From Parafrankia elaeagni (GTDB taxonomy: Bacteria > Actinomycetota > Actinomycetes > Frankiales > Frankiaceae): 64,000 nucleotides of DNA. The stretch's first letter is position 1. Each line of letters begins with the position of its first letter. Below the pieces are notes generated by a model, which worked only from the letters and a program-made list of their open reading frames with translations, was not told the origin of the DNA and did not search any database. Below are positions 1 to 64,000 of this stretch, piece after piece. The position numbers were made by a program, and so were the translations under genes. The stretch lies in assembly GCF_000374165.1 (NCBI RefSeq), contig NZ_KB893772.1, positions 124,001 to 188,000 on the forward strand. The letters are read 5' to 3'.

Positions 1-1
1 C

Positions 2-862
2 TGGGCCGGCGACCTCGCCACCGCCCTCGCCCTCGCCGCCGAACCCGGCGTCGGCCCCGTCGGCTACGGCGGCGACCTGTTCGTCGACGGCTCCCTCGGC
101 TCCCACACCGCCGCCCTGCGCACCCCCTACCACGACCAGCCCACCCACCACGGGCAGCTCCACCATGACGCCGACGACATCCGCGACATCGTCCTCGACG
201 CCACCGCCGCCGGCCTGCAGACCGGCTTCCACGCCATCGGCGACGCCGCCCTCGACACCGTCCTGACCGGCCTGCACGCCGCCGCCGCCCGCCTCGGCAC
301 CGCCACCGTCGCCGCCGCCCGCCACCGCGTCGAACACGCCGAACTCGCCCACCCCGACCAGATCAGCGCCATGGCCCGCCTCGGCCTCATCGCCAGCGTC
401 CAACCCGCCTTCGACGCCCGCTACGGCGGCCCCGACGGGCTCTACACCACCCGCCTCGGCCCGGCCCGCGCCACGGCCATGAACCCGTTCGCCGCCTACA
501 CCGCCGCCGGCGTCACCCTGGCCCTGTCCTCCGACAGCCCCGTCACCCCCCTCGACCCGTGGGGCGCCGTCCACGCCGCCGCCCACCACCACAACCCCGC
601 CGCCCGCATCAGCACCGCGGCCGCGTTCACCGCCGCCACCCGCGGCGGCTGGGTGGCCGCCCGCGCCGCCGCCGACGGCTCCGGGCGGCTCACCGCCGGC
701 GCCCCCGCCACCTTCGCGATCTGGGACACCCGCCCCGGCCACCGGGCCGGCACCGCCCACGCAGCCGAAGCCTCCGACGGCCCGGTGGACACGGCCGCGC
801 GCACCCGGCCGGCATGCCTGCGCACCGTGCTGCGCGGCCAGATCCTGCACGACCGGTTCTGA
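2..862 (+). CDS. Amidohydrolase family 3 (YtcJ-like), 5' end outside window
   Basis: This is the C-terminal 286 residues of a metal-dependent amidohydrolase of the YtcJ/amidohydrolase-3 type; the gene starts upstream of the window. The frame is open from base 2. It shows VDGSLGSHTAAL, a metal-ligand type HAIGD, RVEHAEL and a following SVQP motif, and a late SDSPVTPLDP segment, in the order expected for the second half of the TIM barrel of this family. The family hydrolyses amide or similar C-N bonds, but the substrate cannot be read from sequence. The partial gene stops at a TGA at 860-862 and the next gene on the same strand starts about 390 bases later, so it is probably transcribed separately. 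Confidence 0.85.
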   Translation, partial: WAGDLATALALAAEPGVGPVGYGGDLFVDGSLGSHTAALRTPYHDQPTHHGQLHHDADDIRDIVLDATAAGLQTGFHAIGDAALDTVLTGLHAAAARLGTATVAAARHRVEHAELAHPDQISAMARLGLIASVQPAFDARYGGPDGLYTTRLGPARATAMNPFAAYTAAGVTLALSSDSPVTPLDPWGAVHAAAHHHNPAARISTAAAFTAATRGGWVAARAAADGSGRLTAGAPATFAIWDTRPGHRAGTAHAAEASDGPVDTAARTRPACLRTVLRGQILHDRF

Positions 863-1252
863 CCCCGCCCGGCCGGAACCGGACCCGGTCCGGACCCGCG
901 GGACGGGGTCCGGACCGCCCTTCGGACCGCCACCACCCGCGGACACACCATCACGGCGGCGCCGTTGTCTAACGGACGGCCCGGACCCCCACCACCCGCC
1001 ACACCGGCCCAGTGACCGGCAAGGCACCGCGCGATTCGACCACACCCACCCCTCCCACGAAAGCGCCCCACCCCACCCCACCCCGAAAACCTCCTGGTAG
1101 TCCCAAACGTGGTCCCCGACTGCGGCGCAGACCGACCCGCCGCGGCACCACCCGCAGCTCACCCGGCCACACAACGCCCCCGCGCGCCCGCCCGGACAAA
1201 CCGCACACAGCCCGGGGTGCTCCCAGCCACCGCCGTGCCGGACACTGGACCG
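863..1252. other. Gene-free stretch with C-rich/G-quadruplex tract
   Basis: No convincing gene is visible in these 390 bases; the open frames read as proline/arginine low-complexity. The stretch is strongly C-rich on the plus strand. At 1066-1084 four CCCC runs are separated by single A residues, which makes four GGGG runs with one-base loops on the minus strand. The translation start of the next gene is placed after this region. Confidence 0.6.
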
Positions 1253-3868
1253 GTGACCCACGCGCCCGCCACGCCACCCCCACCACCCCACACGGCCCCG
1301 GCCGGCGCGCCCACATCCAGCAGCCCCACCCCACCCCGCCGCCCACACCGCCTGCACGGACTCCACCGGCGCCTGGCCCGCCCCACCGCCGCCACCGCCG
1401 CCGGGCTCCTGCTCTACCTCGCCTTCCCCCCCGTCGGCCTGTGGCCGCTGGCACCCCTCGCCGTCGCCCTGCTCACCCTCACCGTCCACAACCGGCCCCT
1501 ACGCGCCTCCTACGGCCTGGGCCTGCTGTTCTCCCTCGCCTTCATGCTCCCGCTGCTGCGCTTCGTCTCCTTCGTCGGCGCCGACGGCTGGATCGTCCTG
1601 TCCGCCGCCGAAGCCGCCATCCTCGCGCTCATCGCCCCCGCCACCACCCTCGCCCACCGCCTGCCCGCACCCTGGCTCTGGGCCGGCGCCGCCTGGGTGG
1701 CCCAGGAAGCCCTCCGCGGCCGCGCCCCCTTCGGCGGCTTCCCCTGGGGCCGGCTCGCCTTCAGCCAGCCCGACAGCCCCTACACCGGCCTCGCCGCGCT
1801 CGGCGGCGCCCCCCTCGTCACCTTCGCCGTGGCCACCACCGCCACCCTGCTCGCCACCACCGCGCTCACCGCCCGCCGCACACCCGCCCGCCGCATCGCG
1901 GCAGCCGCCGCCGGCGCCGCCGCCCTCACCCTCGCCGGGCTCACCGTCCCCCTGCCGACCGGACCCCAGCGCGGCACCCTGCAGGTCGCCGCCATCCAGG
2001 GCAACGTCCCCGAAGCAGGTGGCTACGACGCCCTCGGTGAAGCCTTCCAGGTCACCGCCAACCACGTCACCGGCACCGAACGCCTCGCCGCCGACGTCCG
2101 CGCCGGCCGCACCCCCCAGCCCGACCTGGTCCTGTGGCCCGAGAACTCCTCCGACATCGACCCCCTCACCAGCCCCACCGCCCACGCCGCCCTCACCCGC
2201 GCCGCCACCGCCGCCCGCGCCCCCCTGCTCATCGGCGCCGTCCTCGACGGCCCCGGCGACCGCCACGTCCGCAACGCCGGCCTCATCTGGACCACCGACG
2301 GCCCCACCGGCGCCATGTACGTCAAACGCCACCCCGTCCCCTTCGCCGAATACCTCCCCGGCCGCGCCCTCCTCGAAAAACTCGTCAGTCGCTTCGCCGA
2401 GGAAATGCCCAACGACTTCCTCGCCGGCACCGGCCACGGCGCCCTGCCCGTCGCCGGCACCACCATCGGCGACGTCATCTGCTTCGAAGTCGCCTACGAC
2501 AGCCTCGTCCGCGACAACGTCACCCGCGGCGCCGAACTCCTCGTCATCCAGACCAACAACGCATCCTTCGGCCGCAAGGGCGAAAGCGAACAACAGCTCG
2601 CCATGAGCCGGCTGCGCGCCGTCGAACACGGCCGCGCCACCGTCCAGGTCTCCACCAGCGGCGAAAGCGCCCTCATCGCCCCCGACGGCACCATCCTCAC
2701 CCAGACCGGCCTGTACGAGGCAGGCGTCCTGACCGCGCCACTGCCCCTGCGCACCAGCCACACCCTCGCCACCCGGCTCGGTATCGTCCCGGAGGTGGTG
2801 CTCACCGCACTCGGGGCACTCGCCATGATCGCCGGACTGGCTCACGGTCGACGCGCCCGCCGCCGCACCGACCCGACCGCCGCCCCGACAGACGGCAACA
2901 ACCCTCCGACCAGCACCGGCGACACCCAGCACCCCGTCGAGACGCCCCAGCCCGCCGCCGGCCCCGACCAGAAAAGGAGAGGCGTGGAAGCCACCCGCGT
3001 CGTCGTCTGCGTCCCGACCTACAACGAACGGGACAACCTGCCGGACACCACGCGCCGGCTCCGCACGGCGAACCCCGCGGTCGACCTGCTCGTCATCGAC
3101 GACGCCAGCCCGGACGGCACCGGACAGATCGCCGACGAGCTCGCCGCCGGCGACAGCCACATCCACGTGCTGCACCGCGACGGCAAATCCGGCCTCGGCT
3201 CCGCCTACATAGCCGGTTTCACCTGGGCCCTGCAGCACGGCTACGACATCATCGTCGAAATGGACGCCGACGGTTCCCACCAGCCCGAACAGCTACCCAG
3301 GCTGCTCGACGGCCTCACCGGGGCCGACATCGCGATCGGATCCCGCTGGATCCCCGGCGGCACCGTCCACAACTGGCCCCGCAGCCGACTCGTCCTGTCC
3401 CGCGGCGCCAACGCCTACGTCCGCGCCGCCCTCGGTGTGCCCCTGCACGACGCCACCGCCGGCTTCCGCGCCTACCGCGCCGACGTGCTGCGCGCCCGCG
3501 ACCTCGACCAGGTCGCCTCCCAGGGCTACTGCTTCCAGGTCGACCTCGCCTGGCGCGCCTGGCAGGCCGGATTCCGCGTCATCGAGGTTCCCATCGACTT
3601 CGTCGAACGCGAACGCGGCGCCTCGAAGATGAGCCGCGCGATCGTCGCCGAGGGCTTCTGGCGGGTCGGCTGGTGGGCCCTGACGTCCCGCCGCCGCGGC
3701 CCCGCCCGCACCCCGCGGGCAGCCCAGGCCACCGTCCCACCCGCCGTGTCGACCATCCCCACCCCGGCCCCGCCCGGCGACCCCGCGTCCACCCCGGCCG
3801 CCGCCGACCAGGCGCCTACCGCTGACACCGGTCAACCGCCGACGAACGCCCCCGCCGGGCGCTCCTGA
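1253..3868 (+). CDS. lnt-ppm1: Apolipoprotein N-acyltransferase fused to polyprenol-phosphate mannosyltransferase
   Basis: This 871-residue protein joins two envelope enzymes. The N-terminal half has hydrophobic segments followed by a nitrilase-fold domain with the Lnt active-site set: glutamate in WPENSSD, lysine and glutamate in YVKRHPVPFAEYLP, cysteine and glutamate in DVICFEVAYD. It should add the third acyl chain to lipoproteins in the membrane. After a polar linker (about residues 550-580) comes a GT2 glycosyltransferase domain with PTYNERDN, VIDDASPDGTG and MDADGSH, expected to transfer mannose from GDP-mannose to polyprenyl phosphate. Mycobacterium tuberculosis Ppm1 has the same two-domain order. 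The GTG at 1253 is preferred because the longer frame adds only low-complexity residues; a GTG at 1109 is possible. The C-terminal tail of about 50 residues is proline/alanine-rich. A long palindrome follows the stop. Confidence 0.93.
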   Translation: MTHAPATPPPPPHTAPAGAPTSSSPTPPRRPHRLHGLHRRLARPTAATAAGLLLYLAFPPVGLWPLAPLAVALLTLTVHNRPLRASYGLGLLFSLAFMLPLLRFVSFVGADGWIVLSAAEAAILALIAPATTLAHRLPAPWLWAGAAWVAQEALRGRAPFGGFPWGRLAFSQPDSPYTGLAALGGAPLVTFAVATTATLLATTALTARRTPARRIAAAAAGAAALTLAGLTVPLPTGPQRGTLQVAAIQGNVPEAGGYDALGEAFQVTANHVTGTERLAADVRAGRTPQPDLVLWPENSSDIDPLTSPTAHAALTRAATAARAPLLIGAVLDGPGDRHVRNAGLIWTTDGPTGAMYVKRHPVPFAEYLPGRALLEKLVSRFAEEMPNDFLAGTGHGALPVAGTTIGDVICFEVAYDSLVRDNVTRGAELLVIQTNNASFGRKGESEQQLAMSRLRAVEHGRATVQVSTSGESALIAPDGTILTQTGLYEAGVLTAPLPLRTSHTLATRLGIVPEVVLTALGALAMIAGLAHGRRARRRTDPTAAPTDGNNPPTSTGDTQHPVETPQPAAGPDQKRRGVEATRVVVCVPTYNERDNLPDTTRRLRTANPAVDLLVIDDASPDGTGQIADELAAGDSHIHVLHRDGKSGLGSAYIAGFTWALQHGYDIIVEMDADGSHQPEQLPRLLDGLTGADIAIGSRWIPGGTVHNWPRSRLVLSRGANAYVRAALGVPLHDATAGFRAYRADVLRARDLDQVASQGYCFQVDLAWRAWQAGFRVIEVPIDFVERERGASKMSRAIVAEGFWRVGWWALTSRRRGPARTPRAAQATVPPAVSTIPTPAPPGDPASTPAAADQAPTADTGQPPTNAPAGRS

Positions 3869-3962
3869 ACCACCGGGCGCCCCACGGACGGCCTTCCGCC
3901 CGCCTGCCGCGCCCCGGCCCCACCGGAAGAAGACGCCCGAGGCCCGCCCGGGCCTCGGGCCC

Positions 3963-4017
3963 CGACATGCGTCGAGGGGGCGACAACGTAACGTTGTCGC
4001 CCCCTCGACGCATGTCG
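3963..4017. terminator. Perfect 27-bp inverted repeat with 1-nt centre, bidirectional terminator
   Basis: Bases 3963-3989 and 3991-4017 are perfect reverse complements around a single A at 3990. It lies between the converging lnt-ppm1 and rbpA genes, so it probably ends transcription from both sides. There is no U-tract, which is usual for high-GC actinobacterial terminators. The stem is exceptionally long and the loop is close to zero. Confidence 0.75.
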
Positions 4018-4033
4018 ACGAGCCTGACCGACA

Positions 4034-4089
4034 GTGCCTGGTCGAGATCACAACCGACCAGGCACGGCAGGCCCGCTAGGGGCCTGCCG
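4034..4089. terminator. Two adjacent hairpins downstream of rbpA
   Basis: An 11-bp stem (4034-4044 with 4055-4065, loop 10) is followed directly by a 10-bp stem (4065-4074 with 4080-4089, loop 5). Both lie just past the rbpA stop codon and before the long palindrome, so rbpA appears to end in a stack of three hairpins. Confidence 0.55.
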
Positions 4090-4106
4090 CCATCGGTGGC
4101 GTCTCC

Positions 4107-4457
4107 CTAGGCGGACCGGCGGTCCGCCCCGGTGCCCCGCAGCACCGCGAGCCGCTCAGCGAGGACCTCTTCCAGATCGTCCGTCGTACGACGCTCCATC
4201 AGCATGTCCCAGTGGGTCCGCGGCGGCTTGCTCTTCTTCGGCTCGGGCCGTTCACCGTCCACAATCACCGAAGCCGCCCCGCACACCCGACACTCCCACA
4301 CCGACGGCACCTCGGCCTCGGCCGCGAACGGCATGGTGAACTGGTGCCCGTTCGGGCAGTCGTACGACGCTGTCTGCCGCGGGGCAAGCTCCGTGCTGCG
4401 GTCAGTCTCGTAGGACACTGCACCGAGACGGCTGCCCCGCAGAATGCGCTCGCCCAT
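4107..4457 (-). CDS. rbpA: RNA polymerase-binding protein RbpA
   Basis: This 116-residue protein matches RbpA, the actinobacterial factor that binds the sigma subunit and RNA polymerase and stabilises the open promoter complex. It starts with MGERILRGSRLGAVSYETDR, the conserved N-terminal tail, followed by a zinc-ribbon-like core with YDCPNGHQF and WECRVCG. The C-terminal basic and sigma-interacting region contains KPPRTHWDMLMERR and a leucine-rich helix. The ATG at 4455-4457 begins exactly at the conserved N-terminus; the longer upstream frame is not RbpA. It converges on lnt-ppm1 and is divergent from the next gene, so it should have its own promoter in 4458-4599. Confidence 0.95.
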   Translation of the reverse strand: MGERILRGSRLGAVSYETDRSTELAPRQTASYDCPNGHQFTMPFAAEAEVPSVWECRVCGAASVIVDGERPEPKKSKPPRTHWDMLMERRTTDDLEEVLAERLAVLRGTGADRRSA

Positions 4458-4599
4458 ATGACTCCTCAGAGCGTCGTGGCGTGTTGACCTCAACCGAGTC
4501 CAACGTACGAACAAGCGAAGTCGTTCCCACCCCGGAAGGCCAGGTAACGAGATCGTGATCACACTACGTGTTCCCTCGACCGCAAAGGATACACGCCGG

Positions 4600-5058
4600 G
4601 TGACCAGTCGGGCCCAGATCCTGCTGAACGGCATCGCACGCTCCGCCGTCGGACTCACCGCCATCACCAGACCCGTCCCGATCATCCGCCTCGCAGGCGT
4701 CGACCGTGTGACAGCTGAGAAAATTGCCTGGCTCGCGCGTATCGCCGGGATCCGGGACCTCGCCCTCGGCGTCGGCCTGCTGCACGCACAGGCGACCCAT
4801 CGACCCACCCGGGCCTGGCTCGTGGCCGGGATGTGCGCCGACACCGCCGACACCGCGGCGTTCGCCCACGCCGTCGCCCACCGCCAGCTCCCGCCCGCCG
4901 GCGGAACTCTCATGACCGCCGCGGCCGCCGGCGGAGCCGCGCTCGCCGCCGCCACGCTGCGCACCGCCCACCGCGAGCACAACGACGACCGTACCCACAA
5001 CGATCATGCCCGTGACGATGACGCCCGCGCAGAACAAACCGGCGCGACGTCGCGTTGA
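4600..5058 (+). CDS. Small membrane-type protein of unknown function (DUF4267-like)
   Basis: This is a predicted 152-residue protein of no certain function. The first 40 residues include SRAQILLNGIARSAVGL; moderately hydrophobic helices follow (IAGIRDLALGVGLLHA, AWLVAGMCADTADTAAFAHAV and an alanine-rich helix), then a highly charged Asp/His/Arg tail. The pattern resembles small actinobacterial proteins of the DUF4267 kind, a weak assignment. The GTG at 4600 is chosen because AAAGGA lies about 10 bases upstream; a GTG at 4555 is an alternative. It is divergent from rbpA and lies about 50 bases before msrB, so the two could be co-transcribed. Confidence 0.6.
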   Translation: MTSRAQILLNGIARSAVGLTAITRPVPIIRLAGVDRVTAEKIAWLARIAGIRDLALGVGLLHAQATHRPTRAWLVAGMCADTADTAAFAHAVAHRQLPPAGGTLMTAAAAGGAALAAATLRTAHREHNDDRTHNDHARDDDARAEQTGATSR

Positions 5059-5106
5059 CACGCACTGAGCCGTCACCGAACTGACCCGTATCCGAAAGGA
5101 CACGAC

Positions 5107-5556
5107 GTGAGCGACAAGCAGGCCACCGGCAAGGTCGTCCGCAGCGACAGCGAGTGGCGCGAGCTGCTCGGCCCCGACCGCTACGCGATCCTGCGCCAGG
5201 CCGCCACCGAGGCCCCCTTCAGCGGTGCCTACACCTACGACAAGGCAGACGGCACCTACCACTGCGGCGCCTGCGACGCGCCCCTGTTCATCTCCGACAC
5301 GAAGTACGACTCCGGGTCGGGCTGGCCCAGCTTCTACCAGCCGGTCACGCCCGACGCCGTCGCCCTCGTCGAGGACCGCGCGCACGGCATGGTCCGCACC
5401 GAGGTCCGCTGTGCCCGCTGCGACTCCCACCTCGGCCATGTCTTCGACGACGGGCCCGCCCCCACCGGGCAGCGCTACTGCATGAACAGCCTCGCGCTCA
5501 ACCTCGACGCCTCCGACGGCAGCACCGGGGCCGGGACCGGGACCGGGACCGACTGA
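5107..5556 (+). CDS. msrB: Peptide-methionine (R)-S-oxide reductase
   Basis: MsrB reduces the R form of methionine sulfoxide in proteins, repairing oxidative damage in the cytoplasm. The 149-residue product has both zinc-binding CxxC pairs (CGAC near residue 49 and CARC near 99), the conserved GSGWPSFYQP segment, the SHLGHVFDDGP motif and the catalytic cysteine in RYCMNS. The GTG start at 5107 follows GAAAGGA at a good distance. The last 15 residues are a Gly/Thr repeat (GTGTGT) from a short repeat in the DNA. No msrA is visible in the window. Confidence 0.95.
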   Translation: MSDKQATGKVVRSDSEWRELLGPDRYAILRQAATEAPFSGAYTYDKADGTYHCGACDAPLFISDTKYDSGSGWPSFYQPVTPDAVALVEDRAHGMVRTEVRCARCDSHLGHVFDDGPAPTGQRYCMNSLALNLDASDGSTGAGTGTGTD

Positions 5557-5608
5557 GCCCGCCGACATCCGCCCTGGGCGGTTGGTAGGGGCGGCCGAGA
5601 CCGGGCAT

Positions 5609-5630
5609 GTCAACCACTCACGTCAACCAC
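5609..5630 (+). repeat. Short direct repeat GTCAACCAC x2 downstream of msrB
   Basis: GTCAACCAC occurs at 5609-5617 and again at 5622-5630, 13 bases apart, between msrB and the DUF4262 gene. It shares the GTCAAC half-site with the palindromes at 6561, 6791 and 17377, but lacks the GTTGA arm, so it may be unrelated. Confidence 0.35.
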
Positions 5631-5732
5631 CGTGATCCCATCAAGATCCACAGTCACGGATCCGGTCAGGCCGCCCGATCACCCACCGGGGCCCGCATAC
5701 GGTTCACCCACCCCACAGACTGAGGTGAACCC

Positions 5733-6398
5733 ATGACCCCCGGCCACCACCACCGCCCCGACGACCACGCCTGCTGCCCCGGTTGCGACGTTCCGGACGA
5801 CGACCCCGCCGCCATCGCCGCGTTCATCGCCGAGCAGGACGCCTGGCTCGCCGACACGATCCGCAGTTACGGGTGGGCCGTGCAGTCCGTGCTCGACGAC
5901 GGCCCCGAGCATCCGCCGTACGCCTACACCATCGGGCTGCACGCCTTCGATCACCACCCGGAACTGCTTGTCAGCGGCCTCCCCGGCACGTCGTCCGCCA
6001 GGATCCTCAACCTGCTGGGGGAGCGGGTGCGTCACCACGAGCGCCTCAGCGCCGGCCAGCGGCTGACCCTCGCACCCCTGCTGACCATCGAGCTGCGGTC
6101 CATCACCCCGCTGGCCAGTGACCAGCTGCTCCTCGGCGCGAACCACCTCTATCGCGATCCGGACGGCCCGGCCGTTCCCGCCCTGCAGGCCATCTGGGCC
6201 GATGGGAGGGGGCGCCTGCCATGGGAGCCCGCCGCGCTGCACCGCGGCGGGCAGCCTCTCGCCACGGCACCACCAGCGGAACACGGCACCACCGGCGACC
6301 TGGTGTGGCACTTTCCCGGCCGGCCAGGTCGAGCTGTCCGAGGGCCGGCCAGGCCGCTGCGCCTGCCACGTCCGCGCCGTCCTCCCGAGATCCGCTGA
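5733..6398 (+). CDS. DUF4262 domain protein
   Basis: This 221-residue protein carries a DUF4262 domain at about residues 30-160: IRSYGWAVQSVLDD, then PPYAYTIGLHAFDHHPELLVSGLP and an LLGERVRHHERL helix, ending with AIWADGRGRLPWEP. The family's biochemical role is not known; members are common in actinobacteria. The N-terminus is rich in His, Asp and Cys (HHHRPDDHACCPGCD), which could bind metal. The last 30 residues are Arg/Pro-rich and do not look like a folded domain. A 3' frameshift is possible but not provable here. It stands alone between msrB and the AT-rich repeat region. Confidence 0.75.
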   Translation: MTPGHHHRPDDHACCPGCDVPDDDPAAIAAFIAEQDAWLADTIRSYGWAVQSVLDDGPEHPPYAYTIGLHAFDHHPELLVSGLPGTSSARILNLLGERVRHHERLSAGQRLTLAPLLTIELRSITPLASDQLLLGANHLYRDPDGPAVPALQAIWADGRGRLPWEPAALHRGGQPLATAPPAEHGTTGDLVWHFPGRPGRAVRGPARPLRLPRPRRPPEIR

Positions 6399-6506
6399 AC
6401 CGTGCCGACCAGCTGCCGCTGCGGACTTAACCGGCCGGGTGGCGCAGAACCCCTCGAGGCAGCGGGACCATCGAAAAGTTCTCTTTTGGAGAGGGTTCCT
6501 GTTCCG

Positions 6507-6544
6507 ATTTGATCTTGTTTTGAATGTGACGATCAAGATCAAAT
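6507..6544. repeat. 11-bp inverted repeat in AT-rich spacer
   Basis: Bases 6507-6517 and 6534-6544 are perfect reverse complements (left arm ATTTGATCTTG) separated by 16 bases. The right arm is the beginning of the 50-bp dispersed repeat. The segment is markedly AT-rich compared with its surroundings. It could be a terminator for the DUF4262 gene or part of a protein-binding site. Confidence 0.5.
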
Positions 6545-6582
6545 TTTGTCAGGCCAGGTTGTCAACACCGTTGATTATCTTG
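6533..6582 (+). repeat. 50-bp dispersed repeat, copy 1
   Basis: This aligns without gaps to 17349-17398, with 38 of 50 bases identical by hand count. It opens with TCAAGATCA and closes with GTCAACACCGTTGAT followed by TATCTTG. The ends CAAGAT and ATCTTG are inverted repeats of each other, and the GTCAAC/GTTGAT core is an internal dyad. It lies between the DUF4262 and TetR genes. See the finding on this repeat. Confidence 0.7.
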
Positions 6583-6790
6583 GTCATCCGACCCACCGGA
6601 CGAACACCGCCGCCATCCGCCCGCACCGCAACCACCGCGGAGCCCGCCCCCACAAGGCCGGCCGCGCCGCGCCGGAAAGTCGCCGGCCGAGAGTCGGGAG
6701 TGGCGTATATCCCGGACATGACACCCTCTCCCCCACCAGTCGCGGATCCGCCCCACCCACCCCTTGATCAAGTATGGGCGTGGTCGCGGC

Positions 6791-6828
6791 GTCAACAACG
6801 TTGACCACAGCGTGGGCACAGGTAAGAT
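6791..6828 (+). promoter_or_regulatory. Promoter of the TetR gene with overlapping operator-like palindrome
   Basis: GTCAACAACGTTGAC at 6791-6805 has perfect 6-bp arms and overlaps a -35 box TTGACC (6801-6806). A -10 box TAAGAT (6823-6828) follows after 16 bases. Transcription would begin about 7-9 bases later, at or next to the GTG start at 6837, so the transcript is probably leaderless. A palindrome over the -35 box of a TetR gene suggests self-repression. Confidence 0.6.
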
Positions 6829-6836
6829 CAGAACCC

Positions 6837-7523
6837 GTGACAGCAGCGGACGACGATGAGCAGGCACCTCGCAGGGGCGCACCGGCTCCCCCGCAGCGCA
6901 CGCCCCGCGGCACGCTGTCCCGGGAGGTCCTGCTTGACGCGGCGATGGAGATCGTGCGGATCGGCGGGGCCGACGCCTTCAGCATGCGGGCGCTCGGCGG
7001 CCGTCTCGACGTCGACCCGACGGCCTTCTACCGCCACTTCCGCACCAAGAACGAACTGCTCGACGCGCTGGCCGACATTCTGATCGAGGGCGACGAGCCG
7101 CTGCCGGCGACTGGCGACGCCCGGGCGGACCTGCGGGCGAGCCTGCACCAGTTGCGTCACTCGCTGTTGCGTCATCCGACGATGGCCGCCGTCATCCTGC
7201 GCCGGCCGCCGGGGGGCCGCGCCTACTGGGCACGTGCCAACCACGCCCTGGGGCTGCTACGCGGGATGGGTCTGAGCCCCGAGGAGGCCACCGCGCTCTA
7301 CCAGACACTGCTGTTCTACTGCCTGGGCCATGTCCTGTCCGAGGCGCGCGCCGTGGCGGCCGCGGTCGCCCGGGACCGCCGGCCCGGCACGCCCACCTCG
7401 ACGTTCAATCCCCCGGCCCACCAGCTGCCCGACCTGGCTGCGGCCGTGCCGTTCCTGCGCTCCGACACCCGCACCCAGTTCGACACCGGCCTGGACCTGA
7501 TCATGCGAGCGGCACCCGCATGA
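6837..7523 (+). CDS. TetR family transcriptional regulator
   Basis: This is a 228-residue TetR-type repressor. The DNA-binding helices lie at about residues 25-70: GTLSREVLLDAAMEIVRIGG, then FSMRALGGRLDVDPTAFYRHF, then RTKNELLDALAD. The C-terminal ligand domain is helical and resembles the TetR_C set with PTMAAVIL and GLSPEEATALYQTLLFYCLG. The start at 6837 fits the promoter spacing; an upstream ATG at 6774 would place the promoter inside the gene. It stands alone, with about 250 bases before fchA, so its targets may include itself and other sites with the same palindrome (6561, 17377). The ligand is unknown. Confidence 0.88.
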   Translation: MTAADDDEQAPRRGAPAPPQRTPRGTLSREVLLDAAMEIVRIGGADAFSMRALGGRLDVDPTAFYRHFRTKNELLDALADILIEGDEPLPATGDARADLRASLHQLRHSLLRHPTMAAVILRRPPGGRAYWARANHALGLLRGMGLSPEEATALYQTLLFYCLGHVLSEARAVAAAVARDRRPGTPTSTFNPPAHQLPDLAAAVPFLRSDTRTQFDTGLDLIMRAAPA

Positions 7524-7773
7524 TCAGGCCGCGCGGGATGCGGGCCCGGCCCGCATCCCCCGTGCCGCGGGCCGGCAGCAGGGCGTCGGGGGACATCGAG
7601 CGGCACGGGTCACAAAACCGCCCTCGGCCGGCGCGGAGCGGCCCTCTCGCACCCCGGGTGGCGATCCACTTGCTACGGTGCACTCCGGCCAGCGTCGGTG
7701 TGCTGCGGGGGGCAATGCACCCGGACGGCAGTGCACACGGACATGGACCTTGAACGAGGGGGAGTCGGAGACG

Positions 7774-8397
7774 ATGGCGGACGAGACGCTCGACGGGTTC
7801 CTCGAGGCGCTCGCCTCGGCGGCCCCCGCACCCGGCGGCGGTGCGGCGGCGGCGGTCCAGGTCGCGCTCGGCGCTTCCCTGGTGAGCATGGTCGCCAACC
7901 TCACCATCGGCAAGCCCCGCTACGCCGAGCACGAGGCGACGATGATCGGCGCCCGCGACGAGGCGACCCGCCTGCGCCGTGACGCCCTCGCGCTGGCCGA
8001 CGCCGACGCGGTGGCCTTCACCGCCGTGACCGACGCCTACCGGCTTCCCAAGGAGACCGTGCAGGACAAGGCGGCCCGCACCGCCGCGATCCAGCAGGCG
8101 CTGATCGGCGCGGCCGAGGTGCCGCTGCGCACCGCCGCCGCGGCCGCCGAGGTCGTCGGCCTGTGCCAGCGCATCCTCGACGGTGCCAACGTCAACGTCC
8201 TGTCGGATGTGGCCGTGGCTGCCGCGAGCGCCCGCGCGGCGCTGGACTCGGCGGCGATCAACGTCCGGATCAACCTGGCGTCGATGACCGACGCGGCCAC
8301 CCGCGACGCGACCGCCGCCGAGCTGGACAAGTACCTGTCGTCACTGGCCGGCGCGGACAGTGTGGTGCGCGCCGTGGGAGATCGGATCGGGTCATGA
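7774..8397 (+). CDS. fchA: Cyclodeaminase/cyclohydrolase family protein (methenyl-THF cyclohydrolase type)
   Basis: This 207-residue protein belongs to the FTCD_C family, which includes formiminotetrahydrofolate cyclodeaminase and the stand-alone methenyltetrahydrofolate cyclohydrolase FchA. It has the N-terminal glycine-rich [14 protein letters not shown] loop, [15 protein letters not shown], a [18 protein letters not shown] stretch and the helical C-terminal half with [19 protein letters not shown]. The start at 7774 follows GAGGGGGA. Its stop overlaps the ATG of the FolD-like gene (ATGA at 8394-8397), so the two are translationally coupled. With that partner, hydrolysis of methenyl-THF to 10-formyl-THF is the likely reaction. 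Confidence 0.88.
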
Positions 8398-9221
8398 GGT
8401 TGCTGGATGGGCGGTCGATGGCCGCCGACATTGGTCGGGCGGTCGTCGACGAGGTCGAGCGGCTGGCCGCCAGCGGCGTCACCCCGACGCTGGCGGTGGT
8501 GCTGCCGACCGTCGACGAGGCGGCGCGGTCCTACGTACGGGTGATCGAGCGCAGCGCCGCCAAGGTCGGCGTGGCGTGTGCCGTCCATGAGCTTGCCGGT
8601 GACCCGGCGCAGCTCATCGACACCGTCGACCGGCTGGCCGGCGATCCGTCGGTGCACGGGATGATCGTGCAGACCCCGTTGCCCGGCACACTGACCGCAG
8701 CCGAGGTGGGGGCACGCATCCCCGTCGGCAAGGACGTCGACGGGATGAACCCGCTGAGTCTGGGGCAGCTCGCGCTCGGTCTGCCCGCGTTCGCACCGGC
8801 GACCGCGGCGGCCGTGCTGGAGATCCTGACCCGGGCGGAGGTGCCGCTGGCCGGCGCCAGAGCCTGCGTGATCGGCCGCAGCTCGGTGGTGGGCAAGCCC
8901 GCGGCGCTTCTCCTGCTCGCCGAGAACGCGACCGTCACGGTCTGCCATTCCCGGACGAAGGACCTGGCGGCGGTGGCGCACGAGGCCGACATCGTGGTCG
9001 CCGCCGTCGGTCGGCCGAAGATGGTGGGCGGCGGGCATGTACGGCCCGGCGCGGTGGTCATCGACGTCGGCACGAACTGGACGGACGCCGGCCTGGTCGG
9101 GGACGTCGACGCGGAGGCGGTGGCGTCCGTCGCCGGGGCGTTGACCCCGGTGCCCGGTGGCGTCGGCCCGGTCACGACGATGCTGCTGCTGCGCAACACG
9201 GTCCGCGCCGCCGGCGCCTGA
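8394..9221 (+). CDS. folD: FolD-like methylenetetrahydrofolate dehydrogenase, cyclohydrolase lysine absent
   Basis: This 275-residue protein has the FolD fold: the N-terminal folate domain with KDVDGMNP, then a Rossmann domain with [26 protein letters not shown] and [15 protein letters not shown]. It should use NAD(P) to oxidise methylene-THF. The active-site strip differs from standard FolD: in Y-x-x-x-K the tyrosine is present ([15 protein letters not shown]) but the catalytic lysine position is isoleucine, the usual PCTP motif reads APATA, and QLPLP reads QTPLP. That lysine is known to be needed for cyclohydrolase activity. The gene overlaps fchA by 4 bases, which could supply the missing step. 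About 70 bases separate its stop from the convergent diguanylate cyclase. Confidence 0.9.
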
Positions 9222-9295
9222 GCACGGAGACACCGCCGGGATCAGGGGCCCGGGCCCCGGGTGGCACGGCGGGCCCGGTCCACAGCGGGCCTCGG

Positions 9296-11380
9296 TCAGG
9301 GCGCCGGAGGCGATCCCGGTGCGGAAGGCCGCCAGACGGACGCCGTGGGCGGGGCCGGCGGTCCGCCCACGGCGTCCGGCCCGCCCGGCCCGGGCGGGGC
9401 GGTGGCGGACGGCTCGGTGGGTGCGGGCGGGCTGGTGGTCCTGGCCGTGCACACGCGGTCCCGTCCCTCGCGTTTCGCGCGGTAGAGCGCGGCGTCCGCT
9501 CGTTCGAGCAGGTCGGTGACGACCGCGAGGTCGTCGTCAGCGGCGCGCGGCGCCTCGGCGGTGACGGTGGCCAGCGCCCGGGCGGTGTTCTCCCGCGGTG
9601 CCGGGGCGATGCTGGCCACCCCGACGGACACGGTGACGCTCGCCTCCACACCGGACAGGTGGATGCGGGCACCGGCGACCGTGTGGCGGATGCGCTCGGC
9701 GACGGTGGCCGCCGCGTCCAGGTCGGCGTCGGCGAGCAGGACGACGAACTCCTCTCCCCCGAAGCGGCCGACGAGGTCCTGCGGGCGGGTGGCGTGCCGC
9801 AGCACGTTGGCGACGGCCACCAGGACCGCGTCGCCGTTGAGGTGGCCGTGGCGGTCGTTGACCTGCTTGAAATAGTCGATGTCGACCAGCAGGACCGACA
9901 GCGGCCGGCCGAGCCCGCGGGTGCGGGCGGTCTCCCGCAGCGCGACCTGCCGCCAGTAGGCCATGGTGGCCAGCTGTGTCTTGGCGTCGGTGCGGGCGGC
10001 GGTGAGCAGTTCGGCGTGGGTGAGGCCGCGGCGCAGCAGCAGGACGAGCGGCGCCGCGATCACCAGCAGCACCGGGCTCGCCGCCCACACCACGGTGAGC
10101 ACGAGCGCGGCGCAGATCTCCACGGTGACCGTGGCGGCGTGTTCCCGCCCGCCCGGCCAGCGGCGGGGCCGCAGCAGCCGGTCCACAGCCGGATACGCCG
10201 CGACCGCGGCGAGCAGTGCCAGCAGGTCGCGGGCGGACGCGGCGAGCCCGTCGGCCGAACCGGGGTCCGAAGCGGGGGCGAGCAGGTGGTGGACGGCCGC
10301 GGCCACCGCACCGGCGAGACCGAGAGCGACGCAGTCGTGGATCTGGCTGTGTGCCCCGCGCCCTCCCGGTACTCCAGGGGGATGCTCGGGCTGCGCCGAT
10401 CGCGCCACGCGCCCCCGCCCGGGCAGGGCGGCGAGCCAGAGCGGCAGGCAGGCCAGCAGCGCGTACAGCGGGGGCAGCAGCAGGGCGATCGGCAGCGTCC
10501 AGGTGGTGGTCATCGCCGGGTAACCGCCGCGTGAGCCGCTGTCGGGTTCGTCTCCGCGGGGGCTGCCGGCCCAGGGACCGGTACCGACCAGGCCGGTGAG
10601 CGCCGCCAGGCTGGTGAAGGCGGCGAACGCGGCGATCTCGACGGCGCGGGGCGAGCCGGCTCCGCTGGCGACGGCGTCGGCGGCGAGCAGCCCGGCGACG
10701 ACCAGGAACGCGGCGTCGGTCAGCAGGGTGCGGGCCGGTGTCGCGGGCGGCGGGGCGGCGGGGCGGCGGGGCGCCCGCCACAGCCACCGGGCCAGCCCGC
10801 GGAGGGTGCCGGCTCCGCGCACGGCGGCGTGCGGGTCCTCCCGGGTACAGGGACGGACCCGTTCGACGGGTGTCCACGGAGGCTGGTCGCGGAGGAACAG
10901 CGAGGCGCCGAGCCCGGGGTCGCCCGGATGGCTGCCCGGCGGGACGACGGCAGCTTCGACCGCGAACGCGGGTTCGGCTGGGCCGGCAGGGCCGGTCGGG
11001 CCGGCAGGGCCGGCAGGGCCGGGATGCCGGGCGGGAAGCGGCCGGCGCGGGGCTGATGCCAGGGGGACCGGATCCGTCGGCCACAGCGCCGGCCCGGGCA
11101 GAGCGTCAGGCCCGGCTCCGGAGCCGGGGGTGGGGGTGGAGCACGGCGCGGGCCGGGACCCGATTCCGCGGCGCGAGAGCAGGCGACCCGCGGCACGGGC
11201 CGCCGTCCGAAGGGCAGTGGGAACACGCCCCTGCCCGGGCCGCCCTGACACCTGTCGTAACGACATCCGCACCTGGCCCTTCTCGTGTGCCGCCAAAGCT
11301 GCTACACACAGTGAAGCCTCGTGGACGAAGGGTATGAAGGCTCTTCGGGCATCCGCAACTAGTTCGCGGATGTCGGACAT
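9296..11380 (-). CDS. Membrane-bound diguanylate cyclase (GGDEF) with I-site
   Basis: The protein (up to 694 residues) makes cyclic di-GMP. The C-terminal GGDEF domain (about residues 465-630) has VLLVDIDYFKQVNDRHGHLNGD and the catalytic GGEEF; RPQD lies five residues before it, forming the RxxD product-inhibition site, so feedback control is expected. Before it are about six or seven hydrophobic segments (residues 230-460). The first 200 residues are low-complexity, with a GPAGPAG collagen-like stretch, and the last 60 are Pro/Thr-rich. No sensor domain is recognised, though the membrane part may sense a signal. The ATG at 11380 has no good ribosome site; an ATG at 11266 is an equally good start. 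It converges on folD. Confidence 0.88.
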   Translation of the reverse strand: MSDIRELVADARRAFIPFVHEASLCVAALAAHEKGQVRMSLRQVSGRPGQGRVPTALRTAARAAGRLLSRRGIGSRPAPCSTPTPGSGAGPDALPGPALWPTDPVPLASAPRRPLPARHPGPAGPAGPTGPAGPAEPAFAVEAAVVPPGSHPGDPGLGASLFLRDQPPWTPVERVRPCTREDPHAAVRGAGTLRGLARWLWRAPRRPAAPPPATPARTLLTDAAFLVVAGLLAADAVASGAGSPRAVEIAAFAAFTSLAALTGLVGTGPWAGSPRGDEPDSGSRGGYPAMTTTWTLPIALLLPPLYALLACLPLWLAALPGRGRVARSAQPEHPPGVPGGRGAHSQIHDCVALGLAGAVAAAVHHLLAPASDPGSADGLAASARDLLALLAAVAAYPAVDRLLRPRRWPGGREHAATVTVEICAALVLTVVWAASPVLLVIAAPLVLLLRRGLTHAELLTAARTDAKTQLATMAYWRQVALRETARTRGLGRPLSVLLVDIDYFKQVNDRHGHLNGDAVLVAVANVLRHATRPQDLVGRFGGEEFVVLLADADLDAAATVAERIRHTVAGARIHLSGVEASVTVSVGVASIAPAPRENTARALATVTAEAPRAADDDLAVVTDLLERADAALYRAKREGRDRVCTARTTSPPAPTEPSATAPPGPGGPDAVGGPPAPPTASVWRPSAPGSPPAP

Positions 11381-11557
11381 GCAGGGTGCGGTGGGGGCAG
11401 GGTGTCGACGCCCCGCGGCCCGGCGCCGGCGGCGGCCCGTCCCACGGCCGTGACCTGCGCCGTCGCCGACCGCGTCACCCGTGGCGCACGTGCGCGGCCG
11501 GGCCGGAGGTCCTGCCGGGCCGTGAACAGGAAGACCACAGCCGGCGCGCCGCCGGGG

Positions 11558-12868
11558 CTACTTCGTGGTCGCCTTCGTGGTCGCCTTCGTGGTCGCCGCG
11601 ACCGCCTCGACCATGGCTCCGGTCAGGGTGCTCACCTCGGCGGGGTCCATCACGAACGGCGGCATCGCGTAGACGAGACGTCCGAACGGCCGTATCCACA
11701 CCCCGAGGTCGACCAGCAGTGGCTGGATGACTGCCATGTCGACCGGGTCGCGGGTCTCGATCACGCCGATCGCGCCCAGCGTGCGGACATCCACGACGCC
11801 GGGCAGGTCCGCCGCGGGGGCCAGTCCGGCGGCCAGCGCGTCGTGCACGGCCGCCACCCGTTCCCGCCAGGGGCCGGCGAGCAGCAGCTCGATACTGGCG
11901 CGGGAGACCGCGGCGGCCAGCGGGTTCGCCATGAACGTCGGGCCGTGCATGAACGCGCCGGCGGGTGAGGCGCACACCCCGTCGGCGACCTCGGCCGTGC
12001 ACAGGGTGGCGCCCATCGTCAGGTAGCCGCCGGTCATCGCCTTGCCGACGCACATGATGTCGGGCGTGATCCCGGCGTGGTCGCAGGCGAACAGCTCACC
12101 GGTGCGGCCGAAGCCGGTGGCGATCTCGTCCGCGATGAGCAGGACCTGGTGGCGGTCGCACAGCTCCCGGACCCGGGTGAGCCACCCGGGGGGGTAGAAG
12201 CGCATCGCTCCGGCGCCCTGCACCACCGGTTCGCAGATGACCGCGGCGATCTCGCCGTGGTGGGCCGCGAGCAGCCGCTCGACGTCGGCGAGGTCACGGT
12301 CGGTCACCGGGTCCCGGTAGCCGCTGGTGGGGGCGGCGGCGAACAGGTGACGGGCGAGCAGGCCGGTGAACAGGTGGTGCATGCCGGTGTCGGGGTCGCA
12401 CACCGACATCGCGCCGGAGGTGTCACCGTGATAGCCGCGGCGGATGGTGAGCAGCCTGGTCCGGCCGGGCCGGCCCCGGCCCGTCTGGTACTGCAGCGCC
12501 ATCTTGATCGCGACCTCGACGGAGACCGACCCGGAGTCGCAGAAGAAGACCCGCTCCAGGCCCGGGGGGGTGATCCGCACGAGCAGTTCGGCGAGGGCCA
12601 CCGCCGGCTCGTGGGTGAGCCCGCCGAACATGACGTGGGCCATCCGGTCCAGCTGGTCGCGGACGGCGCCGTCGAGGACGGGGTGGCGGTAGCCGTGGAT
12701 CGCGGACCACCACGACGACATGCCGTCGAGCAGCTCACGGCCGTCGGTGAGGGTCAGGCGCACCCCGCGGGCGGACGCGACGGCGAACAGTGGCGCCGTG
12801 TCCCCCACCGCACCGTAGGGATGCCAGACAACCGCCCGGTCACGCGCGACGAGGTCCGAACCGTGCAT
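11558..12868 (-). CDS. bioA: Adenosylmethionine-8-amino-7-oxononanoate transaminase
   Basis: BioA transfers the amino group of S-adenosylmethionine to 8-amino-7-oxononanoate, giving 7,8-diaminononanoate in biotin synthesis. The 436-residue class III aminotransferase has [26 protein letters not shown], the PLP-phosphate-binding [30 protein letters not shown], and the PLP lysine in VGKAMTGGY. The ATG at 12868 follows GAGAAGGTGGAGG. The gene ends in three tandem 12-bp repeats (11561-11596) that encode ATTKATTK-type residues. It is divergent from the phosphopantetheinyl transferase gene. No bioF, bioD or bioB is in the window. Confidence 0.93.
11561..11596 (-). repeat. Three tandem 12-bp repeats at the 3' end of bioA
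   Basis: CTTCGTGGTCGC occurs three times without gaps next to the bioA stop codon and encodes a Thr-Thr-Lys-Ala repeat at the C-terminus. Copy changes would keep the frame. Confidence 0.75.
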
Positions 12869-13014
12869 GCCTCCACCTTCTCCCAGCGGGGGCGTGGTGC
12901 CGCACCGGCGTGTCGGAAGAGCCACATGCGCCCGGGGCCGGTGCCGGGCCGGGCCGGGCCCCGTCGAAGATGGGACGCGCACGCATGATCTCGCCGAGGC
13001 GAAGGGACATCGCG

Positions 13015-13836
13015 ATGACCGGTCAGCGGGCGGGCGGCGGCGCGGGCGGCCTGCCCGGGGGTGCGGAACTGCTCGCGGCGGTCCTGCCGCCTCCCACCTC
13101 CGGCGCTGGCCGGACGGCGCTCGCCGCCGTGGAGAAGTACGACGACGACTTCGGTGACGCCGTGGACGCCCGGCTGTTCCCCGAGGAGGCCGCCACGTTG
13201 ACCCGCGCCGTCGACAAGCGGCGCCGGGAGTTCACCACCGGACGGATCTGCGCGCACCGGGCGCTCGAGGCGCTCGGGGAGCCGGCGGTGCCGATCCTGC
13301 CGGGTGAGCACCGGGAGCCGCGCTGGCCGGGTGGTGTCGTCGGCAGCATCACCCACACCGCCGGCTACCGGGCGGCGGCGGTGGCCCGGCAGGTGCCCGG
13401 GGCGACGGTCAGCGTGGGCATCGACGCCGAGCCGAACCAGGCGACCCCCGGCGGGGTGCTCCGTGAGATCTCGCTGCCCCAGGAACGGGACCTGCTCGCC
13501 GAGCTGGGGCGGGCGCATCCCCAGGTCTGCTGGGACAGGCTGCTGTTCAGCGCCAAGGAGTCCGTCTACAAGGCCTGGTTCCCACTGGCCCGGCGCTGGC
13601 TCGGCTTCGACGACGCCGAGCTGGTCCTCACGGTCGACGACACGGTCGATGACACCCCTGTGGCGGCGTCGGTGACCGTGCCGTCGACCGGGGGCGGTGT
13701 GACCGCGCGTGGACGGTTCCGGGCTCGGCTGCTGGTTCCCGGCCCGGACCTGCCCACGGGTGAGCTGACCGGGTTCACCGGGCGCTGGGTGGTGGGCCGT
13801 GGCCTGATCGTCACCGCGATCGCCGTCGGCTGCTGA
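13015..13836 (+). CDS. 4'-phosphopantetheinyl transferase (EntD/PptT type)
   Basis: This 273-residue enzyme moves phosphopantetheine from coenzyme A onto carrier proteins of fatty acid, polyketide or peptide synthases. It has the EntD-type order: [34 protein letters not shown], the magnesium-binding VGIDAEPN, and the C-terminal [15 protein letters not shown] (W/F-S-x-KE-x-x-YK). The start at 13015 is chosen for GAAGGGA eight bases upstream; a more distal ATG at 12985 is possible. It is divergent from bioA with a 146-base spacer holding both promoters. No carrier-protein synthase genes lie in the window, so it may serve clusters elsewhere. Confidence 0.92.
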
Positions 13837-13895
13837 CCGCGGCCCCGGCCGCTGGCGGGTGAAGAATCGGCCGGCCCGGCCTACCGTGGGTCAGT

Positions 13896-14411
13896 GTGAG
13901 TGTGGTGTTCCTGGATGTGTCCGGGCCGGCGCCACCGCAGGTGTGCTGGGAGCGGTACGCCGTGCCGGCGGTGTGGCCCAGTTGGGCCCCGCAGATCCAC
14001 GCCGTCGTCCTGGACGGCATCCCTGCCGAGGCCTGGTGTCTGCCGGAGCGGGCCGGGGGCCCGCGGGGCATCGGCCCCGCGGTCTCTCCCCCGCTGCCCG
14101 CCGCGTGGGAAACCCTGGAGCGGGGTGTCACGGCGCCGCGGCCCGCGGTGCGGATCGCGCCGGGGCTGCGCGGCCGGGTCCGCGCGCTGGTACCGCCGGC
14201 GGCCCGGTTCGTCGTCACCGCGGTGGATGAGGTCGAGCGGACCTGGAGCTGGCGGGTCGGCGTCGGTGCTGTGCGGCTGGAGCTCGACCACGGGGTGGAC
14301 GCCTGCCTGGACGGCGGGACACTCACCTGGCTGCGGGTCACCGCGCCCGGGCCGGTGATCCGCGCCTACGCGCCGCTGGCCAAGGCCGCGTTGCGCCGCC
14401 TCGTCCGGTAG
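13896..14411 (+). CDS. SRPBCC (START-like) family protein
   Basis: This 171-residue protein has the shape of a polyketide cyclase/START-like ligand-binding protein: a substituted helix-grip fold with VCWERYAVPAVWPSWAPQI at the start, a strand pattern through RFVVTAVDEVERTWSWRVGVG, and the C-terminal helix PGPVIRAYAPLAKAALRRLV. The usual substrate is a hydrophobic small molecule, unknown here. The GTG at 13896 lacks a clear ribosome site. It follows the phosphopantetheinyl transferase by 60 bases in the same direction and could be in its transcript. Confidence 0.72.
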   Translation: MSVVFLDVSGPAPPQVCWERYAVPAVWPSWAPQIHAVVLDGIPAEAWCLPERAGGPRGIGPAVSPPLPAAWETLERGVTAPRPAVRIAPGLRGRVRALVPPAARFVVTAVDEVERTWSWRVGVGAVRLELDHGVDACLDGGTLTWLRVTAPGPVIRAYAPLAKAALRRLVR

Positions 14412-14628
14412 CCCGCCTCGTCCGGTGGGCGGGGCGGTCTCTCACGGATGTGCCTCGCCACCCGGGCCTGCGGGCCGGGCGGCGGGCCCGGGACGCTGAT
14501 CACGGGGTGGAGAGGGGTGAGTGCTGGCGAGCTAGGATGGCGGCTACTCGCAGGGCGCGCCGCCACCGCCCGACGAAGGCAGGCCATACAGCGGCAGGCC
14601 AGACAGCGAGCGCCACGCTGGATGGTAG

Positions 14629-17316
14629 ATGAGAGGGCTGGGTTTGTCAAAGCAATCGGTGCCCACCGGGTCAGCGGACACTCCCGAGCCCCGAGCCCCA
14701 CAGCCGGGGGACGGCGGCGGCGGCGAGCAGGAGCGGGAGCAGCAGTACCTGACCATGCTGCACGACCGGCTGGACCAGCTGCGTGCCACCGCATCCGCCG
14801 AGCTCGCCCAGGTGCTGCTGCGCGACGACCCCGAACCCGGCGCGCGTGCCGACCGGGACGCCCTCGCCGCCCGGCACGCGGACCAGGTGGCGCGGTTCGA
14901 CGCGGTCCGCGACCGGCTGCTGTTCGGCCGGATCGACATGGCCGACGGGGAACGCCGCTACATCGGCCGGATGGGTGTGCTCGATCCGGACACCGGCTAC
15001 GACCCCCTGCTCATCGACTGGCGGGCCCCGGCCTCCCGCCCGTTCTACCTGGCGACCGGCGCCACCCCGCTCGGCGTGGCCCGCCGCCGCCACATCCGGA
15101 CCGTCGGTCGGCGGGTGACCCATCTCGACGACGAGACCCTCGACACCGGAGCGCTCGGCGACGGCGTGCTCGGCCTGCTGACCCTGGACGGCCTCGGCGC
15201 GGAGGGAGGCGACCGGGGCAGCGGTGCCGGCACCAGCGGCGGCGGCGCGCTGGCCGGAGAGGTCCCCCGCGACGCCCTGGTCGGCGAGGCCACCCTGCTG
15301 GCCACCCTCGGCGCCCAGCGCACCGGCCGGATGCGCGACATCGTCGCGACGATCCAGTCCGAGCAGGACCGGATCATCCGCTCCGGCCAGGACGGCGTCC
15401 TCGTCGTCGACGGAGGGCCGGGTACCGGCAAGACCACCGTGGCGCTGCACCGCGCCGCCTACCTGCTGTACTCGCGCCGGGAACACCTCGCCCGCCGCGG
15501 CGTGCTGATCATCGGGCCGAACCCGGCCTTCCTGCGCTACATCGAGCAGGTGCTGCCCTCTCTCGGCGAGACCGGCGTGCTGCTGTCGACGATCGGCGAC
15601 CTGTTCCCCGGTGTGCGCGGGCGTTCCACGGAGAGCACCCTGGCCGCCGAGGTCAAGGGGCGTTCGAGCATGGTGGACGTCCTCGGTGCCGCGGTGCGTG
15701 ACCGCCAGCGGCTGCCGGAGCAGCCGCTGGAGATCACCGTGGCCGACGGGGTGGCGCGTCTCGACGAGACGATCGTCGTGCCGGCGCGGGCCGCCGCGCG
15801 GCTCACCGGCCGGCCGCACAACCTGGCCCGGCCGGTGTTCGTCCGCGAGGTCATCGCCGGGCTGACCCGCCAGATCGCCGACCGCTACGAGGCGTCCATC
15901 GACGAGGTCGACATCCCGGACTTCGTCGACGACTTCATGCTCTGGCCGGACACGGACGCCGCCCGCGAGCACCAGAACGACAGCGCGGCCGTGGGCGCCG
16001 ACTGGTCGGAGACCGCCCTCGCCGCGGCCGCGGCCGCCTCCGAACGCCCGGTGCTGGACGCCGCCGACCTCGCCGACCTGCGCCGGGACCTCAGCTCCGA
16101 CCCGCGGCTGGCCGAGGCGATCGACAGTCTGTGGCCGCTGCTCAGCCCGCAGGCGCTGCTGACCGACCTGTTCGCCGACGCCGACGCGCTGGGCCGCGCC
16201 GCCCCCGAGCTGGCCGGCGACGAACGGGCGGCGCTGCTGCGCCCGCCGGGCCAGAGCTGGACCGCCACCGACGCCCCGCTGCTCGACGAGGCCGCCGAAC
16301 TGCTCGGCGACGACCCCCGGCTGGCGATCGACGCCGCGGTGTCGGCGCAGCTGGAACGCCGGGAACGCATCGAGTACGCCGGTGGGGTCCTCGACATCCT
16401 CGCCCGCGGCGACACCGAGGATCCCGACGGGGAGCTGCTGATGGCCAGCGACCTCATCGACGCCGACCGTTTCGGCGAGCGGCACGCCGAGATCGACGCC
16501 CGTACCACCGCGGAGCGGGCGGCCGCCGACCGCGGCTGGGCGTTCGGCCATGTGATCGTCGACGAGGCGCAGGAGCTGTCGCCGATGGCCTGGCGGATGG
16601 TGATGCGCCGCTGTCCGAGCAGATCGATGACGCTGGTCGGCGATGTCGCGCAGACCGGCGACGCGGCCGGGACATCCTCGTGGGACCAGGTCCTCGCCCC
16701 GTATGTCGGGCAGCGGTTCGTCCTCGAGCGGCTGACCGTGAACTACCGCACCGGCGCCGAGATCATGGAGGTCGCCGGAGACGTCCTGGCGCTGCAGGGC
16801 CGAGGGCTGCGGGCACCGCGGTCGGTCCGCCGGTCGGGCCACGCACCGTGGCGTCTCGCCGTCACCGAGCAGGAGCTGGCTGCCCGCCTCGCCGACCTGG
16901 TCGCCGAGGAGCACAACGCCTGCGGCGGCGGGCGGCTCGCGGTGATCGTGCCGACGGCGCGCCGCGACCAGCTGACCGGCCTCGCGCGGGCGCTCACCGG
17001 TGGCGTGCCCGGCACCGTGTCCCGCGACGGAGCGGCGGGCGACGAGGCGGCGGGGCCCGACCCGGAGCAGCCGGTGGTCGTCCTCACGGTGCGGGAGTCG
17101 AAGGGGCTGGAGTTCGACGCGGTGATCGTGGTGGAGCCCGAACGGATCCTGGCCGAGTCCCCGCGGGGCGCCGGCGACCTGTACGTGGCGCTGACCCGGC
17201 CGACGAACCGGCTTGGCGTCGTTCATGTCGGCGAGCTGCCGGTCGCGCTCGGGCGGCTGTGCCCTCGGCTGACGACGTCCGAGGAGGTGCCGATCGGTCC
17301 GTCCCAGGGCGGGTGA
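14629..17316 (+). CDS. HelD/HelR-like RNA polymerase-associated UvrD-type ATPase
   Basis: This 895-residue protein has a charged N-terminal arm (EQEREQQYLTMLHDRLDQL), then RRYIGRMGVLDPDTGYDPLLIDWRAP, the HelD signature, and a split SF1 ATPase with Walker A VVDGGPGTGKTTVALHRAAY (about residue 262), Walker B VIVDEAQELSPMAWRM (about 643), NYRTGAEIM, and the C-terminal VRESKGLEFDAVIVVEPERI. HelD proteins bind RNA polymerase and release it from stalled or inhibited complexes; the HelR branch displaces rifampicin. Which branch this is cannot be told by eye. The start could be TTG at 14644, which has AGAGGG upstream, rather than ATG at 14629. No rifampicin-associated element was recognised upstream. 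A possible -10 TAGGAT lies at 14533-14538. Confidence 0.88.
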   Translation: MRGLGLSKQSVPTGSADTPEPRAPQPGDGGGGEQEREQQYLTMLHDRLDQLRATASAELAQVLLRDDPEPGARADRDALAARHADQVARFDAVRDRLLFGRIDMADGERRYIGRMGVLDPDTGYDPLLIDWRAPASRPFYLATGATPLGVARRRHIRTVGRRVTHLDDETLDTGALGDGVLGLLTLDGLGAEGGDRGSGAGTSGGGALAGEVPRDALVGEATLLATLGAQRTGRMRDIVATIQSEQDRIIRSGQDGVLVVDGGPGTGKTTVALHRAAYLLYSRREHLARRGVLIIGPNPAFLRYIEQVLPSLGETGVLLSTIGDLFPGVRGRSTESTLAAEVKGRSSMVDVLGAAVRDRQRLPEQPLEITVADGVARLDETIVVPARAAARLTGRPHNLARPVFVREVIAGLTRQIADRYEASIDEVDIPDFVDDFMLWPDTDAAREHQNDSAAVGADWSETALAAAAAASERPVLDAADLADLRRDLSSDPRLAEAIDSLWPLLSPQALLTDLFADADALGRAAPELAGDERAALLRPPGQSWTATDAPLLDEAAELLGDDPRLAIDAAVSAQLERRERIEYAGGVLDILARGDTEDPDGELLMASDLIDADRFGERHAEIDARTTAERAAADRGWAFGHVIVDEAQELSPMAWRMVMRRCPSRSMTLVGDVAQTGDAAGTSSWDQVLAPYVGQRFVLERLTVNYRTGAEIMEVAGDVLALQGRGLRAPRSVRRSGHAPWRLAVTEQELAARLADLVAEEHNACGGGRLAVIVPTARRDQLTGLARALTGGVPGTVSRDGAAGDEAAGPDPEQPVVVLTVRESKGLEFDAVIVVEPERILAESPRGAGDLYVALTRPTNRLGVVHVGELPVALGRLCPRLTTSEEVPIGPSQGG

Positions 17317-17348
17317 GAGTGCGCCCGCCCTGGGACGGAGGGGACAGT

Positions 17349-17398
17349 TCAAGATCAGATTTCACCATGGGCGGCCGTCAACAGCGTTGACTATCTTG
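17349..17398 (+). repeat. 50-bp dispersed repeat, copy 2
   Basis: Second copy of the repeat at 6533-6582, in the same orientation. It starts TCAAGATCAGATTT and ends GTCAACAGCGTTGAC followed by TATCTTG. It lies between two converging genes (HelD-like and the small HTH gene), where no promoter for either would be expected. Confidence 0.7.
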
Positions 17399-17440
17399 TG
17401 CCGGAACGGGCCGGCGATCAGACGATCAGCTCACCGCCGA

Positions 17441-17683
17441 TCACCCGCTTCGGGCGGTCGAGGCCAGCAGGCGGTGCCACCGGTCAGGCTCGAGGTTCAG
17501 CCACCGGTCGATGTCCTCGCGCCACCAGATACGGGTCCCGTTCCAGGCGGACGTCCGGTTCACGACCCCCGCGGCCGCGGGCGCCGCCGGATCACTGCGC
17601 AGACGGTGATCGACAGCCTGTCGGGTCACGCCCAGCGCACGGGCGATGTCACCCGACCCGACGAGCAGAGGGAGCTCATCCAC
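17441..17683 (-). CDS. Small helix-turn-helix DNA-binding protein
   Basis: This is an 80-residue protein with a single HTH near the N-terminus: LLVGSGDIARALGVTRQAVD, followed by a wing-like region with TRIWWREDIDRWL. The pattern matches MerR/excisionase-type (AlpA-like) winged helices found in phage and plasmid excisionases and in small chromosomal regulators. It is divergent from the large helicase gene (start 17922) and lies next to repeat copy 2. Function is inferred from fold only. Confidence 0.75.
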   Translation of the reverse strand: MDELPLLVGSGDIARALGVTRQAVDHRLRSDPAAPAAAGVVNRTSAWNGTRIWWREDIDRWLNLEPDRWHRLLASTARSG

Positions 17684-17921
17684 CTCGCCGACGCTAACCG
17701 CACACCGGGCATCACCGACCGCCCGCGGACCCCGGTAGGTGGGGCGGGCGCCTCACGCCAGAACCAACGGACAACACACCGACACACACCTGCCCTGCTC
17801 ACCCGCGGTCGCCGTGCCGCGCCGCGGGAGCTGTGACGACTCCGTCACGACACCACCCAGGAACCGCCGTGGGCGCCCCGCGCCCCGCGCAGCGGCGGCG
17901 TGCGGCACGATCGAGGACACC

Positions 17922-20624
17922 ATGACGTACCAGCCCCGGACCCAGCCCCAGACCCCGCCACCGAGCAGTCCCCGCGGTGAGCCCCGGCCCCAGGCCGAGC
18001 CACCGGCCGAGCCACCGGCAGCGCAGCCCCAGCAGCCGGCAGCCCCGACCCCGGGAGCCCCGGGAGCCCCGGGAGCCCCGGTGACGCTGACAGCGCGTCT
18101 GCCCGCCGGCGGGCCGGACCCGGAGGCGGACGCCGACGCCCTGTTCGACGCGTTCGGCGCCTGGGTGGTGGATCAGGGTCTGGAGCTCTACCCCGCGCAG
18201 ACCGAGGCGCTCATCGAGGTGGTCAGCGGCTCGAACGTCATCCTGGCGACGCCGACCGGCAGCGGGAAGAGCCTGGTGGCCACCGGGGCGCACTTCGCGG
18301 CACTCGGCTGGGGCCGGCGCACCTTCTACACCGCGCCGATCAAGGCGCTGGTGTCGGAGAAGTTCTTCGCGCTGTGCGCCGTGTTCGGCGCCGCCAGCGT
18401 CGGGATGATGACCGGTGACGCCTCCGTCAACGAGGGGGCGCCGATCATCTGCTGCACGGCCGAGATCCTCGCGAACATCGCGCTGCGTGACGGGGCCGCG
18501 GCGGACGTCGGCCAGGTCGTCATGGACGAGTTCCACTACTACGCCGACCCCGACCGGGGCTGGGCCTGGCAGGTGCCGCTCATCGAGCTGCCGCACACCC
18601 AGTTCCTGCTCATGTCGGCGACGCTGGGCGACGTCACCCGTTTCGAGGAGGACCTGACCCGGCGCACCGGGCGGCCGACGGCCGTCGTGCGTTCGGCGCA
18701 GCGACCGGTTCCGCTGTTCCACCGCTATGTGACCACCCCGCTACACGAGACGATCGAGGAGCTGCTCGAGACGCGGCAGGCCCCGATCTACGTCGTGCAC
18801 TTCACCCAGGCCTCGGCGCTCGAGCGGGCGCAGTCGCTGATGAGCATCAACGTCTCCACCCGGGCGGAGAAGGACGCGATCGCGCAGATGATCGGCGGCT
18901 TCCGGTTCGCCTCCGGGTTCGGCAGGACGTTGTCGCGCCTGGTCCGGCACGGGATCGGGGTGCACCACGCGGGGATGCTGCCCAAGTACCGCCGGCTGGT
19001 GGAGCTGCTCGCGCAGGCGGGGCTGCTCAAGGTGATCTGCGGCACCGACACCCTCGGAGTCGGCATCAACGTGCCGATCCGCACGGTCGTGTTCACCGCG
19101 CTGTCCAAGTACGACGGGACCCGCACCCGGATCCTGACCGCGCGGGAGTTCCACCAGATCGCCGGGCGGGCCGGCCGGGCGGGGTTCGACACGGTCGGCA
19201 ACGTGGTCGTGCAGGCGCCCGAGCATGTGGTCGAGAACGAGAAGGCGCTGGCGAAGGCCGGTGACGATCCGAAGAAGCGGCGCAAGGTCGTGCGCCGCAA
19301 GCCGCCGGAGGGGTTCGTCTCCTGGGGCGTTCCCACGTTCGAACGACTGGTCGGCGCCGAGCCGGAACCGCTGGTGTCCCAGTTCGCCGTGAGCCACTCG
19401 ATGCTGCTCAACGTGGTCAACCGCCCCGGGGACGCGTTCACCGCGATGCGCCACCTGCTCACCGACAACCACGAGCCGCGCCCGGCGCAGCGCCGGCACA
19501 TCCACCGCGCGATCGCGATCTACCGGGCGCTGCTGGCCGCCGGGGTGGTCGAGAAGCTCGACACTCCGGACGAGACCGGCCGCTCGGTGCGGCTCACCGT
19601 CGACCTGCAGCTCGACTTCGCGCTCAACCAGCCGCTGTCCCCGTTCGCGCTGGCCGCCATCGACCTGCTCGACCGCGACTCCCCCGCCTACGCGCTGGAC
19701 GTCCTCAGCCTGCTCGAGTCGACGCTGGACAACCCGCGGCAGGTGCTGTCCGCGCAGCAGTTCCGCGCCCGCGGCGAGGCTGTCGCCGCGATGAAGGCCG
19801 ACGGTGTCGAGTACGACCGGCGCATGGAGCTGCTGGAGGAGGTCACCTGGCCCAAACCGCTCGACGAGCTGCTGCACGCCGCCCTGGCCACCTACCGGCG
19901 CGGCCACCCCTGGGTCGACGACTACGAGCTGGCGCCGAAGTCGGTGGCCCGCGACATGTTCGAACGGGCGATGACCTTCGCCGAGTACGTCGACTTCTAC
20001 GGGCTGGCCCGCTCGGAGGGCCTGCTGCTGCGTTACCTGGCCGACGCGTTCAAGGCGCTGCGCCAGACGGTGCCGGAGGAGGCACGCACCGAGGAGCTCG
20101 TCGACCTCACCGAATGGCTCGGGGAGCTCGTCCGCCAGGTCGACTCCAGCCTGCTCGACGAGTGGGAGGCGCTGCGCGATCCCGAAGCCGGCGACGGAGC
20201 CGGCACCGGCGGTGGCCCGGGGGCCGCGGGCATGCTGGTGGAGCGGACCACCGCAGTCACCGCGAACACCCGCGCGTTCCGGGTGCTGGTACGCAACGCG
20301 CTGTTCCGGCGGGTGGAGCTGGCCGCGCTGCGCCGCTACGACCTGCTCGGTGAACTCGACGCCGAGGCCGGTTTCGACGCGCAGGCCTGGCGGGAGGCGC
20401 TGGAGCCCTACTTCGAGCTGTACACCGAGATCGGGACGGGGCCGGACGCCCGCGGACCGGGTCTGCTCATCGTCACGACCGCCGCGGACCGGTGGACGCT
20501 GCGGCAGATCTTCGACGATCCGGCGGGTGACCACGACTGGGGAATCAGTGCCGAGGTCGACCTCGCCGCCTCGGACGAGGCGGGAACAGCCGTCGTGCGG
20601 GTCACCGCCGTCGACCAGCTCTGA
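17922..20624 (+). CDS. DEAD/DEAH-box helicase with DUF3516 C-terminal domain
   Basis: This 900-residue Ski2-like SF2 helicase has a low-complexity proline-rich N-terminus (first 65 residues), then Q/Walker A region ATPTGSGKSLVATGAHFAA (about residue 109), Walker B/DExH as VMDEFHYYADPDRGWAW (about 201), motif III LLMSATLGD, and motif VI HQIAGRAGRAGFD. The C-terminal 400 residues, with LEEVTWPKPLDELLHAAL and MFERAMTFAEYVDFYGLARS, match the actinobacterial DUF3516 extension. It probably remodels RNA or DNA-RNA structures in an ATP-dependent way; its exact substrate is unknown. The ATG at 17922 follows GAGGA. It is monocistronic between the HTH gene and the LuxR leader. Confidence 0.92.
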   Translation: MTYQPRTQPQTPPPSSPRGEPRPQAEPPAEPPAAQPQQPAAPTPGAPGAPGAPVTLTARLPAGGPDPEADADALFDAFGAWVVDQGLELYPAQTEALIEVVSGSNVILATPTGSGKSLVATGAHFAALGWGRRTFYTAPIKALVSEKFFALCAVFGAASVGMMTGDASVNEGAPIICCTAEILANIALRDGAAADVGQVVMDEFHYYADPDRGWAWQVPLIELPHTQFLLMSATLGDVTRFEEDLTRRTGRPTAVVRSAQRPVPLFHRYVTTPLHETIEELLETRQAPIYVVHFTQASALERAQSLMSINVSTRAEKDAIAQMIGGFRFASGFGRTLSRLVRHGIGVHHAGMLPKYRRLVELLAQAGLLKVICGTDTLGVGINVPIRTVVFTALSKYDGTRTRILTAREFHQIAGRAGRAGFDTVGNVVVQAPEHVVENEKALAKAGDDPKKRRKVVRRKPPEGFVSWGVPTFERLVGAEPEPLVSQFAVSHSMLLNVVNRPGDAFTAMRHLLTDNHEPRPAQRRHIHRAIAIYRALLAAGVVEKLDTPDETGRSVRLTVDLQLDFALNQPLSPFALAAIDLLDRDSPAYALDVLSLLESTLDNPRQVLSAQQFRARGEAVAAMKADGVEYDRRMELLEEVTWPKPLDELLHAALATYRRGHPWVDDYELAPKSVARDMFERAMTFAEYVDFYGLARSEGLLLRYLADAFKALRQTVPEEARTEELVDLTEWLGELVRQVDSSLLDEWEALRDPEAGDGAGTGGGPGAAGMLVERTTAVTANTRAFRVLVRNALFRRVELAALRRYDLLGELDAEAGFDAQAWREALEPYFELYTEIGTGPDARGPGLLIVTTAADRWTLRQIFDDPAGDHDWGISAEVDLAASDEAGTAVVRVTAVDQL

Positions 20625-21528
20625 TGCCGAACCGTATCGCGGCAAAGGCGGGCGGCGGCAAAGGCACAATGGGCATGGCACCGAAGTGTTCACACCCGTT
20701 CGGGCCGACCCGCAACCGGCACTTTCGGTCCAGCCCTCTCGCGTAGGTTCGGGAAAGGGCGCCAACGCGGTGCGGTGTGGCACGGTGACCGAACGACGCC
20801 GGGAGACGGGCCGACCGGACGGTGTGGCTTTCCCACGGGCGCCGGTCCGACCGGGCCGCCCATCGCCCACCGGCGTCCACCCACGACCAGGGGTGACGGC
20901 GGCAACGGCACCGGCGGCCGACAGCGGAGGCCACCGGCTGGTATTTACCCACCTCCCACCGCCGACATTCCCATCCCAGAGACACCGGATTCACAACCAC
21001 CGCGTGCCGCAATAGCGGATTCACCCACCTGGCGACGGCCATCGCGGTCCTGTATCAACGGAGAACGAACACAGGATCACCGCCACCCCCGCCCCGGCCG
21101 GTCGACGCGGAGCCGCGCCGGCCGGGGCGGACGGGTCCACCCCGGCCGGGGTGACGGCCGGGGCGACGGCGACCGTGACGGCCCTCGCCGACCGGCCGGC
21201 CCGGGCGGGCGCGTCCGGGCCACCCCATACACCTCCGCCCGATCACAACCCTCACTGCGCGCGTTCGGCACCACGGTGCACAATGCGCCGATTGCCGGGA
21301 CGAAGATCCCCTTGCTAGTCTCATTTCTCGGCAAGGAGATTTGTCTGTCGTAAAGGGCCGCGCCGACCCGGCTGCGCCGGCCCCTCGACACGGAACCGGT
21401 TTCCGTGGCCCACCTGCGTCCCCGGCCGCTTCAGGCGGCGGAAACCGGGCAGGCCAGCAACACCTTTTGCCTGCTTTTCCGTTTTGTTTCGTTCTTAGTC
21501 CGCGAGACCCCCGGACGAGAGGAAGACG
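20625..21528. other. Long gene-free leader before the LuxR-type regulator
   Basis: No gene is supported in this 904-base stretch; the open frames lack protein-like composition. The last 280 bases are less GC-rich than the surroundings. Visible structures are TTGCCG...CGGCAA arms around 21292-21332, a possible promoter TTGCCG (21292-21297) with TAGTCT (21316-21321, 18-base spacer), and a dyad CACGGAA/TTCCGTG near 21388-21407. A pyrimidine-rich run with several TTTT blocks lies near 21470-21500. A small RNA or long regulated 5' leader is possible. Confidence 0.45.
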
Positions 21529-22377
21529 ATGACATCGGGCACTACCGATGGCTGCTCGGTCGAGGCGATGCTGCCTCGGGCCGTCACCCGGCTGCGCGCC
21601 CGTACCGGCGCCGATCTGGCCTACGGCGGATCGGTCGATCCCCGCTCGCGCTACCTGACCATCAGCGCGCTTGACGGGAACCGCACGAACGCGTTGCGCG
21701 GGATGTCCCTGCCGCCGGGCCACGGCGTGGGCGGACGGGTCGTGGCCCTGGGCCGCCCCGTCGTGATCGACGCGGGCACCCGCCCGCGCTATACCGAGGA
21801 CCAGCGCGACTGGGCCGTCCTGGGCGAGGACATCTCCTCGGTCGTCGCCGTGCCGGTGCGCGCCGGCGGCATCGTGCACGCGGTGCTGTACTGCGGTGTG
21901 CGGGCGGACAACCCCGTTCCGCCGGCCGCGGTGGAGACGGCGCTCGGTGTCGCGCGCCGCTTCGAGGCGCTGCTCGCCGAACGCGCGATGGCCGCCCGGC
22001 CCGACACCGCCGCGGCGACGCCGGGCGCCTCCCGGCTGCGGACGCTGTGCCGCGTCGACGCCGAACTGGAGGAGCTGACCTTCCAGACCAGCGACCAGGC
22101 ACTGCGGGAGCGGATCATCGCGGTCCGCGACCTGCTGGAGGACCTGTTCCCCGACGCGGCGCCGCCCACCCGCGCGCAGCCGTTCGGCCTGTCACCGCGC
22201 GAGCTGGACGTCCTGCGGCTGGTCGCGGAGGGCATGTCCAACGCCGAGACGGCCCGCCGTCTCGCGGTCAGCCCGGAAACGGTGAAGGCCTACCTGCGCA
22301 GCATCATGAACAAGCTCGGCGTGCACAACCGGACCGCGGCGGTCAACGTCGCGCGCCGCTCCAGCCTGCTGCCGTGA
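21529..22377 (+). CDS. GAF-LuxR family transcriptional regulator
   Basis: This 282-residue regulator has a GAF-like sensory domain at about residues 10-150, including GHGVGGRVVALGRPVVI and ISSVVAVPVRAGGIVHAVLYCGV. A short helical linker follows, then a C-terminal LuxR/GerE HTH: FGLSPRELDVLRLVAEGMSN, then AETARRLAVSPETVKAYLRS. It likely senses a small molecule or redox signal and binds DNA as a dimer. The ATG at 21529 follows GAGAGGAAG. It is preceded by an unusually long gene-free region and followed by a strong hairpin, so it is probably a single-gene unit. Confidence 0.9.
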   Translation: MTSGTTDGCSVEAMLPRAVTRLRARTGADLAYGGSVDPRSRYLTISALDGNRTNALRGMSLPPGHGVGGRVVALGRPVVIDAGTRPRYTEDQRDWAVLGEDISSVVAVPVRAGGIVHAVLYCGVRADNPVPPAAVETALGVARRFEALLAERAMAARPDTAAATPGASRLRTLCRVDAELEELTFQTSDQALRERIIAVRDLLEDLFPDAAPPTRAQPFGLSPRELDVLRLVAEGMSNAETARRLAVSPETVKAYLRSIMNKLGVHNRTAAVNVARRSSLLP

Positions 22378-22418
22378 GCACGGCAGCAGGCCGGCCATAA
22401 CAGGTCCCGAAACAAAAA

Positions 22419-22451
22419 CCGGGTGCGGGCGAGATTCTCGCCCGCACCCGG
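22419..22451 (-). terminator. Intrinsic terminator, 16-bp perfect stem
   Basis: Bases 22419-22434 and 22436-22451 are perfect reverse complements. On the minus strand the stem is followed by TTTTTGTTT (plus-strand 22411-22418 is A-rich), a classic intrinsic terminator and rare in such GC-rich DNA. On the plus strand the following TGTCTTTC is a weaker tract, so it may also end the LuxR gene. Confidence 0.8.
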
Positions 22452-22518
22452 TGTCTTTCACACGGCGCTGGTGCCCGTAACCTGCAGGACAAACGCCTTT
22501 CCCGCCCCGGGACGTCCT

Positions 22519-22941
22519 TCACCTGGGGCGGCTCGGCCTGGGGCAGAACGAACGCCCGACGGGGCGTCGGGCCGGGCCGGTGGCCGCGGGCCCCGGTGCC
22601 GGCAGGGCCAACGGCCCGGTGATCGCGGGGCTGCCCGCGCCGCCCGGCTCGCCGGCTGCTCCCTGCTCCTGGCCTGGTGGTGGTGCCTGACCGGGGCCGC
22701 CGCGGCGCGGCTGGGCGCCGGGGCGCGGCCGGTCCGTGTTGTCCGAGCCGGCCTCCTGGCCCCGCTGGGCATCGTCCGGACGGCCCGCCCGCTCCCCCGT
22801 ACCACCCCCGTGCGGCTGGGCTCCGTACCGCGGCCGGGGACACCTCCCCCGATGCGACGGCGATCCGCCGCTGTTGTGCCGTTCGAACTTGTCTGCCACG
22901 ACGAACTCCCCCTCCTCCGGATACCGACTGGCGTGACTCAC
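22519..22941 (-). CDS. Hypothetical low-complexity protein
   Basis: A possible 140-residue protein starts MSHASRYPEEGEFVVADKFE; a GTG at the VADKFERHNSGG segment is an alternative start. It continues as a Gly/Pro/Arg/Gln-rich disordered chain with no recognised domain. The case for it is contextual: the directional terminator at 22419-22451 lies just downstream on this strand, and an AT-rich divergent promoter region lies upstream at 22942-23050. The first 30 residues are more balanced in composition than random GC-rich reading frames. The function is unknown and the gene could still be spurious. Confidence 0.4.
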   Translation of the reverse strand: MSHASRYPEEGEFVVADKFERHNSGGSPSHRGRCPRPRYGAQPHGGGTGERAGRPDDAQRGQEAGSDNTDRPRPGAQPRRGGPGQAPPPGQEQGAAGEPGGAGSPAITGPLALPAPGPAATGPARRPVGRSFCPRPSRPR

Positions 22942-22996
22942 GACGTCATCGCGGTACTGGCGCCATCGGCGTGAACATTAAAGAGGTATTCGCGGC

Positions 22997-23027
22997 TTTG
23001 GTACCCCTCTCCGGGGGTAACACCAAA
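22997..23027. promoter_or_regulatory. Imperfect dyad upstream of the MMPL gene
   Basis: TTTGGTACCCC and GGGGTAACACCAAA form a nested imperfect inverted repeat around TCTCC, inside the AT-rich spacer between the hypothetical minus-strand gene and the MMPL gene. It could be an operator for one or both divergent promoters. No clear promoter boxes could be fixed. Confidence 0.4.
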
Positions 23028-23052
23028 TCTTTTGCACTTCTACGTTGAACTC

Positions 23053-26000
23053 ATGTCATTTCCCGTCGATGTCACGCGGCGGTTCAGGGGCTCGACGGGG
23101 CGCCCCGACAGCCACCGGTCACCCGCCCACGCGGGAACGGTCGGCGCGGCAGCGGAGGCATCGCCGCCACCGTTCCCCGTGCACACGCCGCCGTTCACCA
23201 CGCACACGCCGCCGCCCGCCGCCGCCGCGCTGCCGGCGGCCACCGCGCTGCCCGCCGGCGGCGTCCGGCCGTCCGCGACCCTGACGGCCTTCGCCACCGG
23301 CCTGCCGGCAGCCACCACGCCGGTGCCTGCTCCGGATCCGGTGCACGGTTCCGCCCGTCCCGGCTCCGCGCGGCGGGGTGTGTCCCGGCCTGGTGCGCGG
23401 GCCGGTGCCGCCCGCCCGGGGCCACGCCGAACGGACCGGAGCCACGAACCGGCCGGGCGCACACCGGCCCAGCCCGGCAGCTCGGGCCGGTCCGGCCGGA
23501 CCGGTCGGTCGAGGCGCTCGGGCGGCGGCGGCACCGTCGGCGACGCGGGTGGCGGGGGTGGCGCGGCCTCCGGCAGCGCGGGCGACGCGGGCAGCGCCGG
23601 TTCCGGCAACGCGGGCAGCGCCGGGAACGCCGGGAACGCGGGGAACTCGGGGCGGTCCGGCGGGGCGGGTGGGCCCGCCAGCGCGGCGGCGGGTGGGCGC
23701 GGCGGCCTGTTCGCCCTGCTCGCCCGACTGGCGGTCAACCGCCCGGGACGGGTCCTGACCATCACCGGGCTGCTGGTCATCTGTCTGCTGCCGTGGGCCG
23801 GCGGTGTCTTCGACCGGCTCTCGACCGGAGGCTTCTACGCCGCCGGTGACTCCGCCACTCATGCCGAGGCGCTGCTGGACGCCGAGTTCCCCGGCGCCCC
23901 GCCGAACGTGGCCATCATGGTCACCGCACCCGGCACCATCGAGGGGCCGACCGCGCGGCGGGTCGGTGAGAACCTCACCAGCCAGCTGCAGCGCGAGCCC
24001 GGGGTCAGCGGGGTGACCTCCTACTGGTCGCCGGACGCGCCGGCGGGCCTGCTGCGCTCCCAGGACGGGCGCAGCGCCCTGGTCCTGTTCCGGCTGACCG
24101 GCTCCGAGGACGCGATCGCGCGCCATGTGGCCGATCTGCACGACCGCTACGCCCACGACGGGCCCGGGGTCACCGTCCGGTTCGGCGGGGCGCCGGCGGT
24201 GATGCTGGACGTCACCGAGCAGAGCCGCGCCGATCTGGAGCGGGCCGAGCTGGTGACCGCACCGCTGGTGCTCGGCGTCCTGCTGTTCGCCTTCGGCGGG
24301 ACGGCCGCGGCGTTGCTGCCGGTGGTGGTCGGTGGCAGCGCGGTCATCGCCAGTCTCGCCCTGCTGCGGCTGCTCTCCGAGATGACCCACATCTCGGTGT
24401 TCTCGCTGAACCTGACCACCGCGCTCGGGTTCGCGCTGGCGGTGGACTACTGCCTGTTCATCCTCCGGAGGTTCCGTGAGGAGCGGGAGGCCGGGGTGCA
24501 GCGGGAGGCCGCCCTGCACACCAGTCTGCGCACCGCCGGGCGCACCGTGCTGTTCTCCGGGCTGACGGTGGCCCTGTCGCTGACCGGCGCGCTGCTGTTC
24601 CCCCTGCCCTACCTGAAGTCCTACGCGTACGCGGGCATCGCGGTGGTGGTCACCTCGGAGCTCGCCGCGCTGCTGGTGCTCCCGGCGGCGATCATGCTGC
24701 TGGGCGAGCGGGTCGAGCGGAGCCGCCGCCGCGGCCTCGGTTTCGGCCGGCGCCGCGGCGGTGTCCGCCGGCGCCGCGAGCCGGGGGCGGTGTGGACGGC
24801 GGTCGCCCACCGGGCGATGGCACACCCGCTGCTGTTCGGCGGGGCGGCGGTGGCGCTGATGGTCGTCATGGCGCTGCCGCTGGGCGGCCTGCGGGTCGCC
24901 CTCGCCGACGACACCGTGCTGCCGACGACGGCCCACTCGCACGTGGTGAACGACGCGATGCGCGACGACTTCACGGTCTGTCTGCCCTGCCAGATCCCGG
25001 TCGTGGTCCCCGGGGTCGACGCCCGCGAGCCGGCCGTCGTGACCCAGCTGGGCGGGTACGCCGCCGCCCTGTCGGACGTCCCCGGCGTCGCCCGGGTCGA
25101 CACCGTGGCCGGCAGCTTCACCGACGGGCGGATGATCGCGCCGGCGCCGGCCGGCGGCCAGCAGTTCGTCGGCACCCACGGTGGTGCCTGGCTGTCGCTG
25201 TGGCCGACCGAACCGGACCCGATCTCGACGGCGACGCAGCGCACGGTCGGCCTGATCCGCGCCGTCCCGACGCCCTACCCGGTCGAGATCGGCGGCCTCG
25301 CGCCGCACCTGGTGGAGACCCGCGAGACCGTCATCCGCGGCCTGCCCGGCGCGATCGCCGTGGTGGTGACCGCGACGTTCGTGCTGCTGTTCCTGTTCAC
25401 CGGCAGCCTGCTGCTGCCGCTGAAGGCGCTGCTGCTCAACGCGCTGAACCTGGCGGCGGTGATGGGCGTGATGGTGCTCGTCTTCCAGGACGGGCACCTG
25501 CAGTCGCTGGTCGGGCACTTCCAGGTCTCGGGGACGGTCGAGCTGACCAGCCCGGTCCTGATGTTCTGCGTCGCGTTCGGGCTCAGCATGGACTACGAGA
25601 TCTTCCTGCTGGCCCGCATCCGGGAGGAGCACCTGCGCGGCGCCGGCAACCGGCGCGCCGTCGCCCGCGGCCTGGCCGCGACCGGCCCGCTGCTGACCTG
25701 CGCGGCGCTCGCCCTGATCGTCGTCATGATCGGCGTCGCGACGTCCCAGATCAGCATCATCAAGATGGTCGGGCTGGGTCTCGCGCTGGCGGTGCTCCTC
25801 GACGTGACCGTGATCCGCGCGGTGCTGGTCCCCGCCTTCATGGCCCTCGCCGGCCGCTACAACTGGTGGGCGCCGACGCCGTTGCGTCTCCTCCACGAGC
25901 GCCTCGGCCTGCGCGAGGGTGTCGAGCCCGGCGAGTTCGGTGGGCCGGACGGGCTCGGCACCGCCGGGGCACCGGACGGGCTGGCCGTCCCCCGCGGGGT

Positions 26001-26463
26001 GTTCCCCGCGGTCCTGCCGGCCGTCCTGCCCACCCGGGGGACCGTGGCCTCACCGCCCCCCGCGGGCGGGGACGTCCTGGCCGGGTCGCCCCGGCACAGC
26101 GGCCTCGGTCCGCCCGGGCCGAGGCCCCCGGCCCGATCCGACGGCGCCGGGCCGGCCCTGTTCTCGGCGAGTACCTACGGCCGGGCGGAGGACGGGCTGT
26201 TCGATCCCGACGGGTACGGCAGTCTGGCCGGGCCCGCCGGGCCATCCGGGACGCACCGGCCGTCGGACCCGCCCGCGGACCCGGAGCGCCTGGCCCGATC
26301 GGGCCAGGCTCCGGAGCGGACCTCAGGTGAGCAGGACGCCTCCCCCGAGAACTACGTGCCCACGCTGGGTGAGCGGGAGAAGACCGAGGGCTGCTGGTCG
26401 GCGAACGCCTGGTTCTCCCCGCACGGCGACGCCCCGGCCGCCGATCCCCGCCGGGACGGCTGA
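23053..26463 (+). CDS. MMPL family RND-type membrane transporter
   Basis: This protein of about 1,136 residues has the MMPL architecture: a first transmembrane helix (VLTITGLLVICLLPWAGGVF), an extracytoplasmic loop, five helices including FALAVDYCLFILRRFREERE, a second transmembrane/loop unit, and five more helices with GLSMDYEIFLLARIREEH. The two D-Y motifs are the proton-relay positions of MMPL transporters, which export lipids or siderophore-type molecules across the membrane. The first 220 residues are an unusual Gly/Ala/Ser/Pro-rich low-complexity region (GSAGNAGNAGNSG), and the last 190 are disordered. ATG 23053 or TTG 23032 could be the start; the low-complexity part may even lie outside the real protein. 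No accessory gene is adjacent. Confidence 0.88.
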   Translation: MSFPVDVTRRFRGSTGRPDSHRSPAHAGTVGAAAEASPPPFPVHTPPFTTHTPPPAAAALPAATALPAGGVRPSATLTAFATGLPAATTPVPAPDPVHGSARPGSARRGVSRPGARAGAARPGPRRTDRSHEPAGRTPAQPGSSGRSGRTGRSRRSGGGGTVGDAGGGGGAASGSAGDAGSAGSGNAGSAGNAGNAGNSGRSGGAGGPASAAAGGRGGLFALLARLAVNRPGRVLTITGLLVICLLPWAGGVFDRLSTGGFYAAGDSATHAEALLDAEFPGAPPNVAIMVTAPGTIEGPTARRVGENLTSQLQREPGVSGVTSYWSPDAPAGLLRSQDGRSALVLFRLTGSEDAIARHVADLHDRYAHDGPGVTVRFGGAPAVMLDVTEQSRADLERAELVTAPLVLGVLLFAFGGTAAALLPVVVGGSAVIASLALLRLLSEMTHISVFSLNLTTALGFALAVDYCLFILRRFREEREAGVQREAALHTSLRTAGRTVLFSGLTVALSLTGALLFPLPYLKSYAYAGIAVVVTSELAALLVLPAAIMLLGERVERSRRRGLGFGRRRGGVRRRREPGAVWTAVAHRAMAHPLLFGGAAVALMVVMALPLGGLRVALADDTVLPTTAHSHVVNDAMRDDFTVCLPCQIPVVVPGVDAREPAVVTQLGGYAAALSDVPGVARVDTVAGSFTDGRMIAPAPAGGQQFVGTHGGAWLSLWPTEPDPISTATQRTVGLIRAVPTPYPVEIGGLAPHLVETRETVIRGLPGAIAVVVTATFVLLFLFTGSLLLPLKALLLNALNLAAVMGVMVLVFQDGHLQSLVGHFQVSGTVELTSPVLMFCVAFGLSMDYEIFLLARIREEHLRGAGNRRAVARGLAATGPLLTCAALALIVVMIGVATSQISIIKMVGLGLALAVLLDVTVIRAVLVPAFMALAGRYNWWAPTPLRLLHERLGLREGVEPGEFGGPDGLGTAGAPDGLAVPRGVFPAVLPAVLPTRGTVASPPPAGGDVLAGSPRHSGLGPPGPRPPARSDGAGPALFSASTYGRAEDGLFDPDGYGSLAGPAGPSGTHRPSDPPADPERLARSGQAPERTSGEQDASPENYVPTLGEREKTEGCWSANAWFSPHGDAPAADPRRDG

Positions 26464-26651
26464 CGCAGAGGGTGGGGTGCGGCACAACGCCGGGTGCCGG
26501 GCGGCCGTGATGCAGTATGCCGGAGCAGTGGCCCGCTCCACGCAGGGCCGCGACCGGGGACGTTCCCGCCGCACGGGGTTGGCGGGGCTCCCGGGCACCC
26601 GGCCGGCCCGGGGCCCGGGTGACCCGCGCCCGGCCGACCCGAAGGTGGAAG

Positions 26652-27503
26652 ATGCGACCTGCTGCCGTCACCCGTCCGGTGAGCGTCACCCCGTCCGCGC
26701 CGACGGTGCTGGACCTGATGGACCTCGAGGAGATCGACCGCGATCTCTTCCGGGTCCGGGTGGTGTTCGACGACCGGTACGCGCTGTACGGCGGGCAGGT
26801 CGCGGCCCAGGCCCTGCTGGCGGCGGGGCTCACCGTCCCGGAGGGACGGGTGCCGCACTCGCTGCACGGCTACTACCTGCGCCTCGGCGACGCCTCCCGG
26901 CCGACGATCTTCCGGGTGGACCGTGACCGCGACGGCCGCTCGTTCTCCGCCCGCCGGGTGGTCGCCGTCCAGGGCGGCAAGGTGATCTTCAACATGTCGG
27001 TGTCGTTCCAGGTACCCGAGCCGGGCGTCGACGTCACCGCCGAGCCGATGCCGCCGCTGGCCGCGCCGGACACCCTCACCGAGGTCAGGCTGTCACGGCC
27101 GGTGTCCTTCGAGGCGCGGGCGGAGCGCGCACCCGCGCCCGGCGTCGACTTCCCGACCCGGCTGTGGGCACGGTGCACCACCGCGCTCCCCGACGACCCG
27201 CTGCTGCACGCGGTCATCCTGACCTACCTGTCCGACAGCGTGGCGGGGCTGGCGCCGTACCACTCCGCCACCGCCCGTTCGGGCTCCAGCCTGGACCACG
27301 CGGTCTGGTTCCACCGGCACATCCAGATGGATGACTGGGTGCTGATGGACCATGTCCCGCGCACCATCGCGGGCGGCCGGGGCTGGTACACGGGCACCAT
27401 CCACGCGCGGGACGGCGCGCTGGGCGCGAGCCTGGCCCAGGAGGCGCTCTTCCGCCCGCCGTTGGATCACCCTCGGCGTCCCTGGAGCGGCGACCAGCCC
27501 TGA
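26652..27503 (+). CDS. tesB: Acyl-CoA thioesterase II (TesB-like)
   Basis: This 283-residue enzyme has a double hot-dog fold and cleaves acyl-CoA to free acid and CoA. The first hot dog shows ALYGGQVAAQALLAAGLTV, HSLHGYYLRLGD and FSARRVVAVQGGKVIFNMSVSF. The second shows LTYLSDSVAGLAP, SLDHAVWFHR and DDWVLMDHVPRTIAGGRGWY with a final ASLAQEALFR. The active-site Asp (LSDS), Thr/Ser and Gln (AQE) positions of TesB are all present. ATG 26652 follows GAAGGTGGAAG. It converges on nagA with 19 bases between the stops. Confidence 0.93.
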   Translation: MRPAAVTRPVSVTPSAPTVLDLMDLEEIDRDLFRVRVVFDDRYALYGGQVAAQALLAAGLTVPEGRVPHSLHGYYLRLGDASRPTIFRVDRDRDGRSFSARRVVAVQGGKVIFNMSVSFQVPEPGVDVTAEPMPPLAAPDTLTEVRLSRPVSFEARAERAPAPGVDFPTRLWARCTTALPDDPLLHAVILTYLSDSVAGLAPYHSATARSGSSLDHAVWFHRHIQMDDWVLMDHVPRTIAGGRGWYTGTIHARDGALGASLAQEALFRPPLDHPRRPWSGDQP

Positions 27504-27522
27504 CACCGGCAGGGGGCGCGGG

Positions 27523-28755
27523 TCACCCACCTCCGGACCGGGGCGCCCCGCGCCCACCGACCCAGCGCCCGCGTGCCATCACAGCGGTGACGGCCAGCTC
27601 GGCGTCGAGGACGACGAGGTCGGCGTCCAGGCCGGGGGCGATCGCCCCGCACCGGTCGTCGAGGCCGAGCACCCGCGCCGGGTTCGTCGCCGCGGCGGCG
27701 GCGGCCACCTCGATCGGCAGGCCGGCGGCGACGGCCCGGCGCACCGCCTGGTCCATCGTCAGGGTGCTGCCCGCGAGCGCACCGCCGGTGACCAGCCGGG
27801 CCTGCCCGTCGCGCACCCGCACCGGATGGCCGCCCAGCACGTACTCCCCGTCACCGGCGCCGGCCGCGTCCACCGCGTCGGTGACCAGCACCAGCCGCTC
27901 CGGTTCGGCGGCGACGAGCCGCAGCAACGCCGGGTGCACGTGCACCCCGTCATTGATCAGCTCGCAGGCCACCCCCGCGTCGAGGGCCGCACCGGCGGTG
28001 CCGGGCTCCCGGTGGTGCAGCGGGCGCATGCCGTTGAAGACATGGGTCGTCAGCGTGATCCCGGCGGCGAAGGCGGCGCCGGCCTGCGCGTAGGTGGCAT
28101 CGGTGTGACCGGCGGCGGCGACCACTCCCGCCTCGAGCGCGGCCGCGACGACCGCGGCGGCACCGGGAAGTTCCGGGGCGACGGTGAGGACCCGCAGCGC
28201 GCCGGCGGCCGCGGCCTCGAGGTCGGCGAACACCGCCCGGTCGGGCCGGCGCAGATGCTCCGCGGGCTGGGCCCCGCGGCGCTCGGCCGCCAGGAAGGGA
28301 CCCTCCAGATGGGCCCCCACGACCTGGCCGTCCGACCCGGGCCCGGCCGCGGTCAGCGCCGCGACCCAGCCGAGCTGCTCGGCGAGCCGGGCCACCGGCG
28401 CCGTCACCAGCGAGACCAGGGTGCGGGTCGTCCCGTGGGCCTGGTGGAAGGCGACCGCCCCGGCCATGTCCGCCGCCGACGCGGCTACATCGTGCCCGCC
28501 ACCGCCGTGCATGTGCAGGTCGACGAAGCCGGGCAGCAGCCAGGCTCCTGTCAGGTCGACGCGCTCCGCCCGCTCCGCCGACTCCGCCCGGCCCGGGTCG
28601 AGGCCGAGGTCGAGGTCGAGGTCGAGGTCGAGGTCGAGGTCGAGGTCGAGGCCGCCGCGGCCCACCTGCGCGATCAGCCCGTCGCGGACCAGCACCCGAC
28701 CCGGGTCGAGGACGCCGCCGGGGGTGACCACCTTCGCGCCGGTCAGCAGGGTCAT
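27523..28755 (-). CDS. nagA: N-acetylglucosamine-6-phosphate deacetylase
   Basis: NagA removes acetyl from GlcNAc-6-phosphate, giving glucosamine-6-phosphate for glycolysis or wall recycling. The 410-residue amidohydrolase has the metal site LLPGFVDLHMHGGGGHD, the acid/metal HLEGPFL, AAGHTDAT, THVFNGMRPLHHREPG, ELINDGVHVHP and the catalytic aspartate in LVTDAVDAAG. Residues 36-50 are an LDLDLDLD tract encoded by a GAGGTC hexamer repeat in a surface turn before the conserved domain. No nagB or PTS gene is nearby. Confidence 0.94.
   Translation of the reverse strand: MTLLTGAKVVTPGGVLDPGRVLVRDGLIAQVGRGGLDLDLDLDLDLDLDLGLDPGRAESAERAERVDLTGAWLLPGFVDLHMHGGGGHDVAASAADMAGAVAFHQAHGTTRTLVSLVTAPVARLAEQLGWVAALTAAGPGSDGQVVGAHLEGPFLAAERRGAQPAEHLRRPDRAVFADLEAAAAGALRVLTVAPELPGAAAVVAAALEAGVVAAAGHTDATYAQAGAAFAAGITLTTHVFNGMRPLHHREPGTAGAALDAGVACELINDGVHVHPALLRLVAAEPERLVLVTDAVDAAGAGDGEYVLGGHPVRVRDGQARLVTGGALAGSTLTMDQAVRRAVAAGLPIEVAAAAAATNPARVLGLDDRCGAIAPGLDADLVVLDAELAVTAVMARGRWVGGRGAPRSGGG
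28594..28656 (-). repeat. GAGGTC hexanucleotide tract inside nagA
   Basis: Seven or more consecutive GAGGTC units with GAGGCC variants at the edges encode (Leu-Asp)n near the N-terminus of NagA. A six-base unit keeps the frame when copy number changes, so length variation would alter only a loop. Confidence 0.85.
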
Positions 28756-28869
28756 GGCGCCACGTTAGCGAGACCGGGCGCGCCTGAACCTACCGCCGGA
28801 AGCGGCGGCCACCGCGGCGGACGGCCGAGCCGGCCCCGCCGCGGCCAGGCCGGGCGGGACCGGCTCCGG

Positions 28870-29310
28870 TCAGTTCTCGACCCAGCCGTACTTGCGCGCC
28901 ACGCTCGCGAGCTGACGGCGCACATGCAGGATCTGCGTGCCGGTCAACGCCGGCTCGGTCGCCAGCAGCACCTCGGTGATCTCCTGCGTGAACTCGTCCA
29001 GCGGCAGGACGTCACACAGCCCGTCGCCGCCGTCGTCCGGCCGCGCCGGTACCGACACCGGGCCGGCCCCGCCGATCGAGGAGACACCCGCGGGCACCGC
29101 CGCGGGGCTGCGCAGGATCCTGGCCGACGAAGCCTTCCGGCCGCGGTCGCTGTCCTCGACGTCGAACTCCATGACCACGCCCGGGACCACCAGACTCTTC
29201 TCGACGAGGAGGTCGTTCGCGTGCAGGAAGACGTCCTCACCGCCATCGCTCGGGGCGATGAAACCATAGCCACGGACATGATCGAAACGAAGAACTTTAC
29301 CCGTACTCAC
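28870..29310 (-). CDS. Cold-shock domain protein with C-terminal extension
   Basis: This 146-residue protein has an N-terminal cold-shock domain (about residues 1-68) with the RNP-like motifs GYGFIAPSDGGEDVFLHAND and a following VEFDV-type strand. A linker leads to a C-terminal region of about 60 residues, LPLDEFTQEITEVLLATEPA, then a helical tail ending KYGWVEN. Stand-alone cold-shock proteins are about 67 residues, so this is a longer actinobacterial type. It probably binds single-stranded RNA or DNA. The upstream spacer (29311-29407) is relatively AT-rich, consistent with a promoter. Confidence 0.85.
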   Translation of the reverse strand: MSTGKVLRFDHVRGYGFIAPSDGGEDVFLHANDLLVEKSLVVPGVVMEFDVEDSDRGRKASSARILRSPAAVPAGVSSIGGAGPVSVPARPDDGGDGLCDVLPLDEFTQEITEVLLATEPALTGTQILHVRRQLASVARKYGWVEN

Positions 29311-29407
29311 AACTCACCCACAACCCCTAGGAAAACCCCATATCGGCACACTGCCGACCGCGCCCGCCCGTCACCACGAGACCGGACCGTGGCAGTCGCC
29401 CGACATC

Positions 29408-31027
29408 TTAGGCAAGCCACGCTCCGGCGTCGCCGGGTTTCGACGCCACGGGAGCCACGGGGGCCACGGGGGCCACGGTGGCGGCGGTGGCGGCGGTGGC
29501 GGTGGGACGCCGGGGGGCCGGCGTGACCGCGACAACCACGGCGGCCGCCGGCGCCCGCCCCGCCTCAGGCCCGGGGCCCGGACCGGGAATGCACAGGCCG
29601 AGCAGCACCGCCAGGACCGCCGCACCGGCGCCCAGCAGAAAGACCGCCTGGAAACCCGCCGCGGACGGCACCCGCCCGCCGTCGAAGACGACGGTCATGC
29701 TCGCGAGCATGGCGCCGACGACAGCGGCCGACGACGAGGTGCCCAGGGAGCGCATCAGTGTGTTCAGGCCGTTCGCCGCCGCGGTCTCGGTGTCGGGCAC
29801 CGCCGCCATGATCAGGGTGGGCATCGAGGCGTAGGCGAGCGCCACCCCGACCCCGGAGATCAGGCCGATCAGCACCGTCTGCCAGATCGAGTGCATGAAC
29901 CACGCGCTGATGAGGTAGCCGACGCCGATGATCCCGGACCCCAGCACGAGGGTCACCCGGGCGCCCCACCGTGCGGAGACCCGGGCGGTGAACGGCGAGG
30001 CGAGCATCATGACGACGCCGAACGGGGCGAAGCACACCCCGGCGACGATCATCGACTGGCCCAGCCCGTGGCCGGTGGCTGTCGGCAGCTGCAGGATCTG
30101 CGGCACCGCCAGCCCCATCCCGTACATGGCGAAGCCGACGACCACCGAGGTCAGGTTGGTCATCAGCACCCGGGGGCGGGCGCTGACCCGCAGGTCCACC
30201 ACCGGAGACGGGTGCCGCAGCTCCCAGGGTCCCCAGAGCAGCAGGAGCACGGCCACCGCGGCGAGGGCCGTACCGACGGTGGCGGGAGACACCCAGCCCC
30301 AGGTGCCGCCCTTGGAGATCGCCAGCAGCAGACAGCTCACCCCGGCCGCGAGCCCGAGCGCCCCGACGACGTCGAAGCGGCCCGGCGCCGCCTCGCGGAC
30401 CGGCGACTCGGGCACGACCCGCCAGAGCAGGAGCAGGATCGCCAGGCTGAGCCCGGTGGCCATCCAGAACAGCACGTGCCAGGTGAAGGTCTGGGCGATC
30501 ACCGCGGCCACCGGCACGCCGAGCGCGCCGCCGATGCCGAGCGAGGAACTCATCAGGCCGAGGGCGGAGCCGAGCCGCTCGGCGGGCAGCTCGTCACGCA
30601 GCAGGCTGATGCCCAGCGGGATCAGCCCCGTCGACAGGCCCTGCAGCCCGCGGCCGACCACCATCGGCGCCAGCGAGGTGCTGAGCGCGCAGACCAGTGA
30701 GCCGAGGACGAGCAGCCACACGCTGCCGAGCATGACCCTGCGCTTGCCGTACATGTCGCCGAGCCGCCCCGCGACGGGCGTCGCGACCGCGCCGGCGAGC
30801 AGGGTGATCGTGATGATCCAGCTGGTGTCCGCCGCCGGGGCGTGGAACAGCCGCGGCAGCGCCGGGATGATCGGCACGACCAGGGTGTGCATGAACGAGG
30901 CGACGGTGCCCGCGACGGCCAGCACGGCGATCAACAGCCGGGGGCCGGGGGTGCTGGAACGGGACCGCCGCCCCCGGAAGGCCGGTTCCGCTTCTGCCGT
31001 CACAAATATGCATGGTACACGCACCAT
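29408..31027 (-). CDS. MFS drug/H+ antiporter, DHA2 (14-TM) type
   Basis: This is a 539-residue transporter with about 14 hydrophobic helices. Motif A-like VAGRLGDMYGKRRVMLGS lies after helix 2, and GLSTGLIPLGISLLRDELP and a GIGGALGVPVAAVIAQTF antiporter-type motif C follow. It should export small hydrophobic or cationic compounds using the proton gradient. The C-terminal 50 residues are Ala/Pro/Val-rich. The annotated ATG at 31027 lies within the palindrome at 31007-31032; a GTG at 31003 just downstream would leave the operator outside the gene and may be the true start. It is divergent from a MarR-type gene, its likely repressor. Confidence 0.9.
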   Translation of the reverse strand: MVRVPCIFVTAEAEPAFRGRRSRSSTPGPRLLIAVLAVAGTVASFMHTLVVPIIPALPRLFHAPAADTSWIITITLLAGAVATPVAGRLGDMYGKRRVMLGSVWLLVLGSLVCALSTSLAPMVVGRGLQGLSTGLIPLGISLLRDELPAERLGSALGLMSSSLGIGGALGVPVAAVIAQTFTWHVLFWMATGLSLAILLLLWRVVPESPVREAAPGRFDVVGALGLAAGVSCLLLAISKGGTWGWVSPATVGTALAAVAVLLLLWGPWELRHPSPVVDLRVSARPRVLMTNLTSVVVGFAMYGMGLAVPQILQLPTATGHGLGQSMIVAGVCFAPFGVVMMLASPFTARVSARWGARVTLVLGSGIIGVGYLISAWFMHSIWQTVLIGLISGVGVALAYASMPTLIMAAVPDTETAAANGLNTLMRSLGTSSSAAVVGAMLASMTVVFDGGRVPSAAGFQAVFLLGAGAAVLAVLLGLCIPGPGPGPEAGRAPAAAVVVAVTPAPRRPTATAATAATVAPVAPVAPVASKPGDAGAWLA

Positions 31028-31032
31028 GCATA
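31007..31032. promoter_or_regulatory. Perfect 10-bp palindrome between MFS and MarR genes
   Basis: TATGCATGGT (31007-31016) and ACCATGCATA (31023-31032) are perfect inverted arms with a 6-base spacer. It overlaps the 5' end of the transporter gene and lies 86 bases upstream of marR. The position and symmetry fit a MarR dimer operator controlling the divergent pair. Confidence 0.7.
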
Positions 31033-31117
31033 ATGCACATCCGCGAACCCGCCGCCGTAGACTGGGGAAAAGTCACACCCTCCGCCCCGGCCGCGGAGAC
31101 GTCGCACGGAGGCACGG

Positions 31118-31594
31118 GTGCAGGACAGCCTGCGGGATCTCGAACGAGAGCTGATGCTGCTCAGCCGGCATCACATCCTGCCCGCGGCGGCCCGCCGCCG
31201 CCGCGCTCCGCACCTCGACCGCTCCGCCTACCTGCTGCTCAGCCGGCTCGAGGCGGAGGGGCCGATGAGCATCGGCCAGCTCGCCGAGGCGTTCTCGCTC
31301 GACGTCTCCACCGTCAACCGGCAGACCGCCGCGATGCTGCAGGCCGGCCTCGCGGAGCGCATACCCGACCCGGACGGCGGCCTCGCCCGCAAACTGGCGA
31401 TCACCCCCGAGGGCACCCGCCGGGTCGCCGAGTACCGCGAGATCGTCCTGAGCCACCTCGGCGACCTGGTCGGCGACTGGTCACCGGCCGAGGTGCGCAC
31501 CTTCGCCGACATGGTCGAGCGCCTCAACGCCGGCATCGAGACCCGGCACGGGCAGCGCGTCTGGCCGCGCCCCGCGCGGCTGCCCGCGCAGTAG
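31118..31594 (+). CDS. MarR family transcriptional regulator
   Basis: This 158-residue winged-helix regulator has LDRSAYLLLSRLEAEGPMSI, then GQLAEAFSLDVSTVNRQTAA (recognition helix), then LERIPDPDGGLARKLAITPEG (wing). MarR proteins usually repress divergent efflux genes and release DNA when they bind phenolic or lipophilic ligands. The GTG at 31118 follows GGAGG. It is divergent from the DHA2 transporter with the 26-bp palindrome between them. Confidence 0.9.
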   Translation: MQDSLRDLERELMLLSRHHILPAAARRRRAPHLDRSAYLLLSRLEAEGPMSIGQLAEAFSLDVSTVNRQTAAMLQAGLAERIPDPDGGLARKLAITPEGTRRVAEYREIVLSHLGDLVGDWSPAEVRTFADMVERLNAGIETRHGQRVWPRPARLPAQ

Positions 31595-31928
31595 AACCCA
31601 CCAGCGACCACGGGGACGGACGCCCGCCAGGCGGGCGGGCATCCAGCGCACGCCACGGAGGGTGAAACCAGGGCACCCCTGGGCTACCCTTCGACCCTCC
31701 CCGATGGTCCATGTGCCCCTGCCGACGGGACCTTCGACGTTCCGTCGAGGACAAACGGCGCGGACCTGGCAGGTTGTTCTCCGTCCAGACTCGAATTAGA
31801 CCTGATTTGCGCCGAATAGTCGCAATTTGACGGGACGCCATCGCCGTCCCGGGCAGGGCCTGGGCACGTCACCCGACCGAACAACACACCCGAGCGCACG
31901 ACGCATCGGAACCACGGAGGACGACACG
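31595..31928. other. Gene-free spacer
   Basis: No gene is visible. The middle part (31770-31840) is relatively AT-rich and probably carries the promoter of the SnoaL-like gene; GGGACG/CGTCCC arms lie around 31838-31856. Confidence 0.4.
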
Positions 31929-32603
31929 GTGAGCGACGACAGCCCGACCGGCACGACTCCGCTGCATCTCCAGGGCCGGGACGCGGTCATCGCCGCGTGC
32001 CCCGACGCCCGCTGGCGCCACGGCGCCCCGCCCGACTACCACCTCTCCCGGGAGGTCATGCCCGGCGAGCGCACCACCCGGCACGAGCCCGGATCGCTCG
32101 CCGACATCGTCGAGCAGCTCGTACAGGTCTTCGAGATGGAGCTGTCCCACAAGGCCGACCCCGCGCAGTGGGTCAGCATGGTCACCGACCGGATCAAGGT
32201 CAGTCTCAACGGCGGCCCGCCCGCGGACGCCGCCGAGCTCGCCGAACGCGGCAGCTACAACATCCTGATCGGCGAGAACCCCTACTACTCGGCCGCCGAG
32301 GAGAGCTTCGAGTCCTCACACCAGGTCTTCCACCAGGCCTTCCCCGGCGGTTTCTTCTGGGAGGTCCTCGAGGTGTACTCGCCGCCGCCCGTGATCACCT
32401 TCAAGTGGCGCCACTGGGGCACCTTCAGCGGCCCCTACAAGGGCACCGAGCCGACCGGTGAACGCATCGAGCTCTACGGCGTCACGGTCGCCCGCTGCGC
32501 ACCCGACCTGCGCCTCGTGGAGACCGAGCACTTCTACGACAACACGACGTTCCTGGGGAGCCTGTCCGGCGTCACACCCCGGCCGGGGTCGGCCCAAGCC
32601 TGA
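31929..32603 (+). CDS. SnoaL-like / ester-cyclase family protein
   Basis: This 224-residue protein resembles the NTF2-fold SnoaL polyketide-cyclase-like family: DIVEQLVQVFEMELSHKAD at the start of the fold, NILIGENPYYSAAEESFES, and strands with VITFKWRHWGTFSGPYKG, LYGVTVARCAPDLRLVET and EHFYDNTTFL. Such proteins act as small isomerases, cyclases or binding proteins; the substrate is unknown. GTG 31929 follows CGGAGGA. Its 3' end overlaps the convergent histidine kinase gene by 32 bases. Confidence 0.72.
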   Translation: MSDDSPTGTTPLHLQGRDAVIAACPDARWRHGAPPDYHLSREVMPGERTTRHEPGSLADIVEQLVQVFEMELSHKADPAQWVSMVTDRIKVSLNGGPPADAAELAERGSYNILIGENPYYSAAEESFESSHQVFHQAFPGGFFWEVLEVYSPPPVITFKWRHWGTFSGPYKGTEPTGERIELYGVTVARCAPDLRLVETEHFYDNTTFLGSLSGVTPRPGSAQA

Positions 32604-34833
32604 AGATCGTCCGCCGGATGTCGTCGATGGTCGAGTCGAGTCCGGTGATGGCGGCGTTCAGCCGGGCCGCGGTGACGTCACCGACGGCCCGGCTCAGCGA
32701 CTGCAGGTGCAGGCCGATCGCGAACAGCCGCTGGATGACGAGGTCGTGCAGGTCCCGGGCGATGCGCTCGCGGTCCTGGACGACGGCGGCGCGGGCACGG
32801 TCGCGGTGCACCTCGGCGAGGTGCACCGCCATCGCGGCATCGTGCGCGAACGCGCCGGCGAGCTCGGTGTCCCGCGCGGCGAACGGGGTGGCGTCCGGGC
32901 TGTTCCCCAGAACGAGCGCACCCATCGGTCGCTCCGCGGCCGTGAGCGGGATGACCAGCGCCTCCCGCAGCCGCGCGGCGGTGGCCAGGTCCACCGGCCC
33001 GTCCTGATCCGCCTCCGGCCGCGCCGCCCTCCCGCCCCGCGCTGTCTTCGCATCCCGGGATGTCCTCCCGTCCCGCGCTGTCGCATCGTCCCGCGCGGGC
33101 GCGTCGTGGGCGGCCGGGAGCGGGATCGGGCCGCTCCAGGAATCGGAGTCGTCCAGCCCGTCGACGTGGACGGGCCGGCCGGCCAGGAACTCCGCCCGGC
33201 TCTCCGCCGCCTCCAGCGCCAGTGCCAGACCGTGCAGCGTCTCCGGATCGCAGTGCCGGTGCGGGGCCGCGTCGACCTCGGTGGCGATCAGGTTGCCCGC
33301 CTCGTCGGGCAACGCGACAGCGCCCACATCCGCGGACGTCACCCCACGTGCCAGCGAGGCCAGCAGCATCAGCGCCTGCTGCTGGCCGGCGGCCATCGCC
33401 CCGGCGGTGACCTCGGCACGGGCCGCGAGCCACGCCCGGCCCCGCTCCGCCTCCTCGTGGCGCGTCCGGGCGTGGCGCTCGGCCGCCTCCCGGTCGGCCG
33501 CGGCACCGAGCAGGTGCGCGACGGCCTGGACGAAGCGTGCCTCGTCGGCGGTGAACCGGCGCGGCATCGTGCTGGCCGCGGCGAGCACCCCGAACGGCGC
33601 GGCGGACGAGCCGACCCGGGCGGCGAGCGCCGCCTGCGCCCGGCCCGCGTCCGACCATCCGCTGCGCAGATGCGGACTGGCATCGAGGTTGTTCGCGACG
33701 ACCGGCTCGTCGACGTCGAGTGCGAGGTGGACGAGGGACCGGGCCTCGATCGCGAGCGGCCCGGTGAGGTAGATCGGCCCGGTACCCAGGGCGGCGGGCG
33801 CAACCGACGCGGGCGGTTCGGCCACCCGGGCGAGCCCGCCGGACGCCGCGGCGTCGCCGGCATCGCGGATGACCTCGCAGACCGTGACCTCCAGGGTCGT
33901 GGAAACCAGCTCGACCGCCTCGGTGAGCAGCGCCGGCAGATCGGCGCCCGCCAGCGCGTGCTGCCCCAGCCGCGCCAGGCCCGCCTGCTGGCGCTCGGCG
34001 CGGCGCAGATCGGTGACGTCACACAGCGACACCGCCGCCAGCTCCTCGCCGCCCTCCTCGTACGGGATCACCGAGGCTCGCAGCGACCGGCCGGCCCCGC
34101 CCGCGCCCACGAGCTCCAGGTCGCCGAGCTGGGCACGGCCCGTCCGCAGCGCTACCGGAACCAGCCCCCAGTTCCCGCTCAGCGAGCGGGACCGCCAGTC
34201 CGCCGGGCGGGCCCGCTCGGCGAGCCGGTCCAGCGGGTCACCCACCCGCAGCGGTACGTCGACCAGCCGCTCGACCGCGCCCGAGGACCGGCGCAGCCGC
34301 AGGTCCCGGTCATAGACGGCCACGCCGGTAGGCAGCTCGTCGGAGCGGCCGGCGGTGACGGACTCCAGCAGCGTGGCGTGCTCCCCGACCACCTGGACCG
34401 CGAACCGCGAACCGGACACGTCGACGATCGTCCCGGTGTTGCCGAGCACCTCCCCGGCGGGGCCGCGCAGCACCGTCGCCCGGATCTGGACCCGCCGGTA
34501 GCCGCCGTCACGGGTCCGGTAGCGGGTCTCGTACAGGCACTGGCCCGTGGTGCCCCGCGCCAGGTCGGCGAACACCGCGGACGCGTAGGCGGCCTCGTCC
34601 GGATGGACGTAGTCCAGGAAGCGCGCGCCCAGGCTGGGGCCGACCTCGTAGCCGGTCAGATCCGTCCAGGCCCGGTTGAGGTAGATCCAGCGGCCGTCGG
34701 CGTCGGTCCGGAAGACGACCTCGCTCAGCAGGTCCAGCAGGTGCACGGCGGACGTCTCCGCCGCCCGCCCCGCCCCGCCGCCGCGGGACCAGGGCCGGCC
34801 CGCCGCCTGCGCGTGCCTTGTCTCGGACGTCAC
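32572..34833 (-). CDS. PAS/GAF histidine kinase-like protein lacking the ATPase domain
   Basis: This 753-residue sensor has a PAS domain (LLDLLSEVVFRTDADGRWIY, about residues 30-140), a second PAS-like segment, two GAF domains (about 310-480 and 500-690) and a HisKA_3 dimerisation helix with the phospho-acceptor histidine at about 696 in DRERIARDLHDLVIQRLF. The chain stops at residue 753, straight after that helix pair, so the HATPase_c domain is missing. GTG 34833 follows GGAGG. The final 32 bases overlap the convergent SnoaL-like gene, leaving no room for an ATPase in any frame. It may act as a sensor or phosphotransfer partner of another kinase, or be a truncated gene. No response regulator is adjacent. 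Confidence 0.85.
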   Translation of the reverse strand: MTSETRHAQAAGRPWSRGGGAGRAAETSAVHLLDLLSEVVFRTDADGRWIYLNRAWTDLTGYEVGPSLGARFLDYVHPDEAAYASAVFADLARGTTGQCLYETRYRTRDGGYRRVQIRATVLRGPAGEVLGNTGTIVDVSGSRFAVQVVGEHATLLESVTAGRSDELPTGVAVYDRDLRLRRSSGAVERLVDVPLRVGDPLDRLAERARPADWRSRSLSGNWGLVPVALRTGRAQLGDLELVGAGGAGRSLRASVIPYEEGGEELAAVSLCDVTDLRRAERQQAGLARLGQHALAGADLPALLTEAVELVSTTLEVTVCEVIRDAGDAAASGGLARVAEPPASVAPAALGTGPIYLTGPLAIEARSLVHLALDVDEPVVANNLDASPHLRSGWSDAGRAQAALAARVGSSAAPFGVLAAASTMPRRFTADEARFVQAVAHLLGAAADREAAERHARTRHEEAERGRAWLAARAEVTAGAMAAGQQQALMLLASLARGVTSADVGAVALPDEAGNLIATEVDAAPHRHCDPETLHGLALALEAAESRAEFLAGRPVHVDGLDDSDSWSGPIPLPAAHDAPARDDATARDGRTSRDAKTARGGRAARPEADQDGPVDLATAARLREALVIPLTAAERPMGALVLGNSPDATPFAARDTELAGAFAHDAAMAVHLAEVHRDRARAAVVQDRERIARDLHDLVIQRLFAIGLHLQSLSRAVGDVTAARLNAAITGLDSTIDDIRRTIFRLGPTPAGV

Positions 34834-35063
34834 CGAAGACCTCCATCCATCACGGCTGCAGTCGTCGCCCGCACCCGGCGCGAGGGGACGGGAGATCCTC
34901 TTCGGAAATGCCACCGTACGCGCCGGCGGAAGTGCCCGCCGGCAGAACAACATCCTCCTCGGTTCACTCCGTGTGATCTCTCCCGGGGCTCCCCGCCCGC
35001 GCCCCGGAACCACTGCGGCCACAGGCCGCGGAACCCCACCGGTCACAGCCCTGACGGTCTACC

Positions 35064-36032
35064 GTGAGCGCCGTGGAGCGGCCGCCGTACATCGAGGTCG
35101 ACGGCCGTCCCGCCGACGGAACCGGCCTGCGGGACCTCGCGCTGTCCAATGACGGACACCTGACCACGATGCAGGTCCGCGCCGGCCGGGTCCGCGGGCT
35201 CGCCCTGCACCTGAGCCGGCTCGACCACGCCAACCAGGAGCTCTACGGCGCTCCCCTGGACGCCGGCCTCGTCCGCGACCGGATCCGCCACGCGCTCGCG
35301 GCCGCATCGACCGTCACGGCACCTCCGACCGTGATGGCACCTCCGACCGTGATGGCACCGGCCGGGGCCGGGCAGGGGGCCGGCGTCCCGGCCGGCCGGG
35401 TGGACGCGACCGTGCGGGTGGTGGTCTTTCCCACCGGGGAGGCGGGCGCGGTCTCGGTCCTGGTCTCCGTCGGCCGGCCCGCCGAGCCCGCCGGCGCACC
35501 GTTGCGGCTGTGCTCGCTGCAGTACCAGCGGCCGTTCGCGCACATCAAGCACCTCGGCACCTTCGGCCAGCTCCACGGCAGCCGGCTCGCCCGCCGGCGC
35601 GGCTTCGACGACGCCCTGCTCGTCACCGCGGACGGCCGGGTCTGCGAGACGACGGTCGCCACCATCGGATTCGTCGCCGCCCCGGCCCGCCACCGCCCGG
35701 CAGCCACGGCCACGGCCACGGTGATCTGGCCGGAGGCGCCGTCGCTGTGCGGTGTGACCATGACGCTGCTCGACGAACAGCTCCGCGCCACCGCCCTCAC
35801 CAGCGCGTCGGCGTCGGCGTCCGCGTCAGGCACGGGGCCGCCGACGGTCGCGGGAACGCGGCGGGAACCGGTCCGGTTGACCGAGGTCGGCGGGTTCCAC
35901 ACCGTGTTCGTCGCCAACGCGCGCGGGCTGGCGGCCGTCGAGCGCATCGACGACACCCTCGTCCCCCCCGACCCCGAGGTGATGGCCGCACTGCGCCGCC
36001 TGCACGCCGCCGTCCCCTGGGACGAGATCTGA
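35064..36032 (+). CDS. Class IV aminotransferase (aminodeoxychorismate lyase/BCAT-like)
   Basis: This 322-residue PLP enzyme of fold type IV has YIEVDGRPADG, the PLP-lysine region FAHIKHLGTFGQLHGSRLA, and DDALLVTADGRVCETTVATI, the strand-loop that binds the cofactor phosphate. It could cleave aminodeoxychorismate (PabC) or act on branched or D-amino acids; sequence alone does not settle this. Two exact 18-bp repeats (around 35316-35360) insert an APPTVM repeat in a variable loop, and a SASASASAS tract lies near residue 245. GTG 35064 or GTG 35073 may be the start. It leads a same-strand series with larC and ppk2. Confidence 0.82.
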   Translation: MSAVERPPYIEVDGRPADGTGLRDLALSNDGHLTTMQVRAGRVRGLALHLSRLDHANQELYGAPLDAGLVRDRIRHALAAASTVTAPPTVMAPPTVMAPAGAGQGAGVPAGRVDATVRVVVFPTGEAGAVSVLVSVGRPAEPAGAPLRLCSLQYQRPFAHIKHLGTFGQLHGSRLARRRGFDDALLVTADGRVCETTVATIGFVAAPARHRPAATATATVIWPEAPSLCGVTMTLLDEQLRATALTSASASASASGTGPPTVAGTRREPVRLTEVGGFHTVFVANARGLAAVERIDDTLVPPDPEVMAALRRLHAAVPWDEI

Positions 36033-36076
36033 CAGCGGGCGGCAGGGGCCTGCCCGCCGCCGGCCATGATGAGGCC

Positions 36077-37315
36077 ATGACGGGCGACTCCCCCGCGGCG
36101 ACGGTCGGCTGGCTTGACGCCACCGGCGGCATCAGCGGCGACATGTTCCTCGGCGCCTGTGTGGACGCCGGGGCCGACCTGGCTGTCCTGCGCTCCGCCG
36201 TGGCCGCTCTCGGGCTGGCCGACACGGTCACCCTGGACGCCCGGACCGTGCACCGCGGCGGCCTGCGGGCGACGCAGGTCCTGGTCCGCTGCGCACCGGC
36301 GGCCGAGCAGCCCGCGCGGGGGCTCGGTGACATCCTCGGCCTGCTCGACGCCTCCGGCCTCGACCCGGTCGTGCGGCGACGGTCCACGGACGTGTTCCGC
36401 GCCCTGGGAGCCGCCGAGGCTCACGTGCACGGCCGCCCGGTCGAACAGATCCACTTCCACGAGGTCGGCGCGCTCGACAGCATCGCGGACGTCGTCGGCG
36501 CCGTCGCCGCCCTGCGGGCACTGGGCATCGAGCGCCTGGTGTGCAGCCCGCTGTCGCTCGGCGGCGGGCGGATCGGCACGGCCCACGGGGCGATCCCCCT
36601 GCCCGGACCAGCGGTGCTCGAACTGGTCCGGGCCAGCGGGGCGCCGGCGGCCGGCGGGCCGGTCGACACCGAGCTGGCCACCCCGACGGGTGTCGCACTG
36701 GCTGTCACCCTCGCGGAGAGCTTCGGCGCGATGCCGCTGATGCGCACCACCGCCGTCGGTCTCGGTGCCGGCGGCCGTGAGATCCCCGGGCACCCGAACG
36801 TCGCCCGGCTCGTCGTGGGCCGGCCGGATCTCGCCGGGGCCGGGCCGGCGCACGGCGCCCGCCACGGCGACAGCGTCGTCCTGGAGACCAACGTCGACGA
36901 CCTGGACCCGCGGCTGTGGCCGCCCACCCTCGAGGCGCTGCTCGCCGGCGGGGCTGCGGACGCCTGGCTCACCCCGGTCCTGATGAAGAAGGGCCGGCCC
37001 GCACACACCCTCTCGGTACTGTGCGAGCCCGACGCCGTCGACCGCGTCCGCGACGTGCTCTTCCGCCACACCACGTCGATCGGGGTCAGGGAGCACATCG
37101 TCACGAAGACCGCGCTGGCCCGCCGCGCGCTGCGGGTCGAGGTGGCCGGCGGCCGGGTCGGTGTGAAGGTCGCGTCCTCCCACGGCGAGGTCGTCAACGT
37201 CTCGGTCGAACACGACGACGTTCTCGCGCTCGCCGCGTCCTCCGGCCTGCCCCCGAAGGTCGTCCTGGACCTGGCCCGCGCCGCGGCGGTCGCGCACCTG
37301 CACCCGGGCCGCTGA
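36077..37315 (+). CDS. larC: Nickel-pincer cofactor biosynthesis protein LarC
   Basis: LarC inserts nickel into the pyridinium-bisthiocarboxylate mononucleotide, the last step in making the cofactor of lactate racemase and related LarA enzymes. The 412-residue protein starts at ATG 36077 with TVGWLDATGGISGDMFLGA and has HVHGRPVEQIHFHEVGALDS, the His-rich metal segment, ELATPTGVALAV, TNVDDLDPRLWP and MKKGRPAHTLSVLC. In Lactobacillus plantarum the two halves are joined by programmed frameshifting; here they are one continuous frame. No larA, larB or larE is in the window. It follows the aminotransferase by 44 bases. Confidence 0.93.
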   Translation: MTGDSPAATVGWLDATGGISGDMFLGACVDAGADLAVLRSAVAALGLADTVTLDARTVHRGGLRATQVLVRCAPAAEQPARGLGDILGLLDASGLDPVVRRRSTDVFRALGAAEAHVHGRPVEQIHFHEVGALDSIADVVGAVAALRALGIERLVCSPLSLGGGRIGTAHGAIPLPGPAVLELVRASGAPAAGGPVDTELATPTGVALAVTLAESFGAMPLMRTTAVGLGAGGREIPGHPNVARLVVGRPDLAGAGPAHGARHGDSVVLETNVDDLDPRLWPPTLEALLAGGAADAWLTPVLMKKGRPAHTLSVLCEPDAVDRVRDVLFRHTTSIGVREHIVTKTALARRALRVEVAGGRVGVKVASSHGEVVNVSVEHDDVLALAASSGLPPKVVLDLARAAAVAHLHPGR

Positions 37316-37454
37316 TCCACTCGGGGCATCCATACGAGCTCCGGGCATCCGTCCGAGGGGCGGACAGGCGGGCGGGCCGCGCCTACGCTGGGCCGGACCG
37401 CCGCGTTCGGCCCGGGGCGAGGGCGCCCGGAGCCGACCTTCCCGAGGGGCCGCC

Positions 37455-38312
37455 GTGACCGTCCATCCGAGCCAGGACGGCGCCGCCGTTTCGAAGCACG
37501 CCGCCGACAGCGCCGCTGCGGCCGCGCCCGTCCGGCTGTCGAAGGGCGGGTACGAGAAGGAGCTCGCCCGGCTGCAGACGGAGCTGGTGCGGATGCAGGA
37601 GTGGATCGTCGCCACGTCGACCCGCCTGGTCGTCGTGATGGAGGGCCGGGACACCGCCGGCAAGGGCGGCACGATCAAGCGGATGACGGAGCGGCTCAAC
37701 CCCCGGCACTACCGGGTGGTCGCGCTGGGCAAGCCCGACGAGCGGGAGCGGGCGCAGTGGTATTTCCAGCGGTACATCACCCATCTCCCGGCCGGCGGGG
37801 AGATCGTCTTCTTCGACCGCAGCTGGTACACCCGCGCCGGGGTGGAGCGGGTGATGGGCTTCTGCTCCGACGAGGAGTACGAGGAGTTCCTGCGGTTCTG
37901 CCCGCAGTTCGAGCGGGCCCTGACCCGGTCGGGCATCAGGCTGGTCAAGTACTGGCTCTCGCTGAGCGACGACGAGCAGGAGCGCCGCTTCACCGAGCGG
38001 ATCAGGAACCCCGAGAAGCGGTGGAAGCTGTCGGACCTCGACCTGCAGGCCCGGGCGCACTGGGTCGACTACGCCGAGGCCAAGGACCACATGTTCGACT
38101 ACACCGACATCCGGGAGGCGCCCTGGTCCGTGGTCGACGCGGACGACAAGCGCAGCGCGCGGCTGAACCTGATCAGCCATCTGCTGTCGACAGTGCCCTA
38201 CGAGCGGGTCTCCCACCCGGACATGACACTTCCGCCGCGGCAGAGCCGGGGTTACCAGCGACCGCCGATCGACAGCCAGACCTGGATCCCCCGCCGTTAC
38301 ATCGTCGGGTAG
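37455..38312 (+). CDS. ppk2: Polyphosphate kinase 2
   Basis: PPK2 uses polyphosphate to phosphorylate nucleoside diphosphates (or the reverse). The 285-residue protein has Walker A VVMEGRDTAGKGGTIKRMTE (about residue 60), the PPK2 motif ALGKPDERERAQWYFQRYI, Walker B EIVFFDRSWYTRAGVERVMG, and the lid region LSLSDDEQERRFTERIRNP. The C-terminal WSVVDADDKRSARLN and QTWIPRRYI match class I PPK2. GTG 37455 is the start. It lies 139 bases after larC on the same strand. Confidence 0.94.
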   Translation: MTVHPSQDGAAVSKHAADSAAAAAPVRLSKGGYEKELARLQTELVRMQEWIVATSTRLVVVMEGRDTAGKGGTIKRMTERLNPRHYRVVALGKPDERERAQWYFQRYITHLPAGGEIVFFDRSWYTRAGVERVMGFCSDEEYEEFLRFCPQFERALTRSGIRLVKYWLSLSDDEQERRFTERIRNPEKRWKLSDLDLQARAHWVDYAEAKDHMFDYTDIREAPWSVVDADDKRSARLNLISHLLSTVPYERVSHPDMTLPPRQSRGYQRPPIDSQTWIPRRYIVG

Positions 38313-38425
38313 GCCGGGCAGTCGGGTAGGCCGGGCATCTCGCCGGGTGGACCGGACGTCACCGAACTCGGCGCTCGCCGAACCGGGCGCTCGCCGGGCA
38401 CAGCGCTCGCCGGGCACGGCGGCCC
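38305..38425 (+). repeat. Short tandem repeats downstream of ppk2
   Basis: A 16-bp unit TCGGGTAGGCCGGGCA occurs at 38305-38320 and 38322-38337, beginning within the last ppk2 codons. From 38371 the motif GCGCTCGCCG recurs three times, each copy followed by a GGGC-rich spacer. The spacer between ppk2 and the converging small gene (38313-38550) contains no gene. Confidence 0.6.
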
Positions 38426-38550
38426 TCGGGCCCGGCCCCGGTTTCCGGCGTCGCCGAAGGCCGGCGACACCCGACCGGTGGCGGCGCCTGCTGACCGCAC
38501 CGGCCACCGACGTCGCCCGGTGAACGGGCGGCGCCGGTGCACCGGCGGTG

Positions 38551-38772
38551 TCAGAGGTGGGACATGCCCTCGAAAGGGCTGGGGATGCGTTCCTGGCGGG
38601 AACCGAAGTCCACCAGGACGGCGCTCTCCCCCTCGACCCGGGTGACCCGACCGAGCCCATAGGAGTCATGCACGACCCGGTCACCCTCGGCGAACCGGGG
38701 GGTCGGCACCACCACGGGTGCCTTGAACGGGCTGGTCGGCAGGTGGCGTCTGGGAACTGCTGACTGGCTCAT
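38551..38772 (-). CDS. Small Tudor/CarD-N-like protein
   Basis: This 73-residue protein starts at ATG 38772 with MSQSAVPRRHLPTSPFKAPV, then one small beta-barrel: RFAEGDRVVHDSYGLGRVTR and ESAVLVDFGSRQERIP. The G-D-x-V-x-H-x-x-x-G-x-G-x-V pattern is that of the RNA polymerase-binding CarD N-domain and of UvrD/PcrA Tudor-like C-termini, suggesting contact with RNA polymerase. Comparable short proteins occur in actinobacteria with no assigned role. It is convergent with ppk2 and divergent from the lipoprotein gene. Confidence 0.65.
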   Translation of the reverse strand: MSQSAVPRRHLPTSPFKAPVVVPTPRFAEGDRVVHDSYGLGRVTRVEGESAVLVDFGSRQERIPSPFEGMSHL

Positions 38773-39112
38773 CTCTGCCAGTATGCAACGCGTGGGCCCG
38801 GCGCGGTTGGTGGCACACCGCCGGATCCGGGCCACCGGCCCCTCCGCACCGCGTCCGCACCGCATCTGCCCTGGTCACCAGCGCCTCAAACGGTCGTTCA
38901 GCATTTCGCGAATGTTGCCGGATCGGACCCGGCGCCCCGTCTACGCTGTGACAGACAGGTGACTTACCGCCAGTCGGCCCCGGGCCCGCCGCCTTCCCGG
39001 AGCGCGCCGGGCGCACGGCCGGCTCCCCCGCCCCGGCCACGCTGCCACCGGCCAGGCACCGGGCAGCACCGCGACGACCCGGCGGGCCGCCGGCACCCAC
39101 GAGAGGACGACG
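38773..39112. other. Gene-free divergent spacer
   Basis: These 340 bases hold no supported gene. They separate the small Tudor-like gene from the divergent solute-binding lipoprotein gene and must contain both promoters. No boxes with good spacing could be fixed by eye. Confidence 0.4.
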
Positions 39113-40708
39113 ATGATCCGTCGAGGACGATTACTCGCCACTGCCGCCGCCTGCTGCGCCGTACTGGCCCTCGGGGCCGCCTGTGGCGGCGGGAGCGGTT
39201 CCACCGCGGCGCCGGGGACCGCCGGTACGGGCAGCGCGGGCGGGCCGGGTGGTGAACCGGTGGCGGGTGGCACAGCGCAGGTCATGCAGATCCGCGAGCC
39301 GTCCTCGATGGACCCGGTGACCATGACGAACGCCTGGCAGATCAGCGGGTTCCTCGGCAACGCCCTGTACGGCACGCTGCTCGTCAACGACGCGCGCACG
39401 GACGAGATCCACTACACCATGGCCGAGTCGTTCGCCTCGACCGACAACGGCGCGACCTTCACGCTGCGGCTGCGGCCCGGCCTGCTCTTCTCCGACGGGA
39501 CCGCGCTCGACGCCGCCGCCGTCAAGGTCAACTGGGACCGGCACCGCGACCCGGTGCTCGCCTCGCCGTACCTGTCCGAGGCCTCCCTGATCGCCGCGAC
39601 CGAGGTGGTGGACGCGACCACCCTCGCGGTGCGGATGACGGAGCCGGTGCCGAGCTTCCCGCGCGCGCTGCTCACGACGTCCATGAACTGGATCGCCTCC
39701 CCGGCCGCGCTGGCCGGTGACCGCGCCGCGTTCGACCGGGCGCCGGTCGGTGCCGGGCCGTACACCCTGAAGAGCTGGACCCGCCAGGACCGCATCCAGC
39801 TGACCCGCAACGCCCGCTACTGGGACGCCCCGCGCCCCTACCTGGACGAGATCACCATCCGCACCTCGAACGACGCGGGGCAGCGCTACAACACCCTGGT
39901 CAGCGACGGCGCCGACATCGTCATCGAGACCAACGCGGACAGTCTCGCCCGCGCGGCGGAGGCCGGGTACACGACAGACGTCACCCCGCTGAGCGGCGGG
40001 CTCTTCCTGGCGATGAACATGCGGCGGCCGCCGTTCGACGACCTCCGTGCCCGCCGCGCCGTCGCTGCCGCGATCGACCTGGAGGCGTTCGATCTCGCGG
40101 TCTACAACGGTGCGGCGACGACCGTCGACACGCTGTTCTCCGAGACGTCGCCGCTGTATGTCGACACCCCGCTGCGCCGGGGAGACCGGGCGCTCGCGCA
40201 GCGTCTGTTCGACGAGCTGGCCGCCGAGGGCAGACCGGTGTCGTTCACGTTCACCGGTTACAACACCTCGGAGATGAAGGACACCGCCGAGAACATCCAG
40301 GCGCAGCTCAGCTCGTTCGACAACGTCACGGTGGACGTCCGGGCGGTCGACTTCGCCGAGAACACCCGCCTGGCGATCACACACGACTTCGACATGCTCG
40401 TCTGGTCGGCGAGCTTCATCGACCCGGACCCGCGGGTGTGGACGGCGTTCCGCGGCGACTCGCGGGGCAACTTCCCCGGTGTCGACGACGACCAGCTCGA
40501 CGCCGCCCTGCGGACCGGCCGCACCGCGACCGCCACCGAGCAGCGCCGGGCCGCCTACGGGACGTTCCAGGACCGCCTGGTCGCCCTGGTGCCCGGCGTC
40601 TTCACCGTCCGGGCGAACCCGGGCGTGATGGCCGCCAGGGACGTCGGTGGCGTCACCCAGTACGGGCTGGGCTCACTGCTCCCCGAACGGCTGTGGATCA
40701 CCCCGTGA
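39113..40708 (+). CDS. ABC transporter solute-binding lipoprotein, family 5 (peptide/nickel type)
   Basis: This 531-residue protein has a signal peptide with a lipobox (ATAAACCAVLALGAACGGG, lipidated Cys about residue 25), a Gly/Ser/Thr-rich spacer, and the SBP_bac_5 fold: EPSSMDPVTMTNAWQISGFL, YTMAESFASTDNGATFTLRL, APVGAGPYTLKSWTRQDRI and RRPPFDDLRARRAVAAAID. It should bind an oligopeptide or similar solute outside the membrane. No permease or ATPase gene is adjacent, so it is an orphan component serving a transporter encoded elsewhere. The Lnt-Ppm1 fusion at 1253 would acylate such lipoproteins. Confidence 0.92.
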   Translation: MIRRGRLLATAAACCAVLALGAACGGGSGSTAAPGTAGTGSAGGPGGEPVAGGTAQVMQIREPSSMDPVTMTNAWQISGFLGNALYGTLLVNDARTDEIHYTMAESFASTDNGATFTLRLRPGLLFSDGTALDAAAVKVNWDRHRDPVLASPYLSEASLIAATEVVDATTLAVRMTEPVPSFPRALLTTSMNWIASPAALAGDRAAFDRAPVGAGPYTLKSWTRQDRIQLTRNARYWDAPRPYLDEITIRTSNDAGQRYNTLVSDGADIVIETNADSLARAAEAGYTTDVTPLSGGLFLAMNMRRPPFDDLRARRAVAAAIDLEAFDLAVYNGAATTVDTLFSETSPLYVDTPLRRGDRALAQRLFDELAAEGRPVSFTFTGYNTSEMKDTAENIQAQLSSFDNVTVDVRAVDFAENTRLAITHDFDMLVWSASFIDPDPRVWTAFRGDSRGNFPGVDDDQLDAALRTGRTATATEQRRAAYGTFQDRLVALVPGVFTVRANPGVMAARDVGGVTQYGLGSLLPERLWITP

Positions 40709-40720
40709 CCCGGCGGGCGG

Positions 40721-41713
40721 TCAGGACATCCAGGCGGAGGTGACGGGGACGGCGGTGTCCCCGGTCGGGGCGGCCTGGCCGCGGGCCGCCCCGACCCGGA
40801 CCAGGAACTCCTCGACCAGGCCGAACAGCTCGCGGGCCAGGTCGAGGGTGAGGTCCGGGGCGAGCACCGCCGGCAGCGGCAGGTCGGCGGCGCCGGCGAA
40901 GCCGCGGTTGTTCACTTTCAGCATCGCGTCGAAGACCGGGATCCCGAGCTGGCGGGCCCCTTCGATGTGCGGGCGCAGGAAGCGGGTCGGTGCCCCGCGG
41001 TAGTACTGCACCATCGTCAGGACGACCCCGAGCAGCCTCGGTTCGAGCGGCTTGACCACCGGGTGCAGCCCGGACTGGAGCTCGGCGACCCGGTTGTACT
41101 CCCAGACGAAGCGGCCGAGCCGGCGCATCAGGTGCTCGACGCCGAGGGTCGACTGGTTGTCCGGCCGGGACGGGATGAGCAGGTGGTCGCAGGCGGCCAC
41201 GGCCGCCCGGGTGATCACCCCGAAGTGGGACGGGCAGTCGAGGATGACCAGGTCGTAGTCGGACGGGTCGAAGGACGCCAGCCCCAGCGCGAGCTGCTGG
41301 TAGACGTCGAAGTAGTACCGGGTGGACCGGTGCGCCTGCGCCCCGCCGAGCCGCCCGACGAGATCCATCTCGATGTCGCCGAGGGCGGTGTGCGATCCGA
41401 GCAGGTCCAGCCGGCCCCCGCCCCCGGCGATGACGCCGGCCGCGGCCGGCGGGGTCGTGACGTACCCGGCCAGCGGCGGTGGGGCGGTGTGCGGGCGCCA
41501 GGACTCGAACCAGGCCTTGACCGTGCGGCGCCGGTCGGCGAGGCCGGCCTGCCAGGTCTCGGCGTCGTAGAAGTTCAGGGTCAGGTTCGCCTGCGGGTCC
41601 AGGTCGACCAGCAGGACCCGCCGCCCCATCCGCGCGATCGCCGCGCCGATGTTGGCGGACAGTGTGGTCTTGCCCACCCCGCCCTTGTAGCTGGCGATCG
41701 TCACGACCTTCAC
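40721..41713 (-). CDS. ParA-type ATPase
   Basis: This 330-residue ATPase of the ParA/MinD/Soj family has the deviant Walker A VVTIASYKGGVGKTTLSANI (about residues 3-20), VLLVDLDPQANLT, and DLVILDCPSHFGVIT. GTG 41713 begins directly at the conserved start; longer upstream frames are unsupported. No ParB gene follows. It probably forms a gradient on DNA or membrane to position a cargo. It is divergent from a DUF2637 gene, with direct repeats in the spacer; ParA plus DUF2637 proteins are frequent on actinomycete plasmids and integrative elements. It converges on the lipoprotein gene with a 12-base gap. Confidence 0.87.
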   Translation of the reverse strand: MKVVTIASYKGGVGKTTLSANIGAAIARMGRRVLLVDLDPQANLTLNFYDAETWQAGLADRRRTVKAWFESWRPHTAPPPLAGYVTTPPAAAGVIAGGGGRLDLLGSHTALGDIEMDLVGRLGGAQAHRSTRYYFDVYQQLALGLASFDPSDYDLVILDCPSHFGVITRAAVAACDHLLIPSRPDNQSTLGVEHLMRRLGRFVWEYNRVAELQSGLHPVVKPLEPRLLGVVLTMVQYYRGAPTRFLRPHIEGARQLGIPVFDAMLKVNNRGFAGAADLPLPAVLAPDLTLDLARELFGLVEEFLVRVGAARGQAAPTGDTAVPVTSAWMS

Positions 41714-41762
41714 CGCAGCCTCGCTCCCGGTCGCGCGCCCTGACGAGATGCACACTACGGCC

Positions 41763-41808
41763 CATTCCACCGCTGTCACGCATTCCACCCGCAATCGTCA
41801 CGCATTCC
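41763..41808. repeat. Direct repeats between parA-like and DUF2637 genes
   Basis: GTCACGCATTCC occurs perfectly at 41775-41786 and 41797-41808 (22-base period), with a partial CATTCC at 41763-41768. The repeats lie about 50 bases upstream of the ParA start and may be the binding site of a partition or regulatory protein. Confidence 0.55.
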
Positions 41809-42030
41809 GCGGGCAATACGGCAACACCCGGACAGCGGGCCGCCGCGGCCGGAGACCGTCTGCCGCCGGGGTCACGGACCGGGTGCACCCGGGCGCGCAC
41901 ACGCACAGCCCGCTGGTGCGGACGGCACCGGAGTGGTGGCCGGTCCGGCCCGGATTTCGCGTCATCCGTACTGCGTGTCATCGTTTGCGGAGAGAACTTG
42001 CCGGACTTACGGCTCTAAGCCGGAAATCAG

Positions 42031-43158
42031 GTGATCGGTGTGGAAAACGGCAATGCGGCGGCAGCGCCACGACGGGCCGCCGGACGCTCCGACCGGGCGA
42101 TCCGGATCACGACCGTGGTGGCGGTGGCCACGGTCGCCGCCGTCGCGGCGTTCGTGTCCTATCGGCACATGCGCGGTGTCGCTCTCCTGCACGGCGAGGA
42201 CACGGTGACCGCCACCGTCCTGCCGTTCAGCGTCGACGGGCTGATCGTGGCCGCCTCGATGGCGATGCTGGCGGACCGGCGGGCCGGGCGGCGGCGGTCC
42301 TGGCTGTCCGCCACCCTGCTGGCGGCAGGCGCCTGCGCGTCGCTCGCCGCGAACGTCCTGCATGCCGATCCGACGGCGACCGCCCGCATCATCGCCGGCT
42401 GGCCGCCACTGGCGCTGCTCGGCTCGTACGAGCTGCTCATGCGGCAGATCCACCCCGACCGCCGGACGGCCGCGACCAGCACGGCCGCCGAAGCCGCGGA
42501 CGCCGCGGACGCCGGGGCCACGGCGGACGCCGAAGCCGTCGCCGCCGAGGCGGTGCATGCCACCACCACCACCACCACCGCAGTACCTGTCACCGCCCCC
42601 GCTGCCGCCGCCGCTGGCTCCACCGGCCTCGCCGCGGCTCCCCCCGCGGCTCCCCCCCCGGCATCCCCCGCCGCCGAACCAGGCGGTCCGGCCGCGCCGG
42701 TCAGTCAGATCACGCCGGTCAGTCAGGTCACGCCGGCAGCGGACAGCGCCGGGAAGACCGTCGACGCTCCGCCGACGCCCGTCACAGCGGCCGGGACGGG
42801 CACCTTCACAGCCCCGGCAGCGTCAGCCGACACCCCCGCGCCGGGCAGCGGGCCGCGGCGCCTCACGCCGGTTCCGTTCAACGGGCTCGACACGACGGAT
42901 CCGTCGGTGAAGCGGGCGGCGATCATCCGGGCACTCGACGAGACCGGTGGCTCGGCGACCGCGGCGGTCGCCCTGCTCGGCCGGTGGGGCGTCACGGTCA
43001 GCAAGAGCTGGGTGTACCAGGTCCGCAAGGAGACCCGGTACGCGAACCTGCAGACCGGGCCGCTGCCGGTTCCCGCGCCGCGGGCGCCCCGCGGCGGGAG
43101 TACGGGGCGGCGCCGGGGCATGGCGGCCGCACCGTCACTCACGGTCCCCTCACGCTGA
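42031..43158 (+). CDS. DUF2637 membrane protein with C-terminal HTH-like domain
   Basis: This 375-residue protein has four hydrophobic helices in its first 150 residues (IRITTVVAVATVAAVAAFVS, LPFSVDGLIVAASMAML, LSATLLAAGACASLAANVLH, ARIIAGWPPLALLGSYELLM). They match DUF2637, the family of SpdB-type spread proteins of Streptomyces plasmids. A long Ala/Pro/Thr-rich linker, including a TTTTTT run, leads to a C-terminal domain with SVKRAAIIRALDETGGSATA and a VSKSWVYQVRKE recognition-like helix. Spread of conjugative DNA between mycelial compartments is the role suggested for the family. GTG 42031 or GTG 42040 may be the start. It is divergent from the ParA gene. Confidence 0.78.
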   Translation: MIGVENGNAAAAPRRAAGRSDRAIRITTVVAVATVAAVAAFVSYRHMRGVALLHGEDTVTATVLPFSVDGLIVAASMAMLADRRAGRRRSWLSATLLAAGACASLAANVLHADPTATARIIAGWPPLALLGSYELLMRQIHPDRRTAATSTAAEAADAADAGATADAEAVAAEAVHATTTTTTAVPVTAPAAAAAGSTGLAAAPPAAPPPASPAAEPGGPAAPVSQITPVSQVTPAADSAGKTVDAPPTPVTAAGTGTFTAPAASADTPAPGSGPRRLTPVPFNGLDTTDPSVKRAAIIRALDETGGSATAAVALLGRWGVTVSKSWVYQVRKETRYANLQTGPLPVPAPRAPRGGSTGRRRGMAAAPSLTVPSR

Positions 43159-43212
43159 CGCCCGCACCGCCGCCGGATGTCTCCGGCCCGCCGGCACCGA
43201 TCGGCGCCTGTG

Positions 43213-44106
43213 TCAGCCAGCGTCGAGGTGCGGCGCCTGCGTCTCGGAGCGGCGCAGGCGGATGACGGCGGTCGCGTCGAGGCCGCCGTCACCACGTTCC
43301 TGCGCCGCGGCGTAGTCGGCCTCGGCGCGGGCGGCGAACGGGAGCGGGATGCCTCGGCGGGCCGCCTCGGCCAGGCAGATGCGCAGGTCCTTGCGCATCC
43401 AGTCGACGGCGAAGCCGAAGTCGAACTCGTCACGGACCATGGTGTGGCCGCGGTTGTTCAGGTACCAGCTGCTGGCCGCACCGCCGCCGACGGCGGCCAG
43501 CACGAGATCGGTGTCGAGGCCGGCCTCGGCGGCGAAGTTGAGGGCCTCGGCGGCGCCCGCGATGGCGGCGGCGACGAGGATCTGGTTGACCATCTTGGTC
43601 AGCTGGCCGCTGCCGACCGGCCCGATCCGGGTGATCGTGCTGCCGTAGGCGGCCAGGACCGGGCGGACCGTCTCGAGCGTCCGCGGGTCGGCACCGCACA
43701 TGATGCTGAGCCGGCCGGCCTGCGCACCGGCCTGGCCGCCGGAGACCGGGGCGTCGACGAACCCGACGCCGGCCCGCGCCGCCTGGCCCGCGATCTGGAC
43801 GGCGAGCTCGGCGGAGGTGGTGGAGTGGTCGACGACGGTGGCCCCGGGGCGCAGCGCGCCGAGCGCGCCCGCCGGGCCGGTGAGCACCTCGCGGACGTCC
43901 GCGTCGGCACCGACGCAGACGCAGACGACGTCCGCGCCGGCCGCGGCCGCGGCGGGGGTGGGGGCGGCGGTGCCGGAGTGGCGCGCCAGCCACCGGTCGG
44001 CGGTCGCCGCCGTGCGGTTGTGGACGACGGTGGTGAAGCCGGCCGCGGCGAGATGCCCCGCCATGGGGAAGCCCATGGTGCCGAGACCGATGAAAGCCAC
44101 CTTCAT
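43213..44106 (-). CDS. 3-hydroxyisobutyrate dehydrogenase family oxidoreductase
   Basis: This 297-residue beta-hydroxyacid dehydrogenase has the Rossmann start MKVAFIGLGTMGFPMAGHLA, the family motif VDAPVSGGQAGAQAGRLSIM, and the catalytic-lysine helix GSGQLTKMVNQILVAAAIAG, with the C-terminal KDLRICLAEAARRGI. It oxidises a beta-hydroxy acid with NAD(P); the substrate is not known. ATG 44106 starts exactly at the Rossmann strand. It lies 127 bases downstream of the MarR gene on the same strand. Confidence 0.9.
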   Translation of the reverse strand: MKVAFIGLGTMGFPMAGHLAAAGFTTVVHNRTAATADRWLARHSGTAAPTPAAAAAGADVVCVCVGADADVREVLTGPAGALGALRPGATVVDHSTTSAELAVQIAGQAARAGVGFVDAPVSGGQAGAQAGRLSIMCGADPRTLETVRPVLAAYGSTITRIGPVGSGQLTKMVNQILVAAAIAGAAEALNFAAEAGLDTDLVLAAVGGGAASSWYLNNRGHTMVRDEFDFGFAVDWMRKDLRICLAEAARRGIPLPFAARAEADYAAAQERGDGGLDATAVIRLRRSETQAPHLDAG

Positions 44107-44233
44107 GCCGGCCCGCTCCTGTCCCGCCGCCACGGCGGCTCGGTCGCCTCTGGTACCCGGCCTGGTGCCCGGTCGTTTGCCCGGCCTCGTGCCCGGTCGT
44201 TCCCGGGGCCTCGATCGCCCGGGCCGGCGCCGG

Positions 44234-44770
44234 TCAGAGGGCACCCAGCAGGGTGCGCAGGGCGTCGTCCAGATGCTGGCGCTGTTCCGGTGTGAGGTGG
44301 TCGGCCAACCGGGCGAAACGCGTCACCTGCTCGGTGAACGCGGCGTCGATGATGACCCGCCCCTGCTCGGTGAGCCCCACCCGGAAGCTGCGCCGGTCGG
44401 CCGGGTCCAGCCGGCGCTCGACCAGCCCGGCGTCCTCCAGCCTGTCGAGCCGGTTGGTGATGCCGGCCCGCGACATCATCAGCTTCTCGGACAGCTGGGA
44501 CGGGATCAGCACACACGGCGGACCGACCGCACGGAGCGCGGCGAGCACCTCGAAGTCGCCGGAGGTGAGTCCGTACTGCTCGAGGGGGTCGCCTTTCGAG
44601 CCGAGCGCGGTGACGAACACCTTCATCCGCGCGAACATCCCGAGGGCACTGATGTCGAGGTCGGGGCGCTCGCGCTGCCAGTGTTCGACCACATCGTCGA
44701 TCTGGTCCGGAGCATGCCCGTCGATACACGCGTTCCAGGCGCCGTCCACGGCACGAGTGTATTTGATCAT
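44234..44770 (-). CDS. MarR family transcriptional regulator
   Basis: This 178-residue regulator has a 45-residue helical N-terminus with DDVVEHWQRERPDLDISALG, then the winged helix: YGLTSGDFEVLAALRAVGPP, SQLSEKLMMSRAGITNRLDR (recognition helix) and LVERRLDPADRRSFRVGLTE (wing). ATG 44770 follows GAGAGGACG. It is divergent from an EmrB/QacA-type transporter and likely represses it through sites in 44771-44830. The long upstream frame in front of the ATG is the antisense of that spacer. Confidence 0.9.
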   Translation of the reverse strand: MIKYTRAVDGAWNACIDGHAPDQIDDVVEHWQRERPDLDISALGMFARMKVFVTALGSKGDPLEQYGLTSGDFEVLAALRAVGPPCVLIPSQLSEKLMMSRAGITNRLDRLEDAGLVERRLDPADRRSFRVGLTEQGRVIIDAAFTEQVTRFARLADHLTPEQRQHLDDALRTLLGAL

Positions 44771-44775
44771 CGTCC

Positions 44776-44825
44776 TCTCGCGCGAGAAATTAGTTTGATG
44801 CAGTACTATCAGCCCTCGTACTATC
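44776..44825. promoter_or_regulatory. Divergent promoter region of marR and EmrB-type transporter
   Basis: For the transporter, -35 TTGATG (44795-44800) and -10 TACTAT (44819-44824) are spaced by 18 bases. GTACTATC occurs at 44803-44810 and 44818-44825, so one copy lies in the spacer and one covers the -10. A 12-bp palindrome TCTCGCGCGAGA (44776-44787) sits just before the marR start. These are the probable regulator sites. Confidence 0.55.
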
Positions 44826-44903
44826 TCGTGTCGAACCAACGGCGGCCGCCCCGTAGTGGCCACTCCGACAGACCGCAACCACCGGACACCAGGAGATCTT
44901 TCC

Positions 44904-46418
44904 GTGACCGCATCCACCGACACCGTCGGCGACGGGCAGTCAGTCGCCTCGGACGGGTCACCGGGGACGAGCCCGCAGGTCGACCCCCGGCGCTGGCTCG
45001 CGCTGGGCATCATCGCCATCGCTCAGCTGATGGTCGTCCTCGACGCGTCGATCGTGACCATTGCACTCCCCCACGCCCAGGCTGACCTGGGCATCTCCAC
45101 CGCCGACCGGCAGTGGGTCATGACCGCCTACACGCTCGCCTTCGGCGGCCTGCTGCTCCTCGGCGGCCGCATCGCGGACTTCCTCGGCCGCAAGCGGATC
45201 TTCATCTGGGGGCTCATCGGTTTCGCCGGGGCCTCCGCGCTCGGCGGCGCCGCCCCGAACGCCGAGCTCCTGTTCGCAGCCCGGGCGCTGCAGGGTGCCT
45301 GCGCGGCGCTGTTGGCGCCGGCGGCACTCTCGCTGATCACCGTGACCTTCACCGAGGGCAAGGAGCGGGCCCGGGCGTTCGGCGTCTACGGCGGGATCTC
45401 CGGCGGTGGCGCGGCCATCGGCCTCGTCGTCGGCGGCCTGCTCACCGAGTACGCGTCCTGGCGGTGGTGCCTGCTGGTGAACATCCCGATCGCGCTGGTC
45501 GCGGCGGTCGCGGCGCTGCCGATCGTCCGGGAGAGCAAGGCCGAGGGCAAGGCGAGCTATGACATCCCGGGCGCGGTGACCGTCACCGCCGGCCTGGTCG
45601 CGCTGGTCTACGGCTTCACCGTCGCCGCCGAGGACGGCTGGGGTTCCGCCACCACGATCGGCCTGCTCGTCGGGTCGGCAGTGCTGCTCGCCGCGTTCGT
45701 CGTCATCGAGACCCGCACGAAGGCCCCGCTGCTGCCGATGCGCGTCCCCCTGGAGCGCAACCGAGGCGGGTCCTTCCTGGCATCGCTGCTCATCGGCGGC
45801 GGGCTCTTCGCGATGTTCCTGTTCCTCACGTTCTACTTCCAGTCGACGCTGGGGTACAGCGCGCTGCGCAGCGGCTTCGCCTTCCTGCCGTTCAGCGTGG
45901 GCATCATCGTCTCGGCTGGTCTGGCCAGCCAGTTCCTTCCCCGGGTCGGCCCCAAGGCACTGATGATCGGCGGCAGCGTGCTCGCCGTGGCCGGCCTGCT
46001 GCTGCTCAGCCAGATCGGCGTCGACTCCAGCTACGTCGCCCTGGTGCTGCCGGCGGAGCTCCTGATCAGCTTCGGGATGGGCTTGGCGTTCGTCCCGATG
46101 TCCAGCGTGTCGCTGCTGGGGGTCGCCGAGCACGACGCGGGTGTGGCCAGCGCCCTGGTCAACACCACCCAGCAGGTCGGCGGGTCGCTCGGGGTGGCAC
46201 TGCTCAACACCGTCTACGCCACGGCCGTGACCGACTACCTCACCTCGCACGGCACCGGCCCGGCCGCCCAGGCGCAGGCGGCGGTCGAGGGGTACACGAC
46301 CTCGTTCCTGTGGAGCGCGGCGCTGATCGCACTGGCTCTGATCGCCGTGATCGTGCTCGTCAAGGCCGGCCGGGACGACGTGCCGCAGGGTGACGGGATC
46401 CCGGTCCACGCCGGCTGA
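44904..46418 (+). CDS. MFS transporter, DHA2/EmrB-QacA type
   Basis: This 504-residue antiporter has about 14 helices: LMVVLDASIVTIALPHAQAD in helix 1, RQWVMTAYTLAFGGLLLLGG, RIADFLGRKRIFIWGLIGFA (motif A), FGVYGGISGGGAAIGLVVGG (antiporter motif C), and a late PMSSVSLLGVAEHDAG segment. It should export drugs or toxic metabolites. GTG 44904 follows AGGAGA. It is controlled by the divergent MarR gene. It converges on the histidine kinase pair with 49 bases between stops. Confidence 0.93.
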   Translation: MTASTDTVGDGQSVASDGSPGTSPQVDPRRWLALGIIAIAQLMVVLDASIVTIALPHAQADLGISTADRQWVMTAYTLAFGGLLLLGGRIADFLGRKRIFIWGLIGFAGASALGGAAPNAELLFAARALQGACAALLAPAALSLITVTFTEGKERARAFGVYGGISGGGAAIGLVVGGLLTEYASWRWCLLVNIPIALVAAVAALPIVRESKAEGKASYDIPGAVTVTAGLVALVYGFTVAAEDGWGSATTIGLLVGSAVLLAAFVVIETRTKAPLLPMRVPLERNRGGSFLASLLIGGGLFAMFLFLTFYFQSTLGYSALRSGFAFLPFSVGIIVSAGLASQFLPRVGPKALMIGGSVLAVAGLLLLSQIGVDSSYVALVLPAELLISFGMGLAFVPMSSVSLLGVAEHDAGVASALVNTTQQVGGSLGVALLNTVYATAVTDYLTSHGTGPAAQAQAAVEGYTTSFLWSAALIALALIAVIVLVKAGRDDVPQGDGIPVHAG

Positions 46419-46467
46419 CACCGGTCATCACGGCCTGACGGCGGACAACCGGGTCAGGCGGCGGTGG

Positions 46468-47931
46468 TCATCCCGGCCCGGGGGTGCGTGGCGGGCCGGC
46501 CGCCGCCTCCCCGGGGCCGAGGCCGCGACCCAGGTCACGGACCTCCTGGTTGGCGGCGAGCAGTCCCTCGTGCAGCTGGCGGAGCACTGTCCGGGTGCCG
46601 GCCGGGTCGGCGGGCCGGGCCTGGGCGTCGGCCGCGACCAGCACGAGCTCCATCAGCCGCCGCTGCATGCCGTCGTGCAGGTCGGCGGCCATCCGGCGGC
46701 GCTGGGCGGCCTGCGCGCCGGCAACCTGCCGGTGGGCCGCGTGCACCTCGACCAGTCGGGCCCGGGCGGCGGCCTGGAGCTGGGCGTTCTCCAGCGCCAG
46801 CTGCCCGGCCCGCAGGGCGGCCTCGGTGTAGGCGTTGTCCGTGCCGAGGGCCGGGTCACCGGTCACCACGGCGAGCACGGCGCCGTCTCCGGTCCGCACC
46901 TCCCGGGCCCAGCGGGGCGCCGCGGCCAGGCCACGACCGCCCACCTCCGCGAGGTCCAGGTCGGCGGGGTCCCGGTCGGTCAGGTCCAGGTCGGTGAGGT
47001 CCAGGTCGGCGGGGCGGCCGTCGACGTCCACGTAGCCGGGCAGATCGGGCAGCCGGAACCAGATCTCGACCGTCGGGTCACGCAGCACGGTCCGCAGCGC
47101 GTCCCGGACGCTGCGGACGGTGGCGGGGTCGGTGAGGCGCAGCACCCGGTCGGCCGCGGTGACCACCCCGAGCGCCCGGCGCGCGGCGGCGACCACGAGC
47201 ACCACCGGGAACACCGCGAGCACGATGCTCTGCATGGCGATCCCCCGCATGACGCCGTCCAGGCCGTCCACCTCGATCGGCGGGGTGAGCACCGCGACGG
47301 TGACGATCGCGCCGCCCACCATGCTCAGGACGAGCGGGGCCACCACCCGCTCCGGGCCGCGCAGGCCGCGGACCCGCCGGGACAACAGGACCGCGAAGCC
47401 GACCGCCAACAGTGGGATGATCACCTGGAATCCGTCACTCAGCGCGCCGAACACCGACCGGTGCGCGAGCCAGCCGGGCCACCAGGCGTCCGCGGCGTAG
47501 CCGTTCCACTCCGGCCGGGAGGTGACCACGCTGAGGGCCATCACCGGGCCGAGCGCGACGGCCGTCGCGGTGACGAGCACCCGGTCCGCCCGGCCGGCCA
47601 GCCGCCCCTGCGGGTAGCGCAGCAGCGCCAGGCAGAACAGGACGTAGAAGACGCAGTTCCCGGCGATCCCGAGCACCGGCCCGATCCCGGTGTTCCAGCT
47701 CATCGCCCAGGTCGCGAGCCAGGCCAGGCCCGCGCCGACGAGCGGGCGGCCACAGCCGCGCAGCGGCCCGGCGGGCAGCATCAGCACGCCGGCGCCGGTC
47801 AGGCCACCCGCGATCAGGACGTTCACCACCGCGATCGCCGGGGCGCTCCCCAGGTAGGGCCACCCGGCCGCCAGCGTCGCCGCGCCGGCCGCGGCACCCG
47901 CTCCAGCCGCGGCCGCCACCCGGCCGTTCAC
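46468..47931 (-). CDS. Membrane histidine kinase paralogue lacking the ATPase domain
   Basis: This 487-residue protein is a paralogue of the upstream kinase: six or so membrane helices, beginning AAGWPYLGSAPAIAVVNVLI, then a soluble linker with an imperfect LDLTDLDLTD repeat, a coiled region and the HisKA_3 helix QRRRMAADLHDGMQRR with the acceptor histidine at about 419. It ends 68 residues later with a Gly/Pro-rich tail, so the ATP-binding domain is absent. GTG 47931 overlaps the stop of the upstream kinase by four bases, which gives coupled translation and favours a hetero-oligomer. Only 49 bases separate its stop from the converging transporter gene. Confidence 0.85.
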   Translation of the reverse strand: MNGRVAAAAGAGAAAGAATLAAGWPYLGSAPAIAVVNVLIAGGLTGAGVLMLPAGPLRGCGRPLVGAGLAWLATWAMSWNTGIGPVLGIAGNCVFYVLFCLALLRYPQGRLAGRADRVLVTATAVALGPVMALSVVTSRPEWNGYAADAWWPGWLAHRSVFGALSDGFQVIIPLLAVGFAVLLSRRVRGLRGPERVVAPLVLSMVGGAIVTVAVLTPPIEVDGLDGVMRGIAMQSIVLAVFPVVLVVAAARRALGVVTAADRVLRLTDPATVRSVRDALRTVLRDPTVEIWFRLPDLPGYVDVDGRPADLDLTDLDLTDRDPADLDLAEVGGRGLAAAPRWAREVRTGDGAVLAVVTGDPALGTDNAYTEAALRAGQLALENAQLQAAARARLVEVHAAHRQVAGAQAAQRRRMAADLHDGMQRRLMELVLVAADAQARPADPAGTRTVLRQLHEGLLAANQEVRDLGRGLGPGEAAAGPPRTPGPG

Positions 47932-49706
47932 GGCGCCGCGGCGGTCGGGACGGTGACCCGCACCGTCGTCCCGGCTCCCGGCGGGCTGGCGAGGTCGACG
48001 CTGCCGCCGGCCGCCTCCGCCCGGTCGCGCAGACCCGACAGGCCCCCGGACGTTCCCTCGGCGGCGCCACCGCGCCCGTCGTCCCGCACCTCCACCACCA
48101 GCCACTGCGCGCCTCCCGACAGCCGCACCCGCGCCGACGCCGCCCCCGCGTGCTTGACGACGTTCGCCAGCAGTTCCGAGACGGCGAAGTAGACCGTGCG
48201 CTCGGCCAGGTCGCCGTAGGGGCCGGGGCCGGTCAGGGCGATCTCGACGTCCACCGGCAGCGTCAGCCGTCCGGCGGCGGCGCGCACGGCCCCGGCCAGG
48301 CCCCGGCTGCGAAGGATCTCGGGGTCCAGGCCGCGGGCGATCGTGCGTACCTCGTCGTTCGCGGCGAGCAGGCCGGCGCGGATGTCACCGAACACCGTCT
48401 CCGACGCCCCCGGGTCGTCCGCGGACCATTCGGCGGCACTGACCATCATCGCCAGGGCGAGCAGCCGCTGCTGGACGCCGTCGTGCAGGTCACGGGCGAT
48501 CCGGTTGCGCTCGGCTGCCTCGGCCTCCTCGACCCGCCGCTGCGCCGCCCGGGTCTCGACCACCTGCGCCTGGATGGCCACCTGCAGCTGGGCGTTCTGC
48601 AGCGCCAGCCGGGCGGCCCGCAGCGCCGCCCCGGTGAACGCGGCGGGCCCGCGGCGCAGCACCGACCGGCCGGTGACAAGGGCCAGCATCTCACCGGACG
48701 GAGCTGACACCGGCTGACGCCAGGCCGGCCCGGGATCGCCGTCGGGCTCGGCGGGCTCCCCGTCGACATCGACGAAGCGGCTCTCGTCCGGCAGCCAGAA
48801 GTACAGGTCGACGGTGTCGTCGCGCAGCACCCGGCGTAACGCGTCCCGGACGGCGGTGACCGTGGTCGGGCCACCGCCGGGCCGCAGCATCCGGTCCGCG
48901 GAGGTCGCGACCGTGACGGCACGCCACAGCTCGCACAGCACCAGCGCGAACGGAAGCACCGCCAGTGCGGCGCCCTGCTCTGCGATGTTGTCGGCGTTGT
49001 GGCCGGGTTTCCGGTTGTCCAGGGTCGGCGAGAGCACCGCCAGGCCGATGACGACGAGGCTCAGCGCGACCAGCGCCGGGGCGAGCACCGACCGCTCCAG
49101 GCCGTACAGCCGGGCCCAGTGCCGCCCGACCAGCGCCACGAACACGGCCGCCAGCACCGGGTTGACCACCAGGTAGACATCGCTGACCGCGCCGAACAGC
49201 GCCTCGCTGGCCGCCAGCGTCGGCCAGGACGCGCCCGCGTCGAAGCCGTTCCACTCCGGCTCGGAGGTCAGGATCGACAGCGCCGCCAGCGGGCCGTAGG
49301 CAAGGGTCGTGAGGGCGCCGGCCCACCAGTCCAGGCGGCCGGTGGGGATCCCGTCCGGGTAGAGCAGGACACCCCAGCCGAAGGCCACGAAGAACAACGC
49401 GTTGGCGAGGAGACCGAGGGCCGGCAGCGGGCCGACGTCCCAGCCCAACAACCAGGTGAGGGCCCAGCACAGGCCGGCGGCCACGGCCATCCAGCCCGTC
49501 CGGCGCAGCGACGGGGAGCCGGCGAGCAGGACCCCGGAGACGACGAACGCGCCGGCCACGAAGGCGTTGACCGCCGCGAGGGCGGGCTCGCCGCGCCAGT
49601 AGGGCCACCCGGCGGCCACAGTGAGCGCCGCTGCCGCCGCGCCGCAGGCGATCGCGGCCAGCAGCAGGCGATACCGGGACCAGCGGGGGACGGAGCTCGT
49701 CGACAC
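47928..49706 (-). CDS. Membrane sensor histidine kinase (NarL-group, HisKA_3)
   Basis: This 592-residue kinase has N-terminal membrane helices (LLLAAIACGAAAAALTVAAG; LGLLANALFFVAFGWGVLLY and others), a linker with coiled coil, the dimerisation helix with histidine about 408 in ERNRIARDLHDGVQQR, and a complete HATPase domain: N box SELLANVVKHAGA, G1 DDGRGG, and G2 GGLSGLRDRAEAAGG. GTG 49706 follows GAGGAAGGG. Such kinases normally phosphorylate a LuxR-type response regulator; none is adjacent. The next gene is an ATPase-less paralogue overlapping by 4 bases. Confidence 0.92.
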   Translation of the reverse strand: MSTSSVPRWSRYRLLLAAIACGAAAAALTVAAGWPYWRGEPALAAVNAFVAGAFVVSGVLLAGSPSLRRTGWMAVAAGLCWALTWLLGWDVGPLPALGLLANALFFVAFGWGVLLYPDGIPTGRLDWWAGALTTLAYGPLAALSILTSEPEWNGFDAGASWPTLAASEALFGAVSDVYLVVNPVLAAVFVALVGRHWARLYGLERSVLAPALVALSLVVIGLAVLSPTLDNRKPGHNADNIAEQGAALAVLPFALVLCELWRAVTVATSADRMLRPGGGPTTVTAVRDALRRVLRDDTVDLYFWLPDESRFVDVDGEPAEPDGDPGPAWRQPVSAPSGEMLALVTGRSVLRRGPAAFTGAALRAARLALQNAQLQVAIQAQVVETRAAQRRVEEAEAAERNRIARDLHDGVQQRLLALAMMVSAAEWSADDPGASETVFGDIRAGLLAANDEVRTIARGLDPEILRSRGLAGAVRAAAGRLTLPVDVEIALTGPGPYGDLAERTVYFAVSELLANVVKHAGAASARVRLSGGAQWLVVEVRDDGRGGAAEGTSGGLSGLRDRAEAAGGSVDLASPPGAGTTVRVTVPTAAAP

Positions 49707-50137
49707 GGGTCCCTTCCTCAGCCAGCCGGCACCGCTGTCCGGGCGGCCGGGGCCGCCGCACGCGCCGGGGCCGCCGCTCCGTGTGACGATCATTCCACGT
49801 ACACCCGGCTGTCGGCCGGCCGGGGAGCACACGTCGGGCAGCCGCACCGCGGGTCGCGGCCGCCCCGTCGGGTTCCGGCCGGGTAGCGTGCCTCCTCACA
49901 TGCGCGAGCCGGCTGTCCGCAGCCCTGTTCCGTGCCGCGGTTGCGCTGCCCCCTGTGCCCGCCCCCGCGATGCCCCGTACCGGCCCCGCGACGTCCTGCG
50001 CCGGTTCCGCGGCGTCCAGCCCCTTCCACCGGTCGCGCCAGTGCGCCGGTGCCGCCGTTCCGCGGCTTCGTCCCCGGTCCGCGGGCAACGGCTCCGCTCC
50101 GGCCCCGCCCGCGCCGCCGAGAAACAGAAAGCAGGTC
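49707..50137. other. Gene-free divergent spacer before metK
   Basis: No gene is supported. The sequence is very GC-rich with repeated CCGCG-type motifs. It must contain promoters for the kinase pair and metK. I looked for a SAM-responsive riboswitch and could not recognise one. Confidence 0.4.
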
Positions 50138-51409
50138 ATGATGCCCCGTCGGCTGTTCACCTCCGAATCCGTCACCGAAGGCCACCCGGACAAGCTGGCC
50201 GACCAGATCAGCGACGCCCTCCTGGACGCCTACCTGAGCGCCGACCCGACCTCCCGGGTCGCGGTCGAGACGCTGCTGACCACCGGCCACGTGCACGTCG
50301 CCGGCGAGGTCACCTCCGCGGCGCTCATCGACGTCACCGCGGTCGTGCGCCGCACGCTGACCGAGATCGGCTACAACGCGGCGACCGGCTTCGACGGGGC
50401 GACCGTCGGTGTCCTGGTGTCGATCGGCGCGCAGTCCCCCGACATCGCCCAGGGTGTCGACCACGCCTACGAGGCACGGCGGTCCGCCGCCGGCGGGACG
50501 GCCGCCGGCGGGACGGCCGCCGACGACGCGCTCGGCCGGCAGGGCGCGGGCGACCAGGGGATCATGTTCGGCTACGCGACCGACGAGACCCCGGACCTGC
50601 TGCCACTGCCGATCACGCTGGCGCACCGGCTCGCCGAGCGGCTCGCCCGGGTCCGCCACGACGGGGTGCTGCCCTACCTGCGCCCGGACGGCAAGACCCA
50701 GGTCACCATCGAGTACGACGGCGACCGGCCGGCGCGGCTCGACACCGTGGTCGTCTCCGCCCACCACGCCGCCGGAGTCGACCTCGAGAGCCAGCTGATC
50801 CCGGACATCCGCGCCCAGGTCGTCGAACCGGAGCTCAAGCGGCTCGCCGAGGAGAGCCTGGGCCTCGAGGTCGACGGCTACCGGCTGCTCGTGAACCCGA
50901 CGGGCCGGTTCGAGATCGGCGGCCCGCAGGGTGACGCCGGCCTCACCGGCCGTAAGATCATCATCGACACGTACGGCGGGTACGCCCGGCACGGCGGTGG
51001 TGCCTTCTCCGGCAAGGACCCGTCCAAGGTCGACCGCTCGGCGGCCTACGCGCTGCGCTGGGTGGCCAAGAACGTCGTCGCCGCGGGCCTGGCCCGCCGC
51101 GCCGAGCTGCAGGTCGCCTACGCGATCGGGAAGGCGGAGCCGGTCGGGTTGTTCGTGGAGACGTTCGGTACCGAGCAGGTACCGGTGGAGCGGATCGAGC
51201 GGGCCGTGGACGAGGTGTTCGACCTCCGCCCCGCCGCGATCATCCGGGACCTGGACCTGCTGCGCCCCGTCTACCGGCGGACGGCCGCCTACGGCCACTT
51301 CGGCCGTTCGCTGCCCGAGTTCACCTGGGAGCGCACGGACCGCGCCGACGCGCTGCGCGCCACCGCTTCCGCCGCCTCCTCCTCCGCCTCTGCCACCTCC
51401 TCCGCCTGA
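50138..51409 (+). CDS. metK: S-adenosylmethionine synthetase
   Basis: MetK makes SAM from methionine and ATP. The 423-residue protein has [20 protein letters not shown], the ATP-binding [69 protein letters not shown] and [25 protein letters not shown] insertion of about 12 residues, coded by a short direct repeat, precedes the GAGDQG loop, and the C-terminus ends in a Ser/Ala tract. The ATG at 50138 is used; 50141 is equivalent. It converges on metX, forming a methionine/SAM cluster. BioA (11558) uses its product as amino donor. Confidence 0.96.
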
Positions 51410-51428
51410 CCGTCCCGGGCTGGCCGCT

Positions 51429-54625
<3,197 letters not shown>

Positions 54626-54629
<4 letters not shown>

Positions 54630-56119
54630 GCGAGCAGACCGATGCCGCGACCACGCCCACCCGGCCGCCCGGCGCGAACCCGTCGGCGCACCGGGCCTCG
54701 CACCCGACCGACCGGGCCGCGTATCCGCCCGGCCGGGCCGCCGAACCGCCCCCCGTGCCACCCGCCGGGCAGCCCGCCGGGCAGCCCGCCGCGCTCCCGG
54801 GTACCGCGGGTGTCACGCCCGCGCAGCGCGGGCCCGCGGTCTCGACATGGTCGTTCGAAACCCGCCAGATCCACGCCGGCACGCAGCCCGATCCGACGAC
54901 CGGGGCGCGCGCCGTCCCGATCTACCAGAGCGCCTCGTTCGTCTTCGCCGACGCCGAGCAGGCCGCCGGCCTGTTCGCCCTGACCGAGACCGGCTTCACC
55001 TACACCCGGGTCGTGAACCCGACCCAGGACGCACTCGAACAGCGCATCGCCGACCTGGAAGGCGGCGTCGCCGCGCTCGCGACCGCCAGCGGGCAGGCCG
55101 CGCAGACCCTGGCCCTGCTCAACATCGCCTCGGCCGGCGACCACCTCGTCTCGTCCGCCTCGCTGTACGGCGGCACCTACGCCCTGTTCCGCCACACCTT
55201 CGCCGACCTCGGCATCGAGACGACGTTCGTCGACGACCCCGACGACCTGGACGCCTGGCGGGCGGCGGTGCGCCCGAACACCGCCGCGTTCTACGGGGAG
55301 ACGATCGGCAACCCGCGCGGCAACGTCCTGGACATCGCCGGGATCGCCGCGGTCGGCCACGACGCCGGCATCCCGCTCGTCGTCGACAACACGCTCCCCT
55401 CGCCCTACCTCACCCGCCCGCTGGAGCACGGGGCCGACATCGTCGTGCACTCGGCCACGAAGTTCATCGGCGGGCACGGGACGTCCATCGGCGGTGTGAT
55501 CGTCGACGGCGGCCGGTTCGACTGGGGCAACGGCCGCTACCCCCGCTTCACCCAGCCCGACCCGTCCTACGACGGCCTGGTGTTCCTCGACGTGTTCCCG
55601 GAGACCGCGTACATCCTGCGCGCCCGCGCGCGGCTGCTGCGTGACCTGGGCCCGGCGCTGTCGCCGATGAACGCGTTCCTGCTGCTGCAAGGCCTGGAGA
55701 CACTGTCGCTACGGATGGAGCGGCACTGCGCCAATGCGCTGCGCGTCGCGACCTGGCTGCGGGGCCACGAGGAGGTCACCCGCGTCGCCTACCCCGGCCT
55801 GCCCGACAGCCCCTGGCGGGACGCCGCGGCACGGTACCTGCCACGGGGGGCGGGCGCGGTGGTCGCCTTCGGGCTGCGCGACGGCGAGCGCCGCGGCCCG
55901 GCCTTCATCGAGGCGCTGCGCCTGCACAGCCACCTGGCGAACATCGGGGACGTCCGCTCGCTCGCGATCCACCCCGCGTCGACGACCCACGCCCAGCTCA
56001 CCGAGGCCGAACGGGCCGCCAGCGGCGTCCCCGCCGACCTGATCCGGCTCTCCGTGGGCCTCGAGGGCGTCGAGGACATCCTCACCGACCTCGACACCGC
56101 GTTCCGCGCGACCCACTGA
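54626..56119 (+). CDS. Second O-acetylhomoserine sulfhydrylase-like PLP enzyme
   Basis: This 497-residue paralogue of MetY begins with a 70-residue Pro/Ala-rich extension, then the same fold: [40 protein letters not shown], the PLP lysine in [20 protein letters not shown] and [20 protein letters not shown]. It differs in regions near the active site such as NNTL context VDNTLPSPYLTRPLE. It may be redundant with metY or use another acyl-homoserine or sulfur donor. The GTG at 54626 overlaps the stop of the oxygenase remnant; a later start at the conserved domain is possible. Confidence 0.9.
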
Positions 56120-56543
56120 CCCCGCCTGACGGGCCTCACCCTGCAGACTTCCTCGGCCGGACCACCACCTGAACGCAGGATGCACCGCGCGAGATCGCTG
56201 CCCCGGTATGCGGGGACAGCTCGCGCTGTGGCCACGGCCGGGCGGAACAGTGGTCCGGGTTCGTCGACGCCGGTTTCGCATTTCGCAGGACCGCGATGGA
56301 TACCATCCCGCTCGGCGAGACGGCGGCCAAGGCAGATGGTGGCAGATCGCACTACGGCTGGATCACGAGGGCAGTTCCGTTCTCAGTGCTGCCCTTTAGG
56401 GCCGTACAACAACGGTCCGAGCGTGACCATAACCCGTGAGGCATGCTGTCGACACTGCTACAGTGCGGAACGGGTGTCCGGGAGAAACGGGCGTCATCTC
56501 AGTATGCTCTGGTGGTCGGTTTCCATGTGGGAGGCGGCGGCGG
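56120..56543. other. Gene-free spacer upstream of the helicase-nuclease gene
   Basis: No gene is supported in these 424 bases. The part after 56300 is less GC-rich than the housekeeping genes and probably carries the promoter of the large helicase gene; GGGAGG lies just before its GTG. Confidence 0.4.
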
Positions 56544-59500
56544 GTGGGGTGGCGTGAAGAGATCGTCGCAGCCCTCGGCGAATGGATTACGGCCGAGGGA
56601 GGCGCGGGAAAGCCCGCGCGCTGGCGCCGCCTTGGCAGGGCGGCCCGCACCGGCGGGCCCGGTACCTACGCGCTGGACCTACGCGGCTCCGATATCGGAC
56701 CCGACCAGCTCGACGCGCTGAAGCTCGCCGGCCCTGAACCTGACTCCCTACGAACGACCGGGTTCGCCGTTTCCGAGGTCACGCAGAACGGCTCGCTGCT
56801 CACGCTGAAGGTCGCCGAGTTCGCCGACATCAGCGACCCGTACCTCTGGATGTTGAAGCAACCGCCGACGTTCCTTGTCGAGGCTCTGCGCGACGGGCTT
56901 CAGGGGCTGGGCGAGGCGGCTCTGGCGTCCGCGCTGGCCGCCGGATCGATCGGTGGCGAGGCTTCACCGGTGTCTGCTCCGGCGGGTTTCCACCCGGCGC
57001 AGGGGGACGCCTACCGAGCATGTCTCGGCACGGGTGTGCGGCTGGTGTGGGGACCGCCGGGCACCGGCAAGACGACCGTCCTCAGCCGTGCCATCTGTGA
57101 TCTCATCAGCAGGGGTGACCGGGTGCTGCTGGTCTCCGCCACCAACATCGCCGTGGACAACGCCTTGCTGGGCGTGGTCAGGCAGAACCGGCACGCTTCC
57201 GGCGACATCGTTCGGGTCGGACCACCGCAGCTGAAGGAGATCGCCGACGACCCCACGGTTTCTCTCCCGCTCATCGTGCGGGAACGCCTCACCGAGACCA
57301 CCGGGCGCAGCAACAGAATCGAACGTGAACTGGTGGCGATACGCGACCGTGCCGTGGAACTCGCCGCGCTGGGTGCAAGGGCTGTCGGCTTCGACCCCCC
57401 GGCCTACTTCGCGGCGCTGAAGCTGCTGCGCACCCCCGGGTTCGACGTCGCCTCCGCCAACACCCGGTCGGATGACGCGGGTTCCCTGCTGGTCGCCGCG
57501 ATACAGACGCTGGTGCGGGCTGAAGAAGTTCTGGTCAAGGCTCGTCGGGGCGTCACGGCCGTGGAATCCTCGCGCCGGCAGTGGGACGAGGTCGACGAAC
57601 TGCGCTTGGAGCAGTCCCAATTGCTGGACGCGGCCGGCAGGAGAGACGCCGCGGTGCTACTGAGCACCGACCGCTGTCATCGACTCCGAACCGCACTGGA
57701 GGAACTCGAGAACCAGCGCGGCATCGCCCGATGGCGCGCGAAGGATCGCAGGGAACAACTCGTGCAGGACCTGCGTGAGGCCGAAGAGCAGGCCAGCCGA
57801 GACAAAGATGATGCCGCAAGCGCTCGCGTCACCGCGCAAACCCGCCACAGCGCTCTCGAGCAACAGGTACGCGGTCTCATCGCTCGCATCCCACAAACCC
57901 GCGAACAGATCGGCACACGCCACGCGGAACTCCGCGCGGCGCAGGCGGCCCACCAGAGCGCCGAGCACCAGGTCCGTCGCCTGCGGCGTGAGGCAGACGA
58001 ACGCGAACAGGAGGCGCGGCGAGCCCGGGATGCGCACGCCCTGACCACACATGCCGAGCGGCGGGGCTGGCCGAGCTGCCACGCCGAGATCGAACGCCTG
58101 CAGCCACAAGCTGCCACGGACGCCCGACGGCGGCCCGAACTCGAGAAGCAGTTCGAACAGGTTCAGGAGGAGCACGAGCGACTTGTCCGCAACGCCCAGA
58201 AAGAGATCATCGGCTCCGCCAGACTCGTCGCGACCACTCTCGCCAGGTTCCGGACCAACAAGGCTGTCTTCGAGGGCCCCTACGATGTCGTGCTCGTCGA
58301 CGAAGCAGGAGCGGCGACACTGCCCGAGGTTCTGCTCGCCACCGCGAAGGCTGGCCGCGCCGCAGTGCTACTCGGCGACTTCATGCAGCTCGGGCCGGTC
58401 ATCCCGCCTGCGCTCAAGGATCTCAAGAGGCCAGACGTCGAACGGTGGCTGCTGCCAGACATCTTCCAGCACTGCGCGATCCGTGACCCGGAGGATGCGA
58501 GACGGCATCCGGGCTGCGTGTCTTTGGTCGAACAGCATCGGTTCGGCCCGACGGTCATGCGGCTCGCCAACGAACTGGCCTACGGCGGATCGCTCCAGCA
58601 CGGACGTCGGGCTCCGGCGCCACGACCGGCCGATGACCCGGAGATCGTCCTCATCGACACCGACGGCCTGCACGAACTTGCACACGTCCACCTCACAGGC
58701 CGCAGAAAGGGATGGTGGGCAGCGGGCTCGCTGATCTCCCGCGCGCTGGTCGAGCTGCACCACGAGGGAGGTGAGGAGACAGGTGTCGTCACTCCATACG
58801 GTGTGCAGGCCGAAGCCACCCTCGAGGCCCTCCGAGATGTCGAGGTGACCGGCCGCCCGCTGGCCGAGGTCGGTACGACTCACCGCTTCCAGGGGCGGGA
58901 GTTCCCCATCGTCATCTTCGACACGGTGGAGGGCGCGGGCAGCCGCGAGCTGTGGATGGCCCGAGCTCGAATGGGAACGGACGAATGGGAACGTGAGGGC
59001 GCCCGGCTCTTCAACGTCGCAGTCACCCGAGTCCAGACTCGTCTCTACATCATCGGCAGTGAGGAACGTATTACCGAGGCGAAGCGCGGGACAGCCTTCG
59101 CGTACCTGGCCGCGATGATCGGCACGGCTGGCGTACGGCGCCTCCAGGCGAAGCAGCTGATCACCCCGCCGAGCGGAGTCCCCGCTGCCCTCGGTCAGTT
59201 CGGTTCCACCCTTGCCGACGTGCTCAGCCGGCATGTGGAGGTCACGGACGTCGACGACGAGCATGCCTTCTTCACCACCTTCGAGGACCAGATCCGCGGC
59301 GCCCGCGCCTCGTTGTGGCTGTGGGCACCGTGGGTCGCGAAACGTATCCGCGGCATCCTTCCCCTCCTGGAGGACGCCGCACGGCGTGGAGTCCGGGTTA
59401 CGGTCTTCATCCGTGACAACTCCGACCAGGTGCAGCGCACCGAAGTGAGTCAGGATCTCATCGCGGATCTGCGAGCCGTGGTGCACACGGTTGTTCCGAT

Positions 59501-59831
59501 CAACGTGATGCACCAGAAGGTCGTGGTGATCGACGAACGGACCGTGATGCTCGGCAGTCTCAACGCGCTCTCGCAGAGCTGGACTCGGGAAGTGATGCTG
59601 ACGATGAGTGGCGCGCACTTCGCTCGCAAACTGCTGGCGCATCTGAACGCCGAGGATTTTGCGCGGCCACCCCCGTGTGGCAGGTGCGGCGGCACAAGTA
59701 TAGAAGTCAGGCGCCGCAGCAACGGCATCTGGTTCTGGCGTTGCTACGACACCGTCTGTAAGACGGACCACAAAGGCAGAAGCAACGCCTGGAACCAGAA
59801 CATTCGACTGGCCAGCGCCCGTTCGCAGTGA
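56544..59831 (+). CDS. mkoC: SF1 helicase-PLD nuclease fusion, Mokosh type II-like defence protein
   Basis: This protein of about 1,095 residues has an SF1 (COG1112/Upf1-like) helicase: Walker A VWGPPGTGKTTVLSRAI (about residue 169), ATNIAVDNALLGVV, a long coiled-coil insertion (about residues 260-560, Arg/Glu/Gln-rich), Walker B VVLVDEAGAATLPEVL (about 585), LGDFMQLGPVIPP, VEQHRFGPTVMRLANELAYG and TTHRFQGREFPIVIFDTV. The C-terminal third has a phospholipase-D-type nuclease motif HQKVVVIDE followed by GSLNALSQ (about 989), then a zinc ribbon (CGRCGG and CYDTVC). A single protein with this helicase-PLD order is the described design of type II Mokosh anti-phage defence. GTG 56544 has GGGAGG upstream. 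Codon use looks less GC-extreme than its neighbours, which suggests transfer. Confidence 0.85.
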   Translation: MGWREEIVAALGEWITAEGGAGKPARWRRLGRAARTGGPGTYALDLRGSDIGPDQLDALKLAGPEPDSLRTTGFAVSEVTQNGSLLTLKVAEFADISDPYLWMLKQPPTFLVEALRDGLQGLGEAALASALAAGSIGGEASPVSAPAGFHPAQGDAYRACLGTGVRLVWGPPGTGKTTVLSRAICDLISRGDRVLLVSATNIAVDNALLGVVRQNRHASGDIVRVGPPQLKEIADDPTVSLPLIVRERLTETTGRSNRIERELVAIRDRAVELAALGARAVGFDPPAYFAALKLLRTPGFDVASANTRSDDAGSLLVAAIQTLVRAEEVLVKARRGVTAVESSRRQWDEVDELRLEQSQLLDAAGRRDAAVLLSTDRCHRLRTALEELENQRGIARWRAKDRREQLVQDLREAEEQASRDKDDAASARVTAQTRHSALEQQVRGLIARIPQTREQIGTRHAELRAAQAAHQSAEHQVRRLRREADEREQEARRARDAHALTTHAERRGWPSCHAEIERLQPQAATDARRRPELEKQFEQVQEEHERLVRNAQKEIIGSARLVATTLARFRTNKAVFEGPYDVVLVDEAGAATLPEVLLATAKAGRAAVLLGDFMQLGPVIPPALKDLKRPDVERWLLPDIFQHCAIRDPEDARRHPGCVSLVEQHRFGPTVMRLANELAYGGSLQHGRRAPAPRPADDPEIVLIDTDGLHELAHVHLTGRRKGWWAAGSLISRALVELHHEGGEETGVVTPYGVQAEATLEALRDVEVTGRPLAEVGTTHRFQGREFPIVIFDTVEGAGSRELWMARARMGTDEWEREGARLFNVAVTRVQTRLYIIGSEERITEAKRGTAFAYLAAMIGTAGVRRLQAKQLITPPSGVPAALGQFGSTLADVLSRHVEVTDVDDEHAFFTTFEDQIRGARASLWLWAPWVAKRIRGILPLLEDAARRGVRVTVFIRDNSDQVQRTEVSQDLIADLRAVVHTVVPINVMHQKVVVIDERTVMLGSLNALSQSWTREVMLTMSGAHFARKLLAHLNAEDFARPPPCGRCGGTSIEVRRRSNGIWFWRCYDTVCKTDHKGRSNAWNQNIRLASARSQ

Positions 59832-59906
59832 GCGGCCGGTTTTCCCTCCGGGATACCAGCGCTGTCGGTGACGAGGAGGACGGAACAGGGGGCCGCAGAG
59901 GCGGAC

Positions 59907-60527
59907 TCAGGCCACTGCCTCCTCGCCGACCAGGGTGGTGCGGTGCATCAGGCGGTGGGACTCGGCCGTGTAGGGCTGGGCCCGGTGCAGGATGCCGGTG
60001 TTGTCCCAGATGACCAGGTCGCCGTGGTGCCAGTGGTGCCGCAGCGAGAAGCGGGGCTGGGTCGCCCAGACGAGCAGGCGGTCGAGCAGCTCTCGGCTCT
60101 CGGCCTCCGACAGGCCGACGACCCGTTCCGCGGTGGCACCGACCAGCAGCGACCTGCGGCCATTGCCGCGGGTCCACACCAGTGGATGCTCCCGGGACGG
60201 GACCTTGTCCCACGATGCCCGCATCCTCGGCGAGGCGTCGGGGTGCGCCAGTCGTTGCGTCGCGGCAAAGCTGTGCACCACACGAAGTTCGGCGTACCGC
60301 GCCTTCTCCTCGTCGGACAGCCCTTCGTAGGCCGCGTAGAGGTTGGCGAACTCGGTATCGCCGCCCTCGGTCGCGACCTCCAGCGCGGTCAGCAGGGTCG
60401 CCTTCTGCGGGACGAGGTCGTTGGCGCCGTCGATGTGCCAGAAGAACGTGCCCGACCGGTAGGCGGCCAGCGCGCTCTGCGCCGGATCGAGAGAGATCGA
60501 GGAGACCTCGATCGCGCTGGTGCACCG
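59907..60527 (-). pseudogene. 5'-truncated TauD-type Fe(II)/2-oxoglutarate dioxygenase
   Basis: About 200 C-terminal residues of a TauD/TfdA-family dioxygenase are encoded, with the first metal motif FFWHIDGAND (HxD), LLTALEVATEGGDTEFANLY, and the final histidine in WDNTGILHRAQPYTAESHRL with LMHRTTLVG. The 70-90 N-terminal residues are missing: the frame hits a stop (TTA on plus, 60528-60530) immediately upstream of the homologous part. A GTG at 60279-60281 would give only a 124-residue product without the HxD motif. It abuts head to head with a truncated aldo/keto reductase, so both seem to have been cut in one event. Confidence 0.8.
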
Positions 60528-61398
60528 TTATCTCGACGCGGGCGGTAACTTCCTCGACACTGCGGATGCCTACGGCAGCTCCGAGGACATCATCGGCCGA
60601 GCCCTGAAGGGGCGCCGCCACCGCGTGGTCGTCGCGACCAAGGCCGGCCTTCCCGTCGGCCGCGGGCCGCACGACAAGGGCACCGGCCGCCTTCACCTTC
60701 GCAGGACCTGCGAGAACAGCCTGCGCCGGCTGCAGACCGACTACCTCGATCTCTACCAGATCCACTTCGACGACCCGACCACCCCGATCACCGAAACCCT
60801 CGACACCCTCGACGATCTGGTTCGCGAGGGCAAGGTCCGCTACATCGGCGCGTCCAACTTCCAGGCCTACCGGCTCATGAAGGCACTCGCCACCAGTGAC
60901 GCCCGCGGCGAGGAACGTTTCGTATCGCTGCAGGGCCAGTACAACCTGATCGTGCGCACCCTGGAGCGTGAGCACCTGGCCCTCCTCGAGGAGGAGGGCC
61001 TGGGTCTCATCGCGTGGAGTCCGCTCGCGGCCGGCATGCTCACGGGCAAGATCTCGGCCGGAGCAAAACCGGAAGGCACCCGGCTCGGCCAGCGTGAGGT
61101 CGAACTCGACGCGCTGGTCAGGAACGACCGCGGCTTCGCCATCGCCGCCGCCGTGGTGAAAGCCGCCGCCGAACTCGGCTGCACCCCGGCGCAGCTCTCC
61201 CTCGCCTGGCAGCGCACCCGCCCGGTCACCGCCACCATCATCGGGGCCCGCACCATGGCCCAGCTCGAGGACAATCTCGCCGCCCTGACCATCGCGGTTC
61301 CCGAGGAGATCCTGGCCGAGCTGGACCGCCTCACCGGTCTCCCCGACGAGTACCCCGGCGCCTTTCTCCGGACCATGCACAGCTGGCTCCGCCGCTGA
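60520..61398 (+). CDS. Aldo/keto reductase missing its N-terminal strand
   Basis: This 292-residue AKR has DAGGNFLDTADAYGSSEDII (catalytic Asp and Tyr), VVVATKAGLPV (Lys), YLDLYQIHFDD (His), VRYIGASNFQAYRLMKALAT and AWSPLAAGMLTGKI. The tetrad is complete, but the first 30-35 residues of the barrel (the usual R-L-G-x-S-G-L-x-V-S strand and G-T loop) are absent. The homologous frame continues upstream without a start until it merges with the truncated dioxygenase. GTG 60520 is the only available start near the homology. The protein may be unstable or inactive; it has no native promoter. Confidence 0.8.
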   Translation: MHRYLDAGGNFLDTADAYGSSEDIIGRALKGRRHRVVVATKAGLPVGRGPHDKGTGRLHLRRTCENSLRRLQTDYLDLYQIHFDDPTTPITETLDTLDDLVREGKVRYIGASNFQAYRLMKALATSDARGEERFVSLQGQYNLIVRTLEREHLALLEEEGLGLIAWSPLAAGMLTGKISAGAKPEGTRLGQREVELDALVRNDRGFAIAAAVVKAAAELGCTPAQLSLAWQRTRPVTATIIGARTMAQLEDNLAALTIAVPEEILAELDRLTGLPDEYPGAFLRTMHSWLRR

Positions 61399-61445
61399 CC
61401 GGCCCTGCCGCTGACGAACTCCGCCGACGAAGCCTTCCTCGGCGG

Positions 61446-62357
61446 TCAGTCGGAGGCCGCGTCCTCAGGGGCGACGAACGGGTAGATCGCGGTGAAGTCG
61501 GCTCCCGGCCGCTGGTCGGCGAACCTCCGCCACAGGGCCGCCACGGGGCGTCCGACCTCGTCGGGTCCGCCCGCGGCGGCGACCTCGTCGAGATAGAGCC
61601 CGACGTCCTTGGCCATCAGGCTGTTGGCGAAGCCTGCGGCGTAGCGGCCGGTCAGAACGTGGTTGGGGAACTTGTCGCTGGTCGCGGAGTTCTGCCCACT
61701 GGAGGTGTTCAGCACGTCGAGCATCGTTGTCATCGACAGACCCGCCGCCGTTCCGAAGGCGATCGCCTCGCTCGTCGCGGCGAGCGCGGTGGCGGAGAGG
61801 TAGTTGTTCGCGAGCTTCATCGCCTGGGCCAGGCCGGGCCGGTCACCGACCTGGATACGGCGGTCGGAAAGGCCCGCCAGCACCGGCACGGCCCGGGCGC
61901 AGCTGGCCTCGTCGCCTGAGTACATCACCGTGAGAGTCCTGGCCCGGGCGCCTGCGACCCCGCCGGAGACCGGTGCGTCGACGAGGCTCATGCCGGCGGT
62001 CTCGAGGAGTGCCGCGTTGTTTCGCGCGTGGACGACGCCGATCGTCGAGGTCTCCACGACCGTCAGGGCCGTCCGCGCGACGGTGCCGACGATCTCGCCG
62101 ACCACCTGTGCTGACGCGAGGCCGTCCGGAAGGCTCAGGACGACCGTGGCACTCGCGGCGGCGACAGCGCCCACCGAGGCCGCGAAGCTGGCACCGGCCG
62201 GTGCGCGGTCAGCTCCGGCGAGGTCGTGGCAGACGACCACGTGACCGGCCTCGACCAGGTTGCGGGCGAGGACACTGCCCATGCTGCCGAGACCGATGAA
62301 GCCGACCGCGCTGGTCACCGCCGGGTCAGCCGCTCGTGGCGGGCGCTGCTCAGACAT
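61446..62357 (-). CDS. NAD(P)-dependent beta-hydroxyacid dehydrogenase (HIBADH family)
   Basis: This 303-residue protein has AVGFIGLGSMGSVLARNLVE (Rossmann), the family motif VDAPVSGGVAGARARTLTVM, and the catalytic-lysine helix GLAQAMKLANNYLSATALAA, plus a C-terminal SLMAKDVGLYLDEVAAAGG. It probably oxidises a 3-hydroxy acid or related tartronate-type substrate. ATG 62357 is preceded by GGAG; a GTG at 62360 is adjacent. It lies 66 bases after the SDR gene on the same strand, so the two oxidoreductases likely form an operon under the TetR gene upstream. Confidence 0.9.
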   Translation of the reverse strand: MSEQRPPRAADPAVTSAVGFIGLGSMGSVLARNLVEAGHVVVCHDLAGADRAPAGASFAASVGAVAAASATVVLSLPDGLASAQVVGEIVGTVARTALTVVETSTIGVVHARNNAALLETAGMSLVDAPVSGGVAGARARTLTVMYSGDEASCARAVPVLAGLSDRRIQVGDRPGLAQAMKLANNYLSATALAATSEAIAFGTAAGLSMTTMLDVLNTSSGQNSATSDKFPNHVLTGRYAAGFANSLMAKDVGLYLDEVAAAGGPDEVGRPVAALWRRFADQRPGADFTAIYPFVAPEDAASD

Positions 62358-62423
62358 CACCGTGACTCCATTCGTGCGCTGGTCGGGATGCCACGCCGGG
62401 TGCCGCCTGCGCGGCCGGGCCGG

Positions 62424-63188
62424 TCAGGTGTTGCGGCCGCCGTTCACGCCGATGATCTGGCCCGTCACGTAGCCGGCCTCGTCGGAGACGAGGAACGAGC
62501 AGGCGGCGGCGATGTCCTCCGGCCGGCCCGCGCGCCCGACCGGGGTCCGGGAGATCGCCTCGTCGATGCCGCCGGGGCCGAACCGCCCCTTGCCCTCGTT
62601 GCGACGGGTCATCGGGGTGTCGATGAAGCCCGGCGGAATGGTGTTGACGGTGATCCCGGCGGGGCCGAACTCGAGTGCCAGCGACTTGGTCAGGCCGACC
62701 ATACCGGACTTGGAGGAGACGTAGTGCGCCATGTACGGCTGCCCGCTGTGCGTGCTGGACGACGAGATGTTCACGATCCGCCCCCAGCCCGCCTCGATCA
62801 TGTCGGGAAGCACGAGCTGACAGCAGTGGAACGTACCGGTGAGGTTGATGGCGAGCAGCTCGTTCCACGACTCGGGCGAGATGTCGAGGAACCGGCGGAA
62901 GCCCTCCTTCCCGGCGTTGTTGACCAGAACCGTGATCGGGCCGAAGGTCTCGCGCACCCGCCGAAGGCCCGTGTCGATCTGGTCACGGGAGGCCACATCG
63001 ACACCGACCGCGATCGCCGCACCGCCATCGCCGCGGATCTTCGCGGCGGCCGACTCGGCCGCGGCCGCATCGAGATCGAAAAGACCGACCGCGATGCCGT
63101 CGAGAGCGAGGCGCTGCGCGATTCCCAGCCCGATACCGGATGCCGAGCCGGTGACCACGGCCACTTTCTCCTCAGGGCTCTCGGCCAT
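62424..63188 (-). CDS. Short-chain dehydrogenase/reductase
   Basis: This 254-residue SDR has the cofactor motif VVTGSASGIGLGIAQRLALD, DVASRDQI, VLVNNAGKEGFRRFLDIS, and the catalytic Ser-Tyr-Lys: ISSSSTHSGQ and YVSSKSGMVGLTKSLALEFG. The NTIPPGFIDTPMT and GQIIGVNGGRNT regions match NAD(H)-preferring classical SDRs. ATG 63188 follows GAAGGGA; the longer frame is not needed. It is divergent from the TetR gene at 63374 and heads the SDR-HIBADH pair. Confidence 0.92.
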   Translation of the reverse strand: MAESPEEKVAVVTGSASGIGLGIAQRLALDGIAVGLFDLDAAAAESAAAKIRGDGGAAIAVGVDVASRDQIDTGLRRVRETFGPITVLVNNAGKEGFRRFLDISPESWNELLAINLTGTFHCCQLVLPDMIEAGWGRIVNISSSSTHSGQPYMAHYVSSKSGMVGLTKSLALEFGPAGITVNTIPPGFIDTPMTRRNEGKGRFGPGGIDEAISRTPVGRAGRPEDIAAACSFLVSDEAGYVTGQIIGVNGGRNT

Positions 63189-63258
63189 GGCAATCCCTTC
63201 GGGGACGGTCAACGTGATGTGCACTGCATACCGATGCGACAGTCGCGCGGAACGCCGG

Positions 63259-63280
63259 AAGTATACTGCGATGTTTACTT
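63259..63280. promoter_or_regulatory. Near-palindromic operator candidate between SDR and TetR genes
   Basis: AAGTATAC (63259-63266) and GTTTACTT (63273-63280) form 8-bp arms with one mismatch around TGCGAT. The spacer is AT-rich in an otherwise GC-rich locus and separates the divergent genes. It is a likely TetR dimer site controlling the SDR operon and the regulator. Confidence 0.6.
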
Positions 63281-63373
63281 TTGGTCAATGCTTAGAAGAG
63301 GATTCAGGCTGCCCGCGCGCCGGTGTGCGGGCTCCGGCACGGGCGGATTCAGCCGGTGCGAGAATCGAGGACC

Positions 63374-64000
63374 ATGACGCAACCCGCGCGGGCCGGCCGA
63401 CCGACCCGGACCGGGTCGGCCGAACTCGAACAACGGCTGCGCCGGGCCGCCTTCGAGGTCTTCTGCGACCGCGGCTTCGAAGCCGCCTCCATGGAGGAGA
63501 TCGCCCGCGCCGCGAACATCACCAAGCGCACTCTCTACGCGAAGTATCCAGACAAGCGCGCACTGTTCACGAAGATTCTTCCCTGGGCGATGTCGTCGCT
63601 GCAATGGGATCCGCCACTCGTGGCGGCGCCCGAGGGCGACCTCCGTGGCGAGCTCATGATGATCGCCCAGGCGGCGGTCGCCCGGGCCGTGGATCCCGCG
63701 ATCGCGCAGCTGATCCGGATGGCCATGAGCGAGGCGCGCCGCTTCCCCGAGTTCGCGCGGGCGGCTCACTCGATGGCCTGGTCGCCGCGGCTGCGTTCGG
63801 TCGTCGAACTCCTCGATCGGCACGCGCGGGCCGGCACCATCGTCGTGGATGACCCAGAGCTCGCCGCCGAGCAGTTCCTCGCGATGGTCGCGGGTTTTCC
63901 GTCCATCCTCGCCGTGTTCGACCTGCGGCGCGGCACCGATGTCGAGCAGCGTCACATCGAGCACGCGGTCGAGCTGTTCCTCTCCGGCGTCGAGCCGCGG
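63374..64000 (+). CDS. TetR family transcriptional regulator, 3' end outside window
   Basis: The first 209 residues are present. The HTH is at about residues 18-65: QRLRRAAFEVFCDRGFEAAS, MEEIARAANITKRTLYAKYP, DKRALFTKIL. The C-terminal ligand domain follows with RMAMSEARRFPEFARAAHS and AAEQFLAMVAGFPSILAVF. ATG 63374 has GAGG upstream. It is divergent from the SDR-dehydrogenase pair, its probable target. The ligand is unknown. Confidence 0.88.
   Translation, partial: MTQPARAGRPTRTGSAELEQRLRRAAFEVFCDRGFEAASMEEIARAANITKRTLYAKYPDKRALFTKILPWAMSSLQWDPPLVAAPEGDLRGELMMIAQAAVARAVDPAIAQLIRMAMSEARRFPEFARAAHSMAWSPRLRSVVELLDRHARAGTIVVDDPELAAEQFLAMVAGFPSILAVFDLRRGTDVEQRHIEHAVELFLSGVEPR

Follow-up and report, generated by a model that had tools for sequence, protein, structure and literature searches.

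The window analysed here is a stretch of 64,000 nucleotides from Parafrankia elaeagni. Between a metY-like gene and the 3' end of a truncated tauD-like gene it contains a gene whose product combines a helicase with a PLD nuclease domain. The features of the locus are listed below, with residue numbers referring to this product.

54626..56119, + strand: metY-like gene on the left flank, no PADLOC match
56124..59900 (approximate ends), no strand assigned: inserted segment, a one-gene cassette between metY and the tauD 3' end
56530..56534, + strand: possible ribosome-binding site GGAGG, read from the sequence, 9 nt upstream of the GTG
56544..59831, + strand: helicase/coiled-coil/PLD gene, SF1 UPF1-like, 1095 aa
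56544..56993, + strand: N-terminal beta-rich domain, residues 1-150, with model strands between 26 and 105
57051..57074, + strand: Walker A GPPGTGKT, residues 170-177, invariant in the 6-row alignment
57264..58217, + strand: helical coiled-coil insertion, residues 241-558, from the structure model
58296..58310, + strand: motif II VDEAG, residues 585-589 (DEA at 586), by motif reading
59286..59645, + strand: PLDc_2 nuclease domain, residues 915-1034, Pfam 44.2 bits (cut-off 27)
59511..59573, + strand: single HKD motif HQKVVVID...GSLN, residues 990-1010, from the alignment
59676..59759, + strand: C-terminal Cys4 pattern CxxC...CxxxxC, residues 1045-1072, complete in 4/6 rows, window included
59907..60281, - strand: truncated tauD-like gene on the right flank, TauD 95.5 bits; a 298-aa ORF in the congener G001

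The frame from 56544 to 59831 is open throughout in the ORF check and the gene is real. Its close homologues share the start context Met/Val-Gly-Trp-Arg-Glu-Glu and begin in the same way as the window protein. Scans for promoter and terminator consensus sequences found nothing. Pfam identifies AAA_11 (residues 153-620), AAA_12 (658-840) and PLDc_2 (915-1034), in that order and each above its own curated cut-off, in agreement with the helicase and PLD domain that a preliminary description had placed in one protein; residues 1-150 have no Pfam match. In a profile search of the PDB the helicase part matched Nam7/UPF1 (3.8e-24), Dna2 and Sen1, and the PLD part matched Nuc (1BYR), NucT and mitochondrial cardiolipin hydrolase, while Setx, Upf1, Ighmbp2 and Dna2 were among the best matches in a search with the structure model. 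The 300-residue coiled-coil insertion of the same description is also recovered in the AlphaFold model, where it is composed of predicted long helices (residues 241-279, 302-389, 399-448, 453-506 and 509-558) with block pLDDT mostly 77-87. Overall the model has a mean pLDDT of 64.6 and a pTM of 0.41; only its N-terminal half is predicted with confidence, and it is poor over helicase domain 2 and the PLD. The motif of the PLD (HKD) nuclease superfamily, HxK(x)4D...GSxN, is present in all six aligned rows, window included, with H990, K992, D997, G1004, S1005 and N1007 invariant. A C-terminal zinc ribbon had been described as well; the Cys pattern is present but Pfam gives nothing there in the window protein, and the ribbon, read from this pattern, is putative.

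Our results support the horizontal acquisition of this gene as a one-gene insertion. The metY and tauD stop codons are separated by 3787 nt here (56120-59906) but by only 17 nt (positions 1588-1604 of L022) in G001, the nearest congener compared, which is 97% identical over the metY query. The insertion contains one gene-like ORF. Its GC content, 0.669, is lower than that of any other 3.3-kb stretch in the window (window mean 0.733), and its GC3 is 0.786 versus 0.958 in metY. None of six congeners carries the gene, and the nearest full-length relatives found, with 62-68% identity, are from Streptomyces. Both the atypical base composition and the acquisition proposed in the preliminary description are upheld. 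It had also pointed to decayed neighbouring genes; the decay is confirmed, but it belongs to a distinct event, the loss of about 0.58 kb compared with G001, which fuses tauD and an aldo/keto reductase gene at about 60497. Terminal or target-site repeats naming a mobile element were sought around the insert and none was convincing.

The distribution of the gene is patchy. It is present in 13 of 150 genomes in the genus of G146 (G146 itself counted) and in 2 of 118 in a sample of the class, both of its own family. With none of the six congeners carrying it, the gene is not a housekeeping helicase present in all relatives, the outcome named beforehand as refuting the proposed Mokosh defence gene. 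A match in G013, 174 residues long and inside the coiled-coil region, was not counted as a homologue. An alignment-based homologue search of viral contigs gave three weak matches, all confined to the helicase part; phage records gave no match; and a whole-protein search of plasmid records gave one match, covering residues 526-850 only. L004 was left out of the alignments because of an in-frame stop. L010, a second helicase-like gene of the genome, was included in the 13-row alignment and dropped from the tree because there is no Walker A in the stretch compared.

Some homologues are found in defence islands. The Streptomyces echinatus homologue (67% identity) is within a Pgl/BREX-2 locus (PglZ 843, PglY 1327, PglX 1700, PglW 1487, BrxD 694 and BrxHI 1060 bits) that JetA/C/D (Wadjet) adjoin. 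The G280 homologue (64%) lies 178 nt upstream of PglW (1566 bits) on the same strand, and that of S. otsuchiensis (63%) abuts PglY (1280 bits) divergently and has a HEC-07-like neighbour (58.7 bits) in convergent orientation. In G193, TerY (346 bits) comes after a distant homologue (38%), with PP2C-like and kinase-like genes recognized by eye. PADLOC matched none of the following: both window genes tested on the flanks, the TetR-type gene next to L002, eight flank ORFs of G031 and G032, and seven of G182, G238, G154 and G263. The matches from one further neighbour screen (MTase_I, STK_OB, Orf5, HEC-06 and others, one member each) were unassignable to members and were excluded. The gene is linked to Pgl/BREX-2 in L003, L004 and G280, PglY is elsewhere in the genome in G000, G147, G154 and G236, and 11 of 18 gene-positive genomes have no PglY match (G276 was placed neither as linked nor as elsewhere); it is thus not regularly co-encoded with Pgl/BREX-2. 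PglY is present in 5 of 13 gene-positive Streptomyces-group genomes versus 4 of 20 controls, the latter being the first gene-negative genomes listed and not a random draw (Fisher p 0.43, not significant). PglY presence is therefore not enriched in gene-positive genomes; there is only linkage in some. With some of its near relatives located in phage-defence islands of Streptomyces, the window protein is probably a phage-defence enzyme. The anti-phage role suggested earlier thus has a defence setting in some homologues, but not in the window copy.

Type II Mokosh is defined, in the passages of PMC10740426 that concern it, as one protein with an N-terminal helicase and a C-terminal PLD nuclease. 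The Pfam domains of the window protein have this order, and the preliminary description had matched it to this system. One alternative is that the protein belongs to a diverged Mokosh type II (MkoC) subtype and that the helicase-PLD fusion is of shared descent, which would explain the domain order. Among PADLOC profiles MkoC (PDLC03924) is the second-best match, at 122.2 bits after MkoA (160 bits, helicase part), and the aligned stretch, profile positions 771-1111 of 1136, extends into the PLD. This match is partial, however, whereas three plasmid MkoC proteins all score 1203-1414 bits over their full length, about an order of magnitude higher, and the MkoA and MkoC matches of the window protein are largely generic because a control helicase without a PLD (L038) scores 191 and 101 bits, respectively. 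Identity to the MkoC proteins is only 18-21%. The PLD domains of the two align with an hhalign probability of 97.6, which is not evidence for common descent because no unrelated PLD family served as a control. In trees of the helicase core, grouping of the window protein with MkoC is rejected (AU p 0.00499 and 0.000438), a provisional result because there are 12 rows and three long branches; MkoC is joined, at 92/88, by a helicase that has no HKD motif (L042), and the program flags this junction as two long branches meeting. We consider shared descent unlikely, and the results do not bear out the proposed match to type II Mokosh. The window protein probably works like Mokosh type II but is not its close relative, and its helicase-PLD fusion is perhaps convergent with that of MkoC. 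Of the two features suggested earlier as possible marks of a distinct subtype, the zinc ribbon and the actinobacterial setting, the Cys4 tail varies among homologues, and the setting is not novel for Mokosh II, which a genome survey already lists in Micrococcus luteus (PMC10740426).

The three homologues within or directly beside Pgl/BREX-2 genes could mean that the protein is no independent system but an effector accessory to type 2 BREX/Pgl. The solitary window copy, the PglY counts given above and the TerY gene that adjoins the G193 copy instead make this improbable. We also think it very improbable that the protein serves RNA surveillance or DNA repair, as a helicase-nuclease with no part in defence: its nearest solved relatives are UPF1, Sen1, Dna2 and SMUBP2, but its sporadic occurrence and the defence-island neighbours of some homologues argue otherwise. 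The least credible alternative is a CnuH-like helicase, of the sort associated with CoCoNuT/TerY-P, that is fused to a PLD effector and depends on partners. CnuH helicases are described as UPF1-like, with a coiled coil inserted downstream of Walker A and with coupled nucleases, among them a PLD in type III-C (PMC11090510). The window protein likewise has a UPF1-like helicase and an insertion after Walker A, and the TerY, PP2C-like and kinase-like neighbours of the G193 homologue would fit. However, the window insertion brought no partner gene; CnuB/CnuC (McrBC-type) genes are absent from the inserted segment, and homologue neighbours were screened by PADLOC.

The reading that we favour, and hold to be fairly probable, is that the window protein is an acquired, probably autonomous anti-phage helicase-nuclease of a family distinct from MkoC, encoded by a plug-in gene of some defence islands. 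More tentatively, it may represent an unnamed single-protein defence family in which a UPF1-like coiled-coil helicase gained a PLD by a route separate from that of MkoC. Members of such a family would occur as plug-ins of Pgl/BREX-2 and TerY-type islands and would also travel singly, as one-gene cassettes. The UPF1-like motor would bind single-stranded RNA or DNA, such as phage transcripts, R-loops or replication intermediates, and translocate using ATP, and the coiled-coil insertion might dimerise the protein or gate the C-terminal PLD domain. In Nuc-type enzymes two chains pair to build one active site. With one HKD motif per chain, two chains would therefore have to pair here too, and the paired site would cut the bound nucleic acid. 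If the favoured reading is right, the helicase-PLD fusion originated more than once in bacterial immunity. This would point to a general design, in which a UPF1-like motor bearing a coiled-coil arm passes its nucleic acid to a nuclease. The PADLOC profiles listed for the window protein all fall short of full-length coverage, so surveys that use such profiles may miss it or mislabel it as Mokosh. The one-gene insertion and its empty site are a minimal testable unit, and the Streptomyces homologues in Pgl/BREX-2 loci are a natural experiment on cooperation.

Among known systems, the helicase core resembles those of UPF1/Nam7, Sen1, Dna2 and SMUBP2, which serve eukaryotic RNA or DNA metabolism and are not known to have a PLD domain. 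Mokosh type I (MkoA/MkoB) also combines an SF1 helicase with a PLD nuclease, and MkoA is the best PADLOC match, but there the PLD is a separate protein and MkoA has kinase and NERD-type N-terminal parts, whereas the window protein fuses PLD to helicase. The Mokosh type I comparison protein, L041, scores 1604 bits. DISARM DrmC shares the PLD domain (32 bits for the window protein, PADLOC) but is a separate protein in a multi-gene system; DrmA/B are not among the PADLOC matches listed for neighbours. CnuH shares the UPF1-like core, the insertion, the nuclease partner and, through the G193 homologue, the association with TerY, but in the passages cited (PMC11090510) it is part of multi-gene McrBC-type operons, whereas the window gene is solitary and encodes helicase and PLD in one protein. 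The three MkoC proteins differ in their low identity, in an N-terminal part that is longer by about 100 residues up to Walker A, in having no Cys4 pattern and in their full-length profile scores, against a partial match of 105-122 bits for the window protein. Like MkoC, however, the window protein is a single chain with an SF1 helicase and one C-terminal HKD/PLD domain, and its first RecA domain is interrupted by a long insertion that separates the motif I half from the motif II half.

The helicase-PLD gene encodes a protein of the following composition.

56544-59831, + strand: helicase-PLD gene, an open reading frame of 1095 residues
residues 153-620: AAA_11 (Pfam, above curated cut-off)
residue 170: Walker A
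residue 585: motif II
residue 611: motif III
residues 658-840: AAA_12 (Pfam, above curated cut-off)
residue 777: motif V
residue 824: motif VI
residues 915-1034: PLDc_2 (Pfam, above curated cut-off)
residue 990: HKD motif
residues 1045-1072: Cys4 pattern

Close homologues share the same first residue, and a GGAGG lies 9 nt 5' of the GTG. In a sequence profile comparison Nam7/UPF1 comes out for the helicase (3.8e-24), so that the motor is UPF1-like, and Nuc, NucT and mitochondrial cardiolipin hydrolase come out for the PLD domain. There is one HKD motif per chain, invariant in all six aligned rows. Residues 250-545 are 60% A, E, R, Q and L and 6% P and G. Structure prediction, as suggested in the preliminary description, bears out an extended helical insertion: the AlphaFold model, built on a 6-row alignment only, has long helices at 241-558 (pLDDT mostly 77-87 in this block) and is poor where it covers the second helicase domain and the PLD domain (mean pLDDT 64.6, pTM 0.41). 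The best PDB matches of the model include Setx, Upf1, Ighmbp2, Sen1 and Dna2, with low TM-scores.

A metY DNA search found the metY locus in all seven genomes of the genus. The protein was found only in the window's own (1/7, E up to 1e-20), which argues against a housekeeping helicase shared by all relatives, the alternative that had been raised beforehand. In the nearest congener (G001, 97% identity over the metY query) 17 bp separate metY from a convergent 298-aa tauD ORF; in the window this gap is 3787 bp and holds one gene-like ORF, the helicase-PLD gene, the base-by-base comparison of the insertion site covering G001 only. The insert has a GC content of 0.669 against a window mean of 0.733, the lowest of any 3.3-kb stretch of the window, and no flanking repeats able to name an element were found there. 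Relative to G001 the window has also lost ~0.58 kb between the tauD and aldo/keto reductase genes (near 60497), and through this deletion what is left of tauD is fused to an aldo/keto reductase gene that is itself shortened. The earlier proposal of an acquired gene beside decayed genes is upheld as to acquisition, for which the low GC and the 17-bp site speak; the decay is real but is a second event, separate from the insertion. A second congener (G002) has another gene after metY, by eye of TIR/SEFIR type with a receptor-like part and an adjoining protein kinase (locus L025, 1651-4170 and 4373-6007). Two divergent metY-like genes lie at 52634-56119 of the window, their DNA 76% identical over the query, and in five of six congeners a second metY copy is found close by on the same contig.

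Within the family, a search at 1e-40 over 36 genomes gives five with a match: that of the window itself, three with nearly full-length copies at 36-40% identity (G021, G031, G032) and one with a 174-residue piece only (G013). Two of 118 genomes match in the class sample (at most six candidates scored per genome), both from the window's own family. The genus of G146 is taken as Streptomyces because G146 is the S. echinatus genome; there, 13 of 150 genomes match at 1e-60, counting G146 itself, on which the sample was centred, and scoring at most five candidates per genome. Nine of these matches are nearly full length (five at 62-68%, two at 51-52% and two at 38-39% identity) and four are in pieces. 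The related-locus scan gave three Streptomyces loci at 63-67% identity. That the window copy is much nearer to the Streptomyces copies than to those recovered from its own family indicates that the gene came by horizontal transfer. Decay of homologues seems frequent, since the S. otsuchiensis copy (L004, 3896-7189) has an in-frame stop and three Streptomyces-group copies, in G243, G282 and G236, are split into two adjacent pieces (L057/L063, L058/L062 and L059/L061).

The S. echinatus homologue (L003; G146:C10) is flanked by pglY; on its opposite side come an ORF and an HTH/DUF5753 gene, then pglX; pglZ, pglW, brxD and brxHI also occur in this locus, which Wadjet jetA, jetC and jetD adjoin. 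The S. otsuchiensis homologue (L004) stands between a PglY gene (1280 bits), from which it is transcribed divergently, and a HEC-07-like gene, towards which it is transcribed, the two converging, and in genome G280 PglW (1566 bits) lies 178 nt after the homologue on the same strand, with PglY 12.4 kb off. In G193 the homologue (38% identity; L069, 1340-7800) is followed by TerY (346 bits) and then, by eye, by PP2C-like, kinase-like and HTH-containing genes. PglY lies elsewhere in the genome in gene-positive G000, G147, G154 and G236, and in G276, whose contigs are short, it may or may not be linked to the gene; at 1e-60 it had no match in 11 of 18 gene-positive genomes. The window's own genome may also have a Pgl/BREX-2 locus, because a BrxC/PglY gene (1502 bits) lies on another contig (G000:C75:25054-28914). 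PglY presence is not enriched, at 5/13 gene-positive genomes (G146 included) versus 4/20 gene-negative (Fisher p 0.43). Among the five genomes with both genes, two copies lie within 15 kb of PglY, with a chance of about 1e-4 under a uniform-placement model; because this model leaves out the general clustering of defence genes, the figure speaks for island membership, not partnership. PADLOC gave no match for flank ORFs, chosen by hand mainly on length, of G031 and G032 (8 ORFs) or of G182, G238, G154 and G263 (7 ORFs), nor for a TetR-type neighbour in a further homologue locus (L002). When 42 more ORFs were scanned together, the matches had one member each and are not tied to individual ORFs.

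The protein might load onto phage single-stranded RNA or DNA and move along it by ATP hydrolysis; dimerisation through the coiled coil would pair the HKD half-sites, and the PLD dimer could then cleave the bound nucleic acid. For CoCoNuT systems, a comparable link between nucleases and UPF1-like helicases with coiled coils has been proposed (PMC11090510). A BREX survey (PMC12839542), whose main text contains UPF1 0 times and Mokosh 0 times, locates HKD nucleases on BrxL or on Type-2 BR helicases. No paper came up on COG1112 helicases with phospholipase D, and among the papers listed on UPF1-like proteins with phospholipase D and on Mokosh with Streptomyces/BREX no title or abstract opening describes this family; prior description elsewhere is possible. 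We lean, with some reserve, towards an acquired, probably defensive helicase-nuclease.

The preliminary description had assigned the protein to type II Mokosh, a system whose original paper is reportedly that of Millman and colleagues, 2022. The Mokosh profile search points away from this assignment. Three plasmid MkoC proteins from tblastn score 1229.6 (L035), 1203.1 (L036) and 1413.7 bits (L037) over the full MkoC profile, whereas the window protein matches partially at 122.2 bits and four scanned homologues, also partially, at 105.5-119.9; L038, a helicase that lacks an HKD motif, reaches 101.1 bits against MkoC and 190.7 against MkoA. The best PADLOC match of the window protein is MkoA (160.2 bits, helicase part). 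MkoA-type genes on plasmids of two Rhizobium species (L041, 1604 bits, and L043), very similar by eye, each overlap a second gene, of 494 aa, that showed no PLD on inspection by eye; L041 has transposase genes on both sides. In a helicase-core tree (12 rows, 390 columns) MkoC groups at 92/88 with L042, a helicase lacking an HKD motif, while the window-protein family falls outside this group, and a constraint joining the family with MkoC was rejected (p 0.00499; 0.000438 after realignment). This separation is provisional because three rows have long branches, the L042-MkoC join was flagged by the program as a possible long-branch effect, and the family clade is weak (36/52). PLD domains in general may align well with one another, and those of the window protein and MkoC do. 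Identity to the three MkoC proteins is 18-21%. The protein probably works like Mokosh type II, yet by the tests made it is not a member of that system.
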